Assembly: GCA_002862465.1 (NCBI GenBank)
Contig: PKDD01000137.1
Coordinates: forward strand, 18,155 to 82,154
Length of the DNA stretch: 64,000 nucleotides
Reading direction: 5' to 3'
DNA from: Haliea sp.
GTDB taxonomy: Bacteria > Pseudomonadota > Gammaproteobacteria > Pseudomonadales > Halieaceae
The notes under the pieces are model-generated. The model worked only from the letters and a program-made list of their open reading frames with translations. It was not told the DNA's origin and did no database searches. The translations under genes were made by a program, and so were the position numbers. Below, in pieces: positions 1 through 64,000 of this stretch (positions are counted from its first letter, which is position 1; each line of letters begins with the position of its first letter).

Positions 1-120
1 GGGACCTGACCCATGCAAAAAGACCACAACCTCTCCATGTCCTTCGTCTAAATAATGAATTCGGTAGCCATTTGCGCAATTGGCATACTGGCCCTCGGGT
101 AATCGTCCTCTCAACTTCAT
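1..120 (-). CDS. alpha/beta-hydrolase, N-terminal part only (runs off the left window edge)
   Basis: Reverse-strand translation from ATG at 120: MKLRGRLPEGQYANCANGYRIHYLDEGHGEVVVFLHGSGP. The 'YRIHYLDEG...VVFLHGSGP' segment is the alpha/beta-hydrolase strand 3/oxyanion HGxGP motif. GGGAG lies just upstream of the ATG. Not in the ORF track because it is truncated. Confidence 0.8.
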   Translation of the reverse strand, partial: MKLRGRLPEGQYANCANGYRIHYLDEGHGEVVVFLHGSGP

Positions 121-319
121 AATATCTCCCGCGCGTAATCAGCGCCTTAGGTAGCAAATCTGCCTTTATTTACCACATATAATGTCGCCAAGAACACTAG
201 CAAACCCTGTGCAACTGGCCTCTATATGCGCTAGCCGTGATAAGGTATCGAATTGAAATATCAGTATCATAATATCCTGAGCCCTAACATGGTTCCCAAC
301 ACGCGCCAGAGTATCAAAA

Positions 320-1183
320 CTACTCCACGATTGCTTTTCCATAAGTCGTGGGTTCGCCAAAAAAAGCCCGATGAGATGGGGGAATGCGACCATTGACGTC
401 GGTGAGGCCATACTCCTGCGCCAATTCTGCCCCAATAAGCACTGCCCCACTTTTACCCATCAGATTAGGATCTTTAGCCAATCTATCAATCACCCAACCG
501 GTGAACTCTGGTGTTTCGGCCGTCGCCACTAAATCCGCATATTTCTCTGGTTCCGCGTCAAATACACGCTGCGTGCGCTCAGTCAAAAGAAGACCCATCC
601 AAATTGAAGTGACGGCAACATTGTGAGGACGAAAGTCAATTGCCATATCATGTGACATTTTGTCTACTGCGGCTTTTCCAGCGCCATAAGCAGGGCCGTG
701 CATATAAATACGGCCGCCAAATGACGAGGTGTTTACGATCAATCCCTCTCCATTTGCCAACAAGAGAGGGGCTGCATACCACGCCGCAGTGTAGTGTGAC
801 CGCATACCCACGTCCCACAACTCCGTCAGCGCCAGCGGTTTTTCCCAGAAAGGACCTGTTTGAGTCATCGCATCGTGCAAACTGGTAGCGTTATTGACCA
901 ATATATCGAGACGGCCATGATCAACGGCTACCTGCTCGAACAATTTTTGAACACTATCGTCATCACTGTGATCGCAGCAAACAGCTATGCCCTCGCCGCC
1001 GGCTGCCGTGACCGCATCTGCAGTCACTTTTATAGTGCCAGGCAGTGGCGCATCCCCCTCGTTCTGAGTGCGTCCAGTAACATAGACGGTCGCGCCGGTC
1101 GCGCCAAGCGCCAACGCTATGCCCTTACCGGCACCGCGACTCGCGCCAGTGACCACCGCGACTCGATCTTGCAAAAGGCTCAT
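320..1183 (-). CDS. short-chain dehydrogenase/reductase (SDR)
   Basis: Rossmann motif VVTGASRGAGKGIA, NNAT, and YGAGKAAVDKM (YxxxK) in the translation. Confidence 0.9.
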   Translation of the reverse strand: MSLLQDRVAVVTGASRGAGKGIALALGATGATVYVTGRTQNEGDAPLPGTIKVTADAVTAAGGEGIAVCCDHSDDDSVQKLFEQVAVDHGRLDILVNNATSLHDAMTQTGPFWEKPLALTELWDVGMRSHYTAAWYAAPLLLANGEGLIVNTSSFGGRIYMHGPAYGAGKAAVDKMSHDMAIDFRPHNVAVTSIWMGLLLTERTQRVFDAEPEKYADLVATAETPEFTGWVIDRLAKDPNLMGKSGAVLIGAELAQEYGLTDVNGRIPPSHRAFFGEPTTYGKAIVE

Positions 1184-1472
1184 ACATTATCTCCTGTGAT
1201 GCGTGTTGGACCGCCGATTCTATACCGCAAATGCTTGATGACCCAGTGAAAAAGCATCAGGGCAGCGTCCGCATATCGCCATTTTGATCTCTCAGTGACG
1301 CAGGGGGAACTTTACCCTAGACGCTATGTCTCAATATTGAAAGCTAGAAATTTCTTTTTGAAATAATCTGCATTTCGACCTTGCACTCGGCAAGAGACCG
1401 AGAGTTTTCAAAACGCTGCAGGATGGTCCTGCATTATTCGACGCCTTAGGTAACGTGAATGAGTACTTTCTT

Positions 1473-3116
1473 ATGAAAATGATTAAAACACAATTAGCAG
1501 TAGTCGCAGGTGTGGCCGTCATGACCCTGTCCATTGAAGCTTTATCACACGGATATGTGTCACAACCAGAAAGTCGTTCATATCTGTGTAAGTTGGGCGA
1601 AAATACCGGATGTGGCGCGGTTCAATATGAACCTCAATCTGTGGAAGGCATAGACGGCAGCCCTCGTTTCCCCTTAGGTGGCCCGGCTGATGGCACTATT
1701 GCTGCGGCAGGCAGCCCGGCTTGGTCAGAGCTGAACGCCCAAACCCCCGCTCGCTGGTCAAAAAATGGGATCTCCGCTGGAACTAACGTTTTTACTTGGA
1801 CCTTTACTGCCAACCATGTTGCTCGTGATTGGCGATACTTCATTACCACCCCCGACTGGGACCAATCACAACCGCTGGCGCGCTCTGCGTTTGAACTGAC
1901 ACCTTTTTGTGAATATGACGGCGGCATGGTCCGACCACCAATGACAGTGCAACATGCCTGCGAAGTACCGTATCGTGAAGGTTACCAAGTTATTTTGGCA
2001 GTATGGGATGTTGGGGATACAGCGGCGTCTTTCTACAATGCGATTGACGTGGACTTTGAAGGCGGCAACACAGGCTCAGTAGAGGACAGCGCATTCACAG
2101 AAGTCGGCACCATATCGGGCGCCATCGCACTCAACGCGGGAGACACTATCTATACTCGCGTGATGGACACAAACGGTGAGAATGTGTCGCTATCTGCCTC
2201 CTACACGGCAACCGTTGCAACCTCTGGTGCTGCAGCAAGTCTTGAACTGGCGCGCGCTATAAACGCACAGGGCTATTTTTTCGCGGGTGAAAAATCAGGC
2301 GATACCTTCACGCCAATCGCGGGCGCGAACAAGATTTATGCAATGGGAGATGATGACATTCAGTCGATTCAAGTCGCCATTGAATTTGCAGAGACGGAAT
2401 CGAACTACCAAGTAACTCTATCAAACGTAGATTCCCCCGTGGAAATAAACAGCTCGGGCATGGCAGACGTCCATTTCACGGTGTCCACCGATAGTCCAGT
2501 GAATATTATTGCCACACTGTTTGATTCCAGCGGCGCAACAGTCACCAGCGATACCTTTATCCTTGACGATACCATTCCGATGGTTGATGACGCCGCCTCC
2601 TGTGATTTGCCTGAGCAAGTCGTGTCTATGCAGAGTGTCGATCTTAAGCTGCACGTCCACGAGGCCTTCGCAGGTGACTATACATTGGTTGTGGTTGCTA
2701 CAGCCATTCAGGGTAATGCGACTATCCAGAATACCGCCAACGTGACACTGCTGGGTTCAAGTACAGAAACGCCAACAATCGACGACTCAGGTTCTTGCGA
2801 TAGATCTGACCCTATGGCGTCTATGCAGCCGGCCTTTAACGCCTCTACTGTCTATACTGGCGGTGAATTCGTGAGTTACAGTGGCTTGATCTACAGGGCA
2901 AAATGGTGGACTGTTGATGTTGCGCCTGACGTGACGAATGCATTCGAACTCATATCTGACGTACGTCTAGACTATTCCGAATCCACGACCTTTGTTGAAG
3001 GCGCAGAGGCAATATTTCAGGGTGGCGTATACCGCGCCAACTGGTGGACACTTGGAGCTTCACCAGTGACAAACCCTGAAGTATGGTCGTTGATTGGCCC
3101 CGCTCCCTCTTGCTAG
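1473..3116 (+). CDS. secreted lytic polysaccharide monooxygenase (AA10, GbpA/chitin-binding type) with C-terminal chitin-binding-like modules
   Basis: Signal peptide followed by HGYVSQPESRSYLC (copper His-brace N-terminus); later FTWTFTANHVARDWRYFIT and YQVILAVWDVGDTAASFYNAIDVDF. Two C-terminal WW modules (YRAKWWTVDVAP, YRANWWTLGASP) resemble CBM5/12-type modules. The ORF track starts at a GTG at 1455; ATG 1473 is more likely. Confidence 0.92.
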   Translation: MKMIKTQLAVVAGVAVMTLSIEALSHGYVSQPESRSYLCKLGENTGCGAVQYEPQSVEGIDGSPRFPLGGPADGTIAAAGSPAWSELNAQTPARWSKNGISAGTNVFTWTFTANHVARDWRYFITTPDWDQSQPLARSAFELTPFCEYDGGMVRPPMTVQHACEVPYREGYQVILAVWDVGDTAASFYNAIDVDFEGGNTGSVEDSAFTEVGTISGAIALNAGDTIYTRVMDTNGENVSLSASYTATVATSGAAASLELARAINAQGYFFAGEKSGDTFTPIAGANKIYAMGDDDIQSIQVAIEFAETESNYQVTLSNVDSPVEINSSGMADVHFTVSTDSPVNIIATLFDSSGATVTSDTFILDDTIPMVDDAASCDLPEQVVSMQSVDLKLHVHEAFAGDYTLVVVATAIQGNATIQNTANVTLLGSSTETPTIDDSGSCDRSDPMASMQPAFNASTVYTGGEFVSYSGLIYRAKWWTVDVAPDVTNAFELISDVRLDYSESTTFVEGAEAIFQGGVYRANWWTLGASPVTNPEVWSLIGPAPSC

Positions 3117-3127
3117 AGGATATGAAA

Positions 3128-3152
3128 GGGGGAACTTGGTTCCCCCGTTTTT
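3128..3152 (+). terminator. intrinsic terminator downstream of the LPMO gene
   Basis: Perfect 8-bp stem GGGGGAAC-TTG-GTTCCCCC followed by GTTTTT, just after the stop at 3116. Confidence 0.9.
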
Positions 3153-3302
3153 AAAGGCAGTTTAAATACCCCAAGTCCGTCTCGCGGCGATGAAGCAGCA
3201 GAACCGAACAAGCAGAAGCTTCTTGTGTTGCGTTTCTATTTATTTTTGCATAAAAATCCGTCTTCTAATGATTTTTTTTTGCGTTGGCTTATACTTTCAA
3301 CA

Positions 3303-3614
3303 ATGCAAAACGCACTCAAAAAACACGTGAGTGAGCGCTGTTTATTCACCGCCGCAGCACTGTTCATATTTACTATCGATTTCGATTCCTCCACTGTGAT
3401 GACTTCGCTTCCGGTCGCGGCGCTCGAACTGTCTGCCGCTGCGACGGAACCGGTAAGGGCAATTTATGATTACTCGATTACGACTGCCTCATGCCTGCTG
3501 ATCAGCGATCGACATACTGATCTCTTAGGCGGTCGGACCTGGCTATTTGTTAGTGCTGCTGTTTTTAGTCTGGCCTCGCTAATTGACGACGTGGCAGGCT
3601 GGAAGAAAGCGTGA
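3303..3614 (+). pseudogene. degenerate N-terminal fragment of a DHA2-type MFS transporter (putative remnant)
   Basis: About 103 aa: FTIDFDSSTVMTSLPVAALELSA...YDYSITTASCLLISDRHTDLLGGRTWLFVSAAVFSLASL. It follows the EmrB/QacA-family TM1 to TM3 pattern (D-STIVNVALP..., YxLTxAaxLLxxGrLaDxxGRRxxF) but stops after about 100 aa. Confidence 0.5.
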
Positions 3615-4354
3615 CACACCAGCGGAAATATTCACCTATTCTGCTTGTGCTCTCGGGACTGCTGCTGCTGAGCAAAACCGGATATGCAGACTCGCAGCAG
3701 GTGTTTTCTGCCTCATCTTCCCCATGGCTACACGCCGTAGGCAAGTTACAAGTACCCGGGCAGCGCAATCAAAATGGACATCGCTCACACTATTTGGAAG
3801 ATTGCAGTGCCACTCTGGTTTCACGCGACACAAGAAGCGATGCCGATATCATCATCACTGCATGGCACTGCCTCGAGTTCTATCGGGACCTAACTAAACC
3901 TATTGTCTTTACAGCAGTAGCAATATCAGGGGAATCAGTGAGGCGAGAAGCCCGGCGTTTAGCTGATGGTGGCGGGATGCACGCGGATTGGGCTATTTTA
4001 CGACTGCGCCGCAAGATAAGTTCAGGACAAATTATCGCTCTTGATATCCATCCTCACATTGCGGATTCGGATCGGCCGATAATTATGGCCGGCTACTCTA
4101 GCGATAATGGAGTAAGTAATTCAGGTGACATCCTAACATTCGACCCCGCCTGTATCATTTACCAACAGCAGCCCCACCTCGGCGACACAGACTGCATGGC
4201 TCAAAAAGGCGCTTCCGGCGGTGCAGTAATACAACTTTCCAACAATGCAGAACCGCTGATGTGCGGTGTCATATCGCAAGGCAATGGCGAAGATCACAGT
4301 ACCTTTGTTCCAGTAAATATATTTAGAAGTGCTATTAATCTTTATTTAAAATGA
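3611..4354 (+). CDS. secreted trypsin-like serine protease
   Basis: Signal-like N-terminus; triad contexts ITAWHCL (His), HADWAILRL (Asp) and CMAQKGASGGAV (Ser, GxSGG). Confidence 0.8.
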   Translation: MTHQRKYSPILLVLSGLLLLSKTGYADSQQVFSASSSPWLHAVGKLQVPGQRNQNGHRSHYLEDCSATLVSRDTRSDADIIITAWHCLEFYRDLTKPIVFTAVAISGESVRREARRLADGGGMHADWAILRLRRKISSGQIIALDIHPHIADSDRPIIMAGYSSDNGVSNSGDILTFDPACIIYQQQPHLGDTDCMAQKGASGGAVIQLSNNAEPLMCGVISQGNGEDHSTFVPVNIFRSAINLYLK

Positions 4355-4384
4355 AGGACGGCACCTTGACCGCAACTCAACCGA

Positions 4385-5338
4385 TCAGTCTGCGTCGGTT
4401 TTCACTCTAGACGCCTGGCGCTCCGGCGGCGGTGCTCCAACATGAGCTTGACCTCTTAGCGCTGCGAGTTCTACCTGCTTCTGGCGTTCTCTAAAGCGCG
4501 TTGCTTGATCTGCCGTCAGATCGTCATAGCAATGAGGGCAGCACACACCAGCTTCATATTGTCTAGAGTGCTTCTCCTGCTCGGTAATGGGATGGCGGCA
4601 ACCAAAGCATTGATCGTAACACCCTTTTTCTAATTGATGATCCACCGAAACTCTGTTGTCGAAGACGAAGCACTCACCCTTCCACAGACTATCCTGCTGC
4701 GGCACGTCCTCCAGGTATTTCAAAATCCCGCCTTGCAGGTGATACACCTCTTCGAATCCCTCACTGAGCATGAACGCAGACGCTTTTTCACAGCGAATGC
4801 CTCCGGTACAGAACATCGCTACTTTTTTATGCTTGCTAGGATCAAGGTTCGCGCGAACAAAATCTGGAAATTGTCGAAAGTTCTGGGTACGCGGATCAAC
4901 GGCGCCGTTAAAGCTACCAATATCACACTCATAGTCATTGCGCGTATCGATCAAAAGAACTTCAGGATCACTAATCAAATCGTTCCAGTCGCGTGCGCCG
5001 ACATAGGTCCCAGCACGGATATTGGGATCAACCCCTGCTATGCCCATCGTAACAATTTCTTTTTTTAACTTGACCTTCATGCGATAAAAAGGCACGTGGT
5101 CATCGCAAGATTCTTTAGGCTCCAGATCACAGAGGCGAGAATCACTGCGCAGGTAGGCGATTACGCCATCGACGCCTTCCCTGCTACCTGCAATGGTGCC
5201 ATTAATACCCTCTCGTGCCAATAACAAGGTCCCTTTCACGCCGGCCGTCAAGCATGCGTCCAGCAGTGGCTCTCGAAACTCATGATAATCTTCTAAGGTA
5301 ACAAATTTATACAGCGCTGCAACGACGACTGATTCCAT
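4385..5338 (-). CDS. trhO: rhodanese-domain tRNA uridine(34) hydroxylase TrhO (YceA family)
   Basis: [16 protein letters not shown]..., [15 protein letters not shown], rhodanese loop [13 protein letters not shown], and C-terminal paired Cys motifs ([14 protein letters not shown]). Confidence 0.93.
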
Positions 5339-5347
5339 TATCTAGAC

Positions 5348-5671
5348 CTAGGTTTGATCTGCCTTACTGCCGCCGAGGCACTCTGGCGAGGCATGCACTC
5401 CCTGATCTCTTTTCTCCCATTCGCCACCTGTGTGCGTATGCAAAGCAAGAGCATGTACCGGACCCGCCAGTTGCTGCGCTAGTACGGCATAAACCTGCTG
5501 ATGCCGCGAAACTCTAGAACACCCTTCGAAGGTGCCACTGACCACCACGACCCGAAAGTGAGTTTCTGAATCTGCCGGCACGCTGTGCATATGGCTTTCG
5601 TTAACGACCTCTAGAAATATTGGAGCAAAGCTACTTTGAAGTTGCTGCTCTATCTGTTGCTGTATGATCAT
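5348..5671 (-). CDS. bolA: BolA family protein
   Basis: From internal ATG at 5671: MIIQQQIEQQLQSSFAPIFLEVVNESHMHSVPADSETHFRVVVVSGTFEGCSRVSRHQQVYAVLAQQLAGPVHALALHTHT, a BolA fold signature. The 192-aa ORF in the track is an over-extension. Confidence 0.92.
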   Translation of the reverse strand: MIIQQQIEQQLQSSFAPIFLEVVNESHMHSVPADSETHFRVVVVSGTFEGCSRVSRHQQVYAVLAQQLAGPVHALALHTHTGGEWEKRDQGVHASPECLGGSKADQT

Positions 5672-5750
5672 AAGACGCCTACTAAGAATGGCAAGAGTTC
5701 TTCGCCTCCAAATTATAACCAAGGTCAAGGCAGGGTGACAGCTGCGATCA

Positions 5751-6791
5751 TCAACCTTTGCTGATCCTGCGACTAGCGCGAAACTGCCCGGGAGTCTGTA
5801 AGGTCCATTTTTTAAACGATCGATGAAAGGCACTAGGGTCAGTAAACCCCATCTGCAACGCAACCTCATTAATCGACAACTCCGGCCGAACAAGACATAG
5901 CTTCGCAGCCTCGCACCGCGCCTCATCCTTAAGCTGCTGGAATGTTGTACCCTCGCGCTTCAATCTGCGGCGGAGCGTCGGGGCGGACATTTTTAACGCA
6001 CTGCTGATGGCCTCGAATCCAGGAAACCCGTCGCTAAAGTCATGTCCTATCATGGCTTTTACCTGCGCAGAAATGTTATTTGCCTCTGGACTCGTTTCCA
6101 TCATTAGCAATTGATAGGGTGCCGTACGCAAAAACTCGCGCAGAGAGTGCTCGGTATGTACAACAGACCAACTCAGACAAGCGCTATCAAAATAGAGCAA
6201 GTCGTGTGCCTGATTGAAATATAGCGGACATCCAAAGAGCTTTTCATATTTCTCCAATCGCTCGGGGGTGTCCCCAGAGAAATCCACCCGCTTCAACTCT
6301 ATCGGGCGACCGCACAGCCAGCCGAAAAACCGATGCCACATGGACAACCCATAGGCATCGGCTGCCTCGACACGCGACCGATCATGCCGCACCATCGTGC
6401 GATATCCGACCCGCGCGAACTGGTCGCTGAAGTTAGCATACAGCTGACTGTGCTCACCAAAGAATGTTCGATAGAACTCTGCAGCACGCTGAATTGCCTG
6501 TCCCAAATTGTTGCATGAAATAATACAGTAGCACATCATACGAAATGCCCCTGGCGCCACCAACTCACTTCCCGTCGTACCGAATGTTTCATCTTGCAAC
6601 AATCTCAGAACGCTCTGGTAAATACGAGAATACTGTATGGCACTGATCTCGCTACGATACGCAGGATCAGACTCATCCAGAGGGTCAAAGTCTAGACCTG
6701 CATCGCCAAGGACAAGGCTGAAATTGTAGCCCTTATCTCCTACCATACGCAGCAATGTCTTGACGAATCGGGTTGGAACGCGGTTGCTCAT
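5751..6791 (-). CDS. AraC-family transcriptional regulator with N-terminal arabinose-operon-regulator-type domain
   Basis: C-terminal double HTH (MSAPTLRRRLKREGTTFQQLKDEARCEAAKLCL...LSINEVALQMGFTDPSAFHRSFKKWTLQTPGQFR). Confidence 0.92.
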   Translation of the reverse strand: MSNRVPTRFVKTLLRMVGDKGYNFSLVLGDAGLDFDPLDESDPAYRSEISAIQYSRIYQSVLRLLQDETFGTTGSELVAPGAFRMMCYCIISCNNLGQAIQRAAEFYRTFFGEHSQLYANFSDQFARVGYRTMVRHDRSRVEAADAYGLSMWHRFFGWLCGRPIELKRVDFSGDTPERLEKYEKLFGCPLYFNQAHDLLYFDSACLSWSVVHTEHSLREFLRTAPYQLLMMETSPEANNISAQVKAMIGHDFSDGFPGFEAISSALKMSAPTLRRRLKREGTTFQQLKDEARCEAAKLCLVRPELSINEVALQMGFTDPSAFHRSFKKWTLQTPGQFRASRRISKG

Positions 6792-6943
6792 GAAAACACA
6801 ATCTTACAGATTAGTGATGTCATCTTAGCAGAAGCGCGTCGCCAGAGCAGCTACAAACCCTGCAGATTGTAACTTGAGATCAGACAAGACCCTGACAGCA
6901 GTAAGCCGTATACTCTGACCACAGATGCGAAGGGAACTGCCCG

Positions 6944-7630
6944 ATGACAGAGCGCTACAACGTATATTTCGCTGGCCGATTAGTCGACGGACATGATTTA
7001 GACAGCGTGCGAAAAAAAATGGCCAAAGCATTTAACGCGGATCAGCACACCCTCGACAAATTATTTAGCGGCGAAGTACAGTTAATCAAAAGTGGCTGCG
7101 ACAAAGCGACCGCAATAAAATACAAGGTTGTGATGCAGCGGGCCGGCGCAGAGCCGGCCATAGCGAGCATCACATCTGACCCCAAACAGGCTACTGCCGC
7201 AGGCATAAAAACGCATACTGGGGCGGAGAGAATTGCAACGCCAGCGGGTATGCCAGGCACAGCCCGTGCCAGTCTGCCAGAATTCTTGGTGCAGGCCTCA
7301 GTCACATCGCAGGAAGCTGCTGTAACCATACGCGAGATTGAACTCTCTCCTCCCGGGACGAATGTCTTAGATATCGATGAGCGTGCTGCGCCCATCAGAA
7401 ACAGCATAGACACTTCCACCCTAGAGTTAGACTCACTGGGGCAGCGCTTGTCTCAGAAATCATTATCACCCCCTGCCATGCCCGACACGAGTCACCTAAG
7501 TACAGCAAAAAGTGATGGCGCCATTCCCAATTTGCCATGCAAAAAAAATACGGTTTCACCTAATATCGATCACCTCACACTGTCACCTTTGGGCTCTGAC
7601 TTCAGGGACGGTGTTGCGCTCGAAGAATAG
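6944..7630 (+). CDS. conserved hypothetical; N-terminal module of about 70 aa plus low-complexity tail
   Basis: Good ATG context; N-terminus TERYNVYFAGRLVDGHDLDSVRKKMAKAFNADQHTLDKLFSGEVQLIKSGCDKATAIKYKVVMQRAGAEPAI is compositionally ordered, the remainder looks disordered. Confidence 0.65.
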   Translation: MTERYNVYFAGRLVDGHDLDSVRKKMAKAFNADQHTLDKLFSGEVQLIKSGCDKATAIKYKVVMQRAGAEPAIASITSDPKQATAAGIKTHTGAERIATPAGMPGTARASLPEFLVQASVTSQEAAVTIREIELSPPGTNVLDIDERAAPIRNSIDTSTLELDSLGQRLSQKSLSPPAMPDTSHLSTAKSDGAIPNLPCKKNTVSPNIDHLTLSPLGSDFRDGVALEE

Positions 7631-7721
7631 TCTTCGCACATACTCTATAAGGGCTGGCGCTGACCCCCAAAAAGTCTGATTATCTCTCTTCGACGGCAAA
7701 TCATATTTGACAAGTAGCAAA

Positions 7722-9101
7722 TCAAGGAAGATCGACCCTAACCTGTAAACCGGGATTGTTATTACTCAGCTCTACCGAACCGTAATGGTAATGTGCAATT
7801 GCTTGTACCAGACTCAGACCCAAACCATGACCCGGTTGCTCTCCGCGACTTGACTCCACTCGGTAGAAACGTCGAAACACGCTATCACGCTCCGAAAAAG
7901 CGATACCAGGTCCAGAATCAGAAATAACAATGCTATGTCTGCTATTGCCGTCAGCTGCCATCTTTAGTCCCATCTGCACCCGAATGTAACCATCGGGCTG
8001 TGTATACTTAATCGCGTTGTCCAACACATTAGCAAACATCTGAAATAATAAATCTACGTCTCCTTTACACACCTGCGAACGAGGGGCGTTTAAGGCCAGT
8101 TCAATGTTCTTTTCTTCCGCCACTGGCTCATAGAGTTCTACCACATCCTGCAACAACGCCTGCAGTTCTATGTCGCTACCGCCAGCCAATCGACTGCCCG
8201 ATTCCAAGGTGGAGATTCGCAGGAGAGCGTTGAATGAAGACAAAAGTTCATCACATTCATCAATAATGCGCTCTAGCTGCCCGCCTTCTTCCTGATTTGA
8301 CCTATCCCGCAGCTGGCTGAGGTCGTTGCGCATCCGTGTCAGAGGTGTCCGCAGGTCATGTGCTATATTGTCAGAAACACGCCTTACCCCCTGCATCAGC
8401 GTCTCTATCTGCTCCAGCATCTGGTTCATAAACATAGCCAGCACACGAATATAGCCCTTCTCCTGTTCTACCTGCAGTCGCTCACTAGCGCCTCCCCGAA
8501 TCATGCGAGAAACATCTAGATTCAAACGCTCGATTCTGTCTAGTGTTCGCGCCGCACTAAAAAATCCTCCTATGACACCCAAAATCAGTGTCGCAATTAA
8601 AAACCTAAATAGCGTGGTAAAGACTAACTCTGCGCGGTCGACAATATCTGCGTAATCGCGCGCCACCATGACTTCATAGCCGTCTCCGAGCAACATGGGG
8701 TATGCTAAGAATTCAACATCAATTGACTGTCCCCAATCCTGCAACGCCAGTTCGAACCCCAACCAACCATCATCAAACTCTCGATAACTGGGTCGTGCAG
8801 ACAGATCTCCTGCAACTTTTATGCCTTCAACATCAGTCACTAAATAATAAAATCGGTGAATTGATGACGACGCCAGTTGATCATCGATATACTCGGTGAC
8901 ACCCGCCAGAGATTGTTCACTATATACCAACTCAAGTGTTTCAAGTTCGCTCATGACACTCTCACCCAGCGCACGAAAAGACGTGTAGCTAAAATAGAGA
9001 TAGAAAGCACCTAACAAAAGGAATACGGTAGCGCTGAGAGCGGTGACATAAGTGACAATTCCACGAAAAGTGAGACTACTAACGACCTCTCTTGTCTTCA
9101 T
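7722..9101 (-). CDS. sensor histidine kinase (two TM, HAMP, HisKA, HATPase)
   Basis: H-box ISDNIAHDLRTPLTRMRNDL, N-box QMFANVLDNAIKYT, G-box ISDSGPGIAFSERDSVFRRFYRVESSRGEQPGHGLGLSLV. Confidence 0.95.
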   Translation of the reverse strand: MKTREVVSSLTFRGIVTYVTALSATVFLLLGAFYLYFSYTSFRALGESVMSELETLELVYSEQSLAGVTEYIDDQLASSSIHRFYYLVTDVEGIKVAGDLSARPSYREFDDGWLGFELALQDWGQSIDVEFLAYPMLLGDGYEVMVARDYADIVDRAELVFTTLFRFLIATLILGVIGGFFSAARTLDRIERLNLDVSRMIRGGASERLQVEQEKGYIRVLAMFMNQMLEQIETLMQGVRRVSDNIAHDLRTPLTRMRNDLSQLRDRSNQEEGGQLERIIDECDELLSSFNALLRISTLESGSRLAGGSDIELQALLQDVVELYEPVAEEKNIELALNAPRSQVCKGDVDLLFQMFANVLDNAIKYTQPDGYIRVQMGLKMAADGNSRHSIVISDSGPGIAFSERDSVFRRFYRVESSRGEQPGHGLGLSLVQAIAHYHYGSVELSNNNPGLQVRVDLP

Positions 9102-9111
9102 CGAGCTGCGC

Positions 9112-9801
9112 TCAGTCGTCCAGTTTGGGGCCGAGACGATAACCTTTTCCTCTCACCGTAGAGAGTAAGGCATGATCGAAACCCTTGTCGATTTTCTGCC
9201 GCAGGCGCGACACGTGAACATCAATTACATTAGTCTGCGGATCAAAGTGATAGCCCCAAACTTGCTCCAACAGCATTGCCCGCGTCACAACTTGGCCCGC
9301 GTGACGCATTAGATACTCCAAAAGTTTATATTCCCGGGGTTGCAAAGTGACGGTAGCCGTCTGGCGCTGCACATGCTGCCTGAGAAGGTCCATGGATAAA
9401 TCAGCGACCACCAGAGTTGTTTCCGACTCACCCACAGTCGCAGAGACACGGCGGTGCAGAACTTCTAGCCTAGCCAGCAACTCCGGCATAGCAAATGGCT
9501 TTACAAGGTAGTCATCTGCACCACAGTGCAAACCCTGCACTCGATCGTCTACTTCCCCCAGAGCACTGAGTATAATCACTGGCGTGTTATCGCCCGCATC
9601 TCGCAAGGCATTGATCAATGCCAACCCATCCATCCGCGGCATCATGCGATCAATCACCATCACATCAAAGGTAGCATTTTGTGCCGCGAGCAGCCCCGCC
9701 GAACCGTCGAGTTCATGAACACAGCAATGACCCACCGCAGTCAATTCAGTAACGATAAAGTCACCGACCTGTTTGTCATCTTCTACTAACAGCACATTCA
9801 T
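9112..9801 (-). CDS. OmpR/PhoB-family response regulator, partner of the adjacent kinase
   Basis: Receiver MNVLLVEDDKQVGD...VMVIDRMMPRMDG...VKPFAMPELLAR plus winged-helix effector (LQPREYKLLEYLMRHAGQVVTRAMLLEQVWG). Start chosen at 9801. Confidence 0.95.
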   Translation of the reverse strand: MNVLLVEDDKQVGDFIVTELTAVGHCCVHELDGSAGLLAAQNATFDVMVIDRMMPRMDGLALINALRDAGDNTPVIILSALGEVDDRVQGLHCGADDYLVKPFAMPELLARLEVLHRRVSATVGESETTLVVADLSMDLLRQHVQRQTATVTLQPREYKLLEYLMRHAGQVVTRAMLLEQVWGYHFDPQTNVIDVHVSRLRQKIDKGFDHALLSTVRGKGYRLGPKLDD

Positions 9802-9904
9802 ACGCATAGTCTCTACACTTAACGATAAATATATCATGGGCATCAAGTGACCCTCAATTTACATTTCGTTAATACTTTTGCTTAATAGTGCTAAACTCCT
9901 GCGC

Positions 9905-10366
9905 ATGCCAGAACCTAATCAATTTGATAGCCCTTCCTTACTGCGACGCTTGACCGCCATGCTGTATGACACATTGTTAGTATTAGCATTGATAGCGATA
10001 GTCAATGGGCTTGCATTAGGTGTTTTAGTCAAGGCGACAGGGGGAGAGCAACAAATCCTGAGCGCCGAAATGACTCAGATTGTAACGACACTGAGTGTCG
10101 TATTTTTCTTCAGTATTTTTTGGGTTAAAAACGGCCAAACCCTCGGGATGCAGACGTGGCGTATAAAGCTGGTTGATTTTGAGGGCCGGCCTCCCACATT
10201 CGGGAAATCCTTACTTCGCTGCCTCGGAGCATCCCTGTCTGCGGCCTGTCTCGGACTCGGTTATCTGTGGTGTCTAGTGGATCGGAAGCACCGCTATTGG
10301 CACGACTACATTTCCGGCACGCAATTGGTCCTGCTGCCTAAGCGGGAAAAGCTGGCAGAGCCATAA
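9905..10366 (+). CDS. RDD family membrane protein
   Basis: LLRRLTAMLYDTLLVLALI, KNGQTLGMQTWRIKLVD, LVDRKHRYWHDYISGTQLV, all typical RDD family motifs. Confidence 0.9.
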   Translation: MPEPNQFDSPSLLRRLTAMLYDTLLVLALIAIVNGLALGVLVKATGGEQQILSAEMTQIVTTLSVVFFFSIFWVKNGQTLGMQTWRIKLVDFEGRPPTFGKSLLRCLGASLSAACLGLGYLWCLVDRKHRYWHDYISGTQLVLLPKREKLAEP

Positions 10367-10462
10367 AGACTTGGCACTTTTAATGGTCGTTGTTTTTTCA
10401 GTTCAGTTTAGCCACCAAACTGCATACACTAATGAATTTAAACTCCACTGAGGAATATATTT

Positions 10463-11956
10463 ATGACCGCTATGACATTCGTCGCGAGAAACGTGGCAGA
10501 CGCTGCCGCAGCTGCTAGTCAATGTGCCATCTTGCCTTTATTTCAAGATGAAAAATTAGCAGGTGCAGCATTAAAACTCGATAAGGCCTCCTCGGGATCC
10601 ATAAAAGCTGCGCTTGAACTTGGCGACTTTACGGCCAAATTAGGTGAGAGTTTCATGTTAGTAGGAACAGGTCCCGCCAAACGCATATTGTTAATCGGGT
10701 GCGGGAATTCGAATACATTTAACCGAGAGGCAGCAAGAAAATTTAGTCAAACACTCTATCACGCACTGTCAAATAAGCAGGCTAGTGAGGCTATGTTGCA
10801 CCTCGCAGGACTAGGACTAAAAGAAAAGGAAGCCAAATGGATGCTGGCGTATTTGGCTCGACACCTCGTTGCTGCCTCGTATCGGTATACCGCCACCATT
10901 TCTAAACCTAGGTCAGCAATGAAACTGAGCCGCTTGGTGATTAATACCAAGGGCGCCCTAAAACTACAGCTGGCAAGTAGCGCACTAAACGAAGGCAAAG
11001 CCACCGGCCAAGGTATCGCTGAAGCCGCGAATCTTGCCAATTTGCCGGGCAATATTTGTACACCCTCTTATCTGGCGCAACAGGCCCGAAAATTAGCGCG
11101 CAGCAGTGGCAAGTTAAGTGTCAGCGTAGTGGACGAAAAGCAAATGCGAGCGCTGGGCATGGGCGCACTGCTATCAGTGTCTGCCGGCAGTGAACAATCT
11201 GCCAAGCTGATCGTAATGAATTACAAAGGCGCTAAAGCAGGCACCGACCCTCAGGTGCTAGTTGGCAAAGGGATCACGTTTGATAGCGGCGGCATTTCAC
11301 TAAAACCTGGCGCAAAGATGGACGAAATGAAATTTGATATGGGTGGTGCAGCTAGTGTTTTCGGCACTATGCATGCTGTAACAACGCTGGAACTGCCGCT
11401 AAACGTTGTAGCCATTGTCGCGGCGGCTGAAAACATGCCTGACGGAAGAGCGACCAAGCCAGGTGATATCGTGACCAGCATGTCGGGCAAAACAATCGAG
11501 GTACTTAATACCGATGCTGAGGGACGACTGGTGCTGTGCGATGCCCTGACCTATGCAGCGCGATTCAAGCCTGCAGCAGTCATCGACATTGCGACGCTCA
11601 CAGGCGCATGTGTAGTGGCTTTGGGTTCCCATGCCACTGGGCTCTTCGCCAACGAAGACGCCTTGGCCGAACAATTGCTTGCCGCAGGGATCGATTCGCA
11701 TGACCGCGCGTGGCGCATGCCGTTATGGGATGACTATCAGGCGCAGATTAAAAGCAACTTCGCAGATTTAGCCAATATCGGCGGAGCCGGGGGTGGCTCG
11801 ATTACCGCTGCGTGTTTTTTATCGTGCTTTGCACATGACTATAATTGGGCCCATCTTGATATCGCCGGATCTGGCTGGAATAGCGCACCAAAAGGCGCGA
11901 CTGGGCGCCCCGTGGCGCTATTAACCCAGTATCTTCTAGATCGTGCAGGCGAATAG
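10463..11956 (+). CDS. pepA: leucyl (cytosol) aminopeptidase
   Basis: M17 signature NTDAEGRL, LVGKGITFDSGGISLKPG, MKFDMGGAASV. Confidence 0.97.
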   Translation: MTAMTFVARNVADAAAAASQCAILPLFQDEKLAGAALKLDKASSGSIKAALELGDFTAKLGESFMLVGTGPAKRILLIGCGNSNTFNREAARKFSQTLYHALSNKQASEAMLHLAGLGLKEKEAKWMLAYLARHLVAASYRYTATISKPRSAMKLSRLVINTKGALKLQLASSALNEGKATGQGIAEAANLANLPGNICTPSYLAQQARKLARSSGKLSVSVVDEKQMRALGMGALLSVSAGSEQSAKLIVMNYKGAKAGTDPQVLVGKGITFDSGGISLKPGAKMDEMKFDMGGAASVFGTMHAVTTLELPLNVVAIVAAAENMPDGRATKPGDIVTSMSGKTIEVLNTDAEGRLVLCDALTYAARFKPAAVIDIATLTGACVVALGSHATGLFANEDALAEQLLAAGIDSHDRAWRMPLWDDYQAQIKSNFADLANIGGAGGGSITAACFLSCFAHDYNWAHLDIAGSGWNSAPKGATGRPVALLTQYLLDRAGE

Positions 11957-11958
11957 CA

Positions 11959-12378
11959 ATGACACTGGTTGGTTTTTACGTTGTGCAGACGTCTGATCCG
12001 AATCAGCGCTTGCAGGTTGCTGCGCGCTTAGCTGACAAGGCCTTTCAGAGGGGGCATCGCGTCTTTATAAATGCGACCGACGAGGCACAGGCGAACGCAA
12101 TCAATGAACTCCTGTGGACCTTTCGGCCCACAAGTTTTCTTCCTCACGGGCTTCACGAGCAAGAACACTCAGAGACTATTGCTATAGGCTGGGGGCAAGA
12201 GCCCGAGACACACAACGACCTTTTAATTAATTTGCAACTGGCAATTCCATCTTTTTTTAGTCGATTTCAGCGTGTCGCCGAAGTCGTCACACAGGAACCC
12301 GACAGTCTCGCAGCGCTGCGGAAATCTTGGATATTTTATAAAGAACGCGGCTATCAGTTAGAAAAACACGATCTCTAG
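11959..12378 (+). CDS. holC: DNA polymerase III chi subunit
   Basis: Follows pepA and precedes valS (conserved order); VQTSDPNQRLQVAARLADKAFQRGHRVFINATDEAQANAINELLWTFRPTSFLPH. Confidence 0.93.
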   Translation: MTLVGFYVVQTSDPNQRLQVAARLADKAFQRGHRVFINATDEAQANAINELLWTFRPTSFLPHGLHEQEHSETIAIGWGQEPETHNDLLINLQLAIPSFFSRFQRVAEVVTQEPDSLAALRKSWIFYKERGYQLEKHDL

Positions 12379-12506
12379 TTGCAACGCGTCAGACCTCTCG
12401 GAGATCTCGTGATTCCGATCAGCGAGCGACTACCGTATACTCTGCCTGATGCGCCGGCAGAAGACTCTTGCTGGCTTAATGAGCTTTTTTCCGGATTCAC
12501 TGAGTT

Positions 12507-15275
12507 ATGGATAAAACATTCCAGCCCGCTAACATTGAAACCCGCTGGTATCAGGAGTGGGAAGACAAAGGATACTTTGCCCCCCAAGGTGGAGAACAAT
12601 CCTATAGCATCATGATTCCCCCGCCTAATGTGACTGGCAATCTCCACATGGGGCATGGATTCCAAGAAGCCATCATGGACGCCCTTATTCGATACCATCG
12701 TATGTCTGGCTGCAACACACTCTGGCAGGCCGGCACCGATCACGCGGGTATAGCCACGCAAATGGTGGTTGAGCGACAGCTAGAAGGACAAGGAATTAAT
12801 CGTTATGACCTTGGACGTGAAAAGTTTGTTGAAAAAATTTGGGAGTGGAAAGAAAAATCGGGTGGCGCTATTACCCAACAGATGCGGCGTCTTGGTGCCT
12901 CCCTAGACTGGTCTCGCGAACGCTTCACCATGGACCCGGGACTCTCTAAGGCGGTCCAGCATGTGTTTATTAGACTTTATCGGGAAGGCCTCATTTACCG
13001 TGGCCAGAGACTGGTTAACTGGGATCCAGTGCTTCATACAGCTATCTCTGACCTCGAGGTCATTTCCGAAGAAGAGCGGGGCCATATGTGGCACTTCAAG
13101 TATCCACTGGCTAGCGGTGAAGGCCACCTCACAGTGGCCACCACTCGCCCCGAAACGATGCTGGGCGACTGCGCAGTAGCTGTTCACCCGGAAGACAAAC
13201 GCTACGCAAATCTTATTGGACTCGCCATTACACTGCCGCTGTGTGATCGCGAAATACCAATAATCGCTGATGACTATGTCGACCGCGAATTTGGCACCGG
13301 TTGCGTCAAAATCACGCCGGCACACGATTTCAACGACTACGAGATGGGTCGGCGGCATGGACTGCCGCTAATCAACATTTTAAACGATGATGCGGTGATT
13401 AACGACACGGCCCCAATAAGTTATCGTGGCCTTGACCGACTCGAGGCAAGGGCACGGGTGGTTGCGGATATGGAAGCATTGGGTTTGCTCGACAAAGTCG
13501 CAGACCACACGCTCAGCGTGCCGCGTGGCGACCGCTCTGGAGTCGTTATCGAGCCCTACCTAACCGATCAGTGGTATGTCGACGCCAAAAAGATGGCCAC
13601 ACCTGCCATCGCGGCCGTAGAGAATGGGGATATCCAGTTCGTCCCCAAACAGTGGGAAAATACCTACTTCGCATGGATGCGGGACATTCAGGACTGGTGT
13701 ATCAGTCGCCAATTGTGGTGGGGACATCGCATCCCTGCATGGTATGACACCGACGGTAACTTTTATGTTGGAGAGAACGAAGAGGCTGTGCGCCAGGAAA
13801 ACACGCTAGGAGACACAGTAATACTGCGGCAGGATGAGGATGTTCTTGATACATGGTTTTCTTCGGCACTGTGGACCTTTTCAACCTTAGGCTGGCCGGA
13901 AGAAACGGAGGAATTGGCCACTTTTCATCCGAGCACTGTACTGGTAACCGGATTCGATATCATCTTCTTTTGGGTCGCTCGAATGATTATGATGACATTA
14001 CATCTGCTTGAGGAGGTCCCATTCCACACCGTTTACATACATGGTTTAGTCCGCGATAGCGACGGCCAAAAAATGTCTAAATCCAAGGGCAATGTTATCG
14101 ACCCCACTGACCTTATCGATGGCATAGGACTCGAGGAACTAGTTCTCAAGCGCACCAGCGGCATGATGCAACCACAGCTTGCAGCTAAAATTGAAAAATC
14201 CACACGTCGGCAATTCCCGAGCGGGATAGAGTCTTATGGCACCGACGCATTACGCTTCACCTATTATTCACTCGCTTCGACCGGCCGTGATATTAAGTTC
14301 GACATTGGCCGCATCGAAGGCCACCGAAATTTTTGCAACAAAATCTGGAATGCTGCGCGTTATGTACTGATGAATTGCGAGAAAGAGGATTGTGGTACCT
14401 CAAACAAGGCAGCGGTGGAGTTGAGCCTGGCCGATCGATGGATTCGCAGTAAGGTTCAAGAGACGGCTGCAGAGGTGACGCGCGCGGTCGCCAACTATCG
14501 CTTTGATCTTGCGTCGCAGGCTTTGTATGAATTCATCTGGAACGAGTACTGCGACTGGTACCTAGAACTATCGAAATCTGTGCTATGGGACGATGGCGCT
14601 TCGCCCGAAGCAAAACGCGGCACGCGTCAAACTCTGATTCGTGTGTTGGAGATATCGCTGCGACTGCTGCACCCCATGATGCCGTTCATTACCGAAGAAA
14701 TTTGGCAGTCGGTGGGGGCCTTAGCTGGAAAATCAGGGCCGACCATCATGTTGCAACCCTACCCAGAGCCCAATGAACACGAGATAGACGTCCGTGCAAA
14801 TAAAGATATTGAGTGGCTTAAAATGGTTATCGAAGGCATCCGAAACATTCGTGGCGAAATGAGTATTCCTCCTGGAAAGGAGCTCTCAGTGCTTCTGCGT
14901 AATGGAGATGAAAATGATCGACAGAGACTGTCTACAAATTCGCAATATCTGAGAAAGCTGGCTAAGATTAACAAAATTGATTGGCTAGGGGTGGATGATG
15001 CGGTTCCACTTGCCGCGACGTCACTGGCTGGAGAGTTGGAGATATTGGTGCCGATGGCGGGACTCATCGATAAAGAAGCAGAAATCGTGCGGCTTAGTCG
15101 CGAAATTGGCAAACTTGAAAATGATCTAACGCGCCTACAAGGTAAGTTAGGTAATGCAGCGTTTGTCGATAAGGCACCGGCCGCTGTGGTGGCGAAGGAA
15201 CAGAATAAAATGCAAGCACAACAGCAGGCCCTTGAGACTTTGCAGCAGCGATTAAGCCGTATCCGGGATATTTGA
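12507..15275 (+). CDS. valS: valyl-tRNA synthetase
   Basis: HIGH-type motif [28 protein letters not shown]-terminal coiled coil. Confidence 0.98.
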
Positions 15276-15364
15276 GCCTTGTGTTAAGAAAACTTCCGCG
15301 TTGAAGACACTCTTTCGCTGTGCGCCTAACATACTAAAATAAAATGAAAATTCAGGGAGGGGCA

Positions 15365-15577
15365 ATGAGCGATCGAATATGTGGCGCAGTTAAGTGGTTC
15401 AATAACGCCAAGGGATTCGGCTTTATCACGAGGCAGAACAGCGAAGAGGACGTTTTTGTGCACTTCAGATCGATACAAGGTGAAGGTTTTCGCACCCTTA
15501 ATGAAGGCCAAGCGGTAGAATTTACGCTTACCGAGGGTCCTAAAGGCCTACAAGCTGAAGATGTCTTAAAGCTCTGA
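15365..15577 (+). CDS. cold-shock domain protein
   Basis: [71 protein letters not shown] upstream of ATG 15365. Confidence 0.95.
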
Positions 15578-15790
15578 ACAACGCACGTGCTGTGACGGAA
15601 AATAGGCACTGAGATTCAGGTGAACAGGCAATTAGCGCGCTATGCCACTTTTCGCAAGCGCCAAAGACGATCCACCTCGAAATACGACTTATTTTCTGTG
15701 AGGCATTCCCATCAGCGCCATTGATGTTAGAATGCTCCGCGCCTAGATCACCCTGCAATCCTGACCCTGTAAATCATTGGGAGGAAATCG

Positions 15791-16213
15791 ATGAGCCTCA
15801 TTACAAAACTTATTATCAGTCTCGTTATCGCTGTCATAGCTTCAACGCTCACCACGCTGGTCCTTGATGGGGAACCATTCAACCCGCAGATGCTGCTAGC
15901 ATTTTTTGCAGCGACAGCTGCAACCGCGCTTCTTGTTCGCGATAAGGTCACTTCTTCTGGAGAGACTAGTGAGACGGATACCCAATTCCAGTCGGCATCA
16001 GACACGTCGCGTGATCGTGGAACAGTGAAATGGTTTAATGTCTCAAAAGGTTTTGGCTTCATTACCAAGGACGATGGTGAGGAAATTTTTGTTCACTTCC
16101 GCTCTATCCGCGGTGAAGGCCGTCGTGGTCTTCGTGATGGTCAAGTTGTAAGTTTCATTGTGACCGAAAGCGAAAAGGGACCGCAGGCTGAGGACGTGCT
16201 AGGAGAGGACTGA
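15791..16213 (+). CDS. membrane-anchored cold-shock domain protein (N-terminal TM hairpin + C-terminal CSD)
   Basis: Two N-terminal hydrophobic segments (LITKLIISLVIAVIASTLTTLVL; MLLAFFAATAATALLV), a linker, then RGTVKWFNVSKGFGFITKDDGEEIFVHFRSIRGEGRRGLRDGQVVSFIVTESEKGPQAEDVL. Confidence 0.92.
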   Translation: MSLITKLIISLVIAVIASTLTTLVLDGEPFNPQMLLAFFAATAATALLVRDKVTSSGETSETDTQFQSASDTSRDRGTVKWFNVSKGFGFITKDDGEEIFVHFRSIRGEGRRGLRDGQVVSFIVTESEKGPQAEDVLGED

Positions 16214-16222
16214 CGGGAAAGT

Positions 16223-16870
16223 TCAGTCGCCGATTAGGATACTCTGCCAATAAAGACGAATCATCCGCGCGCCCTCATGCAGTATGCTTTCAGCTGAGGG
16301 TGAGCCGTCCTCTAGCGCCATCTCGACGATGAGGTAGGCTGAATCTACTGTCAGCCGTGATTGTGCCATAGTCAACTGATCAACCGGCCGGCCGATAAGT
16401 GTAGCCGCTGTCGCAGCAAGTCGATTAGAGGCGGACATGTGGGCTGCGAGTCGAGCCTCGCGCAAAGGCTCGACTGCTCGCAAAGCCTGCACCACCTCCA
16501 AGCCTCCTACCTGTTGCTGGGTGACATCGTAGATGCGCTTGAGCAAGCCGTAGATACCATCCAATAAAAAGTGTAGGTTACCCTGCTCTGAATATTCCTC
16601 AACCCACTCCTGAAAAGCCGCACTTTGTTTATCGATACATGCAGAGCTCAACGCGTTTAGGACAGCATATTTATTCGGAAAGTAGCGGTAAAGCGCAGGC
16701 ACAGAAACGCCGGCTCTCTCAGCGACCAGATTAGTAGAGATACGCTCAACCCCGACCTCAACTAGGAGCTCTGATGCGGCCATGAGAATTGCTTCATACG
16801 TGCGCTTAGCCCTCTGCTGCTTCGGCTTATTTTTTCCTGTAAGTTCAACCCGCTCCTTGAACCTAACCAT
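16223..16870 (-). CDS. TetR-family transcriptional regulator
   Basis: N-terminal HTH RTYEAILMAASELLVEVGVERISTNLVAERAGVSVPALYRYFPNKYAVLNAL. Confidence 0.92.
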   Translation of the reverse strand: MVRFKERVELTGKNKPKQQRAKRTYEAILMAASELLVEVGVERISTNLVAERAGVSVPALYRYFPNKYAVLNALSSACIDKQSAAFQEWVEEYSEQGNLHFLLDGIYGLLKRIYDVTQQQVGGLEVVQALRAVEPLREARLAAHMSASNRLAATAATLIGRPVDQLTMAQSRLTVDSAYLIVEMALEDGSPSAESILHEGARMIRLYWQSILIGD

Positions 16871-17211
16871 GCCTGGTTACCTTTCTTGCTCGACAATACT
16901 AATTTAAATGTCTAAAAGGCCATCGTATCCTAGCGAACAAACGTGTTCCAGCGTCACCATCTGATCGAGCCAAAATAAATAGGCATAACCTGATGGGGCA
17001 CGGCGTATAATCGAAGTATCATCGCGGCGTCCAGCAAGTTACATAATTTAGTGGCAAATGTTGTGGACCCCGGCGAACAATACTTTTATTCTCGCACGCG
17101 GTTTCTGCAGTGTTTGAACATATGCAACGTGAACCAAACCCTTGCAAATTGAAAGGAATTACCTTGAATAAGAGTAAACCGATAACAGGACACCGGTTTC
17201 GCGGCGTTACG

Positions 17212-17787
17212 ATGCCCACCAGTTCTCATCCATTAATTAGGCAGGTTAGGCGCGAGGGCGCTAAACCCTCTATACACGGCAATAAACTCTGGAAATCTAG
17301 TCGCCTGCTCATAGACTACTTGGGCAAAAATCGGCCGGAACATAGCAACACGGTTATTGATGTCGGCTGCGGCTGGGGGATTTCTGGTATCTGGTGTGCC
17401 AAGACATTGGGTTCTCGGGTGACATCTGCTGATGCGGACCCAGATGTATTTCCATACTTACAAGTATCCGCTCTCCTGAACGGAGTCTCCACTGCATCCC
17501 TCGTATCTACCTTCGAAAAATTAACGACCAAGCAGTTGTCTCAGTTCGATATGCTGATCGCTGCAGACATCTGTTTCTGGGATGAATTAGTGGACCCTGT
17601 TTTCAATATGGTCAATCGAGCGGTCAAGGCCGGGGTAAAACACATTGTGATCGCTGATCCAGAGCGCTCAACCTTTTTTGACATGGCAAAGCGCTGTGAA
17701 GAGCGTTTCTCTGCTGAGGTTATCGAGTGGAAAACTCTCAAGCCAGTCGAGGCGCGTGGTGCTCTGATGATTTTGCAAAATGCGTAG
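17212..17787 (+). CDS. class I SAM-dependent methyltransferase
   Basis: Motif I VIDVGCGWGISGIW, motif II-like VTSADADPDVFPY, FDMLIAADICFWDEL. ATG 17212 preferred over 17110. Confidence 0.8.
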   Translation: MPTSSHPLIRQVRREGAKPSIHGNKLWKSSRLLIDYLGKNRPEHSNTVIDVGCGWGISGIWCAKTLGSRVTSADADPDVFPYLQVSALLNGVSTASLVSTFEKLTTKQLSQFDMLIAADICFWDELVDPVFNMVNRAVKAGVKHIVIADPERSTFFDMAKRCEERFSAEVIEWKTLKPVEARGALMILQNA

Positions 17788-18071
17788 ACCTGTGTTGTTG
17801 TAAACCCAGTTCAAATAGCCCTCCAAATACAATTTTTATGCCAAATAGTTGCCTTGTTGGGCCTTTTTTAGGGTGTCTTTCTGGCCTGAAGGAAGCTTCG
17901 GTGGTATAAATAGACCTTATATTCAGCAGCGAATCAGCCAGCGCGAGATGCGCTAAATTTTTAGCCCTAACAATCTGCTTGGTAAGAACAAGCACCCAAC
18001 GGGCAATTCGTCAGACTGGAGTATCGTCAGGCAAATCAGATGCGCGCCTCCTAAGGCCCCCTTGAGAAATT

Positions 18072-19760
18072 ATGAAACAGTTAGGAATACTTGACTCCGC
18101 CTTCGTCAATTTGGAGCAAACCAATACCCCTCAACACATCGGCAGTTTGGGAATTTATGACCCGTCAACTGCGCCTGGAGGATTTGTTCGTTTTAAGGAT
18201 GTCATCGCCAGCTTTGAGCGTCGTCTCGGAGGGCTACCTTTATTTAGAACGCGATTAGTAGAGGTCCCCGGTGGCATGGATAGGCCCTACTGGATAAAAG
18301 ACGCGAACTTTGACGTAGAGTTCCATCTTCGACATATTGCATTGCCGCAACCCGGCGATTGGCGACAGCTATGTATCCAGGCAGCCCGCCTCCACTCTCG
18401 CCCACTGGATATGTCTCGGCCACTCTGGGAAGCCTATATCATCGAAGGTCTAGACAACATTCCAAACCTTCCCAAGGGCTGTTTCGCTGTCTACACTAAA
18501 ATGCACCATTCCATGGTCGACGGCGCGGGCGGCTCATCTTTTATAACGGCCTTGCACGATCTCGTGCCAAATCCAGAGCAACAACCCAGCTGGGAGACTG
18601 AGCCGCGTCTAGTAGATACAGCGCCTTCGGTTGCGGAACTAATGACAAAAGCGACACTCAATGGAGCGAAAAATACGGTACAACTGCTCACAGGCTCGAT
18701 CAGAAGCGCAAAAGATCTGACGCAATATGCGATCGATATTGCGCGCAAAGAAGTCGCGCCTCCGGATATATCTGCACCCAAAACGATTCTAAACAAGCCC
18801 GTTGGCCCTCATCGTGTTTTTGACGCAGCAGAATTTCCTCTAGAAGGCTTTAAGGACATCAAAACTGCTGTAGGCGCCACGATAAACGACGTGGCGCTCA
18901 CAGTAATTGGCGGCGCTCTGCAACGCTACCTGCTTTCGAAGGGTGAAGCACCGCAGGAGGGCTCTCTTGCAACGACTATGCCTTTGAACATGCGAACTAG
19001 GCGCAGAGCCACCGACGAGAACAATCAGGTAGGGTCAGTGTTCGCTTCACTGCATACCGATATTACTGATCCGGTTCAACGAATCGCTGCAATCAAAGAG
19101 TCAACTGAAGAAGCTAAGGTTAGCGGCGAAGCAAGCCCTATGGTCGATGCGCTGATGCTGGCGGGTGTGCTTGCTCCAGCGATCTCGAAATCAGTGGCCA
19201 GTTTCTGGTCGCGCAATCAGCTGTCGAAACATCTGCCAGTAAACATATCGACCTGTATTTCTAATGTAGCAGGCCCCAACTTTCCGCTGTATTGCGCAGG
19301 CGCTAAAATGGTAGATTACTACGGACTAGGCGTGTTGACACCCGGCATGGGGATTTTCCACCTCGCATTCAGCTACTCCGGCAAACTTACTCTGTCCGTA
19401 CTAGCGGACCGAGACATCATGCCTGACCCCGAGTTCTATCATGATTGCCTAGTCGCTGCCTATGAAGAACTCTACGCAGCTGCGGCCAAACTGGAACCGG
19501 CGCGACGAAAAACGGCAGCAGTTGCCGCGAAAGCGAAAATCCGATCACCCAAAAGAGCACAGGCCCCCATTAGGTCAATAGGTGAGGTAGCGCCCAAGCT
19601 GCGGTCTAAAACGCGCGCGTCCACGGATGCTTCGGCAAAACGAACAACAAAACCTAAAAATCCGATTACGGCCGCGGCAAAGACTCGCATCATCGCGACA
19701 CCAAAAAAGAAAGGTAGCATTGCTGTAAAAAAACGAGCGGCCAGCAAATCAAAATCCTAG
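18072..19760 (+). CDS. wax ester synthase/diacylglycerol acyltransferase (WS/DGAT) family, with long basic C-terminal tail
   Basis: Catalytic HHxxxDG as KMHHSMVDGAGG; N-terminal DSAFVNLEQTNTPQHIGSLGIYD; about 90-aa Lys/Ala/Arg-rich tail at the C-terminus. Confidence 0.94.
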   Translation: MKQLGILDSAFVNLEQTNTPQHIGSLGIYDPSTAPGGFVRFKDVIASFERRLGGLPLFRTRLVEVPGGMDRPYWIKDANFDVEFHLRHIALPQPGDWRQLCIQAARLHSRPLDMSRPLWEAYIIEGLDNIPNLPKGCFAVYTKMHHSMVDGAGGSSFITALHDLVPNPEQQPSWETEPRLVDTAPSVAELMTKATLNGAKNTVQLLTGSIRSAKDLTQYAIDIARKEVAPPDISAPKTILNKPVGPHRVFDAAEFPLEGFKDIKTAVGATINDVALTVIGGALQRYLLSKGEAPQEGSLATTMPLNMRTRRRATDENNQVGSVFASLHTDITDPVQRIAAIKESTEEAKVSGEASPMVDALMLAGVLAPAISKSVASFWSRNQLSKHLPVNISTCISNVAGPNFPLYCAGAKMVDYYGLGVLTPGMGIFHLAFSYSGKLTLSVLADRDIMPDPEFYHDCLVAAYEELYAAAAKLEPARRKTAAVAAKAKIRSPKRAQAPIRSIGEVAPKLRSKTRASTDASAKRTTKPKNPITAAAKTRIIATPKKKGSIAVKKRAASKSKS

Positions 19761-19912
19761 ACCTGTGAAGTTGTAACAAGGCCAATTGGTGATGCATCTA
19801 AAGTGCAAAGCGTGATTACTAGTAGAGGAAGATTCAGCCTGATAGCCGTTACCCTTTGTCTCGGCACTCTGGTCGGAACCGGTAAATGTATGACTTCAGG
19901 CAGTCACAAGCT

Positions 19913-20761
19913 ATGAGCAAAAAAAGTCGCCGCGACATACCGCACTTTAAGACACCCATCATAGAAACTCATTGCCACCTAGATTATCTAGACCAGGCGG
20001 AACTCGAAATCACCCTAAAAAAATCACGCCAAGTCGGTATAGAGCGAATTATCACTATTGCTGTTTCCGCCGGCAACCTCGATAGCGTGTTGCGGCTCGC
20101 CAAGTCTTCCGCAAACATATGGGGTACTCAGGGAATTCATCCACATGAGGCCGATTCCTATTCTTCCGAGATTGATGCGATCATTCGAGAGAATGCCGGT
20201 CACAATAAAATCCTTGCGGTAGGTGAAATTGGCCTAGACTACTTTTACGACCATGCAGATCGAGCCGTTCAGCGTTCCGCATTTGAGCAGCAACTGCAGA
20301 CTGCCATAGAACTCGATCTACCCGTCGTCATCCACACTCGTGATGCCGATGACGATACAAAAGATATACTGAGAAATTGTAGTGCGTCCCTTGCCCGCAA
20401 AGGCGTGATACATAGCTTTACCTCCTCTTTAGCATTGGCAGAGTTCTGTCTTGAAGAAGGATTTATGCTGGGTTTCAACGGCATCGCTACCTTCAACAGT
20501 GCCGATAACGTGCGGCAAGTTGTGGCCGCCACGCCTATGAACCAGTTATTACTGGAAACTGATGCCCCGTATCTAACCCCTGTACCATACCGAGGTAGAC
20601 CTAACGCGCCCTACTATCTGCCCTTCATTGCTGAAACCCTTGCCAATATCAAGAAAGTCGATATTGAAGACTTATTACAACAGGCCTATCGCAATAGTAT
20701 GGATATTTTTTTCTCTGACATTAGTGAACCACAGCCAACAGCATCCCCAGCATCAGGTTAA
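19913..20761 (+). CDS. TatD-family metal-dependent hydrolase
   Basis: IIETHCHLDYLD, WGTQGIHPHEAD, AVGEIGLDYFYD, PVVIHTRDADDDT, LLLETDAPYLTPVPYRGRPNAP. Confidence 0.94.
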   Translation: MSKKSRRDIPHFKTPIIETHCHLDYLDQAELEITLKKSRQVGIERIITIAVSAGNLDSVLRLAKSSANIWGTQGIHPHEADSYSSEIDAIIRENAGHNKILAVGEIGLDYFYDHADRAVQRSAFEQQLQTAIELDLPVVIHTRDADDDTKDILRNCSASLARKGVIHSFTSSLALAEFCLEEGFMLGFNGIATFNSADNVRQVVAATPMNQLLLETDAPYLTPVPYRGRPNAPYYLPFIAETLANIKKVDIEDLLQQAYRNSMDIFFSDISEPQPTASPASG

Positions 20762-20860
20762 ATTCTCATATACTAGATTCATACTTATCTATGCTTTCAA
20801 TGGTAGACTATTGCGCGGTTCGATTGCGCTTTTCTTCAATATCACAGGCACACCTTTTTG

Positions 20861-23620
20861 ATGGACTACATTATTGGACAACGTTGGGTGAGTCATGCCG
20901 ACCCCCAGCTAGGGCTTGGAATTATCGTAGATATCGAAGGGCGTCGCGTTACCCTCGCCTTCCCTGCCGTAGAAGAGGAACGCACTTACGCTATCGAAAA
21001 TGCTCCTCTCACAAGACTGCGCTTCAAAGTTGGAGACCATATATCTAGCGTTGAGCAGGTCGAATTGCTAGTAACAAACGTTTTAGAGCACAACGGACTC
21101 TTAGTCTATGTCGGCACAGACCACCACGAACAGCAGTTGACAATATCCGAACTGGAGCTTAACGCATTTATTCAGTTGACCACGCCACAACAGCGTTTGC
21201 TCAACGGGCATTTTGACAAGCACAGCGAATTTGCACTGCGCTTCGCAACCTTTATGCATTTGGATAACCTACAACGCTCAGCAGTGCGAGGCCTGATGGG
21301 CTCCCGAACAAATCTTTTACCACACCAGATTTATATCGCTAATGAGGTAGGACAAAGGCATGCCCCACGAGTGCTGCTGGCGGACGAAGTAGGCCTTGGA
21401 AAAACGATTGAGGCGGGGATGATCATACAGCAGCAAATGCTGACGGGACGTGCCTCCAGAATTCTCATATTGGTGCCACCAAGCCTATTGCATCAGTGGC
21501 TCGTGGAAATGCTGCGCCGTTTCAATTTACATTTTGCTCTTTTCGACGCTGAGCGTTTGGCTGCAATCGCCGAGGGCAATCCCTTCGAGACAGAACAGTT
21601 GGCGCTCAGCACTCTCGAACTACTTAACTCGCAGCCTACATTAAGAACCGCGGCGCTAGCTTCAGACTGGGATCTTGTTGTTATTGACGAAGCTCATCAT
21701 CTGCAATGGGAACAGGATACACCCAACGATAACTATGCATTTGTTGAAACGCTAGCATTACAAACTAAGGGTTTATTATTACTCACGGCCACACCTGAAC
21801 AAACTGGACACGCCAGTCATTTCGCGCGCCTTCGTTTGCTAGACCCCTCACGCTTTCATGATTTTCAAAGGTTCAAGGACGAGGAACAACAGTATCTTAA
21901 ATGGAGTGAACTCGCCGACGCACTAGAAGCAGGCAAAGTCTTTAGTGATCTTCCCCTAGGGTTGGACGCTAAGACGCCCTCTGGCATCATCGAACAAATA
22001 CTGGATCGACATGGTACAGGGCGGGTCTTATTCAGAAATACTCGCGCTGCCATTAAAGGCTTCTCGCAACGGATACTGCACCAATACCCGCTGCAGTCAC
22101 CAGAGGAATACGAGCATGCTCAGGTTGATCTGAAGGAACGACTTTATCCCGAAACGCCCTACCTCGACGACATCTGGCTTGCATTCGACCCACGAGTAGC
22201 CTGGCTAGAAACAATGCTTAAACATCTTCGCCCTGCCAAAGTTTTGGTCATCTGTGCGCACGCTGCAACTGCGGTTGCACTAGAACATCATTTGCACCTG
22301 CGCGCGGGCATTCGATCCTCAGCCTTTTATGAGGGCCTATCAATCATTGAACGGGACCGTGCCGCGGCCTACTTCGCTGATGAGGTTAACGGTGCACAGA
22401 CGCTTGTTTGCTCAGAAATTGGCAGTGAAGGACGCAACTTTCAGTTTTCCCACCATCTGATATTGTTTGACCTACCAATGAATCCAGACCTGCTCGAACA
22501 GCGCATTGGGCGCCTAGACCGGATCGGACAACAGTGCGACATAGACATTCACGTGCCGTACCTAGCGCATACTGCCCAGCAGTCACTGTTCGAATGGTAT
22601 GATCAAGGCCTCAATCTATTTCGCGACAGCTGCTCTGCAGGATATATGATTTTTTGCATGTTCCAGGATCGCCTTCTATCAGAGTTAGACCAGCGTACTT
22701 CGGATTTCGACATACTGCTGCAAGATAGCGCAGCTTTTACTGCAGAAACACGACAGGAGTTACGCGACGGTCGCGATAAATTACTGGAACGCAACTCATG
22801 TAAACCCGAAATCGCTGACAAACTAATTAATCAAATTGTTGCTATGGAAGCCAATAATACGCTGGAGCCTTATCTCGAATCTTTATGTGAAACCTTCGGG
22901 GTCGAACAGGAGTTCCACTCTGAACAAACACTTATATTACGGCCCTCTGAGAATATGCTCATCGGTCATTTTCCAGAACTCAAAGAAGACGGCATGACTG
23001 TCACTTTTAATCGCCAAAAGGCGCTTATACGCGAGGATCTGGAATTCCTTACATGGGAACACCCGATGATACTCGGGGCGATGGACATCGTGCAGTCAAC
23101 TGAAATAGGCAATGCCGCACTCGGCACTATTAAATTAAAGGGCGTAGCTCCTGGCACCATGCTGTTGGAAGTGCTCTACACCATTAATTGCGTTGCTCCC
23201 AGAACGCTTCAACTTGAGCGATTTTTACCCCTTCATCCCATACGTTTGCTTGTCGATGCCCGCGGAAAAGACCTCTCAGACCTGGTGCCACATGAACGTC
23301 TCAATCAACTTATTGAGAAGGTAAAGAAATCTACCGGCTTGGCTATTATCAAACAGGTCTATGCAGACGTGGAGGCCAAAATGTCGCTTGCGTCAGCGCA
23401 AGCTGAGGGAATACTACAAGACATACGCATCGATGCTGAAGCAAGTATGCGTATCGACTTAGGAGCAGAATTAGACAGACTAAACGCCTTACAAATAGTA
23501 AATCCATCAATTCGTCAGGACGAGCTCGATCACCTAGCTTATCGCATAGAAGAGTGCGCCACTCACATTAAACACGCCAATTTGCAGTTGCAGGCGCTGC
23601 GCTTAATTATCACCACTTAG
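20861..23620 (+). CDS. rapA: RNA polymerase-associated SWI2/SNF2 ATPase
   Basis: N-terminal tudor-like region, Walker A LADEVGLGKTIEAG, VIDEAHH box, C-terminal helicase CSEIGSEGRNFQFSHHLILFDLPMNPDLLEQRIGRLDRIGQ. Confidence 0.96.
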   Translation: MDYIIGQRWVSHADPQLGLGIIVDIEGRRVTLAFPAVEEERTYAIENAPLTRLRFKVGDHISSVEQVELLVTNVLEHNGLLVYVGTDHHEQQLTISELELNAFIQLTTPQQRLLNGHFDKHSEFALRFATFMHLDNLQRSAVRGLMGSRTNLLPHQIYIANEVGQRHAPRVLLADEVGLGKTIEAGMIIQQQMLTGRASRILILVPPSLLHQWLVEMLRRFNLHFALFDAERLAAIAEGNPFETEQLALSTLELLNSQPTLRTAALASDWDLVVIDEAHHLQWEQDTPNDNYAFVETLALQTKGLLLLTATPEQTGHASHFARLRLLDPSRFHDFQRFKDEEQQYLKWSELADALEAGKVFSDLPLGLDAKTPSGIIEQILDRHGTGRVLFRNTRAAIKGFSQRILHQYPLQSPEEYEHAQVDLKERLYPETPYLDDIWLAFDPRVAWLETMLKHLRPAKVLVICAHAATAVALEHHLHLRAGIRSSAFYEGLSIIERDRAAAYFADEVNGAQTLVCSEIGSEGRNFQFSHHLILFDLPMNPDLLEQRIGRLDRIGQQCDIDIHVPYLAHTAQQSLFEWYDQGLNLFRDSCSAGYMIFCMFQDRLLSELDQRTSDFDILLQDSAAFTAETRQELRDGRDKLLERNSCKPEIADKLINQIVAMEANNTLEPYLESLCETFGVEQEFHSEQTLILRPSENMLIGHFPELKEDGMTVTFNRQKALIREDLEFLTWEHPMILGAMDIVQSTEIGNAALGTIKLKGVAPGTMLLEVLYTINCVAPRTLQLERFLPLHPIRLLVDARGKDLSDLVPHERLNQLIEKVKKSTGLAIIKQVYADVEAKMSLASAQAEGILQDIRIDAEASMRIDLGAELDRLNALQIVNPSIRQDELDHLAYRIEECATHIKHANLQLQALRLIITT

Positions 23621-23875
23621 ACAGCAAGCACGCAGGCGCAGCACCCGCTTTAGGGATCAACACATCTATTCTCCGATCGAGAAGTTCCTAGTAACGAGTC
23701 GCGCGAGCGTCTTCCTAACCCGCAGGCGTCTGGCGGTGGTTAGCTAAAGCAATTTCAGGAGCACAATGTCACAAAATCCCAAAAGAGATTTTGCATCGCC
23801 GCAAGCAAAGCATGGCTTCACAACCGAGGGGCCCTTGGGAAGCTAGAGCCGCCGGCGTAGTAAGTTACTCGCGGG

Positions 23876-25144
23876 TCAGGCCGCCGCTTCTGCAGACTTC
23901 ACCTCTGGGTCGAAGGTAATGTGCATACGCTTAATGCCATTTACGAGGTTTGAACGAGTGTAGGCAACATCACCTACCAACTTAGGGTTACGCAAGCGAG
24001 GAATGATTTCCTCGAACATAACACGCATCTCTAGTCGAGCAAGGTGGGTACCTAAACAGAAATGCTGTCCGATACCAAACGACCGATGTTGGTTGTAAAG
24101 ATCTGGCATACGCTCGGCACGACGTACGTCAAACTGCATCGCATCAGCACCAAAAATAGTCTCATCATGATTAACCGCATGATAATGCATGATGACTTTG
24201 TCACCTTTTTTTATCATCTTACCTGCAACCTCAGTGTCTTCAAGACACTGGCGACGCATTAGAGTGAAAGCCGTGTTATAACGCAGCATTTCCTCACATG
24301 CACCCGGTATCTTATCGGGATTATCTACCAAATATTGCAACTGCTCAGGGTTTTCCATCAACAAGCGCATGCCCTGTGTTGTTATCGTGCGGGTGGACTC
24401 GTTGCCAGCTGCAATCAACATCAGGAAAAACCAAACAAACTCATCGTCACTCAAACCATCGTCTTTTCCATTGCCATCAATTAACGCACCAATAATATCT
24501 TTCTTGGGTTCAGTTTTATGCTGCTCCGCCAACTTCATAGCGTATTCAATAACTTTAAAAGAAGCTGCCTCGGCTTCTTCCTGGCCTGCGGACATTTCTG
24601 GATCCTGATTGAACATCATCTTGTTAGTCCACTCGAAAAAGTCCTTGCGGTCTTCTGCTGGGATACCGCAGAGTTCAAGAATAGCCAGCAACGGCAATTC
24701 TGCTGCTACTTCCTCTACAAACTCGCACTCGCCACGACTTGCAACCGCGTCGACTATGTTGCGCGCGTGCTGCCGAAAGCTGGGTTCATACGATTCAACA
24801 GCACCCGGAGTAAATGTTGCTCGCACAATCTTGCGCGACTTCATCTGCTTCGGTGGATCCTGATTAATGGTCATATTGCGCTGAATCAGATTCATATCAT
24901 CTTCTGAATACTCCTCTGCCAATGCGGAGCGAGCCTCACTGGAGAAAAGTTTAGGGCGCTTAGAAATGAAATCAATTTCATCCCGACCGGTTATCAGCCA
25001 GTAAGGCACACCTTGGTAAGAACCATCCATATAGTGAATCGGACCGGAGGCACGAATTTCAGCCAGCGTATCGTAAGGCATACCATCAACATACGTTTCG
25101 GGGTCGATCAAATTTGGGAACTCTGCGAATGGGCACTGACTCAT
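23876..25144 (-). CDS. cytochrome P450
   Basis: I-helix LIAAGNESTRT, ExxR, heme loop SFGIGQHFCLGTHLARLEM. Confidence 0.95.
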   Translation of the reverse strand: MSQCPFAEFPNLIDPETYVDGMPYDTLAEIRASGPIHYMDGSYQGVPYWLITGRDEIDFISKRPKLFSSEARSALAEEYSEDDMNLIQRNMTINQDPPKQMKSRKIVRATFTPGAVESYEPSFRQHARNIVDAVASRGECEFVEEVAAELPLLAILELCGIPAEDRKDFFEWTNKMMFNQDPEMSAGQEEAEAASFKVIEYAMKLAEQHKTEPKKDIIGALIDGNGKDDGLSDDEFVWFFLMLIAAGNESTRTITTQGMRLLMENPEQLQYLVDNPDKIPGACEEMLRYNTAFTLMRRQCLEDTEVAGKMIKKGDKVIMHYHAVNHDETIFGADAMQFDVRRAERMPDLYNQHRSFGIGQHFCLGTHLARLEMRVMFEEIIPRLRNPKLVGDVAYTRSNLVNGIKRMHITFDPEVKSAEAAA

Positions 25145-25346
25145 AGCTACTTACTCCTGTGTCACAACTCAACTTTAACCTATAGACTACTAGGCATTAG
25201 TTTGGGTGTCAACACTTGAACGTTCTATCCGCCCACTCAGCTATTTCAGAATGCGCATGCTTTTAAAACGGCAATTGCGACTCATACAGACCTCGGAACA
25301 CTTGCCATGACGACTGCCCGCCCAGTGCTGGCCGTCGCTATCATAG

Positions 25347-27236
25347 TTAACATGAACGCGGGCCGCTCGAAGACGGTTTATCGGACGGGTAGCCCATTTG
25401 TTTTAATGCAATAGCCACCTCGTCGAGAACAGCAGCGTCATCAATCGTGGCTGGCATGTTCCAATCGCTCCCATCAGCTATTTTGCGCAGCGTTCCGCGA
25501 AGTAGTTTGCCAGAACGAGTCTTAGGTAGACGGTCTACAATAGTACAGAGCTTAAAAGCCGCGACGGGGCCCATCCTGTCGCGAACCAATTTAACGGTCC
25601 GAGCGATGATTGCGGCATGTGGTGTGGTAACCCCACTATTTAGCACTAATAATCCAAGTGGGACCTGACCTTTGACCGCATCAGCGACGCCGATTACGGC
25701 GCACTCACCGACATCCTCATCATCGAATAAAATCTCTTCCATTGCCCCGGTGGATAATCGATGTCCTGCAACATTGATTACATCATCCGTTCTTGACATC
25801 ACAAATATATAGCCCGCTTCATCAATATAGCCGGCATCCCCAGTTTCATAGTACCCAGGGAACTTGCTGAAATACGCTTCTGCAAAACGTTCTGGAGCAT
25901 TCCACAGATTGATAAAAGTACCGGGAGGCAGAGGCATCTTAAGTACCAACGCCCCAATATCACCTGTTGCAACTGCGTTTCCATCCTTCCCCAATACCCG
26001 CACCTCATAGCCGGGTACGGGCCGAGCGGGCGAGCCTGCAACGATCGGCAATTGCTCAATGCCGAGGCAATTAGAGCACACAGGCCAACCTGTTTCAGTC
26101 TGCCACCAATGGTCTATTACGGGCACCTGCAACTTGGCCTGTGCCCACTCCAAGGTATGGGGATCACAACGTTCACCGGCAAGAAACAAAGCTCGAAAAT
26201 TCGATAGATCGTATTCTGCTAGATGCTCACCCAGTGGATCTTCCTTTTTAATCGCTCGAAATGCAGTAGGCGCGGTGAACAGCACGCTAACCCTATACTC
26301 TTCAATCACTCGCCAATAGGCGCCAGGATCAGGCGTCCCCACTGGCTTTCCCTCATACATCAGTGCGGTGCAGCCCGCGAATAGTGGCCCGTAGACAATA
26401 TAGGAGTGACCCACCACCCAGCCGACATCAGACGCGGCCCAGTAGACGTCTCCGGGGGACACGTCATAGATAGCCTTCATAGTCCACTTCAGTGCTACGG
26501 TACTTCCACCAGTGTCACGAACCACGCCTTTAGGCTGACCAGTGGTACCTGAGGTATAGAGGATATAAAGGGGCTCATTCGCTCCAACTGGCACACATGA
26601 GACCGGCTCGGCCTGCTTCATAACTTGCAACCAATCTAAGTCACGCCCCTCAATTATCTCAGCAGCGAGCATCGGCCGCTGCAAGATAATGCAGTAATCA
26701 GGCTTATGCTGAGCGAGCTCGATGGCATGATCTAACAGCGGTTTGTAAGCCACCAGATGAGACGGCTCAACCCCACAACTTGCGGCTACGATCACTAAAG
26801 GTGTCGCATCATCGATACGTTGCGCTAGTTCATTGCTGGCAAATCCACCAAATACCACAGAATGAATGGCGCCTATGCGCGCGCATGCAAGCATTGCAAT
26901 GGCGGCCTCGGGCACCATCGGCATATAAATCACTACGCGATCACCTTTGGCGACGCCTCGGGCCATCAGCGCACCAGCAAACAGCGCAACCTCGGCCAAT
27001 AATTGCGCATACGTATATTGCCGCTTAGTGCCAGTGACCGGGCTATCGTAAATTAGCGCAGCCTGGCCTCCTCTGCCCTGCTCCACTTGGAGGTCCAGAG
27101 CGTTATAGCATGCATTAGTCACGCCGTCTGGAAACCACCGATTAAAAGGCGCACGTGAACTGTCCAATAGAATATCCGGCTTTTTGTACCAGTAAATATC
27201 CTTCGCGGCCTCCTGCCATAAATCAATATTGTCCAT
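25347..27236 (-). CDS. prpE: propionate/acetate-CoA ligase, PrpE-like
   Basis: ACS-family motifs YTSGTTGQPKGVVRDTGG, WWQTETGWP, YETGDAGYIDEAGYIFVMSRTDDVINVAGHRLSTG. Start at ATG 27236 (MDNIDLWQEAAKDIYW). Confidence 0.88.
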   Translation of the reverse strand: MDNIDLWQEAAKDIYWYKKPDILLDSSRAPFNRWFPDGVTNACYNALDLQVEQGRGGQAALIYDSPVTGTKRQYTYAQLLAEVALFAGALMARGVAKGDRVVIYMPMVPEAAIAMLACARIGAIHSVVFGGFASNELAQRIDDATPLVIVAASCGVEPSHLVAYKPLLDHAIELAQHKPDYCIILQRPMLAAEIIEGRDLDWLQVMKQAEPVSCVPVGANEPLYILYTSGTTGQPKGVVRDTGGSTVALKWTMKAIYDVSPGDVYWAASDVGWVVGHSYIVYGPLFAGCTALMYEGKPVGTPDPGAYWRVIEEYRVSVLFTAPTAFRAIKKEDPLGEHLAEYDLSNFRALFLAGERCDPHTLEWAQAKLQVPVIDHWWQTETGWPVCSNCLGIEQLPIVAGSPARPVPGYEVRVLGKDGNAVATGDIGALVLKMPLPPGTFINLWNAPERFAEAYFSKFPGYYETGDAGYIDEAGYIFVMSRTDDVINVAGHRLSTGAMEEILFDDEDVGECAVIGVADAVKGQVPLGLLVLNSGVTTPHAAIIARTVKLVRDRMGPVAAFKLCTIVDRLPKTRSGKLLRGTLRKIADGSDWNMPATIDDAAVLDEVAIALKQMGYPSDKPSSSGPRSC

Positions 27237-27408
27237 CTTCGTTTTCCTCTCCTTTACCCCAGTGATCAGCAAGCCTCCACGATAAGGCCACAACAAACTG
27301 GCCTAATAATAATCGAAGAATAGGTAATCCCCGCTTCCATCATAAACCTCTGCTCTATAATGTGCTTGGCCATGATTCAGAACATAGCCTACACTATGCC
27401 CACTAACC

Positions 27409-28695
27409 ATGAGTGAGACTTTAACAATGGAAGCGCTTGACCCACTAGCCGATGCCCTGCTCAGGGCTGATCTCGACCCATACAGCCTGCCGCTGGCTAA
27501 AATTCAAGTCGCAAATCCCTTTCTATTCGCTCGCGACACGCATCATGATTGGTTCAAACGCTTACGCGACGAAGCACCAGTGCATTATTGTGCGGACAGC
27601 TTTTTCGGTCCGTATTGGTCGATCACCCGATACGCAGATATTGTCACCGTAGATACCTCGCACAATCTTTTCTCGTCAGAGCCAGCTATCACTATCGGAG
27701 ACACAGAGAACACGTTTCCACTGCCCATGTTTATTGCCATGGACCGTCCGAAGCATGATGAACAACGCAGAGTCGTTAGCCCGGTCACTGGTGCAGAGAA
27801 TTTGCGTTACTTCGAGCCCATCATCCGCGAAAGAACCATCGACGTGCTTGACCAGTTGCCTATTGGCAAGTCTTTCGATTGGGTAGAGCGTGTCTCAGTA
27901 GAACTGACCACCCGCATGCTTGCGACCTTGTTCGATTTTCCATTTGAACAGCGCCACAAACTGACCCGCTGGTCAGATGTCGCGACTGCTATTCCCGGAA
28001 TGGGTGTCATCGACACGGAAGAGCAGCGCCATCGGGAACTGCTCGGCTGTCTGGAGTACTTTACTGGACTGTGGAATGAGCGTATCCATACACCACCGAA
28101 AAATGACCTTATTTCAATGCTGGCCCATGGCGAGGCAACCCGCAATATGGCGCCGATGGAGTATCTAGGAAATCTTGTCTTACTGATTGTCGGTGGCAAC
28201 GACACCACGCGGAGCACAATGACGGCTAGCGCTCTTGCGCTGCATCAAAATGCACTTCAATTCAAAAAACTGGTCGCGCGTCCAGAACTCATTGACTCTA
28301 TGGTCGCAGAGACTATCCGCTGGCAAACGCCTTTGGCGCATATGCGTCGCATCTGCAAAGAAGATACCGAACTGGGCGGACAACTCATTAAAGCAGGCGA
28401 CAAAGTCATTATGTGGTATGTCTCAGGCAATCGAGACGAGCGCTTTATGGAAAATCCAGACGCCTTTATCATTGATCGCCCAGATGTGCGCCGCCACCTG
28501 TCCTTTGGCTTTGGCATCCATCGCTGCATGGGCAATCGGCTAGCCGAACTGCAGTTACGTATCTTATGGGAGGAAATTCTGCTGCGCTTTGAACGTATTG
28601 AAGTGGTGGGAGAGGCGCAACGTACCGTATCGTCTTTCGTGCATGGATTCACTGCCATGCCGGTGACATTGCATCCCCTGAAACAAGCCCGCTAA
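27409..28695 (+). CDS. cytochrome P450, CYP153 (alkane/terminal hydroxylase) type
   Basis: PVHYCADSFFGPYWSITRYADI...FSSEPAITIGD...PMFIAMDRPKHDEQR...FDWVERVSVELTTRMLATLFDFPFEQRHKLTRWSDVATA closely follows remembered CYP153A sequence; heme loop SFGFGIHRCMGNRLAELQ. Confidence 0.92.
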   Translation: MSETLTMEALDPLADALLRADLDPYSLPLAKIQVANPFLFARDTHHDWFKRLRDEAPVHYCADSFFGPYWSITRYADIVTVDTSHNLFSSEPAITIGDTENTFPLPMFIAMDRPKHDEQRRVVSPVTGAENLRYFEPIIRERTIDVLDQLPIGKSFDWVERVSVELTTRMLATLFDFPFEQRHKLTRWSDVATAIPGMGVIDTEEQRHRELLGCLEYFTGLWNERIHTPPKNDLISMLAHGEATRNMAPMEYLGNLVLLIVGGNDTTRSTMTASALALHQNALQFKKLVARPELIDSMVAETIRWQTPLAHMRRICKEDTELGGQLIKAGDKVIMWYVSGNRDERFMENPDAFIIDRPDVRRHLSFGFGIHRCMGNRLAELQLRILWEEILLRFERIEVVGEAQRTVSSFVHGFTAMPVTLHPLKQAR

Positions 28696-28760
28696 GCAAA
28701 ACATATGTAGCAGGCAGTTTGCCGAGGCCGACTTCTAAAACCCCGGCGCCTGCACATGGC

Positions 28761-29636
28761 TTACAACTGGGGGATTTCTGCCTGATCAATAGGCAATTCC
28801 GTGCGTCCAATACGTGCCGCGCGCTCGTGCAATGTGACCTCTGCCTCCTCAACCCGGATCATAATCACAAAGCGTTTTTCCAGAATGCCTTGCAAACAAT
28901 AACGGGCAAGCTCATCTAGATCCTGAAACTCCAACGCCCAACCCGCTTTTTCAGCGGCCACCTTGAAATCCTCAACGGTTGGCACCGGGTCATAAGGCTT
29001 CTCTCTTGCCAAGTCCTTGGGACGATTGCGGTCAGTCGTCCAGATTCCAGTATCGAGTAATCCGCCTGATGGATAGAAAATCGAAGCGGAAAGATTGGTA
29101 CCCTCGCTTTGCAGCTGGGCCTCAAGACACTCCGTAATGCAAGACACTGCGGCCTTACTGGAGGCATACACAGACTGATAGGGCAAAGGCGAAACACCGC
29201 CATCCCCAGACGAAGTATTAATCACGTGCCCCTCTTCACCTGAGGCAATCATACGTGGGACAAAAGCCTGTATGCCATGAACAACTCCGTGCACGTTAAC
29301 GCCATGAACCCACTTCCAATCGTTCTCCGTCGTTTCCCATACGTTGGCGGAGGGGGCAGCAACGCCAGCATTGTTAAACAACAGATGGCAGGCACCATAC
29401 GTATCATATACCGTGTCAGCCAGTGCATTCAGCGAATTAGAACTGGACACATCGGTAACGACGGTCAGCAATTCACCACTGCCCGAAAATTCTTCCGACA
29501 CTCGATCAAGCGCCTTCTGCTCGACATCACCTATTACAACTTTGGCGCCTGCTGCCAGTAACTCCTTCACCAGTGAGCGACCAATACCGCTGGCACCACC
29601 GGTGACGACTGCAACTTTTCCAGTAAAATCCTGCAT
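28761..29636 (-). CDS. short-chain dehydrogenase/reductase
   Basis: VVTGGASGIGRSLVKELLAAGAKVV, LLFNNAGV, YASSKAAVSCITE. Confidence 0.92.
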   Translation of the reverse strand: MQDFTGKVAVVTGGASGIGRSLVKELLAAGAKVVIGDVEQKALDRVSEEFSGSGELLTVVTDVSSSNSLNALADTVYDTYGACHLLFNNAGVAAPSANVWETTENDWKWVHGVNVHGVVHGIQAFVPRMIASGEEGHVINTSSGDGGVSPLPYQSVYASSKAAVSCITECLEAQLQSEGTNLSASIFYPSGGLLDTGIWTTDRNRPKDLAREKPYDPVPTVEDFKVAAEKAGWALEFQDLDELARYCLQGILEKRFVIMIRVEEAEVTLHERAARIGRTELPIDQAEIPQL

Positions 29637-29818
29637 TTATAAACTCCTCCCATTAACTGAAGATCTTTTATGCCATAGTTTGCAGCGCGACTCCAGCGCC
29701 AACGGATAGAGGAGTAAACCGTTTGCCGCTTTATGTAGAGGAGCAGATAAAGTAAAATAAAAATCTTACGCAGCGGCTCGACGTTCGCGCAAAGCTGCAC
29801 TATCTGGAGAATCGCTTT

Positions 29819-31267
29819 ATTCCATCACTCGCCGTCACCGCACGCGCTGAACTGACATATCGCCTACAGCAATGCCTCAGCCTAGAATGCATTATCGCGG
29901 AAGCTGAATCACAGCGTCCTTTTGAATGTGATGCCTTGACCCTTTACTCGGAACTGCCGCTGCTAGTAGTCCTGCCAGAAACGGTTGAGCAGGTACAGCA
30001 TGTATTGCGTATCTGCCATGAACTCAATGTTCCGGTGGTCGCAAGGGGCGCGGGAACGGGCCTATCTGCCGGTGCCATGCCGCACCCAGAGGGAATATTG
30101 CTCTGCCTCAGCAAACTTGATCAAATTCTAGACATCGATATCCTCGCCCGCACTGCGCGGGCTCAACCGGGCGTCAGCAACCTCTCTATTTCAGACGCCG
30201 CTGCGGAACACGGCCTATATTACGCGCCCGACCCATCTTCTCAGATAGCCTGCACCATTGGAGGTAACGTGTCAGAAAATTCCGGCGGCGTGCACTGCCT
30301 CAAATATGGGCTAACGGTGCACAATATCCTTTCCCTTGAGGTATTGACCGTTGAAGGGGAGAAACTCACTATTGGCAGCATGGGTCTAGACAGTCCGGGC
30401 TATGATCTAATGGCACTGCTGACCGGCTCCGAGGGCTTATTGGGTATCATAACGGAAGTCACTGTGCGGCTTTTACCTCTGCCCGAGTTGGCGCAGGTGA
30501 TAATGGCCGGCTTCAACAATGTCAGCACAGCGGGTAACGCGGTCGGCGCAATCATCGCGGAAGGCATCATACCGGCTGGACTGGAAATGATGGATCGCCT
30601 CGCGATTCAGGCCGCAGAGGACTTCGCGCAAGCAGGTTACCCTAGAGAAGCGGCGGCCATCCTACTCTGCGAAGTCGATGGCACCTCTGAGGAGGTAGCA
30701 CAGCATACACAAAAGATTGCGCGTCTATTTGAGCAACACGGTGCAACCTCTGTGACAATCTCTCGCGATGAAACCCAGCGCGCGCTGTTATGGAAGGGTC
30801 GCAAGGCGGCGTTCCCGGCGATAGGACGAATCTCGCCCGACTATTACTGTATGGACGGCACCATTCCGCGCAGTCAGTTGTCTTTCGTGCTGAACGAAAT
30901 TTATCGCCTTTCTGAGCAATATGCGTTGCCTGTCGCCAATGTTTTCCACGCGGGCGATGGTAACTTACACCCGCTAATCATGTTTGATGCCAGTGATTCA
31001 ACCGCGATACATCGAGCTGAAGAGTTCGGGGCTAAAATACTCGAGTTGTCGGTCCGTGTCGGAGGCTGTATCACTGGAGAGCACGGTGTGGGTATCGAGA
31101 AACTGTCGCAGATGACTAACCAATTCACCGCTCAGGAGTTGCTGCAACTGGAGGATATAAAACACGCCTTCGATCCGGCGCTTAATCTAAACCCCGGCAA
31201 AGGCATTCCCATTTTGAAACGCTGCCAGGAATACAGGGCGCTGCCGGCTCGACACCAACATGACTGA
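29819..31267 (+). CDS. glcD: glycolate oxidase FAD-linked subunit GlcD (start codon uncertain)
   Basis: APDPSSQIACTIGGNVSENSGGVHCLKYGLTVHN, VFHAGDGNLHPLI, GEHGVGIEK. The ORF track begins at TTG 29936, but GlcD-like sequence continues in frame upstream (PSLAVTARAELTYRLQQCLSLECIIAEAESQRPFECDALTLYSELP). ATT 29819 with GGAG upstream is given as a placeholder start. Confidence 0.85.
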   Translation: MPSLAVTARAELTYRLQQCLSLECIIAEAESQRPFECDALTLYSELPLLVVLPETVEQVQHVLRICHELNVPVVARGAGTGLSAGAMPHPEGILLCLSKLDQILDIDILARTARAQPGVSNLSISDAAAEHGLYYAPDPSSQIACTIGGNVSENSGGVHCLKYGLTVHNILSLEVLTVEGEKLTIGSMGLDSPGYDLMALLTGSEGLLGIITEVTVRLLPLPELAQVIMAGFNNVSTAGNAVGAIIAEGIIPAGLEMMDRLAIQAAEDFAQAGYPREAAAILLCEVDGTSEEVAQHTQKIARLFEQHGATSVTISRDETQRALLWKGRKAAFPAIGRISPDYYCMDGTIPRSQLSFVLNEIYRLSEQYALPVANVFHAGDGNLHPLIMFDASDSTAIHRAEEFGAKILELSVRVGGCITGEHGVGIEKLSQMTNQFTAQELLQLEDIKHAFDPALNLNPGKGIPILKRCQEYRALPARHQHD

Positions 31268-32345
31268 GCGACCACCTCTTCAAAATCAGGACCGCAGTGA
31301 ACATATTATTAACGCGCTGCAGCAAGCACGCGATGCCCGTAATTCGGTCTATATCAAAGGTGGTGGAAGCAAGCAGCATCTGATCGGTCGCAACTGCAAC
31401 GGGACTATTCTAGACATTTCTGGACACAGGGGCATTGTAGACTACCAACCTCAAGAACTGGTTATCACTGCCCGCGCCGGCACCCCGCTAGTCGATATTA
31501 TTGCGGCGCTTGAAAACGAGGGTCAAAGCCTCTCTTTTGAGCCACCACTCTTCAGTGGTATAGCGACCTTGGGTGGGACGCTCGCGTGCAACCTATCCGG
31601 ACCTGCCAGGCCTTGGAGCGGTTCAATTCGAGACATGGTCCTCGGTGTACGGTTAATCAATGGCAAATGCGAACAACTCAACTTCGGAGGGAAAGTCATT
31701 AAGAATGTTGCTGGTTACGATGTGCCGAGACTGCAAGCCGGTGCGCTTGGGACCCTCGGCGTACTGTGCGAAGTCAGTTTGAAGGTGCTGCCCCGGGCGA
31801 ATAAGACGCTGACCTTATGTTATGACATGTCTGCTCAAGAGGCAGTACAGTATATGAATCAAAAAGCCGGCCAGCCTAAGCCCTTATCCGGCGCCTTCTG
31901 GCTTGACGGCAGAGTATATATGCGCCTGTCTGGTGCCACCAGCGCCGTGGACAGCACGGTGAAGCAATGGGGCGGGGAAATTTTAGCCAGCGATGAAACG
32001 TTATGGCGCCAGCTACGCGAGATGACACTGCCGTTCTTTGATGATCAGGGAGCGCTGTGGCGATTTTCGGTGCAGTCATCAGCAAAAGTCAGGCACGACT
32101 TTGGCACAACACTCATCGATTGGTGTGGCGCTCAACGTTGGGTGCACGGTGATCATGCAGGCGAGGTACTGCAACAGGCGGCGGCTGAGGCGGGAGGCCA
32201 TGTATCGTTGTTCCGCGGTGGAGATCGCAACGCAGAGGTTCGAGCGCCACTCAACAGCGTCGAGCAAGTTTTGCAACAGCGTCTCAAAAAATCCTTCGAC
32301 CCGGACGGCATTCTCAACCCCGGGCGACTTTACAGTTGGCTATAG
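31260..32345 (+). CDS. glcE: glycolate oxidase FAD-binding subunit
   Basis: Overlaps the glcD end; YIKGGGSKQHLIG, GGTLACNLSGPARPWSGSIRDMVLGVRLINGKCEQLNFGGKVIKNVAGYD. Confidence 0.93.
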   Translation: MTERPPLQNQDRSEHIINALQQARDARNSVYIKGGGSKQHLIGRNCNGTILDISGHRGIVDYQPQELVITARAGTPLVDIIAALENEGQSLSFEPPLFSGIATLGGTLACNLSGPARPWSGSIRDMVLGVRLINGKCEQLNFGGKVIKNVAGYDVPRLQAGALGTLGVLCEVSLKVLPRANKTLTLCYDMSAQEAVQYMNQKAGQPKPLSGAFWLDGRVYMRLSGATSAVDSTVKQWGGEILASDETLWRQLREMTLPFFDDQGALWRFSVQSSAKVRHDFGTTLIDWCGAQRWVHGDHAGEVLQQAAAEAGGHVSLFRGGDRNAEVRAPLNSVEQVLQQRLKKSFDPDGILNPGRLYSWL

Positions 32346-32358
32346 GAGCAGATATGCC

Positions 32359-33594
32359 ATGCATGTAGAACTGCATCCTAAATTTGTAAACACCCACTCG
32401 GGCCGCCATGCCAAAGCAATCACTAGCGCATGCGTGCACTGTGGCCTCTGCCTGACGACATGCCCTACTTATCTAGATAGTCGAGATGAGAGAGACAGTC
32501 CACGTGGGCGCATTTACCTGATAAAAAATCTACTAGAAACAGGGGAAGCCAGTAGTCAGACTCAGTTGCACTTGGATCGTTGTCTCACCTGTCGTAGCTG
32601 CGAAACCACCTGCCCCTCAGGCATGCAGTACGGAGAACTTGTCGATATAGGTCGCGAGCTAATGGAACAGACGGCGCCTAGGCCTGTGGTACCCAAAACG
32701 CTGCGCTGGCTTTTAAGATCCATTCTCTCGCGTCCACGGTTACTGAGGACAGGTCTAGTTTTTGCGCAACGGTTAAGCCCGTTGCTACCTGCTCGCTTAC
32801 GCCACAAAGTACCTCGCCGGCAAAGCCAAAAGGCACGGCCGACGCAAAAACACGCCCGCAAAATGCTGATACTCGAAGGCTGTGTTCAGGGAGCAGCAAC
32901 GCCCAACACCAATGACGCAGTGTGCCGCGTACTAGACAAACTGGGCATCTCGCTGATTGGGGCATCAAAGGCTGGCTGTTGTGGGGCAGTCAACTACCAT
33001 CTGGCCGCACATGCAGACGGACTCGATAACATGCGCCGCAATATCGATGCCTGGTGGCCCCATCTGCAAAATGGCGCTGAAGCGATTATTAGCAGTGCAT
33101 CTGGCTGCGGCGCCATGCTGGTCGACTACGGGCGTCTCCTGGCTGACGATGCTAACTATGCAGAGAAGGCGTTGCACGTTTCCCAACTCAGTCGTGATAT
33201 CGGGGAAATACTGCTGGACGAGGACCTTAGCAGGCTAACAATCGACACGCAGGTGGGAAAAGTCGCGATTCATAATCCTTGTACCCTGCAACACGCCCTA
33301 CAGCAACCCGATCTGATAGCCACGCTGCTAAAGCAGACGGGGTTTGATATCGCCATCACCACAGAAAAGTTACTGTGTTGCGGTTCTGCCGGGACCTACT
33401 CTGTTTTGCAACCCACAATCAGTGAACGACTGCGAGAAAAGACTTTATGCTCGCTAGAAAGCGATCAGCCCTCTATCATCGCGACCGCCAATATCGGCTG
33501 TCAACTCCACTTGGGTGCCGCGGCAGGGATACCGGTAGTACACTGGATAGAGTTACTGGATGCTTCGTGCTCCAGCAGCCATAGGGGCAACTGA
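32359..33594 (+). CDS. glcF: glycolate oxidase iron-sulfur subunit
   Basis: Two 4Fe-4S motifs CVHCGLCLTTCPTY and CLTCRSCETTCPSG, CCG motifs KAGCCGAVNYH and LLCCGSAGTYS. Start corrected to 32359. Confidence 0.95.
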   Translation: MHVELHPKFVNTHSGRHAKAITSACVHCGLCLTTCPTYLDSRDERDSPRGRIYLIKNLLETGEASSQTQLHLDRCLTCRSCETTCPSGMQYGELVDIGRELMEQTAPRPVVPKTLRWLLRSILSRPRLLRTGLVFAQRLSPLLPARLRHKVPRRQSQKARPTQKHARKMLILEGCVQGAATPNTNDAVCRVLDKLGISLIGASKAGCCGAVNYHLAAHADGLDNMRRNIDAWWPHLQNGAEAIISSASGCGAMLVDYGRLLADDANYAEKALHVSQLSRDIGEILLDEDLSRLTIDTQVGKVAIHNPCTLQHALQQPDLIATLLKQTGFDIAITTEKLLCCGSAGTYSVLQPTISERLREKTLCSLESDQPSIIATANIGCQLHLGAAAGIPVVHWIELLDASCSSSHRGN

Positions 33595-33840
33595 GGTCTG
33601 ATGTTGCCAGCAGCAGATTTAAACATCGGTTGTCTACGTGGCCTTGTTCACTACAAAATAATCATCGACTTGCAAGCCCGATTTTGGTTCCATTAAAACG
33701 TGCCCTGACGGCACGAACCGCTGCGTTGCGATGCCATTTGGTAAATTTAAACTCGCAGCACATACATGAATAGCGCCTCCAGAAGTATCGCGACACCTTT
33801 CGCCACCTTCAGGAGCAAAGTCTGGATCGGAGCACACTGT

Positions 33841-34044
33841 ATGAGAAGACAAAAGCGTGATTTGAATTCGAGGGCATTTGACCGTGGTTATCAAGCCGGG
33901 GTTGGCGGGCGCAGTCTCGACTTCTGTCCGCATAGAGAGGAAGGGCAGCGGCTAAGTTGGGTGACGGGATGGCGAGAAGGTCGCAGTGACCAATGGGACG
34001 GTCTCACAGGCGTATCTGGGGTTCACAAACTACGCACCGTTTGA
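33841..34044 (+). CDS. rmf: ribosome modulation factor family protein
   Basis: MRRQKRDLNSRAFDRGYQAGVGGRSLDFCPHREEGQRLSWVTGWREGRSD matches the RMF pattern (MKRQKRDRLERAxxRGYQAGxxGRSKExCPYxxxxxRxxWxxGWREA). It lies inside a longer ORF in the track. Confidence 0.92.
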   Translation: MRRQKRDLNSRAFDRGYQAGVGGRSLDFCPHREEGQRLSWVTGWREGRSDQWDGLTGVSGVHKLRTV

Positions 34045-34431
34045 CGGCCTCATCCCATTGCATTAGACACCTTGATCGTCGCTGACGCTAAAGTCAAAGA
34101 TCAAGGCCCAGCACGCAGACTTCTGCGGAAAATACTTTTCTGCGATTTTGGATTCGACTAACGATTTCCTGATTGACGACCGTGACTGGGTAGCTTGCTA
34201 CGGTAGACCCTGCCGCAGAATTATTACACTGAATACGTGATGAGATACCTGCTGGAACTTTTTATTCATAGATCAGTCACAGACATCATATTGCTCAGTA
34301 ACTGTCATGGCATGAAAAGTGGACTGGCCAGTATCTTCAGCTACAATGCTAGTCCAGAAAACCGGTATCTCAACAGCCTTTGCGGCCAATAGCCACAGGG
34401 TAATTTTTTAACAGACCACACAGGAGCAATC

Positions 34432-35388
34432 GTGGCGAACGCAGACATAAGAGCACTTGAAGACTGGCTTAGCAAGCAAATTATTGGCCAAAGCCATCTG
34501 GTTCAGCGACTGGTTATTGCCCTCCTTGCCGACGGGCACCTATTAGTCGAAGGCGCGCCTGGACTGGCAAAAACCAGAGCCATCAAATCACTCTCGCAGG
34601 GAATGGAGGGCAGCTTCCATCGCATTCAGTTTACTCCAGACCTACTGCCAGGCGATGTCACTGGAACAGAAATTTATCGGCCACAGGAGGGCGACTTTCA
34701 CTTCCAGAAGGGCCCAATTTTTCATAACCTGGTATTGGCTGATGAAGTCAATCGCGCACCTGCCAAGGTTCAATCCGCTCTGCTTGAGGCGATGGCAGAA
34801 CGTCAGGTAAGCGTCGGCAGTACAACATACGCATTGCCTGATCTTTTTTTGGTAATGGCGACCCAAAATCCGATCGAACAAGAAGGCACCTACCCACTGC
34901 CCGAGGCACAGCTGGACCGTTTCCTAATGCATGTCAGTGTGGGCTATCCGGATACGGCCGCAGAAACCGAAATTCTCAGACTAACTCGTGCCGAGGCAAC
35001 AACGGAGAACGACAGTGCGCCCATACCCATAACACAGGAGAGCGTCTTTGCCGCGCGCGACAAAATACTAGCACTGCATATGTCTGACGCAGTGGAACAA
35101 TACATGGTGCAGTTGGTCATCGCCACGCGCTCTCCGCGTCTGTACAGCGAAGAGCTGGCGGGCTGGATTGAATACGGTGGTAGTCCTCGCGCAACCATCG
35201 CTATCGATCGCTGTGCCCGAGCACATGCCTGGCTCAAGGGCCGAGATTTTGTCAGCCCCGACGATATTCAGGCTGTCACTGCAGATGTGCTGCGCCACAG
35301 ACTCATACTGACTTTCGAAGCAGAGGCCAACGGTGTCACGCCGGACAAAGTCATAGAGGAGCTATTGTCCATCGTTCCAGTGGGCTGA
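34432..35388 (+). CDS. MoxR-family AAA+ ATPase
   Basis: Walker A-like VEGAPGLAKT, LADEVNRAPAKVQSALLEAMAE, ATQNPIEQEGTYPLPEAQLDRF. GTG start. Confidence 0.95.
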   Translation: MANADIRALEDWLSKQIIGQSHLVQRLVIALLADGHLLVEGAPGLAKTRAIKSLSQGMEGSFHRIQFTPDLLPGDVTGTEIYRPQEGDFHFQKGPIFHNLVLADEVNRAPAKVQSALLEAMAERQVSVGSTTYALPDLFLVMATQNPIEQEGTYPLPEAQLDRFLMHVSVGYPDTAAETEILRLTRAEATTENDSAPIPITQESVFAARDKILALHMSDAVEQYMVQLVIATRSPRLYSEELAGWIEYGGSPRATIAIDRCARAHAWLKGRDFVSPDDIQAVTADVLRHRLILTFEAEANGVTPDKVIEELLSIVPVG

Positions 35389-35396
35389 GATCAAAC

Positions 35397-36338
35397 ATGC
35401 ACCTGGCCGATATTAACGCTCCCGCTCGCGGCGCCTATGTGGAACTGAACGAGCTCATTGCCCTGCGGTTTCCCTCGAAGCAACTCAAGCTTGGACGCAA
35501 AAAACGCGCTCTAAGTAATCTCGCCGGGCCCAACAAAACCAATTTTCGAGGGCGTGGCATCGATTTTGAAGAAGTGCGACGCTACCAACCTGGCGATGAC
35601 ATTCGAACCATCGACTGGCGCGTCACCGCCCGAACCGGCAGCGCGCACACAAAATTATTTCGCGAGGAACGAGAGCGGCCCGTTTTAGTCGTGGTGGACC
35701 AGCGTAGCAGTATGTTCTTCGGCTCAAGCCACTGCTTCAAGTCAGTTTTAGCAGGACAACTCGCCAGTCTGCTGGCCTGGAGCGCTCTCAATGAAGGTGA
35801 TCGCGTGGGAGGGCTTGTATTCAACGATGGCGGACACCAAGAAATTCGTCCCCGCCGCAGTCGAAAAACGGTGCTCACACTGCTGTCACAGATCGCCCAC
35901 TACAATCAGGCTCTACCCCAGCATTCTCCTGAGGAGCACGACAGTTTTGCGCGCATGCTCTCTAACTTGCGACGAATTGCCCGTCCCGGTACCAGCCTGT
36001 TTCTGATTAGTGATTTTCGCGGTGCCTCGCATGAACGCGCCAGAGAGCATTTGTTTGAGCTCGCCAAACACACGGAACTGACCACAATCGCCTGCTCTGA
36101 CCCGCTGGAAACGGAACTCCCAAAGGCAGGCACGTACGCGGTCACTAACGGTAGCGAACGCAGCGAGCTGCGCACTGATGACCGTCGCCTGCGCTTAGCC
36201 TATAGCGACCGACTGCAGCAGCAACGAGACCTGCTCAGCAGTGATCTGCTGGGCTTGGGCGTACCCTTGCTGCAGGCGTCCACCGATCAAGCACCGTTTA
36301 GCCTGCTGCAGCAATACTACGGCGGCACGCGCCGATGA
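35397..36338 (+). CDS. DUF58 domain protein of the MoxR/Bat operon
   Basis: GRGIDFEEVRRYQPGDDIRTIDWRVTARTGSAHTKLFREERERPVLVVVD. Confidence 0.93.
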   Translation: MHLADINAPARGAYVELNELIALRFPSKQLKLGRKKRALSNLAGPNKTNFRGRGIDFEEVRRYQPGDDIRTIDWRVTARTGSAHTKLFREERERPVLVVVDQRSSMFFGSSHCFKSVLAGQLASLLAWSALNEGDRVGGLVFNDGGHQEIRPRRSRKTVLTLLSQIAHYNQALPQHSPEEHDSFARMLSNLRRIARPGTSLFLISDFRGASHERAREHLFELAKHTELTTIACSDPLETELPKAGTYAVTNGSERSELRTDDRRLRLAYSDRLQQQRDLLSSDLLGLGVPLLQASTDQAPFSLLQQYYGGTRR

Positions 36339-36811
36339 ACCCACAGGACCCCTTAGCTGATTTGAACCCACTGCGGCAGCCCGAGCTGATCGGATGGTGG
36401 CCTCCTGCGCTCGGCTGGTGGCTGTTACTCCTGGCAGGGATACTGTGTGTGGCGAGTCTGGTCTATGTATTGCTCTCGCGCTATAGGCGAAACGCTTATA
36501 GGCGTCGCGCCCTTATGCAGTTGCAGAGTCTACACACGGACCACCACGCGAGAAAAGAACACAGCCAGTACCTGAGCGAACTCAATGCGCTACTCAAAAG
36601 CGTGGCCTTGGTGGCATATCCTCGCGCCGATATAGCCGCCTCACACGGTGAGGCCTGGCGCACATTCCTCAATACCAGCCTGCCTCAGAAGGAGTACTTT
36701 GAATCGGTGTTCGACGACGCGGTGTATCAAAAGACCTGCCCTGAGATAGATGTGGAGCAGCTGCACAAGTCGGCACAGTGCTGGATCAAGCGTCACAAGG
36801 CGGCACTATGA
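36335..36811 (+). CDS. DUF4381-type membrane protein of the Bat operon
   Basis: DPLADLNPLRQPELIGWWPPALGWWLLL; position between DUF58 and VWA genes with overlapping start/stop. Confidence 0.85.
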   Translation: MNPQDPLADLNPLRQPELIGWWPPALGWWLLLLAGILCVASLVYVLLSRYRRNAYRRRALMQLQSLHTDHHARKEHSQYLSELNALLKSVALVAYPRADIAASHGEAWRTFLNTSLPQKEYFESVFDDAVYQKTCPEIDVEQLHKSAQCWIKRHKAAL

Positions 36812-37854
36812 TTGAATGGACTTGGCCTTGGCTGTTACTGTTAGCGCCCCTGCCCTGGCTTGTCGGCAGAGTTGCGCCACCTGCGAGTAGCCAGCAGCCG
36901 GCTTTGCGCGCTCCCTTTTATCAGGAATGGCGACAACTCAGTGAAGCACAGGGTAGACGCGCAGTGCGCAGAGACCTTGCGCGAGCAATACTACTTTGGC
37001 TACTGTGGCTCCTACTACTCACAGCTGCAGCGCGCCCCCTGTGGATTGGTGAAGCCATTGAACTTCCCAACAGTGGGCGTGATCTTATGATGGCGGTTGA
37101 TATATCTGGGTCGATGCAAATAGAAGATATGCAAGTGGGGCAATCGCTCCAACCCCGCATGGAAGCGGTTAGACAATTGGGTGCAGATTTTATTGGGCAA
37201 CGGGCAGGCGATCGCCTGGGTCTTATCTTATTTGGCACTAATGCCTATGTGCAATCGCCACTCACCTTCGATACCGCCACTGTCAAACGTTTTCTGCTAG
37301 AGGCACAAATTGGATTTGCTGGGAAGGAGACGGCCATCGGAGACGCTATTGGCCTCGCGGTAAAACGACTAAAAGATCAACCGGCAGAAAGTCGCGTATT
37401 AGTTGTTCTTACCGATGGGCAAGATACTGCCAGCTCAGTAAAGCCGATGGACGCAGCAAAACTCGCAGCCAGTCTCGGCATTCGAATCTACACCATAGGC
37501 ATTGGAGCGGACGCGCTTAACTTACCCGGCTTGTTTGGCTCTAGTTTCGGCAGCCGTCAGGTCAATCCGTCAGCGGAGCTAGACGAGGCTGGGCTGCAAG
37601 AAATCGCGCGCCTGACGGGAGGCCAATATTTTCGCGCGCGCAATCCACAGGAACTCGCCAGGATCTATCAATTACTTGATCAATTAGAGCCTCAAGAGCA
37701 GGCCGCCGCTACCTATCGCCCGAGACAATCTCTAGGCTACCTCCCGTTACTGGCCGCGTTGCTTGCGAGCTTTTTGTTAGCGCTACGACACGTCTGGAGT
37801 TCAACCCATTGGCCCGGTGCGCCCGCGGTGCATCGCGCGTGGAAAGAGTCATGA
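36808..37854 (+). CDS. VWA-domain membrane protein (BatA-like)
   Basis: MIDAS MMAVDISGSMQIEDMQ, VLTDGQDT; start overlaps the DUF4381 stop. Confidence 0.93.
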   Translation: MIEWTWPWLLLLAPLPWLVGRVAPPASSQQPALRAPFYQEWRQLSEAQGRRAVRRDLARAILLWLLWLLLLTAAARPLWIGEAIELPNSGRDLMMAVDISGSMQIEDMQVGQSLQPRMEAVRQLGADFIGQRAGDRLGLILFGTNAYVQSPLTFDTATVKRFLLEAQIGFAGKETAIGDAIGLAVKRLKDQPAESRVLVVLTDGQDTASSVKPMDAAKLAASLGIRIYTIGIGADALNLPGLFGSSFGSRQVNPSAELDEAGLQEIARLTGGQYFRARNPQELARIYQLLDQLEPQEQAAATYRPRQSLGYLPLLAALLASFLLALRHVWSSTHWPGAPAVHRAWKES

Positions 37855-39704
37855 TGGATATGCACTTGATGCGGCCTGAGTGGTTATGGACACTAGTACC
37901 CGCCTGTATCCTCATAGTATTGCTGTGGCGACAACGAGGACACAAAGGTAGTTGGGACGCGGTGATTGCTCCTGAACTCTTACGCCACTTGATCGGAGAC
38001 AACGCGAATTCGCGAGGACGCAATTTACTACCCCTTGTATTATTCGGTTGGTTGCTCGCTGCGATAGCAGCCAGCGGTCCTAGCTGGCAAAAAATTCCCC
38101 AGCCCGTCCACCAAAAGCAGGATGCGCTGGTCGTGCTGCTGGATTTAAGCGCTTCGATGAAAGCGGCAGACCTTGCGCCATCACGAGTTGATCGCGCACG
38201 CCAAAAGGTGCTCGACCTGTTACAGCAACGTCGCGAGGGACAAACAGCATTAATTGCCTATGCAGGCGATGCCCATATAGTCACCCCCCTCACCGACGAC
38301 ACACTGACTATCGCCAACCTACTTCCCGCATTGCACCCCGACATGATGCCCTTGCGCGGGAGTGACCCAGTGAGCGGTGTGAAACAAGCCTTAGAGTTGT
38401 TACGCTCTGCAGGCGTCCGCCAAGGTAAAATACTGCTTTTGACTGACGGGATCTCCGACAAAGACAGCATCGCTATCAGGAAGATCATGGACGACAACCC
38501 CTCACAGTTAAATATCATCGGCGTTGGCACAGCAACCGGCGCGCCCATTCCGTTAGCCGAGGGTGGCTTTATAAAAGATGACGCAGGTGCAATTGTCCTG
38601 CCAAACCTCGACGAAAGAGGCCTACGCGAGCTCGCCAGAGAAGTAGGCGGCAGTTATAGGCGTATGCAAATAGACAATACTGATCTTGAATTTCTACAAG
38701 CCGAAAGCCTGCTGTATGAATCCGATGAAACACTGGCCCTCGACAGGACTGCCGACGCTTGGGATGATCAGGGCTACTTTTTTATACTCGCATTGTTACC
38801 TTTAGCGTTAGGGTTATTCCGGCGTGGCTGGATATTGACAGCACTGCCGATACTGTTCCTGATGCAGCCAGAACCGGCCACTGCCGGAGCGTGGGATAAT
38901 TTGTGGCTAACCCCCGATCAACAAGCGCAGCAAGCGTTACAAAAGGGTGACGCACAAGCTGCCGCAACGCTATTTGAGAATGCTGAGTGGGCCGGCACCG
39001 CTGCTTATCGCAGCGAAGACTATGAATCGGCAGTGACCCATTTCAACGATCCTGACAGCGCCAATAGTTTGTACAACCTAGGCAATGCGTTAGCGCGGTC
39101 TGGACAAATCGACGAGGCTATCTCCGCATACGAAAAATCGCTCGCGCTGCAGTCTGATCGCAGTGACGCACTGGAAAATATTGCGCTGCTTGAGACGCTG
39201 AAAGAGCAGCAGGATCAACAGGACCAGCAGGATCAGCAGGATCAACAGGATCAACAGGACCAACAGGACCAGCAGGACCAACAGGACCAGCAGGACCAGC
39301 AGGATCGACAGGACCAACAGGACCAGCAGGATCGACAGGACCAGCAGGACCAGCAGGATCAACAGGATCAACAGGACCAGCAGGATCAACAGGACCAGCA
39401 GGATCAACAGGACCAGCAGGATCAACAGGACCAGCAGAACCAGCAGGATCGACAGGACCAACAAAGCAGTGAGACTGAAGATAAACAAGAACCGCAGCAG
39501 GCAGCACCAGAGACCTCAGAAGAGCCAGAGGAACTACCACCCTTGAATGCCGCTGAGTCTGATGACGAGGAGCGAGATCAGGCACTGGAACAGTGGCTGC
39601 GACGCGTACCTGACGACCCTTCAGGCTTACTACAGAGAAAATTTCTGTATGAAAGTCGTCAACGACAAGACCAGGGCCTTGGGGGCGATGATGAAACCTA
39701 TTAG
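37851..39704 (+). CDS. VWA + TPR protein (BatB-BatC fusion) with a long QDQ repeat linker
   Basis: [58 protein letters not shown], then a QDQ low-complexity tract and C-terminal [21 protein letters not shown] 37851 overlaps the BatA stop (ATGA). Confidence 0.93.
39206..39466 (+). repeat. 9-bp coding minisatellite (CAG-GAY-CAR, encoding QDQ), roughly 28 units
   Basis: Uninterrupted tandem caggaccag/caggatcaa-type units, with occasional CGA (R) and AAC (N) variants. Confidence 0.95.
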
Positions 39705-41373
39705 TAAAATATTCGCAGCTCTGACCCTATTAATAATGACGCTTAGTAGCTCTGCGGCCATGGCTGCCATAATCGCCAACTTGGACCGCGACAGGGTTGC
39801 ACTGGGTGATACGGTACGACTCACCATTATCGCCACCGATGATGAAAAACTGACAGATATAGATCTCACGGATCTCAGCGTAGATTTCGAAATCGCTGGC
39901 CGCTCAACCAACAACAGCACCAGTATCGTCAATGGGCGACTGTCTCAAACGCGAAAAGTGATCATCGATCTGGCGCCAAAACGATTAGGCAACTTATATG
40001 TCCCCTCTATTCGTATCGGCCAGAATACAACACAGGGCATTCCCGTCAAAGTGACTCCTGCCTCTAAGATGCCGACAGGGCAACAGACTGTTATCTTCGA
40101 CGTAGAAATAGACAAAAACAGCGTTTACGTGCAAGGCCAAGTTATCCTAACCTTACGCATTCAACAGTCCATCCCCTTAGATGGGGCTAATATTTCTGAA
40201 CTTCAACTAGACAATGCCTTTGTCAAACGTCTGGAACAGAATTCCTTTCAACGGGACATAGATGGACGACCGTGGCGCGTTAACGAAGTACGCTATGCGA
40301 TTTTTCCTGAGCAAAGCGGAACCCTGGAAATCCCGGCACAAGTTTTCTCTGCACGCATTAGTCGCGGTCGACAGAGTTTCTTTGACCTTGGCGGCGGTCA
40401 ACTTCTGCGCAGAACTAGTGAGCCGCTGTCCATTAACGTACGTCCTAAGCCTAGTAGTTTTCCCACAAACACCTGGCTGCCTACACCGCGCCTGACACTA
40501 AAGGAAACATGGTCTACCGAGCCGAATGAATTGCGAGTCGGGGAGTCCACGACTCGTACTGTTACAATTGTCGGCAATGGTCTGCAAGGTGCCCAGTTGC
40601 CGCCTATCTTGTTTACACCTATCGACGGCCTAAAATACTACCCCGATCAGCCCACAATCGAGGATCAAGAAGCGACGGACGGCTTAGTGGGCATCAGGCA
40701 GGATAGCGCTGCGGTAGTGCCTGTTCGATCTGGCACCTATGTGATTCCGGAGATCCGCATTCCTTGGTGGAACACACTAACTGAAATGCTGGAATATGCT
40801 GTATTACCTGAGCGAACCATTACTGTCACGGCGACGGAAATGAATGACTTCACAACAGAGTCCGCGCCAGTCTCTGCCCCAGTCAATATTGCTGATAGCT
40901 CACCGAGCACATCCCTGCCGTCTTGGTTAGAACGATCGATCTGGAAGCTCATCAGTGGCGTCAGCCTGCTAGGCTGGCTTCTCACACTTGTATACCTATG
41001 GCGCATGCGCCGTCCAGCAACACCTAGTAAATCCAAAGTGCCAGAGGTCTCCGTCGAGAGAGACATTTTTAAACAGCTACTAGCCTCCTGCGCAGACAAC
41101 AATGCAACTCAAACGCGCAGCGCCATCATTGATTGGGCAGGAGCTTTCATGCCAAGAACTTCCGCAGTATCGCTTGACGACGTTGCAAAGTTGTTCGCGG
41201 ACGAGGAGTTTACGCGAGAAGTAAATACATTAGACAACTATCTCTACAACTCGAATCAAGAAAGCTGGGACGGTGCTTATTTGGCTGAGTGTTTACGCAG
41301 ATTGCGACGAGAGAGCAGACTTGAGGACAGTGCCACAACCAGAAACTTAACGCTCTATCCAAACGGAGATTGA
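39691..41373 (+). CDS. BatD-like oxygen-tolerance protein
   Basis: Signal peptide, N-terminal ANLDRDRVALGDTVRLTI beta-sandwich, later TM and cytosolic tail; last gene of the moxR-bat cluster. Start at ATG 39691 overlaps the BatB/C end. Confidence 0.88.
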   Translation: MKPISKIFAALTLLIMTLSSSAAMAAIIANLDRDRVALGDTVRLTIIATDDEKLTDIDLTDLSVDFEIAGRSTNNSTSIVNGRLSQTRKVIIDLAPKRLGNLYVPSIRIGQNTTQGIPVKVTPASKMPTGQQTVIFDVEIDKNSVYVQGQVILTLRIQQSIPLDGANISELQLDNAFVKRLEQNSFQRDIDGRPWRVNEVRYAIFPEQSGTLEIPAQVFSARISRGRQSFFDLGGGQLLRRTSEPLSINVRPKPSSFPTNTWLPTPRLTLKETWSTEPNELRVGESTTRTVTIVGNGLQGAQLPPILFTPIDGLKYYPDQPTIEDQEATDGLVGIRQDSAAVVPVRSGTYVIPEIRIPWWNTLTEMLEYAVLPERTITVTATEMNDFTTESAPVSAPVNIADSSPSTSLPSWLERSIWKLISGVSLLGWLLTLVYLWRMRRPATPSKSKVPEVSVERDIFKQLLASCADNNATQTRSAIIDWAGAFMPRTSAVSLDDVAKLFADEEFTREVNTLDNYLYNSNQESWDGAYLAECLRRLRRESRLEDSATTRNLTLYPNGD

Positions 41374-41375
41374 CG

Positions 41376-41403
41376 AAAAATAAGCGGCAGCCAGGCTACC
41401 GCT
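41376..41403 (-). terminator. intrinsic terminator for csp (minus strand), possibly bidirectional with batD
   Basis: Reverse strand AGCGGTAGC-CTG-GCTGCCGCT (one mismatch) followed by TATTTTTCG. Confidence 0.8.
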
Positions 41404-41422
41404 GATGTTTTCTCAAAAGGGA

Positions 41423-41629
41423 TTAAACCGGCTTAACGTTGTTTGCACATGGACCCTTCTGGCCCTGACCGACTTCAAACTCAACTTCCTGACCGTCATT
41501 CAAGGTGGCGTAACCGCCGCCAGTCTTTATCTCTGAATGGTGAACGAAAAGATCTTTACCACCCTCTTCTGGAGTAATAAAACCGAAACCTTTATCTGCA
41601 TTGAACCACTTAACAGTACCTTTACTCAT
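41423..41629 (-). CDS. cold-shock protein (CspA-type)
   Basis: [68 protein letters not shown]. Confidence 0.97.
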
Positions 41630-41717
41630 ATTACATACTCAAAATTGTTGGTGAATGATTGTAATTCCCCAAATCGCATTCACCGGTACGAAGTGGGAAT
41701 TCTTTGAAATTGACGAT

Positions 41718-41885
41718 TTAGGCGCTGCTGTCTGTCGCCGACTCAGCCTGTGTATCGGGCGTCATGGTATCACCTTCTTCCCTAGCATGCCCTTCTTCGG
41801 CCTTTCTTAAGCGCTTTTCTTCTTTTTTCTTTTTTTTTGCGAGCTCTTTCTGCCGTTTTTCGAACGCGTAGTTTGGTTTAGCCAT
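41718..41885 (-). CDS. small highly charged conserved-type protein (55 aa)
   Basis: Reverse-strand MAKPNYAFEKRQKELAKKKKKEEKRLRKAEEGHAREEGDTMTPDTQAESATDSSA*. Below the ORF-track cutoff. The MAKPNY-FEKRQ-ELAKKKKKEEK pattern is familiar from small gammaproteobacterial proteins. Confidence 0.75.
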   Translation of the reverse strand: MAKPNYAFEKRQKELAKKKKKEEKRLRKAEEGHAREEGDTMTPDTQAESATDSSA

Positions 41886-42104
41886 CAAGATTCTCTTCTG
41901 TAAGTATCAACTATATGCTCATATTTGCCTGAGGCTTGGAGCATCTGGCGCCTTATTACCACGCTAAACATCAAAAATTAATGCTGCCACCAGCTCAAAT
42001 GACGGGATGCGTTGTCCATGGTCACCCGAACTTAACATATCTAAGTTATAAATACCTGATAACAACGAGTGCTTCTCTAACCCTTATGACTGACAAATAA
42101 CGCG

Positions 42105-44762
42105 TTACTGCAGAGATTTGCTGACAATCTCAAAAACATCCGACGACAGCGCCGGTTCCGCAGCCAGTCCTTCCAACTCTGCACGCATCAATTCTCCCCT
42201 ATCGGGATACCGGCGCCATTTAGTCAGAGGCGTTAACAAGCGCGAAGCCAACTGAGGGTTGAGCCGATTCAACTTGACCACCATATCCTTGAGAAACCGA
42301 TAACCAGAGCCATCAAGATGGTGAAAATTGATCAGATTCTGGTTGACGAACCCGCCTACGAGGGCGCGCACCTTGTTAGGGTTGCCTAGATCAAAGTCAG
42401 CATGACACATCAGTAACTGCACCCGAGAAAGTCCCTCACTATCGGGAATAGCTGCTTGCACCTGAAACCACTGGTTGACCACTAAAGCTTCGTGTCGCCA
42501 CTGCTGGTGGAAGTTGTCCAGCGTACTGGCACGCAGTTCGTGACCAGCATAGAACGCAATTTCTTTCAACGCTGCCTGCCGATCAGTCATATTGGTCGCT
42601 TGGCGATACTGCGCTGAAGCGAGCGCAAGATTATCCCGATTGCCACTGACCAAGTAACCCAAACACATATTGCGCAAACTACGATCGGCGATTTGGGTTG
42701 CCTCAGTCGCAGCGGCTAGATGACTCTCCAAACCTTGATAGCGCTGCAGAAACAGAGGGGCAAGGGCCTGGCCCAGTGCGCTACGCACCCACTCTCGAGC
42801 TTGATGAATGGAGTCAACGTTGGCCCCACCGGACTGACTGGCCTGCTCGGCCAGATATTCTTCTCCCGGCAGACGGAGCATCTCAGCCACCATTGCCGGA
42901 TCGAGAGATTCATCGCGCAGAAGATCACTACAGGCGTCTATTAGCAGCTGATCAAGAATCGCCGCTGTACCAGACACAAACTGCTGTTCGACTGCAAAAA
43001 TAACTCGTGCCAACAGCGTCTGCGCACTGTCCCAACGCACAAACCCATCACCATCTCGCCGCATCAAGGCGCAAAGATCCTGCGAGCTATAATTAAAGTG
43101 CAAACTGACAGGCGCAGAAAAACCGCGCAGCAGTGAGGGCACCGGGCGCTCTGTCACACCCTCAAACACAAATGACTGCTTGGACTGACTTACGGTCAAA
43201 ACCCTATGCGTATTATCGCCCGTGTCCGTATCTGCAGGCGCATCTTGGAGCCGTAAGGGTAAATTACCGGCCTCACCCAGTAGGCCCACAGCTAGAGGAA
43301 TGACAAACGGCGATTTCTTTGCTTGCCCCGGTGTCGCGGGACACGACTGCTCAACGTGCAACGTGTAACACTGAGCCGCCTCGTCGTAGTCGTCTTGCAC
43401 ACTTAGATGCGGTGTTCCCGCCTGAGAGTACCAATATCGAAACTGCTGCAAGTTAATCCCGCTGGCATCTTCCATAGCCAACACAAAGTCTTCGCAGGTT
43501 ACCGCCTGCCCATCGTGGCGTTCGAAATATAGATCCGACCCACGCCGAAAACTTTCTGCGCCGAGCAACGTGTGAATCATGCGAACAACCTCGGCACCTT
43601 TTTCATAAACCGTAGCTGTATAAAAGTTATTGATCTCGATAAACGACTCTGGGCGTATCGGATGCGACATAGGCCCGGCATCCTCGGCAAACTGCACCGA
43701 GCGCAGCAGCGATACGTCCTCCACCCGCTTCACTGTTGCAGATCCCATGTCAGCAGAAAACTGTGAATCCCGGAAAACGGTAAAACCCTCTTTAAGACTC
43801 AGTTGGAACCAGTCCCGACAAGTCACTCGATTGCCGCTCCAATTGTGAAAATATTCATGCGCAACAATCGATTGGACACGTTGAAAACCTAAATCTGTTG
43901 TGATCTGCGAACTGCACAGCACACAAGACGTATTGAATATATTCAGGCTTTTATTTTCCATTGCACCCATATTGAAGTCATCTACAGCAACAATATTAAA
44001 GATGTCTAAATCATACTCCCGACCATAAACTTCCTCGTCCCAGCGCATCGCCTGCTGCAACGAACGCATAGCATATCCGCACTTATCAATATCCTTTTTC
44101 TCTACATAGATCCGCAGCGCGACCTCACGGTCACTCATTGTTGTGAAGCGCTCTTCTATGTATTCCAGATTGCCTGCAACCAGCGCAAACAGATAGGCAG
44201 GCTTGGGGAATGGGTCATGCCAAACGGCACTGTGTCGCCCGTTGGCAACCTGCTGCGTTTCAATAAGGTTGCCATTACTGAGCAAGACCGGGTAGCGCTG
44301 GAGATCACCCTCAACTGTTACAGTAAATACTGACATAACATCAGGCCGATCAATGTAGTAGGTAATCCGTCGGAAACCTTCTGCTTCGCATTGGGTACAA
44401 AATAGACTTCGAGATTTATATAGCCCCGACAGCGACGTATTTTCCTGCGGCCGAATGCGCGTCTCGCAGGCCAGCACACACTGCTCGGGAATACTATAAA
44501 TAACTAGCGCTTTGGCGCTGACTCTATACTCCTCTTCCTCTAATTTTCTCCCATCCACAGACACAGACAGCAGTTCCATTTCCTCGCCATTCAGTGTGAT
44601 GGACGCAGTCTCTGCCGGCGCGCTTATGCGCAATAAGTGAATACGCGAGGACACAATGACGCAGTCCTCAAGAAGATCAAAATGTAATTCTGTACGATTT
44701 ATCAGATACGCGGAAGGCTGGTAGTCTTTTAGATAGACCGCATCTGGGTTACTAGCGGCCAT
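42105..44762 (-). CDS. pepN: aminopeptidase N
   Basis: GAMENKSLN, zinc motif HEYFHNWSGNRVTCRDWFQLSLKEGFTVFRD. Confidence 0.97.
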   Translation of the reverse strand: MAASNPDAVYLKDYQPSAYLINRTELHFDLLEDCVIVSSRIHLLRISAPAETASITLNGEEMELLSVSVDGRKLEEEEYRVSAKALVIYSIPEQCVLACETRIRPQENTSLSGLYKSRSLFCTQCEAEGFRRITYYIDRPDVMSVFTVTVEGDLQRYPVLLSNGNLIETQQVANGRHSAVWHDPFPKPAYLFALVAGNLEYIEERFTTMSDREVALRIYVEKKDIDKCGYAMRSLQQAMRWDEEVYGREYDLDIFNIVAVDDFNMGAMENKSLNIFNTSCVLCSSQITTDLGFQRVQSIVAHEYFHNWSGNRVTCRDWFQLSLKEGFTVFRDSQFSADMGSATVKRVEDVSLLRSVQFAEDAGPMSHPIRPESFIEINNFYTATVYEKGAEVVRMIHTLLGAESFRRGSDLYFERHDGQAVTCEDFVLAMEDASGINLQQFRYWYSQAGTPHLSVQDDYDEAAQCYTLHVEQSCPATPGQAKKSPFVIPLAVGLLGEAGNLPLRLQDAPADTDTGDNTHRVLTVSQSKQSFVFEGVTERPVPSLLRGFSAPVSLHFNYSSQDLCALMRRDGDGFVRWDSAQTLLARVIFAVEQQFVSGTAAILDQLLIDACSDLLRDESLDPAMVAEMLRLPGEEYLAEQASQSGGANVDSIHQAREWVRSALGQALAPLFLQRYQGLESHLAAATEATQIADRSLRNMCLGYLVSGNRDNLALASAQYRQATNMTDRQAALKEIAFYAGHELRASTLDNFHQQWRHEALVVNQWFQVQAAIPDSEGLSRVQLLMCHADFDLGNPNKVRALVGGFVNQNLINFHHLDGSGYRFLKDMVVKLNRLNPQLASRLLTPLTKWRRYPDRGELMRAELEGLAAEPALSSDVFEIVSKSLQ

Positions 44763-44766
44763 TACC

Positions 44767-45603
44767 CTACCCTCTGGCCGATAAAGAAATATGGTAGCCA
44801 CCATATTTACGCATATTGATCACCCCGTTATCGAATATCAAGTACTGCCCTTTGATTCCCATCAAGGTGCCATCAATCATCGATGTCTTGTCCAAGTTGA
44901 ATGAGGAGACCTTCTTCGGATATTCAAGCACGGGGTACTTAATATGCGTCTCAGTCTCGCAGGCGAGTTCAATGATCGCTTGAGCTCCAAACTCATGCCC
45001 TAACGCATCAACTTCAGCGGCACATTCTTTCATCAGGACCTGCCGCGCCTGTTCTAAATCACAGGGCTCGGCATCGCCTTTGAGCATCGCCTGCCAGTTA
45101 GTCTTGTCGGCAATGTGACTTTTAAACAAGCTCTCCACCAACCCTGAATACAGTCGTGTGGCGACGCGAAAAATGGGCACTGCTTGGGTAGCACCCTGGT
45201 CCATCCAGCGCGTAGGAACCTGCGAACCACGAGTAATACCCACTTTGACCCCCGAGGTGTTGGCAAGATACACCACATGATCAACCATACAATGCTGTTC
45301 ACCCCACTGAGGTTCACGGCATGTACCTGCGCTATAGTGGCACTTTTCAGGACTGACGATGCAGCTGTCGCACTGCGCGAGGCGTTTGAAGCAGGGATAG
45401 CAATACCCCTGATTAAAACTTTTCTTAATTTTACGGTCACAGTGGATGCAGTGGATCTGCCCGTTGAAGTCCAGTTGCAATTGCTGACCAAGATAGTCAT
45501 TCAATGGGATTTCATGCTCCCCAAGCAACATTGTGTATCGCACGGTGTCTTCCAACTGTGTTTTCATTTTGCGCACAGCGCCTGCAGCTAAAACATCCGG
45601 CAA
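44767..45603 (-). CDS. DUF2797 family protein
   Basis: AVRKMKTQLEDTVRYTM, IHCIHCDRKIKKSFNQGYCYPCFKRLAQCDSCIVSPEKCHY, TSGVKVGITRGSQVPTRWMDQGA; upstream of pepN. Confidence 0.9.
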   Translation of the reverse strand: MPDVLAAGAVRKMKTQLEDTVRYTMLLGEHEIPLNDYLGQQLQLDFNGQIHCIHCDRKIKKSFNQGYCYPCFKRLAQCDSCIVSPEKCHYSAGTCREPQWGEQHCMVDHVVYLANTSGVKVGITRGSQVPTRWMDQGATQAVPIFRVATRLYSGLVESLFKSHIADKTNWQAMLKGDAEPCDLEQARQVLMKECAAEVDALGHEFGAQAIIELACETETHIKYPVLEYPKKVSSFNLDKTSMIDGTLMGIKGQYLIFDNGVINMRKYGGYHISLSARG

Positions 45604-45612
45604 GTCAAACTC

Positions 45613-45867
45613 CTATTTTTTCCAGTTCAGGGGCGTCTCTAGCGAAGTATCAGCACTCTCGCCGACCTTTTCTTTTTTCTTGATATATCCAACGCGGTCC
45701 TGCACTAACAGATGCATCTCACCCCATGCGATAATAGCCTGCATAGCGTTTTCACGCTGCTGCGGCGTTATAGTGCTGCCATCAGGCCACTTACCCAACT
45801 CAACCGAGCGGACAAGCCTCTGATACACATCTGGCGACATCGTTGAAATGAGCTGACCATAATCCAT
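45613..45867 (-). CDS. YeaC-family (DUF1315) protein
   Basis: MDYGQLISTMSPDVYQRLVRSVELGKWPDGSTITPQQRENAMQAIIAWGEMHL. Confidence 0.9.
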   Translation of the reverse strand: MDYGQLISTMSPDVYQRLVRSVELGKWPDGSTITPQQRENAMQAIIAWGEMHLLVQDRVGYIKKKEKVGESADTSLETPLNWKK

Positions 45868-45900
45868 CGAGTTTTTTCACGCTGTATAGGAAGGGATGAA

Positions 45901-46776
45901 TTATACCTCCGGGCCTGCAGTCTTGTCGCTATCCAACCTCGAAAACCCTGCAAATACGGCTCCCACAGCACCACCACAGAGGAGCCCGCCCAGATGCGCG
46001 GCATTGGCAATCGCACCGAACCCCAGCACCTCTACTAACCCAGACATGCAAGCCAGCAACCAACCAACCATGAAGATCATAATCGCCTTAGGCGGCTGTA
46101 TAGCCCAGGCTGGCTGCAACTGCGGAGCTATCCAAGAAAAACCTAACAAACCATAAACCACCCCTGACATACCGCCAAATAAGCCCGTGCCTCCAAACTC
46201 AAACTGGCTAATATTAGACGCCAGTGCTATCACCAAAAAAAGCATAAACATATTGAGGTGCCCCATGACCTGCTCTACCCGTCGCCCTAAGTCCCAGAGC
46301 CAGAGACAATTAAATACAATATGCAGCCAGCCAAAGTGCAGAAAGGCCGGCGTAATCAGTCGCCAATACTGATCATTAATCGTTAGAACCAGAGTGTGGT
46401 TAGCGCGGAGGTCAGAGGAAGAAAAGCTCAAACTGGCGAGCCAACTCATTGGCGCATATAAATAAATGAGGAAGCCACCAATACTTAGTAATATGAGGGC
46501 GAGCGTCACGGGCGCGTCGCACAACGCCACGCGCGCCGATGCCGCTGTGCCCTGACGGGCCTGATTAGCAAGCTCTATACGCATGGCTCCCGAGCGCCAC
46601 GCTTGATAAAGCCTCTGCACCTGCTGAGCTTGGTCCTCCCGACCGACCAATACGATCTGACGTCCACCCTCTTCAAAAATACGGTGCATAACGCCGTGCT
46701 GACGCAGGAGGCCACTCAGAGGCAAAAGATCTTCCTCGAGCGGAACACTGAGGGCCCGGTAAGTATCCTGCATCAA
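45901..46776 (-). CDS. glpG: rhomboid family intramembrane serine protease (GlpG-like)
   Basis: HFGWLHIVFNCLWLWDLGRRVE, catalytic GGMSGVVYGLLGF, NAAHLGGLLCG. Confidence 0.93.
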   Translation of the reverse strand: MMQDTYRALSVPLEEDLLPLSGLLRQHGVMHRIFEEGGRQIVLVGREDQAQQVQRLYQAWRSGAMRIELANQARQGTAASARVALCDAPVTLALILLSIGGFLIYLYAPMSWLASLSFSSSDLRANHTLVLTINDQYWRLITPAFLHFGWLHIVFNCLWLWDLGRRVEQVMGHLNMFMLFLVIALASNISQFEFGGTGLFGGMSGVVYGLLGFSWIAPQLQPAWAIQPPKAIMIFMVGWLLACMSGLVEVLGFGAIANAAHLGGLLCGGAVGAVFAGFSRLDSDKTAGPEV

Positions 46777-47657
46777 TTAACTAGCGCATTGCTCCAGCGC
46801 AGTTTGTCTCTGCAACTGGCATAAAAACTGTGCCCTACTGGATGAAGCAGCGTAAGCCGATAAGGATTCTTACGAATATGCACTGAATCTCCCGGGCGCG
46901 CCTTGATTTTCACCTGCCCATCACAAGTAACTGCTGGATGGATACGATTACGTGCTAGAACATCTAATCGAATCTCACTGTTACCGTCAACCACAATCGG
47001 CCGACTACTGAGGGCATGCGGAAACATAGGCACCAGTACGATAGCATCCAGCGTGGGATGCATAATGGGCCCGCCCCCGGACAAGGAGTAAGCGGTAGAA
47101 CCTGTTGGCGTCGAGACAATCAGTCCGTCTGCACGCTGGCGATACACAAAGGTATTGTCGATAAATAGCTCAAACTCGATCATCTGGGCCGAGGTGCCGG
47201 AATTCACCACGACGTCGTTAAGCGCATCCCCGCGGCCCACTAGCGCCTCATTACGCAGAACCTCGGCCTCCAACAGAAAGCGACTTTCTCGCTCAAATTG
47301 TCCATCCAAGACCTCTGGCACCTTTTCAACAATATCATCCGGTGTAATATCCGTAAGGAAACCCAGACGGCCGCGATTGACACCGATTACGGGGGTTTCA
47401 TATTTCGATAGAGTGCGCGCCGCACTGAGCAGGCTGCCGTCTCCACCTACCACAATGACTAGATCAGCCTCGTTGCCGATTGCCTCTAAGGAGGCCAGAC
47501 GGCATTCTTGGTCAGGCACTACATGGCCCAGCGCATCCTCCAGCAGCACTTCGAGACTTCGCGCCTGAAGAAGTTCCAGCAACAGGCGCAGCACATCAGT
47601 CAAGCCACGTTGCCCGCTGCGCCCCACTAAACCAATTTTTTTAAATGTTCCCTGCAT
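46773..47657 (-). CDS. nadK: NAD kinase
   Basis: VVGGDGSLLSAARTL, GVNRGRLGFLTDI, PTGSTAYSLSGGGPIMHPTLDAIVLVPMFPHALSSRPIVV. Confidence 0.96.
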   Translation of the reverse strand: MQGTFKKIGLVGRSGQRGLTDVLRLLLELLQARSLEVLLEDALGHVVPDQECRLASLEAIGNEADLVIVVGGDGSLLSAARTLSKYETPVIGVNRGRLGFLTDITPDDIVEKVPEVLDGQFERESRFLLEAEVLRNEALVGRGDALNDVVVNSGTSAQMIEFELFIDNTFVYRQRADGLIVSTPTGSTAYSLSGGGPIMHPTLDAIVLVPMFPHALSSRPIVVDGNSEIRLDVLARNRIHPAVTCDGQVKIKARPGDSVHIRKNPYRLTLLHPVGHSFYASCRDKLRWSNALVN

Positions 47658-47718
47658 TGAACCTGCCACCATGGCCTGAAGTACTGCTATTATAACCACG
47701 AATCAAGCGTGTAGTGCA

Positions 47719-48660
47719 GTGAAGATCAGTTATCCTTACAAAACACAAGAAGTGCGAGATCTCGCCTGGGCCTGCTTCTCACCTTCCCTGATGCATATCG
47801 GGCAGACAAATGCTAAGGCCCCTGAAATAAGCCCATGTGTCTTCCCATTGACAACCGCACGACAGGCCTGGCTGGCCAAATTGGACCTCAACGCCACGCT
47901 CCTGATAACACATCTGTCGCAACGACCTACGCACCGTTTGGGGATTTATTTCGAGCAGCTGTGGCACTTTTTCCTGCAACATGACCCCGAGATCGAGCTG
48001 CTCGCGCACAATTTACCTATACAACATCAGGGTAGAACGCTCGGTGAATTTGATTGCCTGTATTACTGCCATCGGCGGAAACATTGTGTTCATCTTGAAC
48101 TGGCGGTCAAATATTTTCTCCGTTTACCTCCACCTTTGGGCAGTGATCTTATGAGTGCTTGTTCAGATTGGGTTGGGCCCGACAGTCATGACCGACTCGA
48201 CCTGAAACTCGAGCAGCTATTTCAGCGACAAATTCTGCTAGGTGATCATCCTGCCGCCCAATACGCACTGCAAGACCTAAAAATAAATAATCTAGGCAAA
48301 GAAATTGCTTTGAAAGGATACTTGTTTCAAGCACCGACTATCGCTCTGCCTAATGCCGGCCCGCCTAGTTATAACCATGATTGCAAACTGAATCCGTGGG
48401 TACCTTTCGATCAGGTTGCATTGCACTGCGACACTCTCCATGCGTCAGACTATATGATACTCCCAAAGATGAAATGGCTTAGTCCCGCATACTGCCAACA
48501 TGCAGAACCCAAAATGACAAAGCATACACTTCGAAATAGGTCAGCTGAACATTTCAGCCACAGCACTTACCCCCTTATGATAGCCGCCCTCAACGAGTCC
48601 GGCTGTGAGTCAAGTCGCTTTTTTATAACGCCAAACACTTGGCCCCAGAGTACCAGCTAA
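47719..48660 (+). CDS. DUF1853 family protein
   Basis: VRDLAWACFSPSLM, LGIYFEQLWHFFLQHDPEIELLAHNLPIQHQGRTLGEFDCLYYC, HLELAVKYFL. Confidence 0.88.
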   Translation: MKISYPYKTQEVRDLAWACFSPSLMHIGQTNAKAPEISPCVFPLTTARQAWLAKLDLNATLLITHLSQRPTHRLGIYFEQLWHFFLQHDPEIELLAHNLPIQHQGRTLGEFDCLYYCHRRKHCVHLELAVKYFLRLPPPLGSDLMSACSDWVGPDSHDRLDLKLEQLFQRQILLGDHPAAQYALQDLKINNLGKEIALKGYLFQAPTIALPNAGPPSYNHDCKLNPWVPFDQVALHCDTLHASDYMILPKMKWLSPAYCQHAEPKMTKHTLRNRSAEHFSHSTYPLMIAALNESGCESSRFFITPNTWPQSTS

Positions 48661-48917
48661 CCAACGGCACAGAAGCTCAGCAAACCTTTCATGCTCTGTA
48701 TTCATTTTATTGGATCAGAATCTCATCCATACTACCTGCCTGCGCAAGATTGCACACAAAAGACGGCCTAAACTCCTTTTCCAAACCCACACGCCCGAGT
48801 TGGCTCTAGCCTTTTCGCTGTCTACGTCGATACCAAAGCAGACAGGGATACGGGCAAGCAGTGGATCTCAGTGATATAGTGAAATCCAATCCGTAGACAA
48901 CTGTTGGAAATAGACAC

Positions 48918-49793
48918 ATGACAAGTCACTCTGACCTAAAATGGCCTTTTCGTTGGGACCTCCTGCTGCGTTATCGCTTTATTGAAACCATTGCTCTATG
49001 GGAGGGGCGCCTGACCACTCGCCACCTCTGTGACACCTTTGGCATAGGCAGACAACAGGCCAGCAAGGACATCAACAACTACATCCGTGAAGTCGGCCCT
49101 CAGAATCTGGAATATGACAAGTTTCTCAAAGGTTACAAACCGACACCCGAATTCAAACCACGAGTGACAGAGGGACTAGCCGATGAATATCTGCACCTAA
49201 TGGCACGCAACAACGAACTGATGAATGTCTTCGAATCACTGTCACTCAATGTAGCCAACGTCGAGGTGTTATCACTGCCAGTACGAGACGTAAAACCTGA
49301 AGTGCTTCGCCCCATCATGCAGGCTGCTAGACAACAGAAGAGACTTGATGTGGACTATGTTTCGATTCACCATCCAGACCGAGAGGGTCGTATCATTGTA
49401 CCGCACACTCTGGTTTACAGTGGGCTACGTTGGCATGTGCGCGCATGGTGTGAGAAAAATACCGAGTATCGCGACTTCGTATTGAGTCGATTTAGAGGTA
49501 TCCCCGATATCATGGATGAGTCGCAACATGGCGCTGAAGGGGATATCGAATGGAATACTCACATCACCTTGCGCATCGTACCCGACCCCAGGCTCAACCC
49601 TGAGCAGCAGGAAGTGGTAGAGATGGATTACGGCATGGAGAACGGTGTACTGGAAGTATCCACCCGCGCACGACTTGTGCCGTATGTGCTGCACCTCCTA
49701 CATATCGAACCGCATGAACTTTCTGAGGATTCGACCGCCCAGCAGATTGTCGTGCAAAATCGTATTGAATTGGAACCCTGGCTGTTTGGATAG
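48918..49793 (+). CDS. WYL-domain transcriptional regulator, CapW/BrxR-like architecture
   Basis: N-terminal wHTH RYRFIETIALWEGRLTTRHLCDTFGIGRQQASKDINNYIREVGPQNLEYDKFLKGYKPT, WYL core LDVDYVSIHHPDREGRIIVPHTLVYSGLRWHVRAWCEKNTEYRDFVLSRF, WCX-like C-terminus. Confidence 0.88.
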   Translation: MTSHSDLKWPFRWDLLLRYRFIETIALWEGRLTTRHLCDTFGIGRQQASKDINNYIREVGPQNLEYDKFLKGYKPTPEFKPRVTEGLADEYLHLMARNNELMNVFESLSLNVANVEVLSLPVRDVKPEVLRPIMQAARQQKRLDVDYVSIHHPDREGRIIVPHTLVYSGLRWHVRAWCEKNTEYRDFVLSRFRGIPDIMDESQHGAEGDIEWNTHITLRIVPDPRLNPEQQEVVEMDYGMENGVLEVSTRARLVPYVLHLLHIEPHELSEDSTAQQIVVQNRIELEPWLFG

Positions 49794-49840
49794 CCTGCGC
49801 TGGAAGATAAGTGGCGGCAATGCATAAGTCTTCAGTCCTA

Positions 49841-50062
49841 TTATCTCAATGTAAAAACGGTTGCGGCCGCCACCGCTGCCCACAGCAACTCTTCAACATA
49901 ACTACCCAGAATCAATAGGCCCACCGTGACGGCCCCAATAGCGATCAACCGATCTGCCCACGGACTAATGCTTTGCCGCTCACCGCAGCCCTGCCTGCTC
50001 TGCAATAGCTTACGTGCAATGCGGTGCTCAATTGCTCTTGCTCCTGTTGATGTAGTCATCAT
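49841..50062 (-). CDS. small putative membrane protein
   Basis: 73 aa from ATG 50062 with two C-terminal hydrophobic segments (WADRLIAIGAVTVGLLILGSYVEELLWAAVAAATVFTL). Confidence 0.45.
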   Translation of the reverse strand: MMTTSTGARAIEHRIARKLLQSRQGCGERQSISPWADRLIAIGAVTVGLLILGSYVEELLWAAVAAATVFTLR

Positions 50063-50465
50063 AGTGCCGCTTCCTTCAGTACAGATTAGTCGAGGCTCTA
50101 TCATTCCAGTCGTTTCGCGCATACGCCACCTGTCCCCTTTTCAACCCGATTGAAAAAGCGACACGTTGGCACCGCTGCTGGAAAACTTGTCAACAGACGT
50201 TATCAAGCTGATATTGATTCTTAGGAGGCTAGTGTTTGTGTAAGGTGTCTTTAAATTTAGGGCATCACGCCAGTGATTTTCGCTGCCGTCAGCCGCTTCA
50301 GACGACATCTGTCTAGAGGTCCGCAACGTGACAAATATACTACTTTCGGGCAGGCATTAGGGCGCGTCACGTCTCAGGCGCAGCGCCATTACAACAGTTG
50401 CTAAGACCGGTTCATCTCCCACTGTCCCAATTAAAATGTGGCACAGATTCAGCGTTAAAAACGTT

Positions 50466-50834
50466 CTAACCGAAATGACAAAAACAAACCTTGTTCCCAT
50501 CGGTGTCACGAAAATACGCCCCATAGAAACCGTCCATGCGCTGCCCCGGGGCGCCTTCGTCAGAACCTCCCAACTCCAGCGCCTTCGCATGCAGTGACTC
50601 GACAAGCGCTTTTGATCCCGGTGCAATTGAAATCATGCTGCCATTTCCAGGGGTTGCAGCTTCTTCGTTGTAAGGTGTACAAACGGCCAACATACAACCG
50701 CCAGCAGGCGTGCCAATCGCAGCGAGTCGTCCCGTGTCCATAACGATCATAGCTTCCATATCACTTAGCAGCGCTAAATAAAAGGCCTTAGATTTCTCAA
50801 TGTCGGCGGTACCGATAGTAGTATATGCAATCAT
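50466..50834 (-). CDS. VOC (glyoxalase/bleomycin-resistance) superfamily protein
   Basis: MIAYTTIGTADIEKSKAFYLALL...GSMISIAPGSKALVESLHAKALELGG...FYGAYFRDTDGNKVCFCHFG. Confidence 0.88.
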   Translation of the reverse strand: MIAYTTIGTADIEKSKAFYLALLSDMEAMIVMDTGRLAAIGTPAGGCMLAVCTPYNEEAATPGNGSMISIAPGSKALVESLHAKALELGGSDEGAPGQRMDGFYGAYFRDTDGNKVCFCHFG

Positions 50835-50957
50835 GTTGTTTCTCCAAATAAAAATTCTTCGCCATCGGCCTGAAGGATACATCACTATAACGCGAGTGCT
50901 ACCCTCAGCCGTCTACACGCGCAAATATTGCGCGCAACTAGTACAGCTATTTTTCAC

Positions 50958-51755
50958 TTATCTGTTGTTTTCAATACTGAGGATGAATTCACGTAAGGCG
51001 ACTAGCACCTTGTGCGGGGCCTCAATAGGCAACATATGTCCATAGTTGTCTAGCACCGTCAATTCGGCACTCAATGCTTCGGCAATCGCTTGACCAGATC
51101 CCATTGGCGTCATTTTATCTTGGCCTGCCAATATCATCGCAGACGGCGCGCTTATCAGTCTCGCAGCACCCTCGCCCCCACTGTAATCAGCGCAGCATTG
51201 CAGATCGACAGCTAAGGGGTTGCTACCCATGATTTTCCGCCCAATGGCAATTGGCTGCATACCCGGAGTTGGACTCACTCCTAAGTGCGTTTGATAACCG
51301 AAACCCCACTGCAACATCATCTCAGCGGCTTTTACGGCTGACTCTTTAGCAGTATCAATCAACACTGGATTAACGGGTATAGCGCCGGCTGTAGCAACAC
51401 CAATCAAGGATTTCACTACTGTTGGTTTCAGTTTTGTTAGCTCTAGCGCAGTTAAAAAACCTTGCGAATGTCCAACGATATGCGCCTCTTCAACGCTCGC
51501 TGCAGCGAGTAGATCAGATAACCAGTGAGCCGAGTCTTCTACAGTCTTGCATGGCGCACCGCTAGACAATGAGTGTCCTGGAAAGTCTGGTGCCAACACG
51601 CTAAACCCATTATAGGCAAACCAGCGCGTCTGCAACGCCCAACTACGATGATCTAAACCACTGCCATGCAAAAAAACCACGGTGGGAAGGTTTACATCGA
51701 AGGTTTTTCCGCCCGTAGCCACATGAGTTTTAAATCCTTTTATCTCCAGCTTCAC
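50958..51755 (-). CDS. alpha/beta-hydrolase
   Basis: PTVVFLHGSGLDHRSW, nucleophile elbow VGHSQGF, LAGQDKMTP, DNYGHMLPIEAP. Start overlaps the upstream MetY-like stop. Confidence 0.92.
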   Translation of the reverse strand: MKLEIKGFKTHVATGGKTFDVNLPTVVFLHGSGLDHRSWALQTRWFAYNGFSVLAPDFPGHSLSSGAPCKTVEDSAHWLSDLLAAASVEEAHIVGHSQGFLTALELTKLKPTVVKSLIGVATAGAIPVNPVLIDTAKESAVKAAEMMLQWGFGYQTHLGVSPTPGMQPIAIGRKIMGSNPLAVDLQCCADYSGGEGAARLISAPSAMILAGQDKMTPMGSGQAIAEALSAELTVLDNYGHMLPIEAPHKVLVALREFILSIENNR

Positions 51756-53062
51756 GATTGCGACTCAGCAGCAAATTGGGCGGCTTTTAAACCTCTAGAG
51801 AAATCTGCCTGAATATCTTTAATGCCCTCAATGCCGACCGACACACGAATGAGATCCTCGCTGATACCAGCTGCCACCATCGCATCAGGGCTTAGACGAG
51901 AATGCGTAGTACTTCCAGGATGGAGAACAAGCGTTCTTGAATCGCCAACATTGGCGAGGTTTGATGCCAACTGCAGTGCATTAATAAATGCGCCGCCACC
52001 TGAACGTCCGCCAATCACGCCAAAGCAAAGCATCGAACCGGCTCCATTTGGGAACAATTTTCGTGCAACCGCGTTGCTTGGATTGCTGGCCAAGTCAGGG
52101 TGATTAACCCACGTGACTTGTTCTTTAGATTGTAACCACGTCACCATCTCTTTGGCATTGGCAATATGCTGCTTCATACGCATATTTAGCGTCTCTATTC
52201 CCTGCAGCAGCAGGAATGCCGTATTTGCGCTCATACAGGCCCCTACGTCTCGCATGGATTCTGCACGAATTTTCATCGCCAAAGCGCTAGGGCCGAACTC
52301 CTCCCAAAACCTGATACCATGAAAAGGCTCATAGGGTTCCGTCAATTCAGGGAAGCGTCCACTCGCTTCCCAATCAAAATTACCCCCGTCAACAACCACA
52401 CCACCGACCGCAGCACCATGCCCGCCCATCCACTTGGTAATCGAATGTACGACCACATCAGCACCAGACTCGATCGTTTTACATAGCCCCGGAGGCGCAA
52501 AAGTAGCGTCTACTACAACTGGAACTCCATGCTTGCTGGCAACAGCACTGATTTGAGGCAAGTTAGCTACTTCCAGACCTGGATTGCCGATTGATTCGCA
52601 AAACACCATTTTAGTATTCTCACGGATAGCGTCGTGTAATGCGGCTTGATCGTTAATCGAGACAAAAGTAGTTTCGATACCGAGACGCTTCAATGTGTGC
52701 CGTAAAAGGGTCGCAGTGGAACCATAAATTTGCCCCGATGAAACGATATGATCCCCGGCCGAACACAATGTAATAAACGTTGTAAATAACGCACTCATGC
52801 CTGAGGCAGTGCAAATGGCACCACTCCCGCCTTCCAACGCAGCAATACGTTGCTCCAAAACTGCAACCGTCGGATTAGATATACGGCTGTAAATATGGCC
52901 TCCTTGCTCAAAATTAAAAAGAGAGGAAGCTTCGTCAACCGTATCAAATACATATGACGTCGTTTGATAAATAGGCACCGCCCGCGACCCATGATCGCTC
53001 TCAGGCACGTAACCGCTATGTAGCGATATCGTATCGGGGTGGTAAAAAGAAGATCGGGTCAT
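51752..53062 (-). CDS. metY: O-acetylhomoserine sulfhydrylase-like PLP enzyme (Cys/Met metabolism family)
   Basis: TISLHSGYVPESDHGSRAVPIYQTTSYVFD, PLP-lysine segment VVHSITKWMGGHGAAVGGVVVDGGNFDW, LHPGSTTHSRL. Confidence 0.9.
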   Translation of the reverse strand: MTRSSFYHPDTISLHSGYVPESDHGSRAVPIYQTTSYVFDTVDEASSLFNFEQGGHIYSRISNPTVAVLEQRIAALEGGSGAICTASGMSALFTTFITLCSAGDHIVSSGQIYGSTATLLRHTLKRLGIETTFVSINDQAALHDAIRENTKMVFCESIGNPGLEVANLPQISAVASKHGVPVVVDATFAPPGLCKTIESGADVVVHSITKWMGGHGAAVGGVVVDGGNFDWEASGRFPELTEPYEPFHGIRFWEEFGPSALAMKIRAESMRDVGACMSANTAFLLLQGIETLNMRMKQHIANAKEMVTWLQSKEQVTWVNHPDLASNPSNAVARKLFPNGAGSMLCFGVIGGRSGGGAFINALQLASNLANVGDSRTLVLHPGSTTHSRLSPDAMVAAGISEDLIRVSVGIEGIKDIQADFSRGLKAAQFAAESQS

Positions 53063-53080
53063 GCGACTACTCCGCTAATG

Positions 53081-54196
53081 TTAAACTAATTGGTCAAAAT
53101 CAAAAGGGATTGAATGGAAAAGACTGGTTTGCCCGTCGATGGTAATACTGTCGTTCTTTGCTAAGTATGTGAGCGGCAACATAGCAATTGCGAGATTTTT
53201 GTTGTATCTGAATGACCATGCCTGCGAGCGAATCTCGCCAATAATCTCACCATCGACTTCGATGTCGCTACCTCCTAAACGGCTAGGCTGCATATGTGGC
53301 GACCTATCGAACGCTAGCCCAACAAGTTTCCGCGTCTGCTTTCCCGCCATCGCTTTAAGCGCAGGCAGACTCAGACTCTCGATATCTGCATCAAGATCCA
53401 AATATGAATCTAAACCACACTCAAATGGCGTATCGAATTCATCCATATCATTACCATACGATAGCAGGCCAGACTCAAGCCGCTCATTTCCTTGGGGGCA
53501 GCCAGAGCGCACGTATAAATCTTCGCCGTTAGCAAACAGCTCGTCCCAAAGGGCTTCTCCCAGAGACCAATCACACATGTATATCTCAAACCCACCTTGC
53601 TTACTCCAGCCCGAACGCGCGACGTACATTTCTACACCGCGAAACTCAAGCATTTCTCCTTTGAAGAAACGGATACCGCGCACTTTCTCACCAAATACTC
53701 TAGCCATTAACTCCTCGGACTTTGGACCTTGAACCGCCAAAGGACACACATCCGGCTCGAATACTTTCACATCTAAGCCGTAGCCTTGGACTAGACCCTG
53801 GGCAAAAAATTTAACGTCGCTATCAGACACTGACAGCCAAAACCGGTCTTCCGTAAGTTTAATAATAATAGGATCGTTCAAGATAAAGCCTGCAGCATTG
53901 CAAATAGGACCATATTTCCCCTGCAATAGTTCGATCTTGGATAAATCACGTGGCGTCATCAGTTGAGCCAATTTCGCGGCATCAGGCCCATTGAGTTCGA
54001 CCTGACGCTGTCCAGATACGTCCCATACCTGAACATGCTGACACAAGTGCCAATAATCACTCTCGGGCGTATCAAATAGCGTGGGCAATAGCATGTGGTT
54101 ATACACTGTATAGCTTGTAACTCCCGCTTGCTCGACTCGGTCAGAGTATGGCGTGGTGCGCACACGGCGGTTGAAAGAAAGCAATTTTGAATTCAT
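53081..54196 (-). CDS. dmdA: GcvT-fold methyltransferase, DMSP demethylase (DmdA)-like
   Basis: RRVRTTPYSDRVEQAGVTSYTVYNHMLLPTLF, DYWHLCQHVQVWDVSGQRQVELNGPDAAKLAQLMTPRDLS, ARSGWSKQGGFEIY, ERLESGLLSYGNDMDEFDTPFECG correspond segment by segment to remembered Pelagibacter DmdA. Clade membership not verified. Confidence 0.8.
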   Translation of the reverse strand: MNSKLLSFNRRVRTTPYSDRVEQAGVTSYTVYNHMLLPTLFDTPESDYWHLCQHVQVWDVSGQRQVELNGPDAAKLAQLMTPRDLSKIELLQGKYGPICNAAGFILNDPIIIKLTEDRFWLSVSDSDVKFFAQGLVQGYGLDVKVFEPDVCPLAVQGPKSEELMARVFGEKVRGIRFFKGEMLEFRGVEMYVARSGWSKQGGFEIYMCDWSLGEALWDELFANGEDLYVRSGCPQGNERLESGLLSYGNDMDEFDTPFECGLDSYLDLDADIESLSLPALKAMAGKQTRKLVGLAFDRSPHMQPSRLGGSDIEVDGEIIGEIRSQAWSFRYNKNLAIAMLPLTYLAKNDSITIDGQTSLFHSIPFDFDQLV

Positions 54197-54270
54197 AGAC
54201 CCGCCCCTTTAGAGATCGGCACTACCGCCTAACGGCAATGTGAAAGCCCTTTTTACTGGGCACTGTTTAA

Positions 54271-55692
54271 TCAAACTGAAAAACCACCGAGTTTAGTCTC
54301 TAGGTATTCGCCTAACCCTTCTCGGGCGCCTTCCCGCCCTAGGCCACTTTCGTTCATGCCACCGAACGGCGCTGCCGCACTGGTAGGATTGATATCGTTG
54401 ATACCAATAATACCAAAATTGAGTGCCTCGAAGGCTCGCACCGCGCGCGACAAATTTTGCGTATAAACATATGCAGCCAAGCCGTAGTGCGTATTGTTTG
54501 CCATTTCGATTACGTCATCATACGCATCGAAAGGAATGATCGCCGCAACAGGACCGAAAGTTTCTTCTCGATAGATCAGCATGTCCTCACTCACGTTGCT
54601 CAGCACTGTTGGAGCATAAAAATTTCCCGATGCATAAGCATCTCCAGATAAAGCCTTTCCGCCGCTGTGTAAAATTGCACCTTTTTTCAAGGCGTCTTCA
54701 ACCTGACAAGACACTTTTTCGACAGCCGCACTATTGACCAGCGGGCCGATTGAGACGCTAGGATCTAAACCGTTACCAGCTTTCATCTTAACGACACGCT
54801 CGGTAAAGGTCTGAACAAATGAGTCCAAAATAGCGCGCTGAACAAAAATCCGGTTTGGGCTAATACAGGCTTGCCCGGTATTTAGAAACTTCACCAGTGA
54901 TGCGCCTTTAGCCGCGTGCAATGGATCCGCATCGTCAAACACAATAAAAGGCGCATGACCGCCAAGCTCCATGGATACGCGCTTAAGCTGCGGTGCAGCG
55001 TCTTGAGCAAGCTTTTTACCAACAGCAGTAGAGCCTGTGAAGGTCAGTTTTTTAATCTTTATATTAGTGCAAAATTCATCGCCTATTGGAACAGGCTCTG
55101 ATGTGGTGACTAGGTTTGCAACGCCCGCGGGGACACCCGCTTCATGTAAAATGTTAAAAACAGCAATAGCGCACAGAGGGGTTGCCTCTGCAGGTTTCAA
55201 CACAATCGTACAGCCCGCCGCAAGCGCTGGCGCGACTTTACGTGTAATCATTGAAATCGGATAGTTCCACGGTGTTATTGCCGCGACCACTCCAAGTGGC
55301 TGATAACGAACTATAAAGCGTTGATCAGCTCTGGCCGATGGAATAGTTTCGCCATATACACGCTTAGCCTCTTCAGAAAACCATCGGAGGAAATCGGCCG
55401 CATATTGCACTTCATTGAGTGCAGCCTTCAGTGGCTTGCCCTGCTCACGCGTCATTAGGTCAGCCAACATTGGCTTACGCTCTATCATCAAATCGTAGGC
55501 TCTTTGCAGAACTTCAGCACGCATGTAAGCGCTTGCGGTCGACCATGAAGAGAACGCGGTGTGCGCTGCATTAATAGCAAGTATCGCTTGGCTTTTATCA
55601 CCATCAGATACCATGCCAATGGCTTCACCCGTTGCCGGATTTGTGACTCTGAATTCTCGCTGTGTCTTAACCCATTCGCCGTTGATATACAT
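54271..55692 (-). CDS. NAD(P)-dependent aldehyde dehydrogenase, succinate-semialdehyde dehydrogenase type
   Basis: ITPWNYPISMITRKVAPALAAGCTIVLKPAEATPL, MELGGHAPFIVFDDAD, NTGQACISPNRI, ETFGPVAAIIPF. Confidence 0.93.
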   Translation of the reverse strand: MYINGEWVKTQREFRVTNPATGEAIGMVSDGDKSQAILAINAAHTAFSSWSTASAYMRAEVLQRAYDLMIERKPMLADLMTREQGKPLKAALNEVQYAADFLRWFSEEAKRVYGETIPSARADQRFIVRYQPLGVVAAITPWNYPISMITRKVAPALAAGCTIVLKPAEATPLCAIAVFNILHEAGVPAGVANLVTTSEPVPIGDEFCTNIKIKKLTFTGSTAVGKKLAQDAAPQLKRVSMELGGHAPFIVFDDADPLHAAKGASLVKFLNTGQACISPNRIFVQRAILDSFVQTFTERVVKMKAGNGLDPSVSIGPLVNSAAVEKVSCQVEDALKKGAILHSGGKALSGDAYASGNFYAPTVLSNVSEDMLIYREETFGPVAAIIPFDAYDDVIEMANNTHYGLAAYVYTQNLSRAVRAFEALNFGIIGINDINPTSAAAPFGGMNESGLGREGAREGLGEYLETKLGGFSV

Positions 55693-55956
55693 GAAAAATT
55701 TCTCAGGTCATTGGTAACCGAACAAAACTAGTTCAAACCGTAATTTTTTACAAACAAAACGTTTAGTAGCAGAGTAAACATCAGAAGGAGACAGATCGTT
55801 TACTAATGCTCATCCCGAAGTCAAAAGCGGAAATCCTAGCGTTTTTCCAATTGTGCACATACAGCTGCCAGTTCCACCGACATACCTGCCGTTTTAGATA
55901 GCGACCATGGTTAATGAACCTGCTCTATCGGGCGGTAGTCAATATTAAAAAGCTAT

Positions 55957-56142
55957 TTAAAGCGACTTCACCTTTTTCTTGCCACAGCGAGCACAGTTAT
56001 AGATGGTTATCAATTTGCCTTGCTTAACATCAAACTGCTTTGCCTTGTCCAGTTTCCATTTATGATGGCCGTGGCGGCACAGAGTGCTACCCTTGTGCTT
56101 TTCCTTAAGTGAAAGTTTTCGAAAAGGAATAACGTCAGACAT
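55957..56142 (-). CDS. small Cys/His-containing (zinc-ribbon-like) protein
   Basis: MSDVIPFRKLSLKEKHKGSTLCRHGHHKWKLDKAKQFDVKQGKLITIYNCARCGKKKVKSL; Cx2H and CARCGKKK motifs; directly upstream of the glpK 3' end on the same strand. Confidence 0.7.
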   Translation of the reverse strand: MSDVIPFRKLSLKEKHKGSTLCRHGHHKWKLDKAKQFDVKQGKLITIYNCARCGKKKVKSL

Positions 56143-56160
56143 AATCGCCTCTTGCCTTGG

Positions 56161-57651
56161 CTAAAGCAAAGCGCGTTGCAATGCATCATTCCAACTCGAG
56201 AAGCGCTGCCTCCGAGCACGTGCACTGATGGTCAGCGAGAATTCTCTCTCCGCCCGCCAGATTTTTTTTACCTCTGCCGGGCTCTCCCAAAGACCCACAC
56301 CGAGACCAGCGAGGTAGCAAGCTCCGGCCACGGTAGTTTCAATCACTCTTGGCCGAATGAGTCGGCGACCGAGCAAGTCCGCCTGAATCTGCATCAGCAA
56401 ATTATTGACTGCAGCCCCGCCGTCTACTCGCAGCGGTTTCATGCGCTTACCCAAATCACGCTCCATCGCACGCAAAATATCCGCATTTTGCAATGCCATC
56501 GCATCAAGTGTCGCGCGAGCGATATGACCTCTCTCCGTGCCGCGCGTTATGCCAGTTAAGGTGCCGCGTGCATCAGGGGCCCAGTGGGGAGCACCCAGTC
56601 CTGTTAATGCGGGTACGAACTCTACCCCCCCGTGATCCTCAACCTGCAGTGCCAACATTTCGATATCGGGAGCATTTTTGATCATCTTAAGCCCATCGCG
56701 CAGCCATTGAACGGCAGCGCCACAGACAAACGCTCCGCCCTCGAGAGCGTATACCAACTTCCCCTTCTCACCTAACTGCCAGGCTACAGTGGTCAGCAGG
56801 CCCGAATGGGAGTGCAGGCGCTCCGCCCCGGTATTCATCAGGATGAATGAGCCGGTACCGAACGTGCACTTAGCGTCACCGACATCAAAGCACGCCTGAC
56901 CAAAGAGAGCCGCCTGTTGGTCCCCGGCCATACCAGAAATGGGAATACCATCAGGCAGGTTAGCAACTCCGTGGGTACGGCCAAGAATTCCACTAGACGG
57001 AACAATGGCAGGCAGAATGTCCCGCGGCACATCAAACAGGGACAGGAGGTGCTGATCCCAGCGTCCCGTTTTTATGTTCATTAGCGAGGTGCGCGAGGCA
57101 TTAGAAGCGTCCGTGGCGTGCACATCACCCCCCGTGAGTTGCCAAACAAGAAAACTGTCTATGGTACCTGCGGCCACACGCTTGTTAGTGACTGCCTTCG
57201 ATATGCCCGCTGTATTTTTTAGTAGCCAGCGGTATTTACTGGCAGAAAAATATGGATCCAGAACCAAGCCGGATCTGCGCTTAACGGCATTTTCATGTCC
57301 TGCGGCCCGCAAGGACTCGCAGAACTCTGAGGTGCGCCGGCATTGCCACACGATGGCATTATTGAAAGGTTCACCGGTTTCCTTGTCCCACAAGAGAGAC
57401 GTCTCGCGCTGGTTAGTAATCCCGATTGCAACGATCTCGCTGGACTTGCAGATACCTTTGCGCAAAATTGCACGAATCCCCTTTGCCACCGAACCCCAAA
57501 TATCAGCGGGCCGCTGCTCTACCCAACCGGGACGAGGATAGATTTGCGGAAACTCATAGTTGACGCGTGCGCGCAGTTTACCCCTGGCATCCATCAAGGC
57601 AACGGTGCTGCCTGTCGTCCCCTGATCAATACCAAGAACAAACTTACTCAT
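56161..57651 (-). CDS. glpK: glycerol kinase
   Basis: GIDQGTTGSTVALMD, YPRPGWVEQRPADIW, TNQRETSLLWD, GLVLDPYFSASK, GMAGDQQAALFGQ, LRVDGGAAVNNLLMQ. Confidence 0.94.
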   Translation of the reverse strand: MSKFVLGIDQGTTGSTVALMDARGKLRARVNYEFPQIYPRPGWVEQRPADIWGSVAKGIRAILRKGICKSSEIVAIGITNQRETSLLWDKETGEPFNNAIVWQCRRTSEFCESLRAAGHENAVKRRSGLVLDPYFSASKYRWLLKNTAGISKAVTNKRVAAGTIDSFLVWQLTGGDVHATDASNASRTSLMNIKTGRWDQHLLSLFDVPRDILPAIVPSSGILGRTHGVANLPDGIPISGMAGDQQAALFGQACFDVGDAKCTFGTGSFILMNTGAERLHSHSGLLTTVAWQLGEKGKLVYALEGGAFVCGAAVQWLRDGLKMIKNAPDIEMLALQVEDHGGVEFVPALTGLGAPHWAPDARGTLTGITRGTERGHIARATLDAMALQNADILRAMERDLGKRMKPLRVDGGAAVNNLLMQIQADLLGRRLIRPRVIETTVAGACYLAGLGVGLWESPAEVKKIWRAEREFSLTISARARRQRFSSWNDALQRALL

Positions 57652-57653
57652 AT

Positions 57654-59081
57654 CTACTTACCGAAACCTTCCACTGCTTTGATCTCAAGAAAATCGGTAA
57701 AACCATGGCTACCCCACTCACGGCCATTACCCGATTGCTTAAAGCCACCAAAAGGCACGTTGAATCCGCCCGAGGCCCCATTGATATGCACATTACCAGC
57801 GCGGATCCTTGAAGCCACTTCGCGGGCGTGATCAAGGTCACCGCTTTGCACGTAGCCCGCCAATCCATAGGGCGTGTCATTAGCAATACGAATAGCCTCT
57901 TCTTCGGTTTCGTAGGGGATCATGGTCAGTACCGGACCGAAAATTTCTTCACGGGCGACAGTCATTTCATTATTAGCATCAGAAAAAATCGTCGGTCGAA
58001 TGAAGTAGCCTTTATCTAGACCTTCGGGACGACCTAATCCCCCAATCACGACCTTTGCACCCTCCTTTATACCTTGATCAATCAGCCCCTGAATCTTATT
58101 GAACTGCACTTCAGAAACCACCGGCCCCATAGTTGTCGTCTCTGCCGCCGGGTCTCCTACAACAACCGACTCTGTAACCTTAGCGGCTATAGCTTCAGCC
58201 TCGGCAAGCTTGGCCGCAGGCACCAACATACGCGAAGGCGCATTGCACGACTGCCCAGTATTGGTGTACATATGTCTGACGCCACCAGCGACAGCTTTCT
58301 CCAAATCAGCATCGTCTAAGATAATATTAGGTGATTTCCCCCCCAGTTCCTGCGTCACACGTTTCACCGTGGGCGCAGCATTTTGTGCCACCAGAGAACC
58401 GGCGCGGGTAGATCCTGTGAAAGACATCATACTCACGTCTGGGTGCTTTGACAGCGCCGTGCCCACTACCGGACCATCCCCATTAACCATATTGAACACG
58501 CCGGCAGGCACTCCCGCTTCATGCATGACCTGTGCAAACAAATAGGCCGATAAAGGGGCGACTTCGCTGGGCTTCAGCACCATCGTACAGCCCACGGCCA
58601 GCGCCGGCGCAACCTTGCAGGAAACCTGATTAACGGGCCAATTCCACGGGGTAATCAGACCACAAACGCCAATCGGCTCCTTAAAAACACGATGCTCGCC
58701 CAAGTCCTCTTCAAACTCAAAAGTCCGCAGGACCCTCAGCGCCTCCTCCAAATGCCCCTGCCCAGTGTAAGCCTGTGCCGTAGTTGCTAGCGTGTGGGGA
58801 GCACCCATCTCTTCACGAATCGCATCGGCAATATCGAGATAGTGTTTCTGGTAGACCGCGATACACGATTCAAGTAATTCAATCCGCTCCTGCGTGCTGG
58901 TCCGACTGAACGTCTGAAACGCCTCTTTAGCCGCAGCGACGGCCTTATTGACATCAGCCTCGGTGCCCATGGATATGCGTCCACAGGCTTCCTCTGTCGC
59001 TGGATTAATCACATCAAGGCTCTTCGGAGTGGCGGGGTCTACCCATTCGCCATTTATATAGAACTGCATATTGTCGCGCAT
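57654..59081 (-). CDS. aldehyde dehydrogenase family protein
   Basis: LITPWNWPVNQVSCKVAPALAVGCTMVLKPSEVAPL, QELGGKSPNIILDDADLE, NTGQSCNAPSRML, EEIFGPVLTMIPY. Confidence 0.93.
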   Translation of the reverse strand: MRDNMQFYINGEWVDPATPKSLDVINPATEEACGRISMGTEADVNKAVAAAKEAFQTFSRTSTQERIELLESCIAVYQKHYLDIADAIREEMGAPHTLATTAQAYTGQGHLEEALRVLRTFEFEEDLGEHRVFKEPIGVCGLITPWNWPVNQVSCKVAPALAVGCTMVLKPSEVAPLSAYLFAQVMHEAGVPAGVFNMVNGDGPVVGTALSKHPDVSMMSFTGSTRAGSLVAQNAAPTVKRVTQELGGKSPNIILDDADLEKAVAGGVRHMYTNTGQSCNAPSRMLVPAAKLAEAEAIAAKVTESVVVGDPAAETTTMGPVVSEVQFNKIQGLIDQGIKEGAKVVIGGLGRPEGLDKGYFIRPTIFSDANNEMTVAREEIFGPVLTMIPYETEEEAIRIANDTPYGLAGYVQSGDLDHAREVASRIRAGNVHINGASGGFNVPFGGFKQSGNGREWGSHGFTDFLEIKAVEGFGK

Positions 59082-59262
59082 TGTTATTCTCCTAAATTAA
59101 AGTTCGCAGAGTTACGCAGTTTAAGCACTCTCAACCCCACTGACTAGTACTGAGTCCGTTCGAGCGCGGGTTTTTGTAGGTTAGACGACATCTGTCGTTG
59201 TTTGTCGCCTAAAAATCGAGCAAAATCGGCGTCTCAGTTCACTGTCTCAGAGATCAATAGCC

Positions 59263-60399
59263 ATGGATACCGAAGAGTTGACCTTGTTTCGCGATATGGC
59301 GCGTCGCGCCCTAGAAGCGGAAATTTCTCCGCATATTGGGCAGTGGGAGGCCCAGCATATGGTGCCCAGAGCATTGTGGCGCACGCTGGGGCAGGCAGGG
59401 CTACTGTGCCCTGATATGCCAGAAGAGTACGGTGCTGCGGGGACCGCGCCTGATGTCACATTTGCAATACTGGAAGAAATGTCCCGTATGGGTTTTGGCG
59501 GCATCGCATCGGGCTACAGTATCCACAGTAACATCGTGGCACCTTACATAAAGCATTTCGGCACTGAAGAACAGAAGTCGCAATGGTTGCCCAAAATGGT
59601 CAGCGGCGAAGTCCTCGGCGCGCTCGCTATGACAGAGCCCAGTGCTGGATCAGATGTGCAGAGCATTCGCACCAAAGCAGTCAAAGATGGAGACGAGTGG
59701 ATACTCAACGGGTCTAAGATTTTCATCACCAATGGCATGCTGGCTGATATTGTCATCGTCGCCGCAATTACGGATCCTGGCAAAGGCGCCAAGGGCACTT
59801 CACTGTTTATTGTAGATGCATCGCTAGAAGGCTTTGCGCGCGGCAAAAAAATCGAGAAACTTGGTCAGCACACGTCTGATACTGCAGAGTTGTTCTTCCA
59901 AGACATTCGTTTGCCCGCTTCCGCACTGCTGGGTGAACTCAACAAAGGCTTCGTCATTATGATGGCAGAGCTGCCACGAGAACGTCTTGGCATCGCAGCT
60001 CAGGCCGTTGCAGCTGCGGAAGGCGCGCTAGACATAACCGTGGATTACGTATTGGAACGCAAAGCCTTCGGCCAAACTATAGCCAGCTTTCAAAATACCC
60101 GCTTCACATTAGCCGACGTAAAAACCGAAATCGCTATCAACCGCGCCTTCTATGAAAAGTGTGCTGATGAGTATACAGAGAAAAAGCTCACCTCAGAAGA
60201 CGCTGCAATGCTGAAATATGCCAGCACCGAAATGCAATGCAAAACTATCGACCAGTGCTTACAGTTATTCGGTGGATACGGTTACACCACAGAATATCCT
60301 ATCTCCCGCTTTTATGCCGATGCGCGTGTCCAAAGAATATATGGAGGCACGTCCGAAATCATGAGAGAACTGGTCGCGCGCTCGATCTTGGGCCGCTAG
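59263..60399 (+). CDS. acyl-CoA dehydrogenase
   Basis: ALAMTEPSAGSDVQSIRT, WILNGSKIFITNG, CLQLFGGYGYTTEYPISRFYADARVQRIYGGTSEIMRELVAR. Confidence 0.95.
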   Translation: MDTEELTLFRDMARRALEAEISPHIGQWEAQHMVPRALWRTLGQAGLLCPDMPEEYGAAGTAPDVTFAILEEMSRMGFGGIASGYSIHSNIVAPYIKHFGTEEQKSQWLPKMVSGEVLGALAMTEPSAGSDVQSIRTKAVKDGDEWILNGSKIFITNGMLADIVIVAAITDPGKGAKGTSLFIVDASLEGFARGKKIEKLGQHTSDTAELFFQDIRLPASALLGELNKGFVIMMAELPRERLGIAAQAVAAAEGALDITVDYVLERKAFGQTIASFQNTRFTLADVKTEIAINRAFYEKCADEYTEKKLTSEDAAMLKYASTEMQCKTIDQCLQLFGGYGYTTEYPISRFYADARVQRIYGGTSEIMRELVARSILGR

Positions 60400-60411
60400 G
60401 GGCAGAGTTCA

Positions 60412-61194
60412 TCATACCAGCCCCAACATCTGGACGATCCCATGGCTATGCCCTGCGGTATATCCCCCGTCGACCACAAGAGTATGACCAGTAACGTAAC
60501 TGGAGTCATCCGATGCAAGAAAATACGCTGCGCCGGCAATTTCCTCAGGCTGGCCCAGCCGACCTACTTTCGTCTCACGGATGACATCAGCCTTCAGCTC
60601 CGGCATTAGGTCCATCACATCATTAAGCAAAGGTGTGTCGATAAAACCAGGGCAAATCGCGTTGCACCGAATACCCATTCGTCCATAATCAATAGCGACA
60701 TTCTTGCTCAGCATCACGACCCCACCCTTTGAAGCGTTATAAACGCTGCCGCCCTCAGTACCATTAAGGCCCTCGACACTAGCGATTGTGATAATGCTGC
60801 CTGAACGCTGTGCCGTCATTACATCCAACACCGCCTTGATGGACAAAAAAGTGCCCTTCAGGTTGACGTCGATGACACGATCCCACACGTCCTCATCCAA
60901 CATCCCCACAGGTCCGCCGTCGCCAAGACCAGCAGCCGTCAGTAAAATATCAATCGCTCCGAATTCGTTTAACGTATCGGCAGCTACCACTTTTTGCGCG
61001 GCACCATCGGTGACATCGACCTGATGAAAGCGACTAGCGGGCGCCAGTACTTCAACAGAAGCCCAAGCACTAGACATATTCCGGTCTACACCAATGACCG
61101 TAGCGCCTTCAGTAGCGTAACGCCGCGCACAGGCCAAACCGATACCGGAGGCTGCTCCGGTTACGATAGCCACTTTGTTTTTCAGTTGGGACAT
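60412..61194 (-). CDS. short-chain dehydrogenase/reductase
   Basis: AIVTGAASGIGLACARRYA, LLTAAGLGDG, VYNASKGGVVMLSKNVAIDYGRMGIRCNAICPGFIDTPL, YVTGHTLVVDGGYTA. Confidence 0.95.
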   Translation of the reverse strand: MSQLKNKVAIVTGAASGIGLACARRYATEGATVIGVDRNMSSAWASVEVLAPASRFHQVDVTDGAAQKVVAADTLNEFGAIDILLTAAGLGDGGPVGMLDEDVWDRVIDVNLKGTFLSIKAVLDVMTAQRSGSIITIASVEGLNGTEGGSVYNASKGGVVMLSKNVAIDYGRMGIRCNAICPGFIDTPLLNDVMDLMPELKADVIRETKVGRLGQPEEIAGAAYFLASDDSSYVTGHTLVVDGGYTAGHSHGIVQMLGLV

Positions 61195-61206
61195 ATCCGC
61201 ACCTCT

Positions 61207-63147
61207 CTAAGTTTTAAATTGATAATCAGCGCTGTTGACTTCCTTGGTCCAGCGCCACATGTCAAGAATCTTCCAGGGCCACAACAGGGTAACCTTGCCT
61301 TCAGCATTTTGATAAAAACTGGTTTTAATAGAATCATGCTCCCACACTAACCGCGCATGTAATTCTCGAAAGCGCCTCTGGTAATCCTCGTGCACATCTG
61401 CCTTGCACTCAATGGACTCATGTTTTGACTGCATTAGCGTCTTGAGACACGCCATAATGTACCGGATCTGGCACTCGCCATTGAAAATCAGACTACCCCC
61501 AAACGCGAGGTTAGTTCCGGGACCATACATGCAGTAGAAATTGGGGAATTCAGAAACTGTTATTCCAAGGTACGCCGAGGGTTCAATGCCCCACTTATCC
61601 GATAGCAATTTCCCTCCCCTGCCTTTAATTTCCATCGGCCATAAAAACCTGTCGGTCTCGAAACCAGTAGCATAAATGACAATATCTGCGGGATAAAAGG
61701 TGCCATCACTCGCCGTGACACCGCCAGCACTGACGCTCTCCACTCCTTGAGTGACCAGACCGACATTGCTACGTTTCAATGCTGAGAGCCAACTGCCGTT
61801 GTCCTGTAATGTGCGTTTACCCATCGGAGCATAGTCCGGCGTCACCTTTTTCAACAGTTCCTCGTCATCACCGACCTGCCCTTTAATATGATCAAAAAAC
61901 ATCTGGTATACAAAATCGTTCATCTCATTGATAGAGCGCTCCTGATGCGGCCATTCGGGATCAACAAAAACCGTGTCATAGGCACCATCACAGGCAGGCC
62001 AAAAAATCAGGAAGCGGAACCAGCGAGTGTAGAAAGGCAAGTTTTGCAAACACCATTTCTTACCCTGTGGCACCTCTTGATGATAGATCGGATTCTCGAA
62101 CATCCACGGCGCTGAACGTTGAAATATCGTCAGTTCTCCAACATCACTGGCAATCGTTGGGACTAATTGAAAAGCACTGGCCCCAGAGCCTACTACCACT
62201 ACCTGCTTACCACTACAATCAATACTGTCGTCCCAGTCCGCAGAATGGCACCACTGCCCCGCAAAGGAATTCACGCCTGGAATATCTGGCAATACTGGAC
62301 GATTTAATTGACCAACCGCACTGATGATAGAGTTCGCAACGTACTGGGCTTTAACACCATCCGCGTCGATAGTACTGACCGTCCACTCATTATTTACCTC
62401 ATCGAACACAGCACCGCTGACTTCTGTGTTGAATCGAAAATGCTTCTCCAACTGGTGGTGATTTACGACGCCTTCGAAATACTGCTGTAACTCCTTTTGC
62501 TGCGAGAAATATTGCGTCCAGTGATGTGCTGGCTCGAAAGAGTAGCTGTACAGGTGATTGCCGACATCAACGCGCGCGCCTGGGTAACGATTTTCAAACC
62601 AGGTACCACCCACCGCCGCATTTTTCTCGATAACAACAAAGGGAATGCCTGCCTCCTGAAGTCGATAGGCTGCTAACACGCCCGACATACCCCCGCCGAT
62701 GACCAGAACTTTATGCTGCGCTCGCGCCCCTGCGGAAACTTCATCACTGCAGACATCACTGCGCTGGTCTATGCCGTCAAGTTCCATTTCCTCCAGCATC
62801 ATGGGTACATAGTCTTCGGGCACATCGCCTGCCACGATGAAATTCATCATACGATGAATGGTATCCCTAGAAGGCGCGGCCGGCAGTTTGCAACCGCTAT
62901 CACGAAAGTCCTTGATGACGTCAAGCGCCTGAGTCCGCACCGCCGCCTTGTCATCTTCGGACATATAACCTTGATACTCGTTAATAAAGACGCCTGCAGG
63001 TCGGATAGTGCCGTCGAGGAGGCTTGCATCGCCACTCATGTGAACCATGCTCATCATCAGCGTAGGAATACTCGCGTTCTCCAACGCGCGAGCAATTAAG
63101 GCATTATCCTCGGGAATAGAAAAATTGGTCTGTGCAGTGCCTGACAT
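61207..63147 (-). CDS. flavin-containing monooxygenase, type I Baeyer-Villiger (BVMO) class
   Basis: FAD motif VLVIGGGMSGVLAAYRLQEAGIPFVVIEKNAAVGGTWFENRYPGARVD; BVMO fingerprint FAGQWCHSADWD (FxGxxxHxxxW[PD]); NADPH motif VVVVGSGASAFQL. Start at ATG 63147 has GGAG upstream. Confidence 0.93.
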   Translation of the reverse strand: MSGTAQTNFSIPEDNALIARALENASIPTLMMSMVHMSGDASLLDGTIRPAGVFINEYQGYMSEDDKAAVRTQALDVIKDFRDSGCKLPAAPSRDTIHRMMNFIVAGDVPEDYVPMMLEEMELDGIDQRSDVCSDEVSAGARAQHKVLVIGGGMSGVLAAYRLQEAGIPFVVIEKNAAVGGTWFENRYPGARVDVGNHLYSYSFEPAHHWTQYFSQQKELQQYFEGVVNHHQLEKHFRFNTEVSGAVFDEVNNEWTVSTIDADGVKAQYVANSIISAVGQLNRPVLPDIPGVNSFAGQWCHSADWDDSIDCSGKQVVVVGSGASAFQLVPTIASDVGELTIFQRSAPWMFENPIYHQEVPQGKKWCLQNLPFYTRWFRFLIFWPACDGAYDTVFVDPEWPHQERSINEMNDFVYQMFFDHIKGQVGDDEELLKKVTPDYAPMGKRTLQDNGSWLSALKRSNVGLVTQGVESVSAGGVTASDGTFYPADIVIYATGFETDRFLWPMEIKGRGGKLLSDKWGIEPSAYLGITVSEFPNFYCMYGPGTNLAFGGSLIFNGECQIRYIMACLKTLMQSKHESIECKADVHEDYQRRFRELHARLVWEHDSIKTSFYQNAEGKVTLLWPWKILDMWRWTKEVNSADYQFKT

Positions 63148-63185
63148 TACGAGAAACTCCTGATGTACTATTTTCGGCAACGACC

Positions 63186-64000
63186 CTACAGATCGACCGG
63201 TGGAGCAAAGGTCGGATTACGGGCCACGCGAATATCGTCCAGCCGAGTATGTGCAGTCTCTCGCCAAGCCTCCTCAGACAGTAAGTAAAAACGCTCCGCA
63301 ACGATGCCATCAAACACACGTTGCGCCATCACTTCCGGGCCAATCCCCACTGCAACACTCTCAGCAATTGCCTCGGACACCATCGTCCGCGCTTCAGACT
63401 CAACAATATCCCCGTCTCGGCTATAGGCGTCAGGTCGATTTCGTTCTGACGTGCCTATGCCTGTTTTAATCATCTCCGGACACAAAACAGAAACTTTCAC
63501 ATTGGGCACATGAAACGCCAGTTCATGATAAAGCGACTCACTCAGGCCTAAGACAGCATGTTTGGTCATATGATAAATGCCGGAGTACGGCATGGCAGTC
63601 AACGCCGCCATGGACGCCGTGTTAATAATATGGCACTCGCTATTCTGGGCTGCCATGATGGGCACGAACGTACGTATGCCGTGAATAACACCCCAAACGT
63701 TGACATCGAGTTGCCATGCGAAATCAGCGACGCTCTCCTCCCACAGCAGGCCGCCGGCAAAAACGCCAGCATTATTGCAAGCAATATGAATGGCACCAAA
63801 CTCGGCGATAGCGGCATCGGCGAGACGTTGTACATCTTCTGCCTTGGAAACATCAGTCATGATACCGATACAACGACCACCAGCCGCACAAAGATCAGCG
63901 ACAGCTGCATCCAACGCTTTTTGTTCAATGTCGGCGAGCACCACATTCATCCCCTTCTCGAGAAATAATGCGCCCATTGCTCGCCCAATGCCACTTGCAC
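63186..64000 (-). CDS. short-chain dehydrogenase/reductase (5' end outside window)
   Basis: Frame stays open past the ATG at 63977; the right edge reads ...ASGIGRAMGALFLEKGMNVVLADIE. HIACNNAGVF and YHMTKHAVLGLSE are present. Confidence 0.93.
   Translation of the reverse strand, partial: ASGIGRAMGALFLEKGMNVVLADIEQKALDAAVADLCAAGGRCIGIMTDVSKAEDVQRLADAAIAEFGAIHIACNNAGVFAGGLLWEESVADFAWQLDVNVWGVIHGIRTFVPIMAAQNSECHIINTASMAALTAMPYSGIYHMTKHAVLGLSESLYHELAFHVPNVKVSVLCPEMIKTGIGTSERNRPDAYSRDGDIVESEARTMVSEAIAESVAVGIGPEVMAQRVFDGIVAERFYLLSEEAWRETAHTRLDDIRVARNPTFAPPVDL

Follow-up and report, generated by a model that had tools for sequence, protein, structure and literature searches.

Organization of the gene cluster

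The window, by which we refer to the entire 64,000-nucleotide stretch of Haliea sp. DNA that was analyzed, harbors between positions 50958 and 55692 four genes on the minus strand, which are apparent in its list of open reading frames and which encode an aldehyde dehydrogenase (ALDH), a member of the DMSP demethylase family DmdA, a member of the O-acetylhomoserine sulfhydrylase family MetY and an alpha/beta-hydrolase (Table 1). The genes for ALDH and DmdA are separated by 74 bp and those for DmdA and MetY by 18 bp, while metY and the hydrolase gene overlap by 4 bp. Order, strand, the second gap and the overlap had been described in the same way in an earlier note on this DNA, which had placed the first gap at 75 bp. 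As remarked in the same note, none of the genes dmdB, dmdC or dmdD is located beside the dmdA-like gene within the window. A scan of the cluster with Rfam returned zero matches, so no riboswitch or RNA control was seen, equivalent scans for promoters and terminators gave no signal above chance, and no regulator or riboswitch tying the four genes to sulfur was found. Upstream of the cluster, a small open reading frame of 61 residues with CxxH and CxxC motifs resembling a zinc ribbon is located between the genes for ALDH and glycerol kinase (55957-56142, minus strand). It is followed by a block (56161-63180) encoding glycerol kinase, a second ALDH, an acyl-CoA dehydrogenase on the opposite strand, an SDR protein and a flavin monooxygenase, whose order is also kept in a locus of the same genus (L041).

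Table 1. Genes of the cluster, with positions in the window and the basis of their assignment.
Feature	Position	Strand	Basis
Aldehyde dehydrogenase, SSADH/BADH-like, 473 aa	54271-55692	-	PF00171; TIGR01780 below cut-off
DmdA, THF-dependent DMSP demethylase family, 371 aa	53081-54196	-	NF009133 equivalog; 3tfh; DmdA clade
MetY, O-acetylhomoserine sulfhydrylase family, 436 aa	51752-53062	-	TIGR01326; 7kb0; genome paralogues
Alpha/beta-hydrolase, 265 aa, subfamily tied to metY and the SAR11 dmd operon	50958-51755	-	alignment, trees, AlphaFold/Foldseek

Family assignment of DmdA, MetY and ALDH

The DmdA-like protein scores 441.2 bits against the NCBIfam equivalog model of DMSP demethylases (NF009133) and thus passes its cut-off of 410. 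Its best match among solved structures is DmdA of P. ubique (3tfh, E=1e-101), followed at a distance by a GcvT (7e-24), and the segments that the earlier note had listed as shared with Pelagibacter DmdA are genuine in an alignment to 3tfh. In a tree of 57 rows, a 100/99 branch separates 52 DmdA rows, including the window protein, from two GcvT-like groups that contain GcvT and sarcosine-oxidase-like or SoxA-like proteins. The assignment as DmdA-like that the note had made is therefore upheld by model score, nearest structure and clade, and membership in the GcvT or sarcosine-oxidase families is ruled out by NF009133 and the tree. The DmdA rows fall into four groups, whose branching order the 57-row tree does not resolve: SAR11 with P. 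ubique DmdA, Roseobacter with other alphaproteobacteria, SAR92-like gammaproteobacteria and the group of the window protein, with the latter comprising 24 rows (100/99) in this tree and 38 in a larger one. At the level of sequence, the window protein is as close to the enzymes of P. ubique and Ruegeria (46-48% identity) as these are to each other (46%), and it contains 61 of the 71 residues that are fixed across SAR11, Roseobacter and SAR92-like DmdAs. Its subclade is altered at some positions that are fixed in other DmdAs, such as Cys93, which is replaced by Gly.

MetY passes the cut-off of TIGR01326 (565.8 versus 495.1 bits) and finds its best PDB match in the O-acetylhomoserine sulfhydrylase 7kb0. 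The genome encodes a second MetY on contig C76, which is 44% identical to the copy in the cluster, and another enzyme of the Cys/Met family on contig C4. The use of sulfide and of methanethiol cannot be distinguished from the sequence of a MetY, and the protein could use sulfide in place of methanethiol.

The ALDH had been described as SSADH-type. SSADH is indeed its nearest family, but with 581.5 bits it falls below the curated cut-off of TIGR01780 (646.35), which restricts the assignment to an aldehyde dehydrogenase. Upstream of their dmdA genes, the Arenicella loci L080/L112 and L114, locus L111 and the same-genus locus L041 encode homologues with 76-89% identity, and the enzyme probably oxidizes an aldehyde end product, either acetaldehyde or malonate semialdehyde.

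A conserved dmdA-metY operon in relatives

Within the DmdA clade of the window protein, 20 of 32 loci have metY downstream of dmdA in the same orientation, mostly at a distance of 10-60 bp, compared to none of 70 loci of the other DmdA clades (Fisher p = 3e-13, a value that is descriptive only since the loci are related). This linkage rules out a chance neighborhood of dmdA and metY, and its conservation in relatives shows the same for the four-gene cluster, with the hydrolase gene following metY in their dmdA-metY loci. A fuller version of this arrangement is observed in Arenicella, where the operon reads ALDH, dmdA, metY, hydrolase, a fusion of 3-hydroxyacyl-CoA dehydrogenase and enoyl-CoA hydratase (3HCDH-crotonase) and a dmdB-like ligase. 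It is complete in L080/L112 and L114, and present without the ALDH in L081, L084, L115, L119 and L120. The fusion protein consists of 770 residues, with 3-hydroxyacyl-CoA dehydrogenase joined to a crotonase domain in which an alignment shows both catalytic glutamates to be kept. The ligase (543 residues, L080:14664-16295) finds its best PDB match in 6ihk (E=3e-75), a DmdB, with 8hsy scoring nearly equal, and both its nearest structure and its linkage to dmdA are those expected of a DmdB. Each of the four DmdA clades includes loci with such a dmdB-like ligase in the vicinity of dmdA, in 35 of 70 loci for the clades other than the window's. The earlier note had concluded that the intermediate steps must be encoded elsewhere or that the substrate is different. 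In the window's lineage, ligase and fusion are absent from the cluster, but in its relatives they share the operon. The steps that are missing from the window cluster are thus normally encoded in the adjoining genes of this operon.

Conservation and possible roles of the hydrolase

No named family fits the hydrolase. Its AlphaFold model (pLDDT 92.9) displays a plain alpha/beta-hydrolase of PcaD/esterase-like fold, for which Foldseek detected the enol-lactonase 2xua as best match and enol-lactonases and esterases as nearest kinds, with 5egn as another lactonase. Ser97 and His240 are invariant among relatives and Asp213 is the likely catalytic acid. A function as MetX-like acyltransferase producing O-acetylhomoserine is disfavored by the MetX homologue found elsewhere in the genome and by the 50 best structural matches, none of which is described as an acyltransferase.

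Among loci around dmdA, all relatives of the hydrolase with E < 1e-40 reside in dmd-type loci, at least 22 of the dmdA-metY type and 14 from SAR11. In the latter, the gene is located between dmdB and dmdA, and a metY match is absent from these loci. Further relatives identified in a class-wide search directly follow metY in 15 of 15 loci with enough flanking sequence, with no dmdA there, and 10 genomes with such a metY-hydrolase pair show no DmdA match at 1e-60. The tree of the hydrolase splits into these three contexts (dmdA-metY, SAR11 dmd and metY alone), in agreement with the tree of MetY. The protein, which the earlier note had listed but passed over in its interpretation, is a conserved part of the cassette and an old partner of metY, and its contexts share methanethiol and methionine as common factor. 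Of the metY-hydrolase pairs, the one nearest to the clade linked with dmdA (L211, genome G464) is followed by an AraC-type regulator; dmdA is absent from this locus and, at 1e-60, from the genome.

Since SAR11 is devoid of DmdD (PMC5069961), the hydrolase is a candidate for the missing step that releases methanethiol, and a role at or just after this release would be a sensible, if weakly founded, guess. That the protein and its SAR11 relatives free methanethiol or hydrolyze the following thioester where DmdD is absent, with the cassette version handing methanethiol straight to MetY, we consider unlikely. At least equally likely is a housekeeping function of the thiolactone type next to MetY. 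Quite possibly, the hydrolase has nothing to do with DMSP and accompanies metY as a housekeeping partner, acting for instance on homocysteine-thiolactone or homoserine esters, as suggested by its position behind metY in every checkable locus away from dmdA and by the lactonases among its structural neighbors, although the 14 SAR11 loci, which place a member of this subfamily between dmdB and dmdA and show no metY match, speak against it.

Origin of the cassette and the remaining pathway in the genome

The G+C content at third codon positions (GC3) amounts to 44.5-47.8% in the four cassette genes compared to 51-57% in their neighbors, and DmdA, MetY and the hydrolase of the window nest with Arenicella-type proteins in the respective trees. 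Both the low GC3 and the placement in the trees point to a probable acquisition of the cassette from a donor resembling Arenicella. The same-genus locus L041 contains a cluster shortened in the same way, in matching surroundings, and in an order-level sample a close DmdA was otherwise found within the window's family only in this same-genus genome. These features fit a donor cassette that either arrived without its last two genes or lost them later, and the cassette is apparently a conserved, transferable unit.

The genome of the window organism (G000, 3.3 Mb, 97.8% complete) contains a single DmdA. The earlier note had pointed to the rest of the genome as a place where dmdB, dmdC, dmdD or acuH might be found. 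Our search covered the cassette ligase, the fusion, dmdC and acuH-like crotonases: there is no close dmdB, with the best match to the cassette ligase at 33-34% identity, and the fusion is matched only at 33% over part of its length. The only PF12806 dehydrogenase of the FadE/DmdC type, on contig C118, is 43% identical to SAR11 DmdC, with higher scores for 8pns (935 bits) than for 6ijc (644 bits) placing it nearer to other acyl-CoA dehydrogenases. Generic ligases are present, as are generic crotonases, of which the best acuH-like one is 38% identical to the SAR92-like protein. The genome also encodes a MetX homologue for the production of O-acetylhomoserine, which is split over two contigs, and a strong match to BCCT transporters. 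In the absence of ligase and fusion from the cluster in its genus, the lineage would therefore either rely on generic enzymes or use DmdA differently.

Proposed pathway and alternatives

We consider it reasonably likely that the four genes of the window represent an abridged version of a cassette through which gammaproteobacteria exploit DMSP as a source of sulfur and methyl groups. The computation established the families of the genes, their conserved order, their clade and their composition, and from these we infer all catalytic steps. DmdA would shift one methyl group of DMSP to THF, yielding methyl-THF and methylmercaptopropionate. A CoA ligase, together with a dehydrogenase of the FadE/DmdC type and a crotonase, would convert the latter into a thioester that collapses to methanethiol and a C2 or C3 aldehyde, with ligase and 3HCDH-crotonase fusion provided by the same operon in relatives and presumably by generic enzymes encoded elsewhere in the window organism. 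MetY would couple methanethiol to O-acetylhomoserine to form methionine, so that the toxic gas is not lost, the ALDH would oxidize the aldehyde, and the hydrolase may well process a thioester, or else some different methylthio intermediate, near the release of methanethiol. A route from DMSP to methionine had already been proposed in the earlier note and is favored by the family and clade of DmdA, the dmdA-metY linkage, the MetX homologue and the dmdB and hydratase fusion of relatives. It has to be qualified because the window lineage lacks the last two genes, because the hydrolase is a conserved part of the arrangement and because no more than 33-50% of the methionine of Ruegeria stems from the direct capture of methanethiol (PMC7157515).

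This latter observation also bears on a different use of the cassette in the window's lineage, which we regard as unlikely, where DmdA would scavenge methyl groups for the C1 pool as methyl-THF and methylmercaptopropionate would be excreted, with MetY mainly converting sulfide to homocysteine for methylation by methyl-THF. Such reassembly accounts for half to two thirds of the methionine of Ruegeria (PMC7157515), ligase and fusion are not at the locus and only weakly matched in a nearly complete genome, and the 10 sampled genomes with metY-hydrolase pairs but no DmdA match point in the same direction. These arguments are countered by the generic ligases, crotonases and FadE/DmdC-type dehydrogenase in the genome, by the known breadth of DmdB and DmdC (PMC5395565) and by the retention of metY and hydrolase with dmdA in the window's genus. 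It is still less probable that the substrate of the DmdA-like protein is a related onium compound instead of DMSP and that the remaining pathway is adjusted to it, an idea that draws on a locus of the same clade (L042), in which a methyltransferase of the MttB type and a corrinoid protein are encoded immediately downstream, and on the DmdA-like protein of SAR92 strain H455, which failed to restore methanethiol production and illustrates that family likeness is no proof of DMSP activity, whereas SAR92 DmdAs only 35-40% identical to reference enzymes did restore it (PMC10746254); the clade is, however, as near to proven DmdAs as those are mutually, the curated cut-off of NF009133 is passed and a dmdB-like ligase and crotonase fusion are linked in relatives.

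Comparison with known systems

The SAR11 operon of Pelagibacter (dmdC-dmdB-hydrolase-dmdA) shares with the cassette the DmdA family, a same-subfamily hydrolase beside dmdA (32-34% identity over full length) and a dmdB-like ligase that is 53% identical to the one of Arenicella. It is distinguished by its gene order, the inclusion of dmdC and the lack of a metY match at the locus, and SAR11 metY constitutes a separate locus under SAM-riboswitch control (PMC5069961). The SAR92 cluster dmdA-acuH-dmdB-dmdC (PMC10746254), which is represented in our sample by L049, L050, L054 and L055, resembles the cassette in its gammaproteobacterial dmdA with crotonase and dmdB located downstream, but its DmdA belongs to a different clade (36-39% identical), metY, hydrolase and ALDH are absent, and AcuH is a stand-alone protein instead of the fusion found in cassette relatives. 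In Roseobacter, DmdA (about 48% identical) is linked to the acryloyl-CoA reductase AcuI (PMC5395565), with metY absent within 6 kb of the loci examined. Finally, the metY-hydrolase pair of Gammaproteobacteria has the two genes side by side in the order of the cassette, at identities of about 50-64% for MetY and 29-48% for the hydrolase, but lacks dmdA at the locus and forms separate clades in both trees.

DMSP is an abundant marine sulfur compound, whose demethylation sets the share of sulfur that enters marine food webs as opposed to being lost as gas. While DmdA, MetY, dmdA operons that include acuH and dmdB, and the capture of methanethiol by MetY were already known (PMC10746254, PMC5069961), the conserved dmdA-metY-hydrolase(-fusion-dmdB) operon and the sharing of its hydrolase with the SAR11 operon did not turn up in the limited literature searched. 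Titles and abstracts of open-access papers on dmdA with O-acetylhomoserine or with Arenicella do not describe the arrangement, which is weak evidence of novelty. It is debated whether methanethiol enters methionine directly, a route of limited share in Ruegeria (PMC7157515), and a conserved dmdA-metY operon implies a lineage specialized for this reaction and thus a natural test case. The hydrolase in common with SAR11, where DmdD is missing (PMC5069961), turns a gap in the pathway into a question about a single gene, and if its proposed role were true, the enzyme that is missing from the DMSP demethylation of SAR11 would have been found.

Variation in related loci

Related loci carry additional genes. 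In L115, dmdA is directly preceded on its own strand by a gene of the HalD-like Fe/2-oxoglutarate halogenase/dioxygenase family PF23169 (8028-8864), with a protein of similar start at the same position in L081 (7857-8690) and genes of equal size there in L119, L120 and L166. In L042, the genes for dmdA, metY, hydrolase and fusion are followed by those for a methyltransferase of the MttB family and a B12-binding corrinoid protein (15048-17342), suggesting a wider onium-demethylation cluster. A 7-kb contig of a Sulfurimonas sp. MAG (Campylobacterota, L128) contains dmdA and dmdB-like genes in addition to a second dmdA-like gene, reflecting either a binning error or a transfer. In Oceanospirillaceae-type loci (L044, L122, L124 and L126), two tandem dmdA genes precede metY, whose products are about 50% and 54% identical to the window protein and one of which may act on a different substrate.
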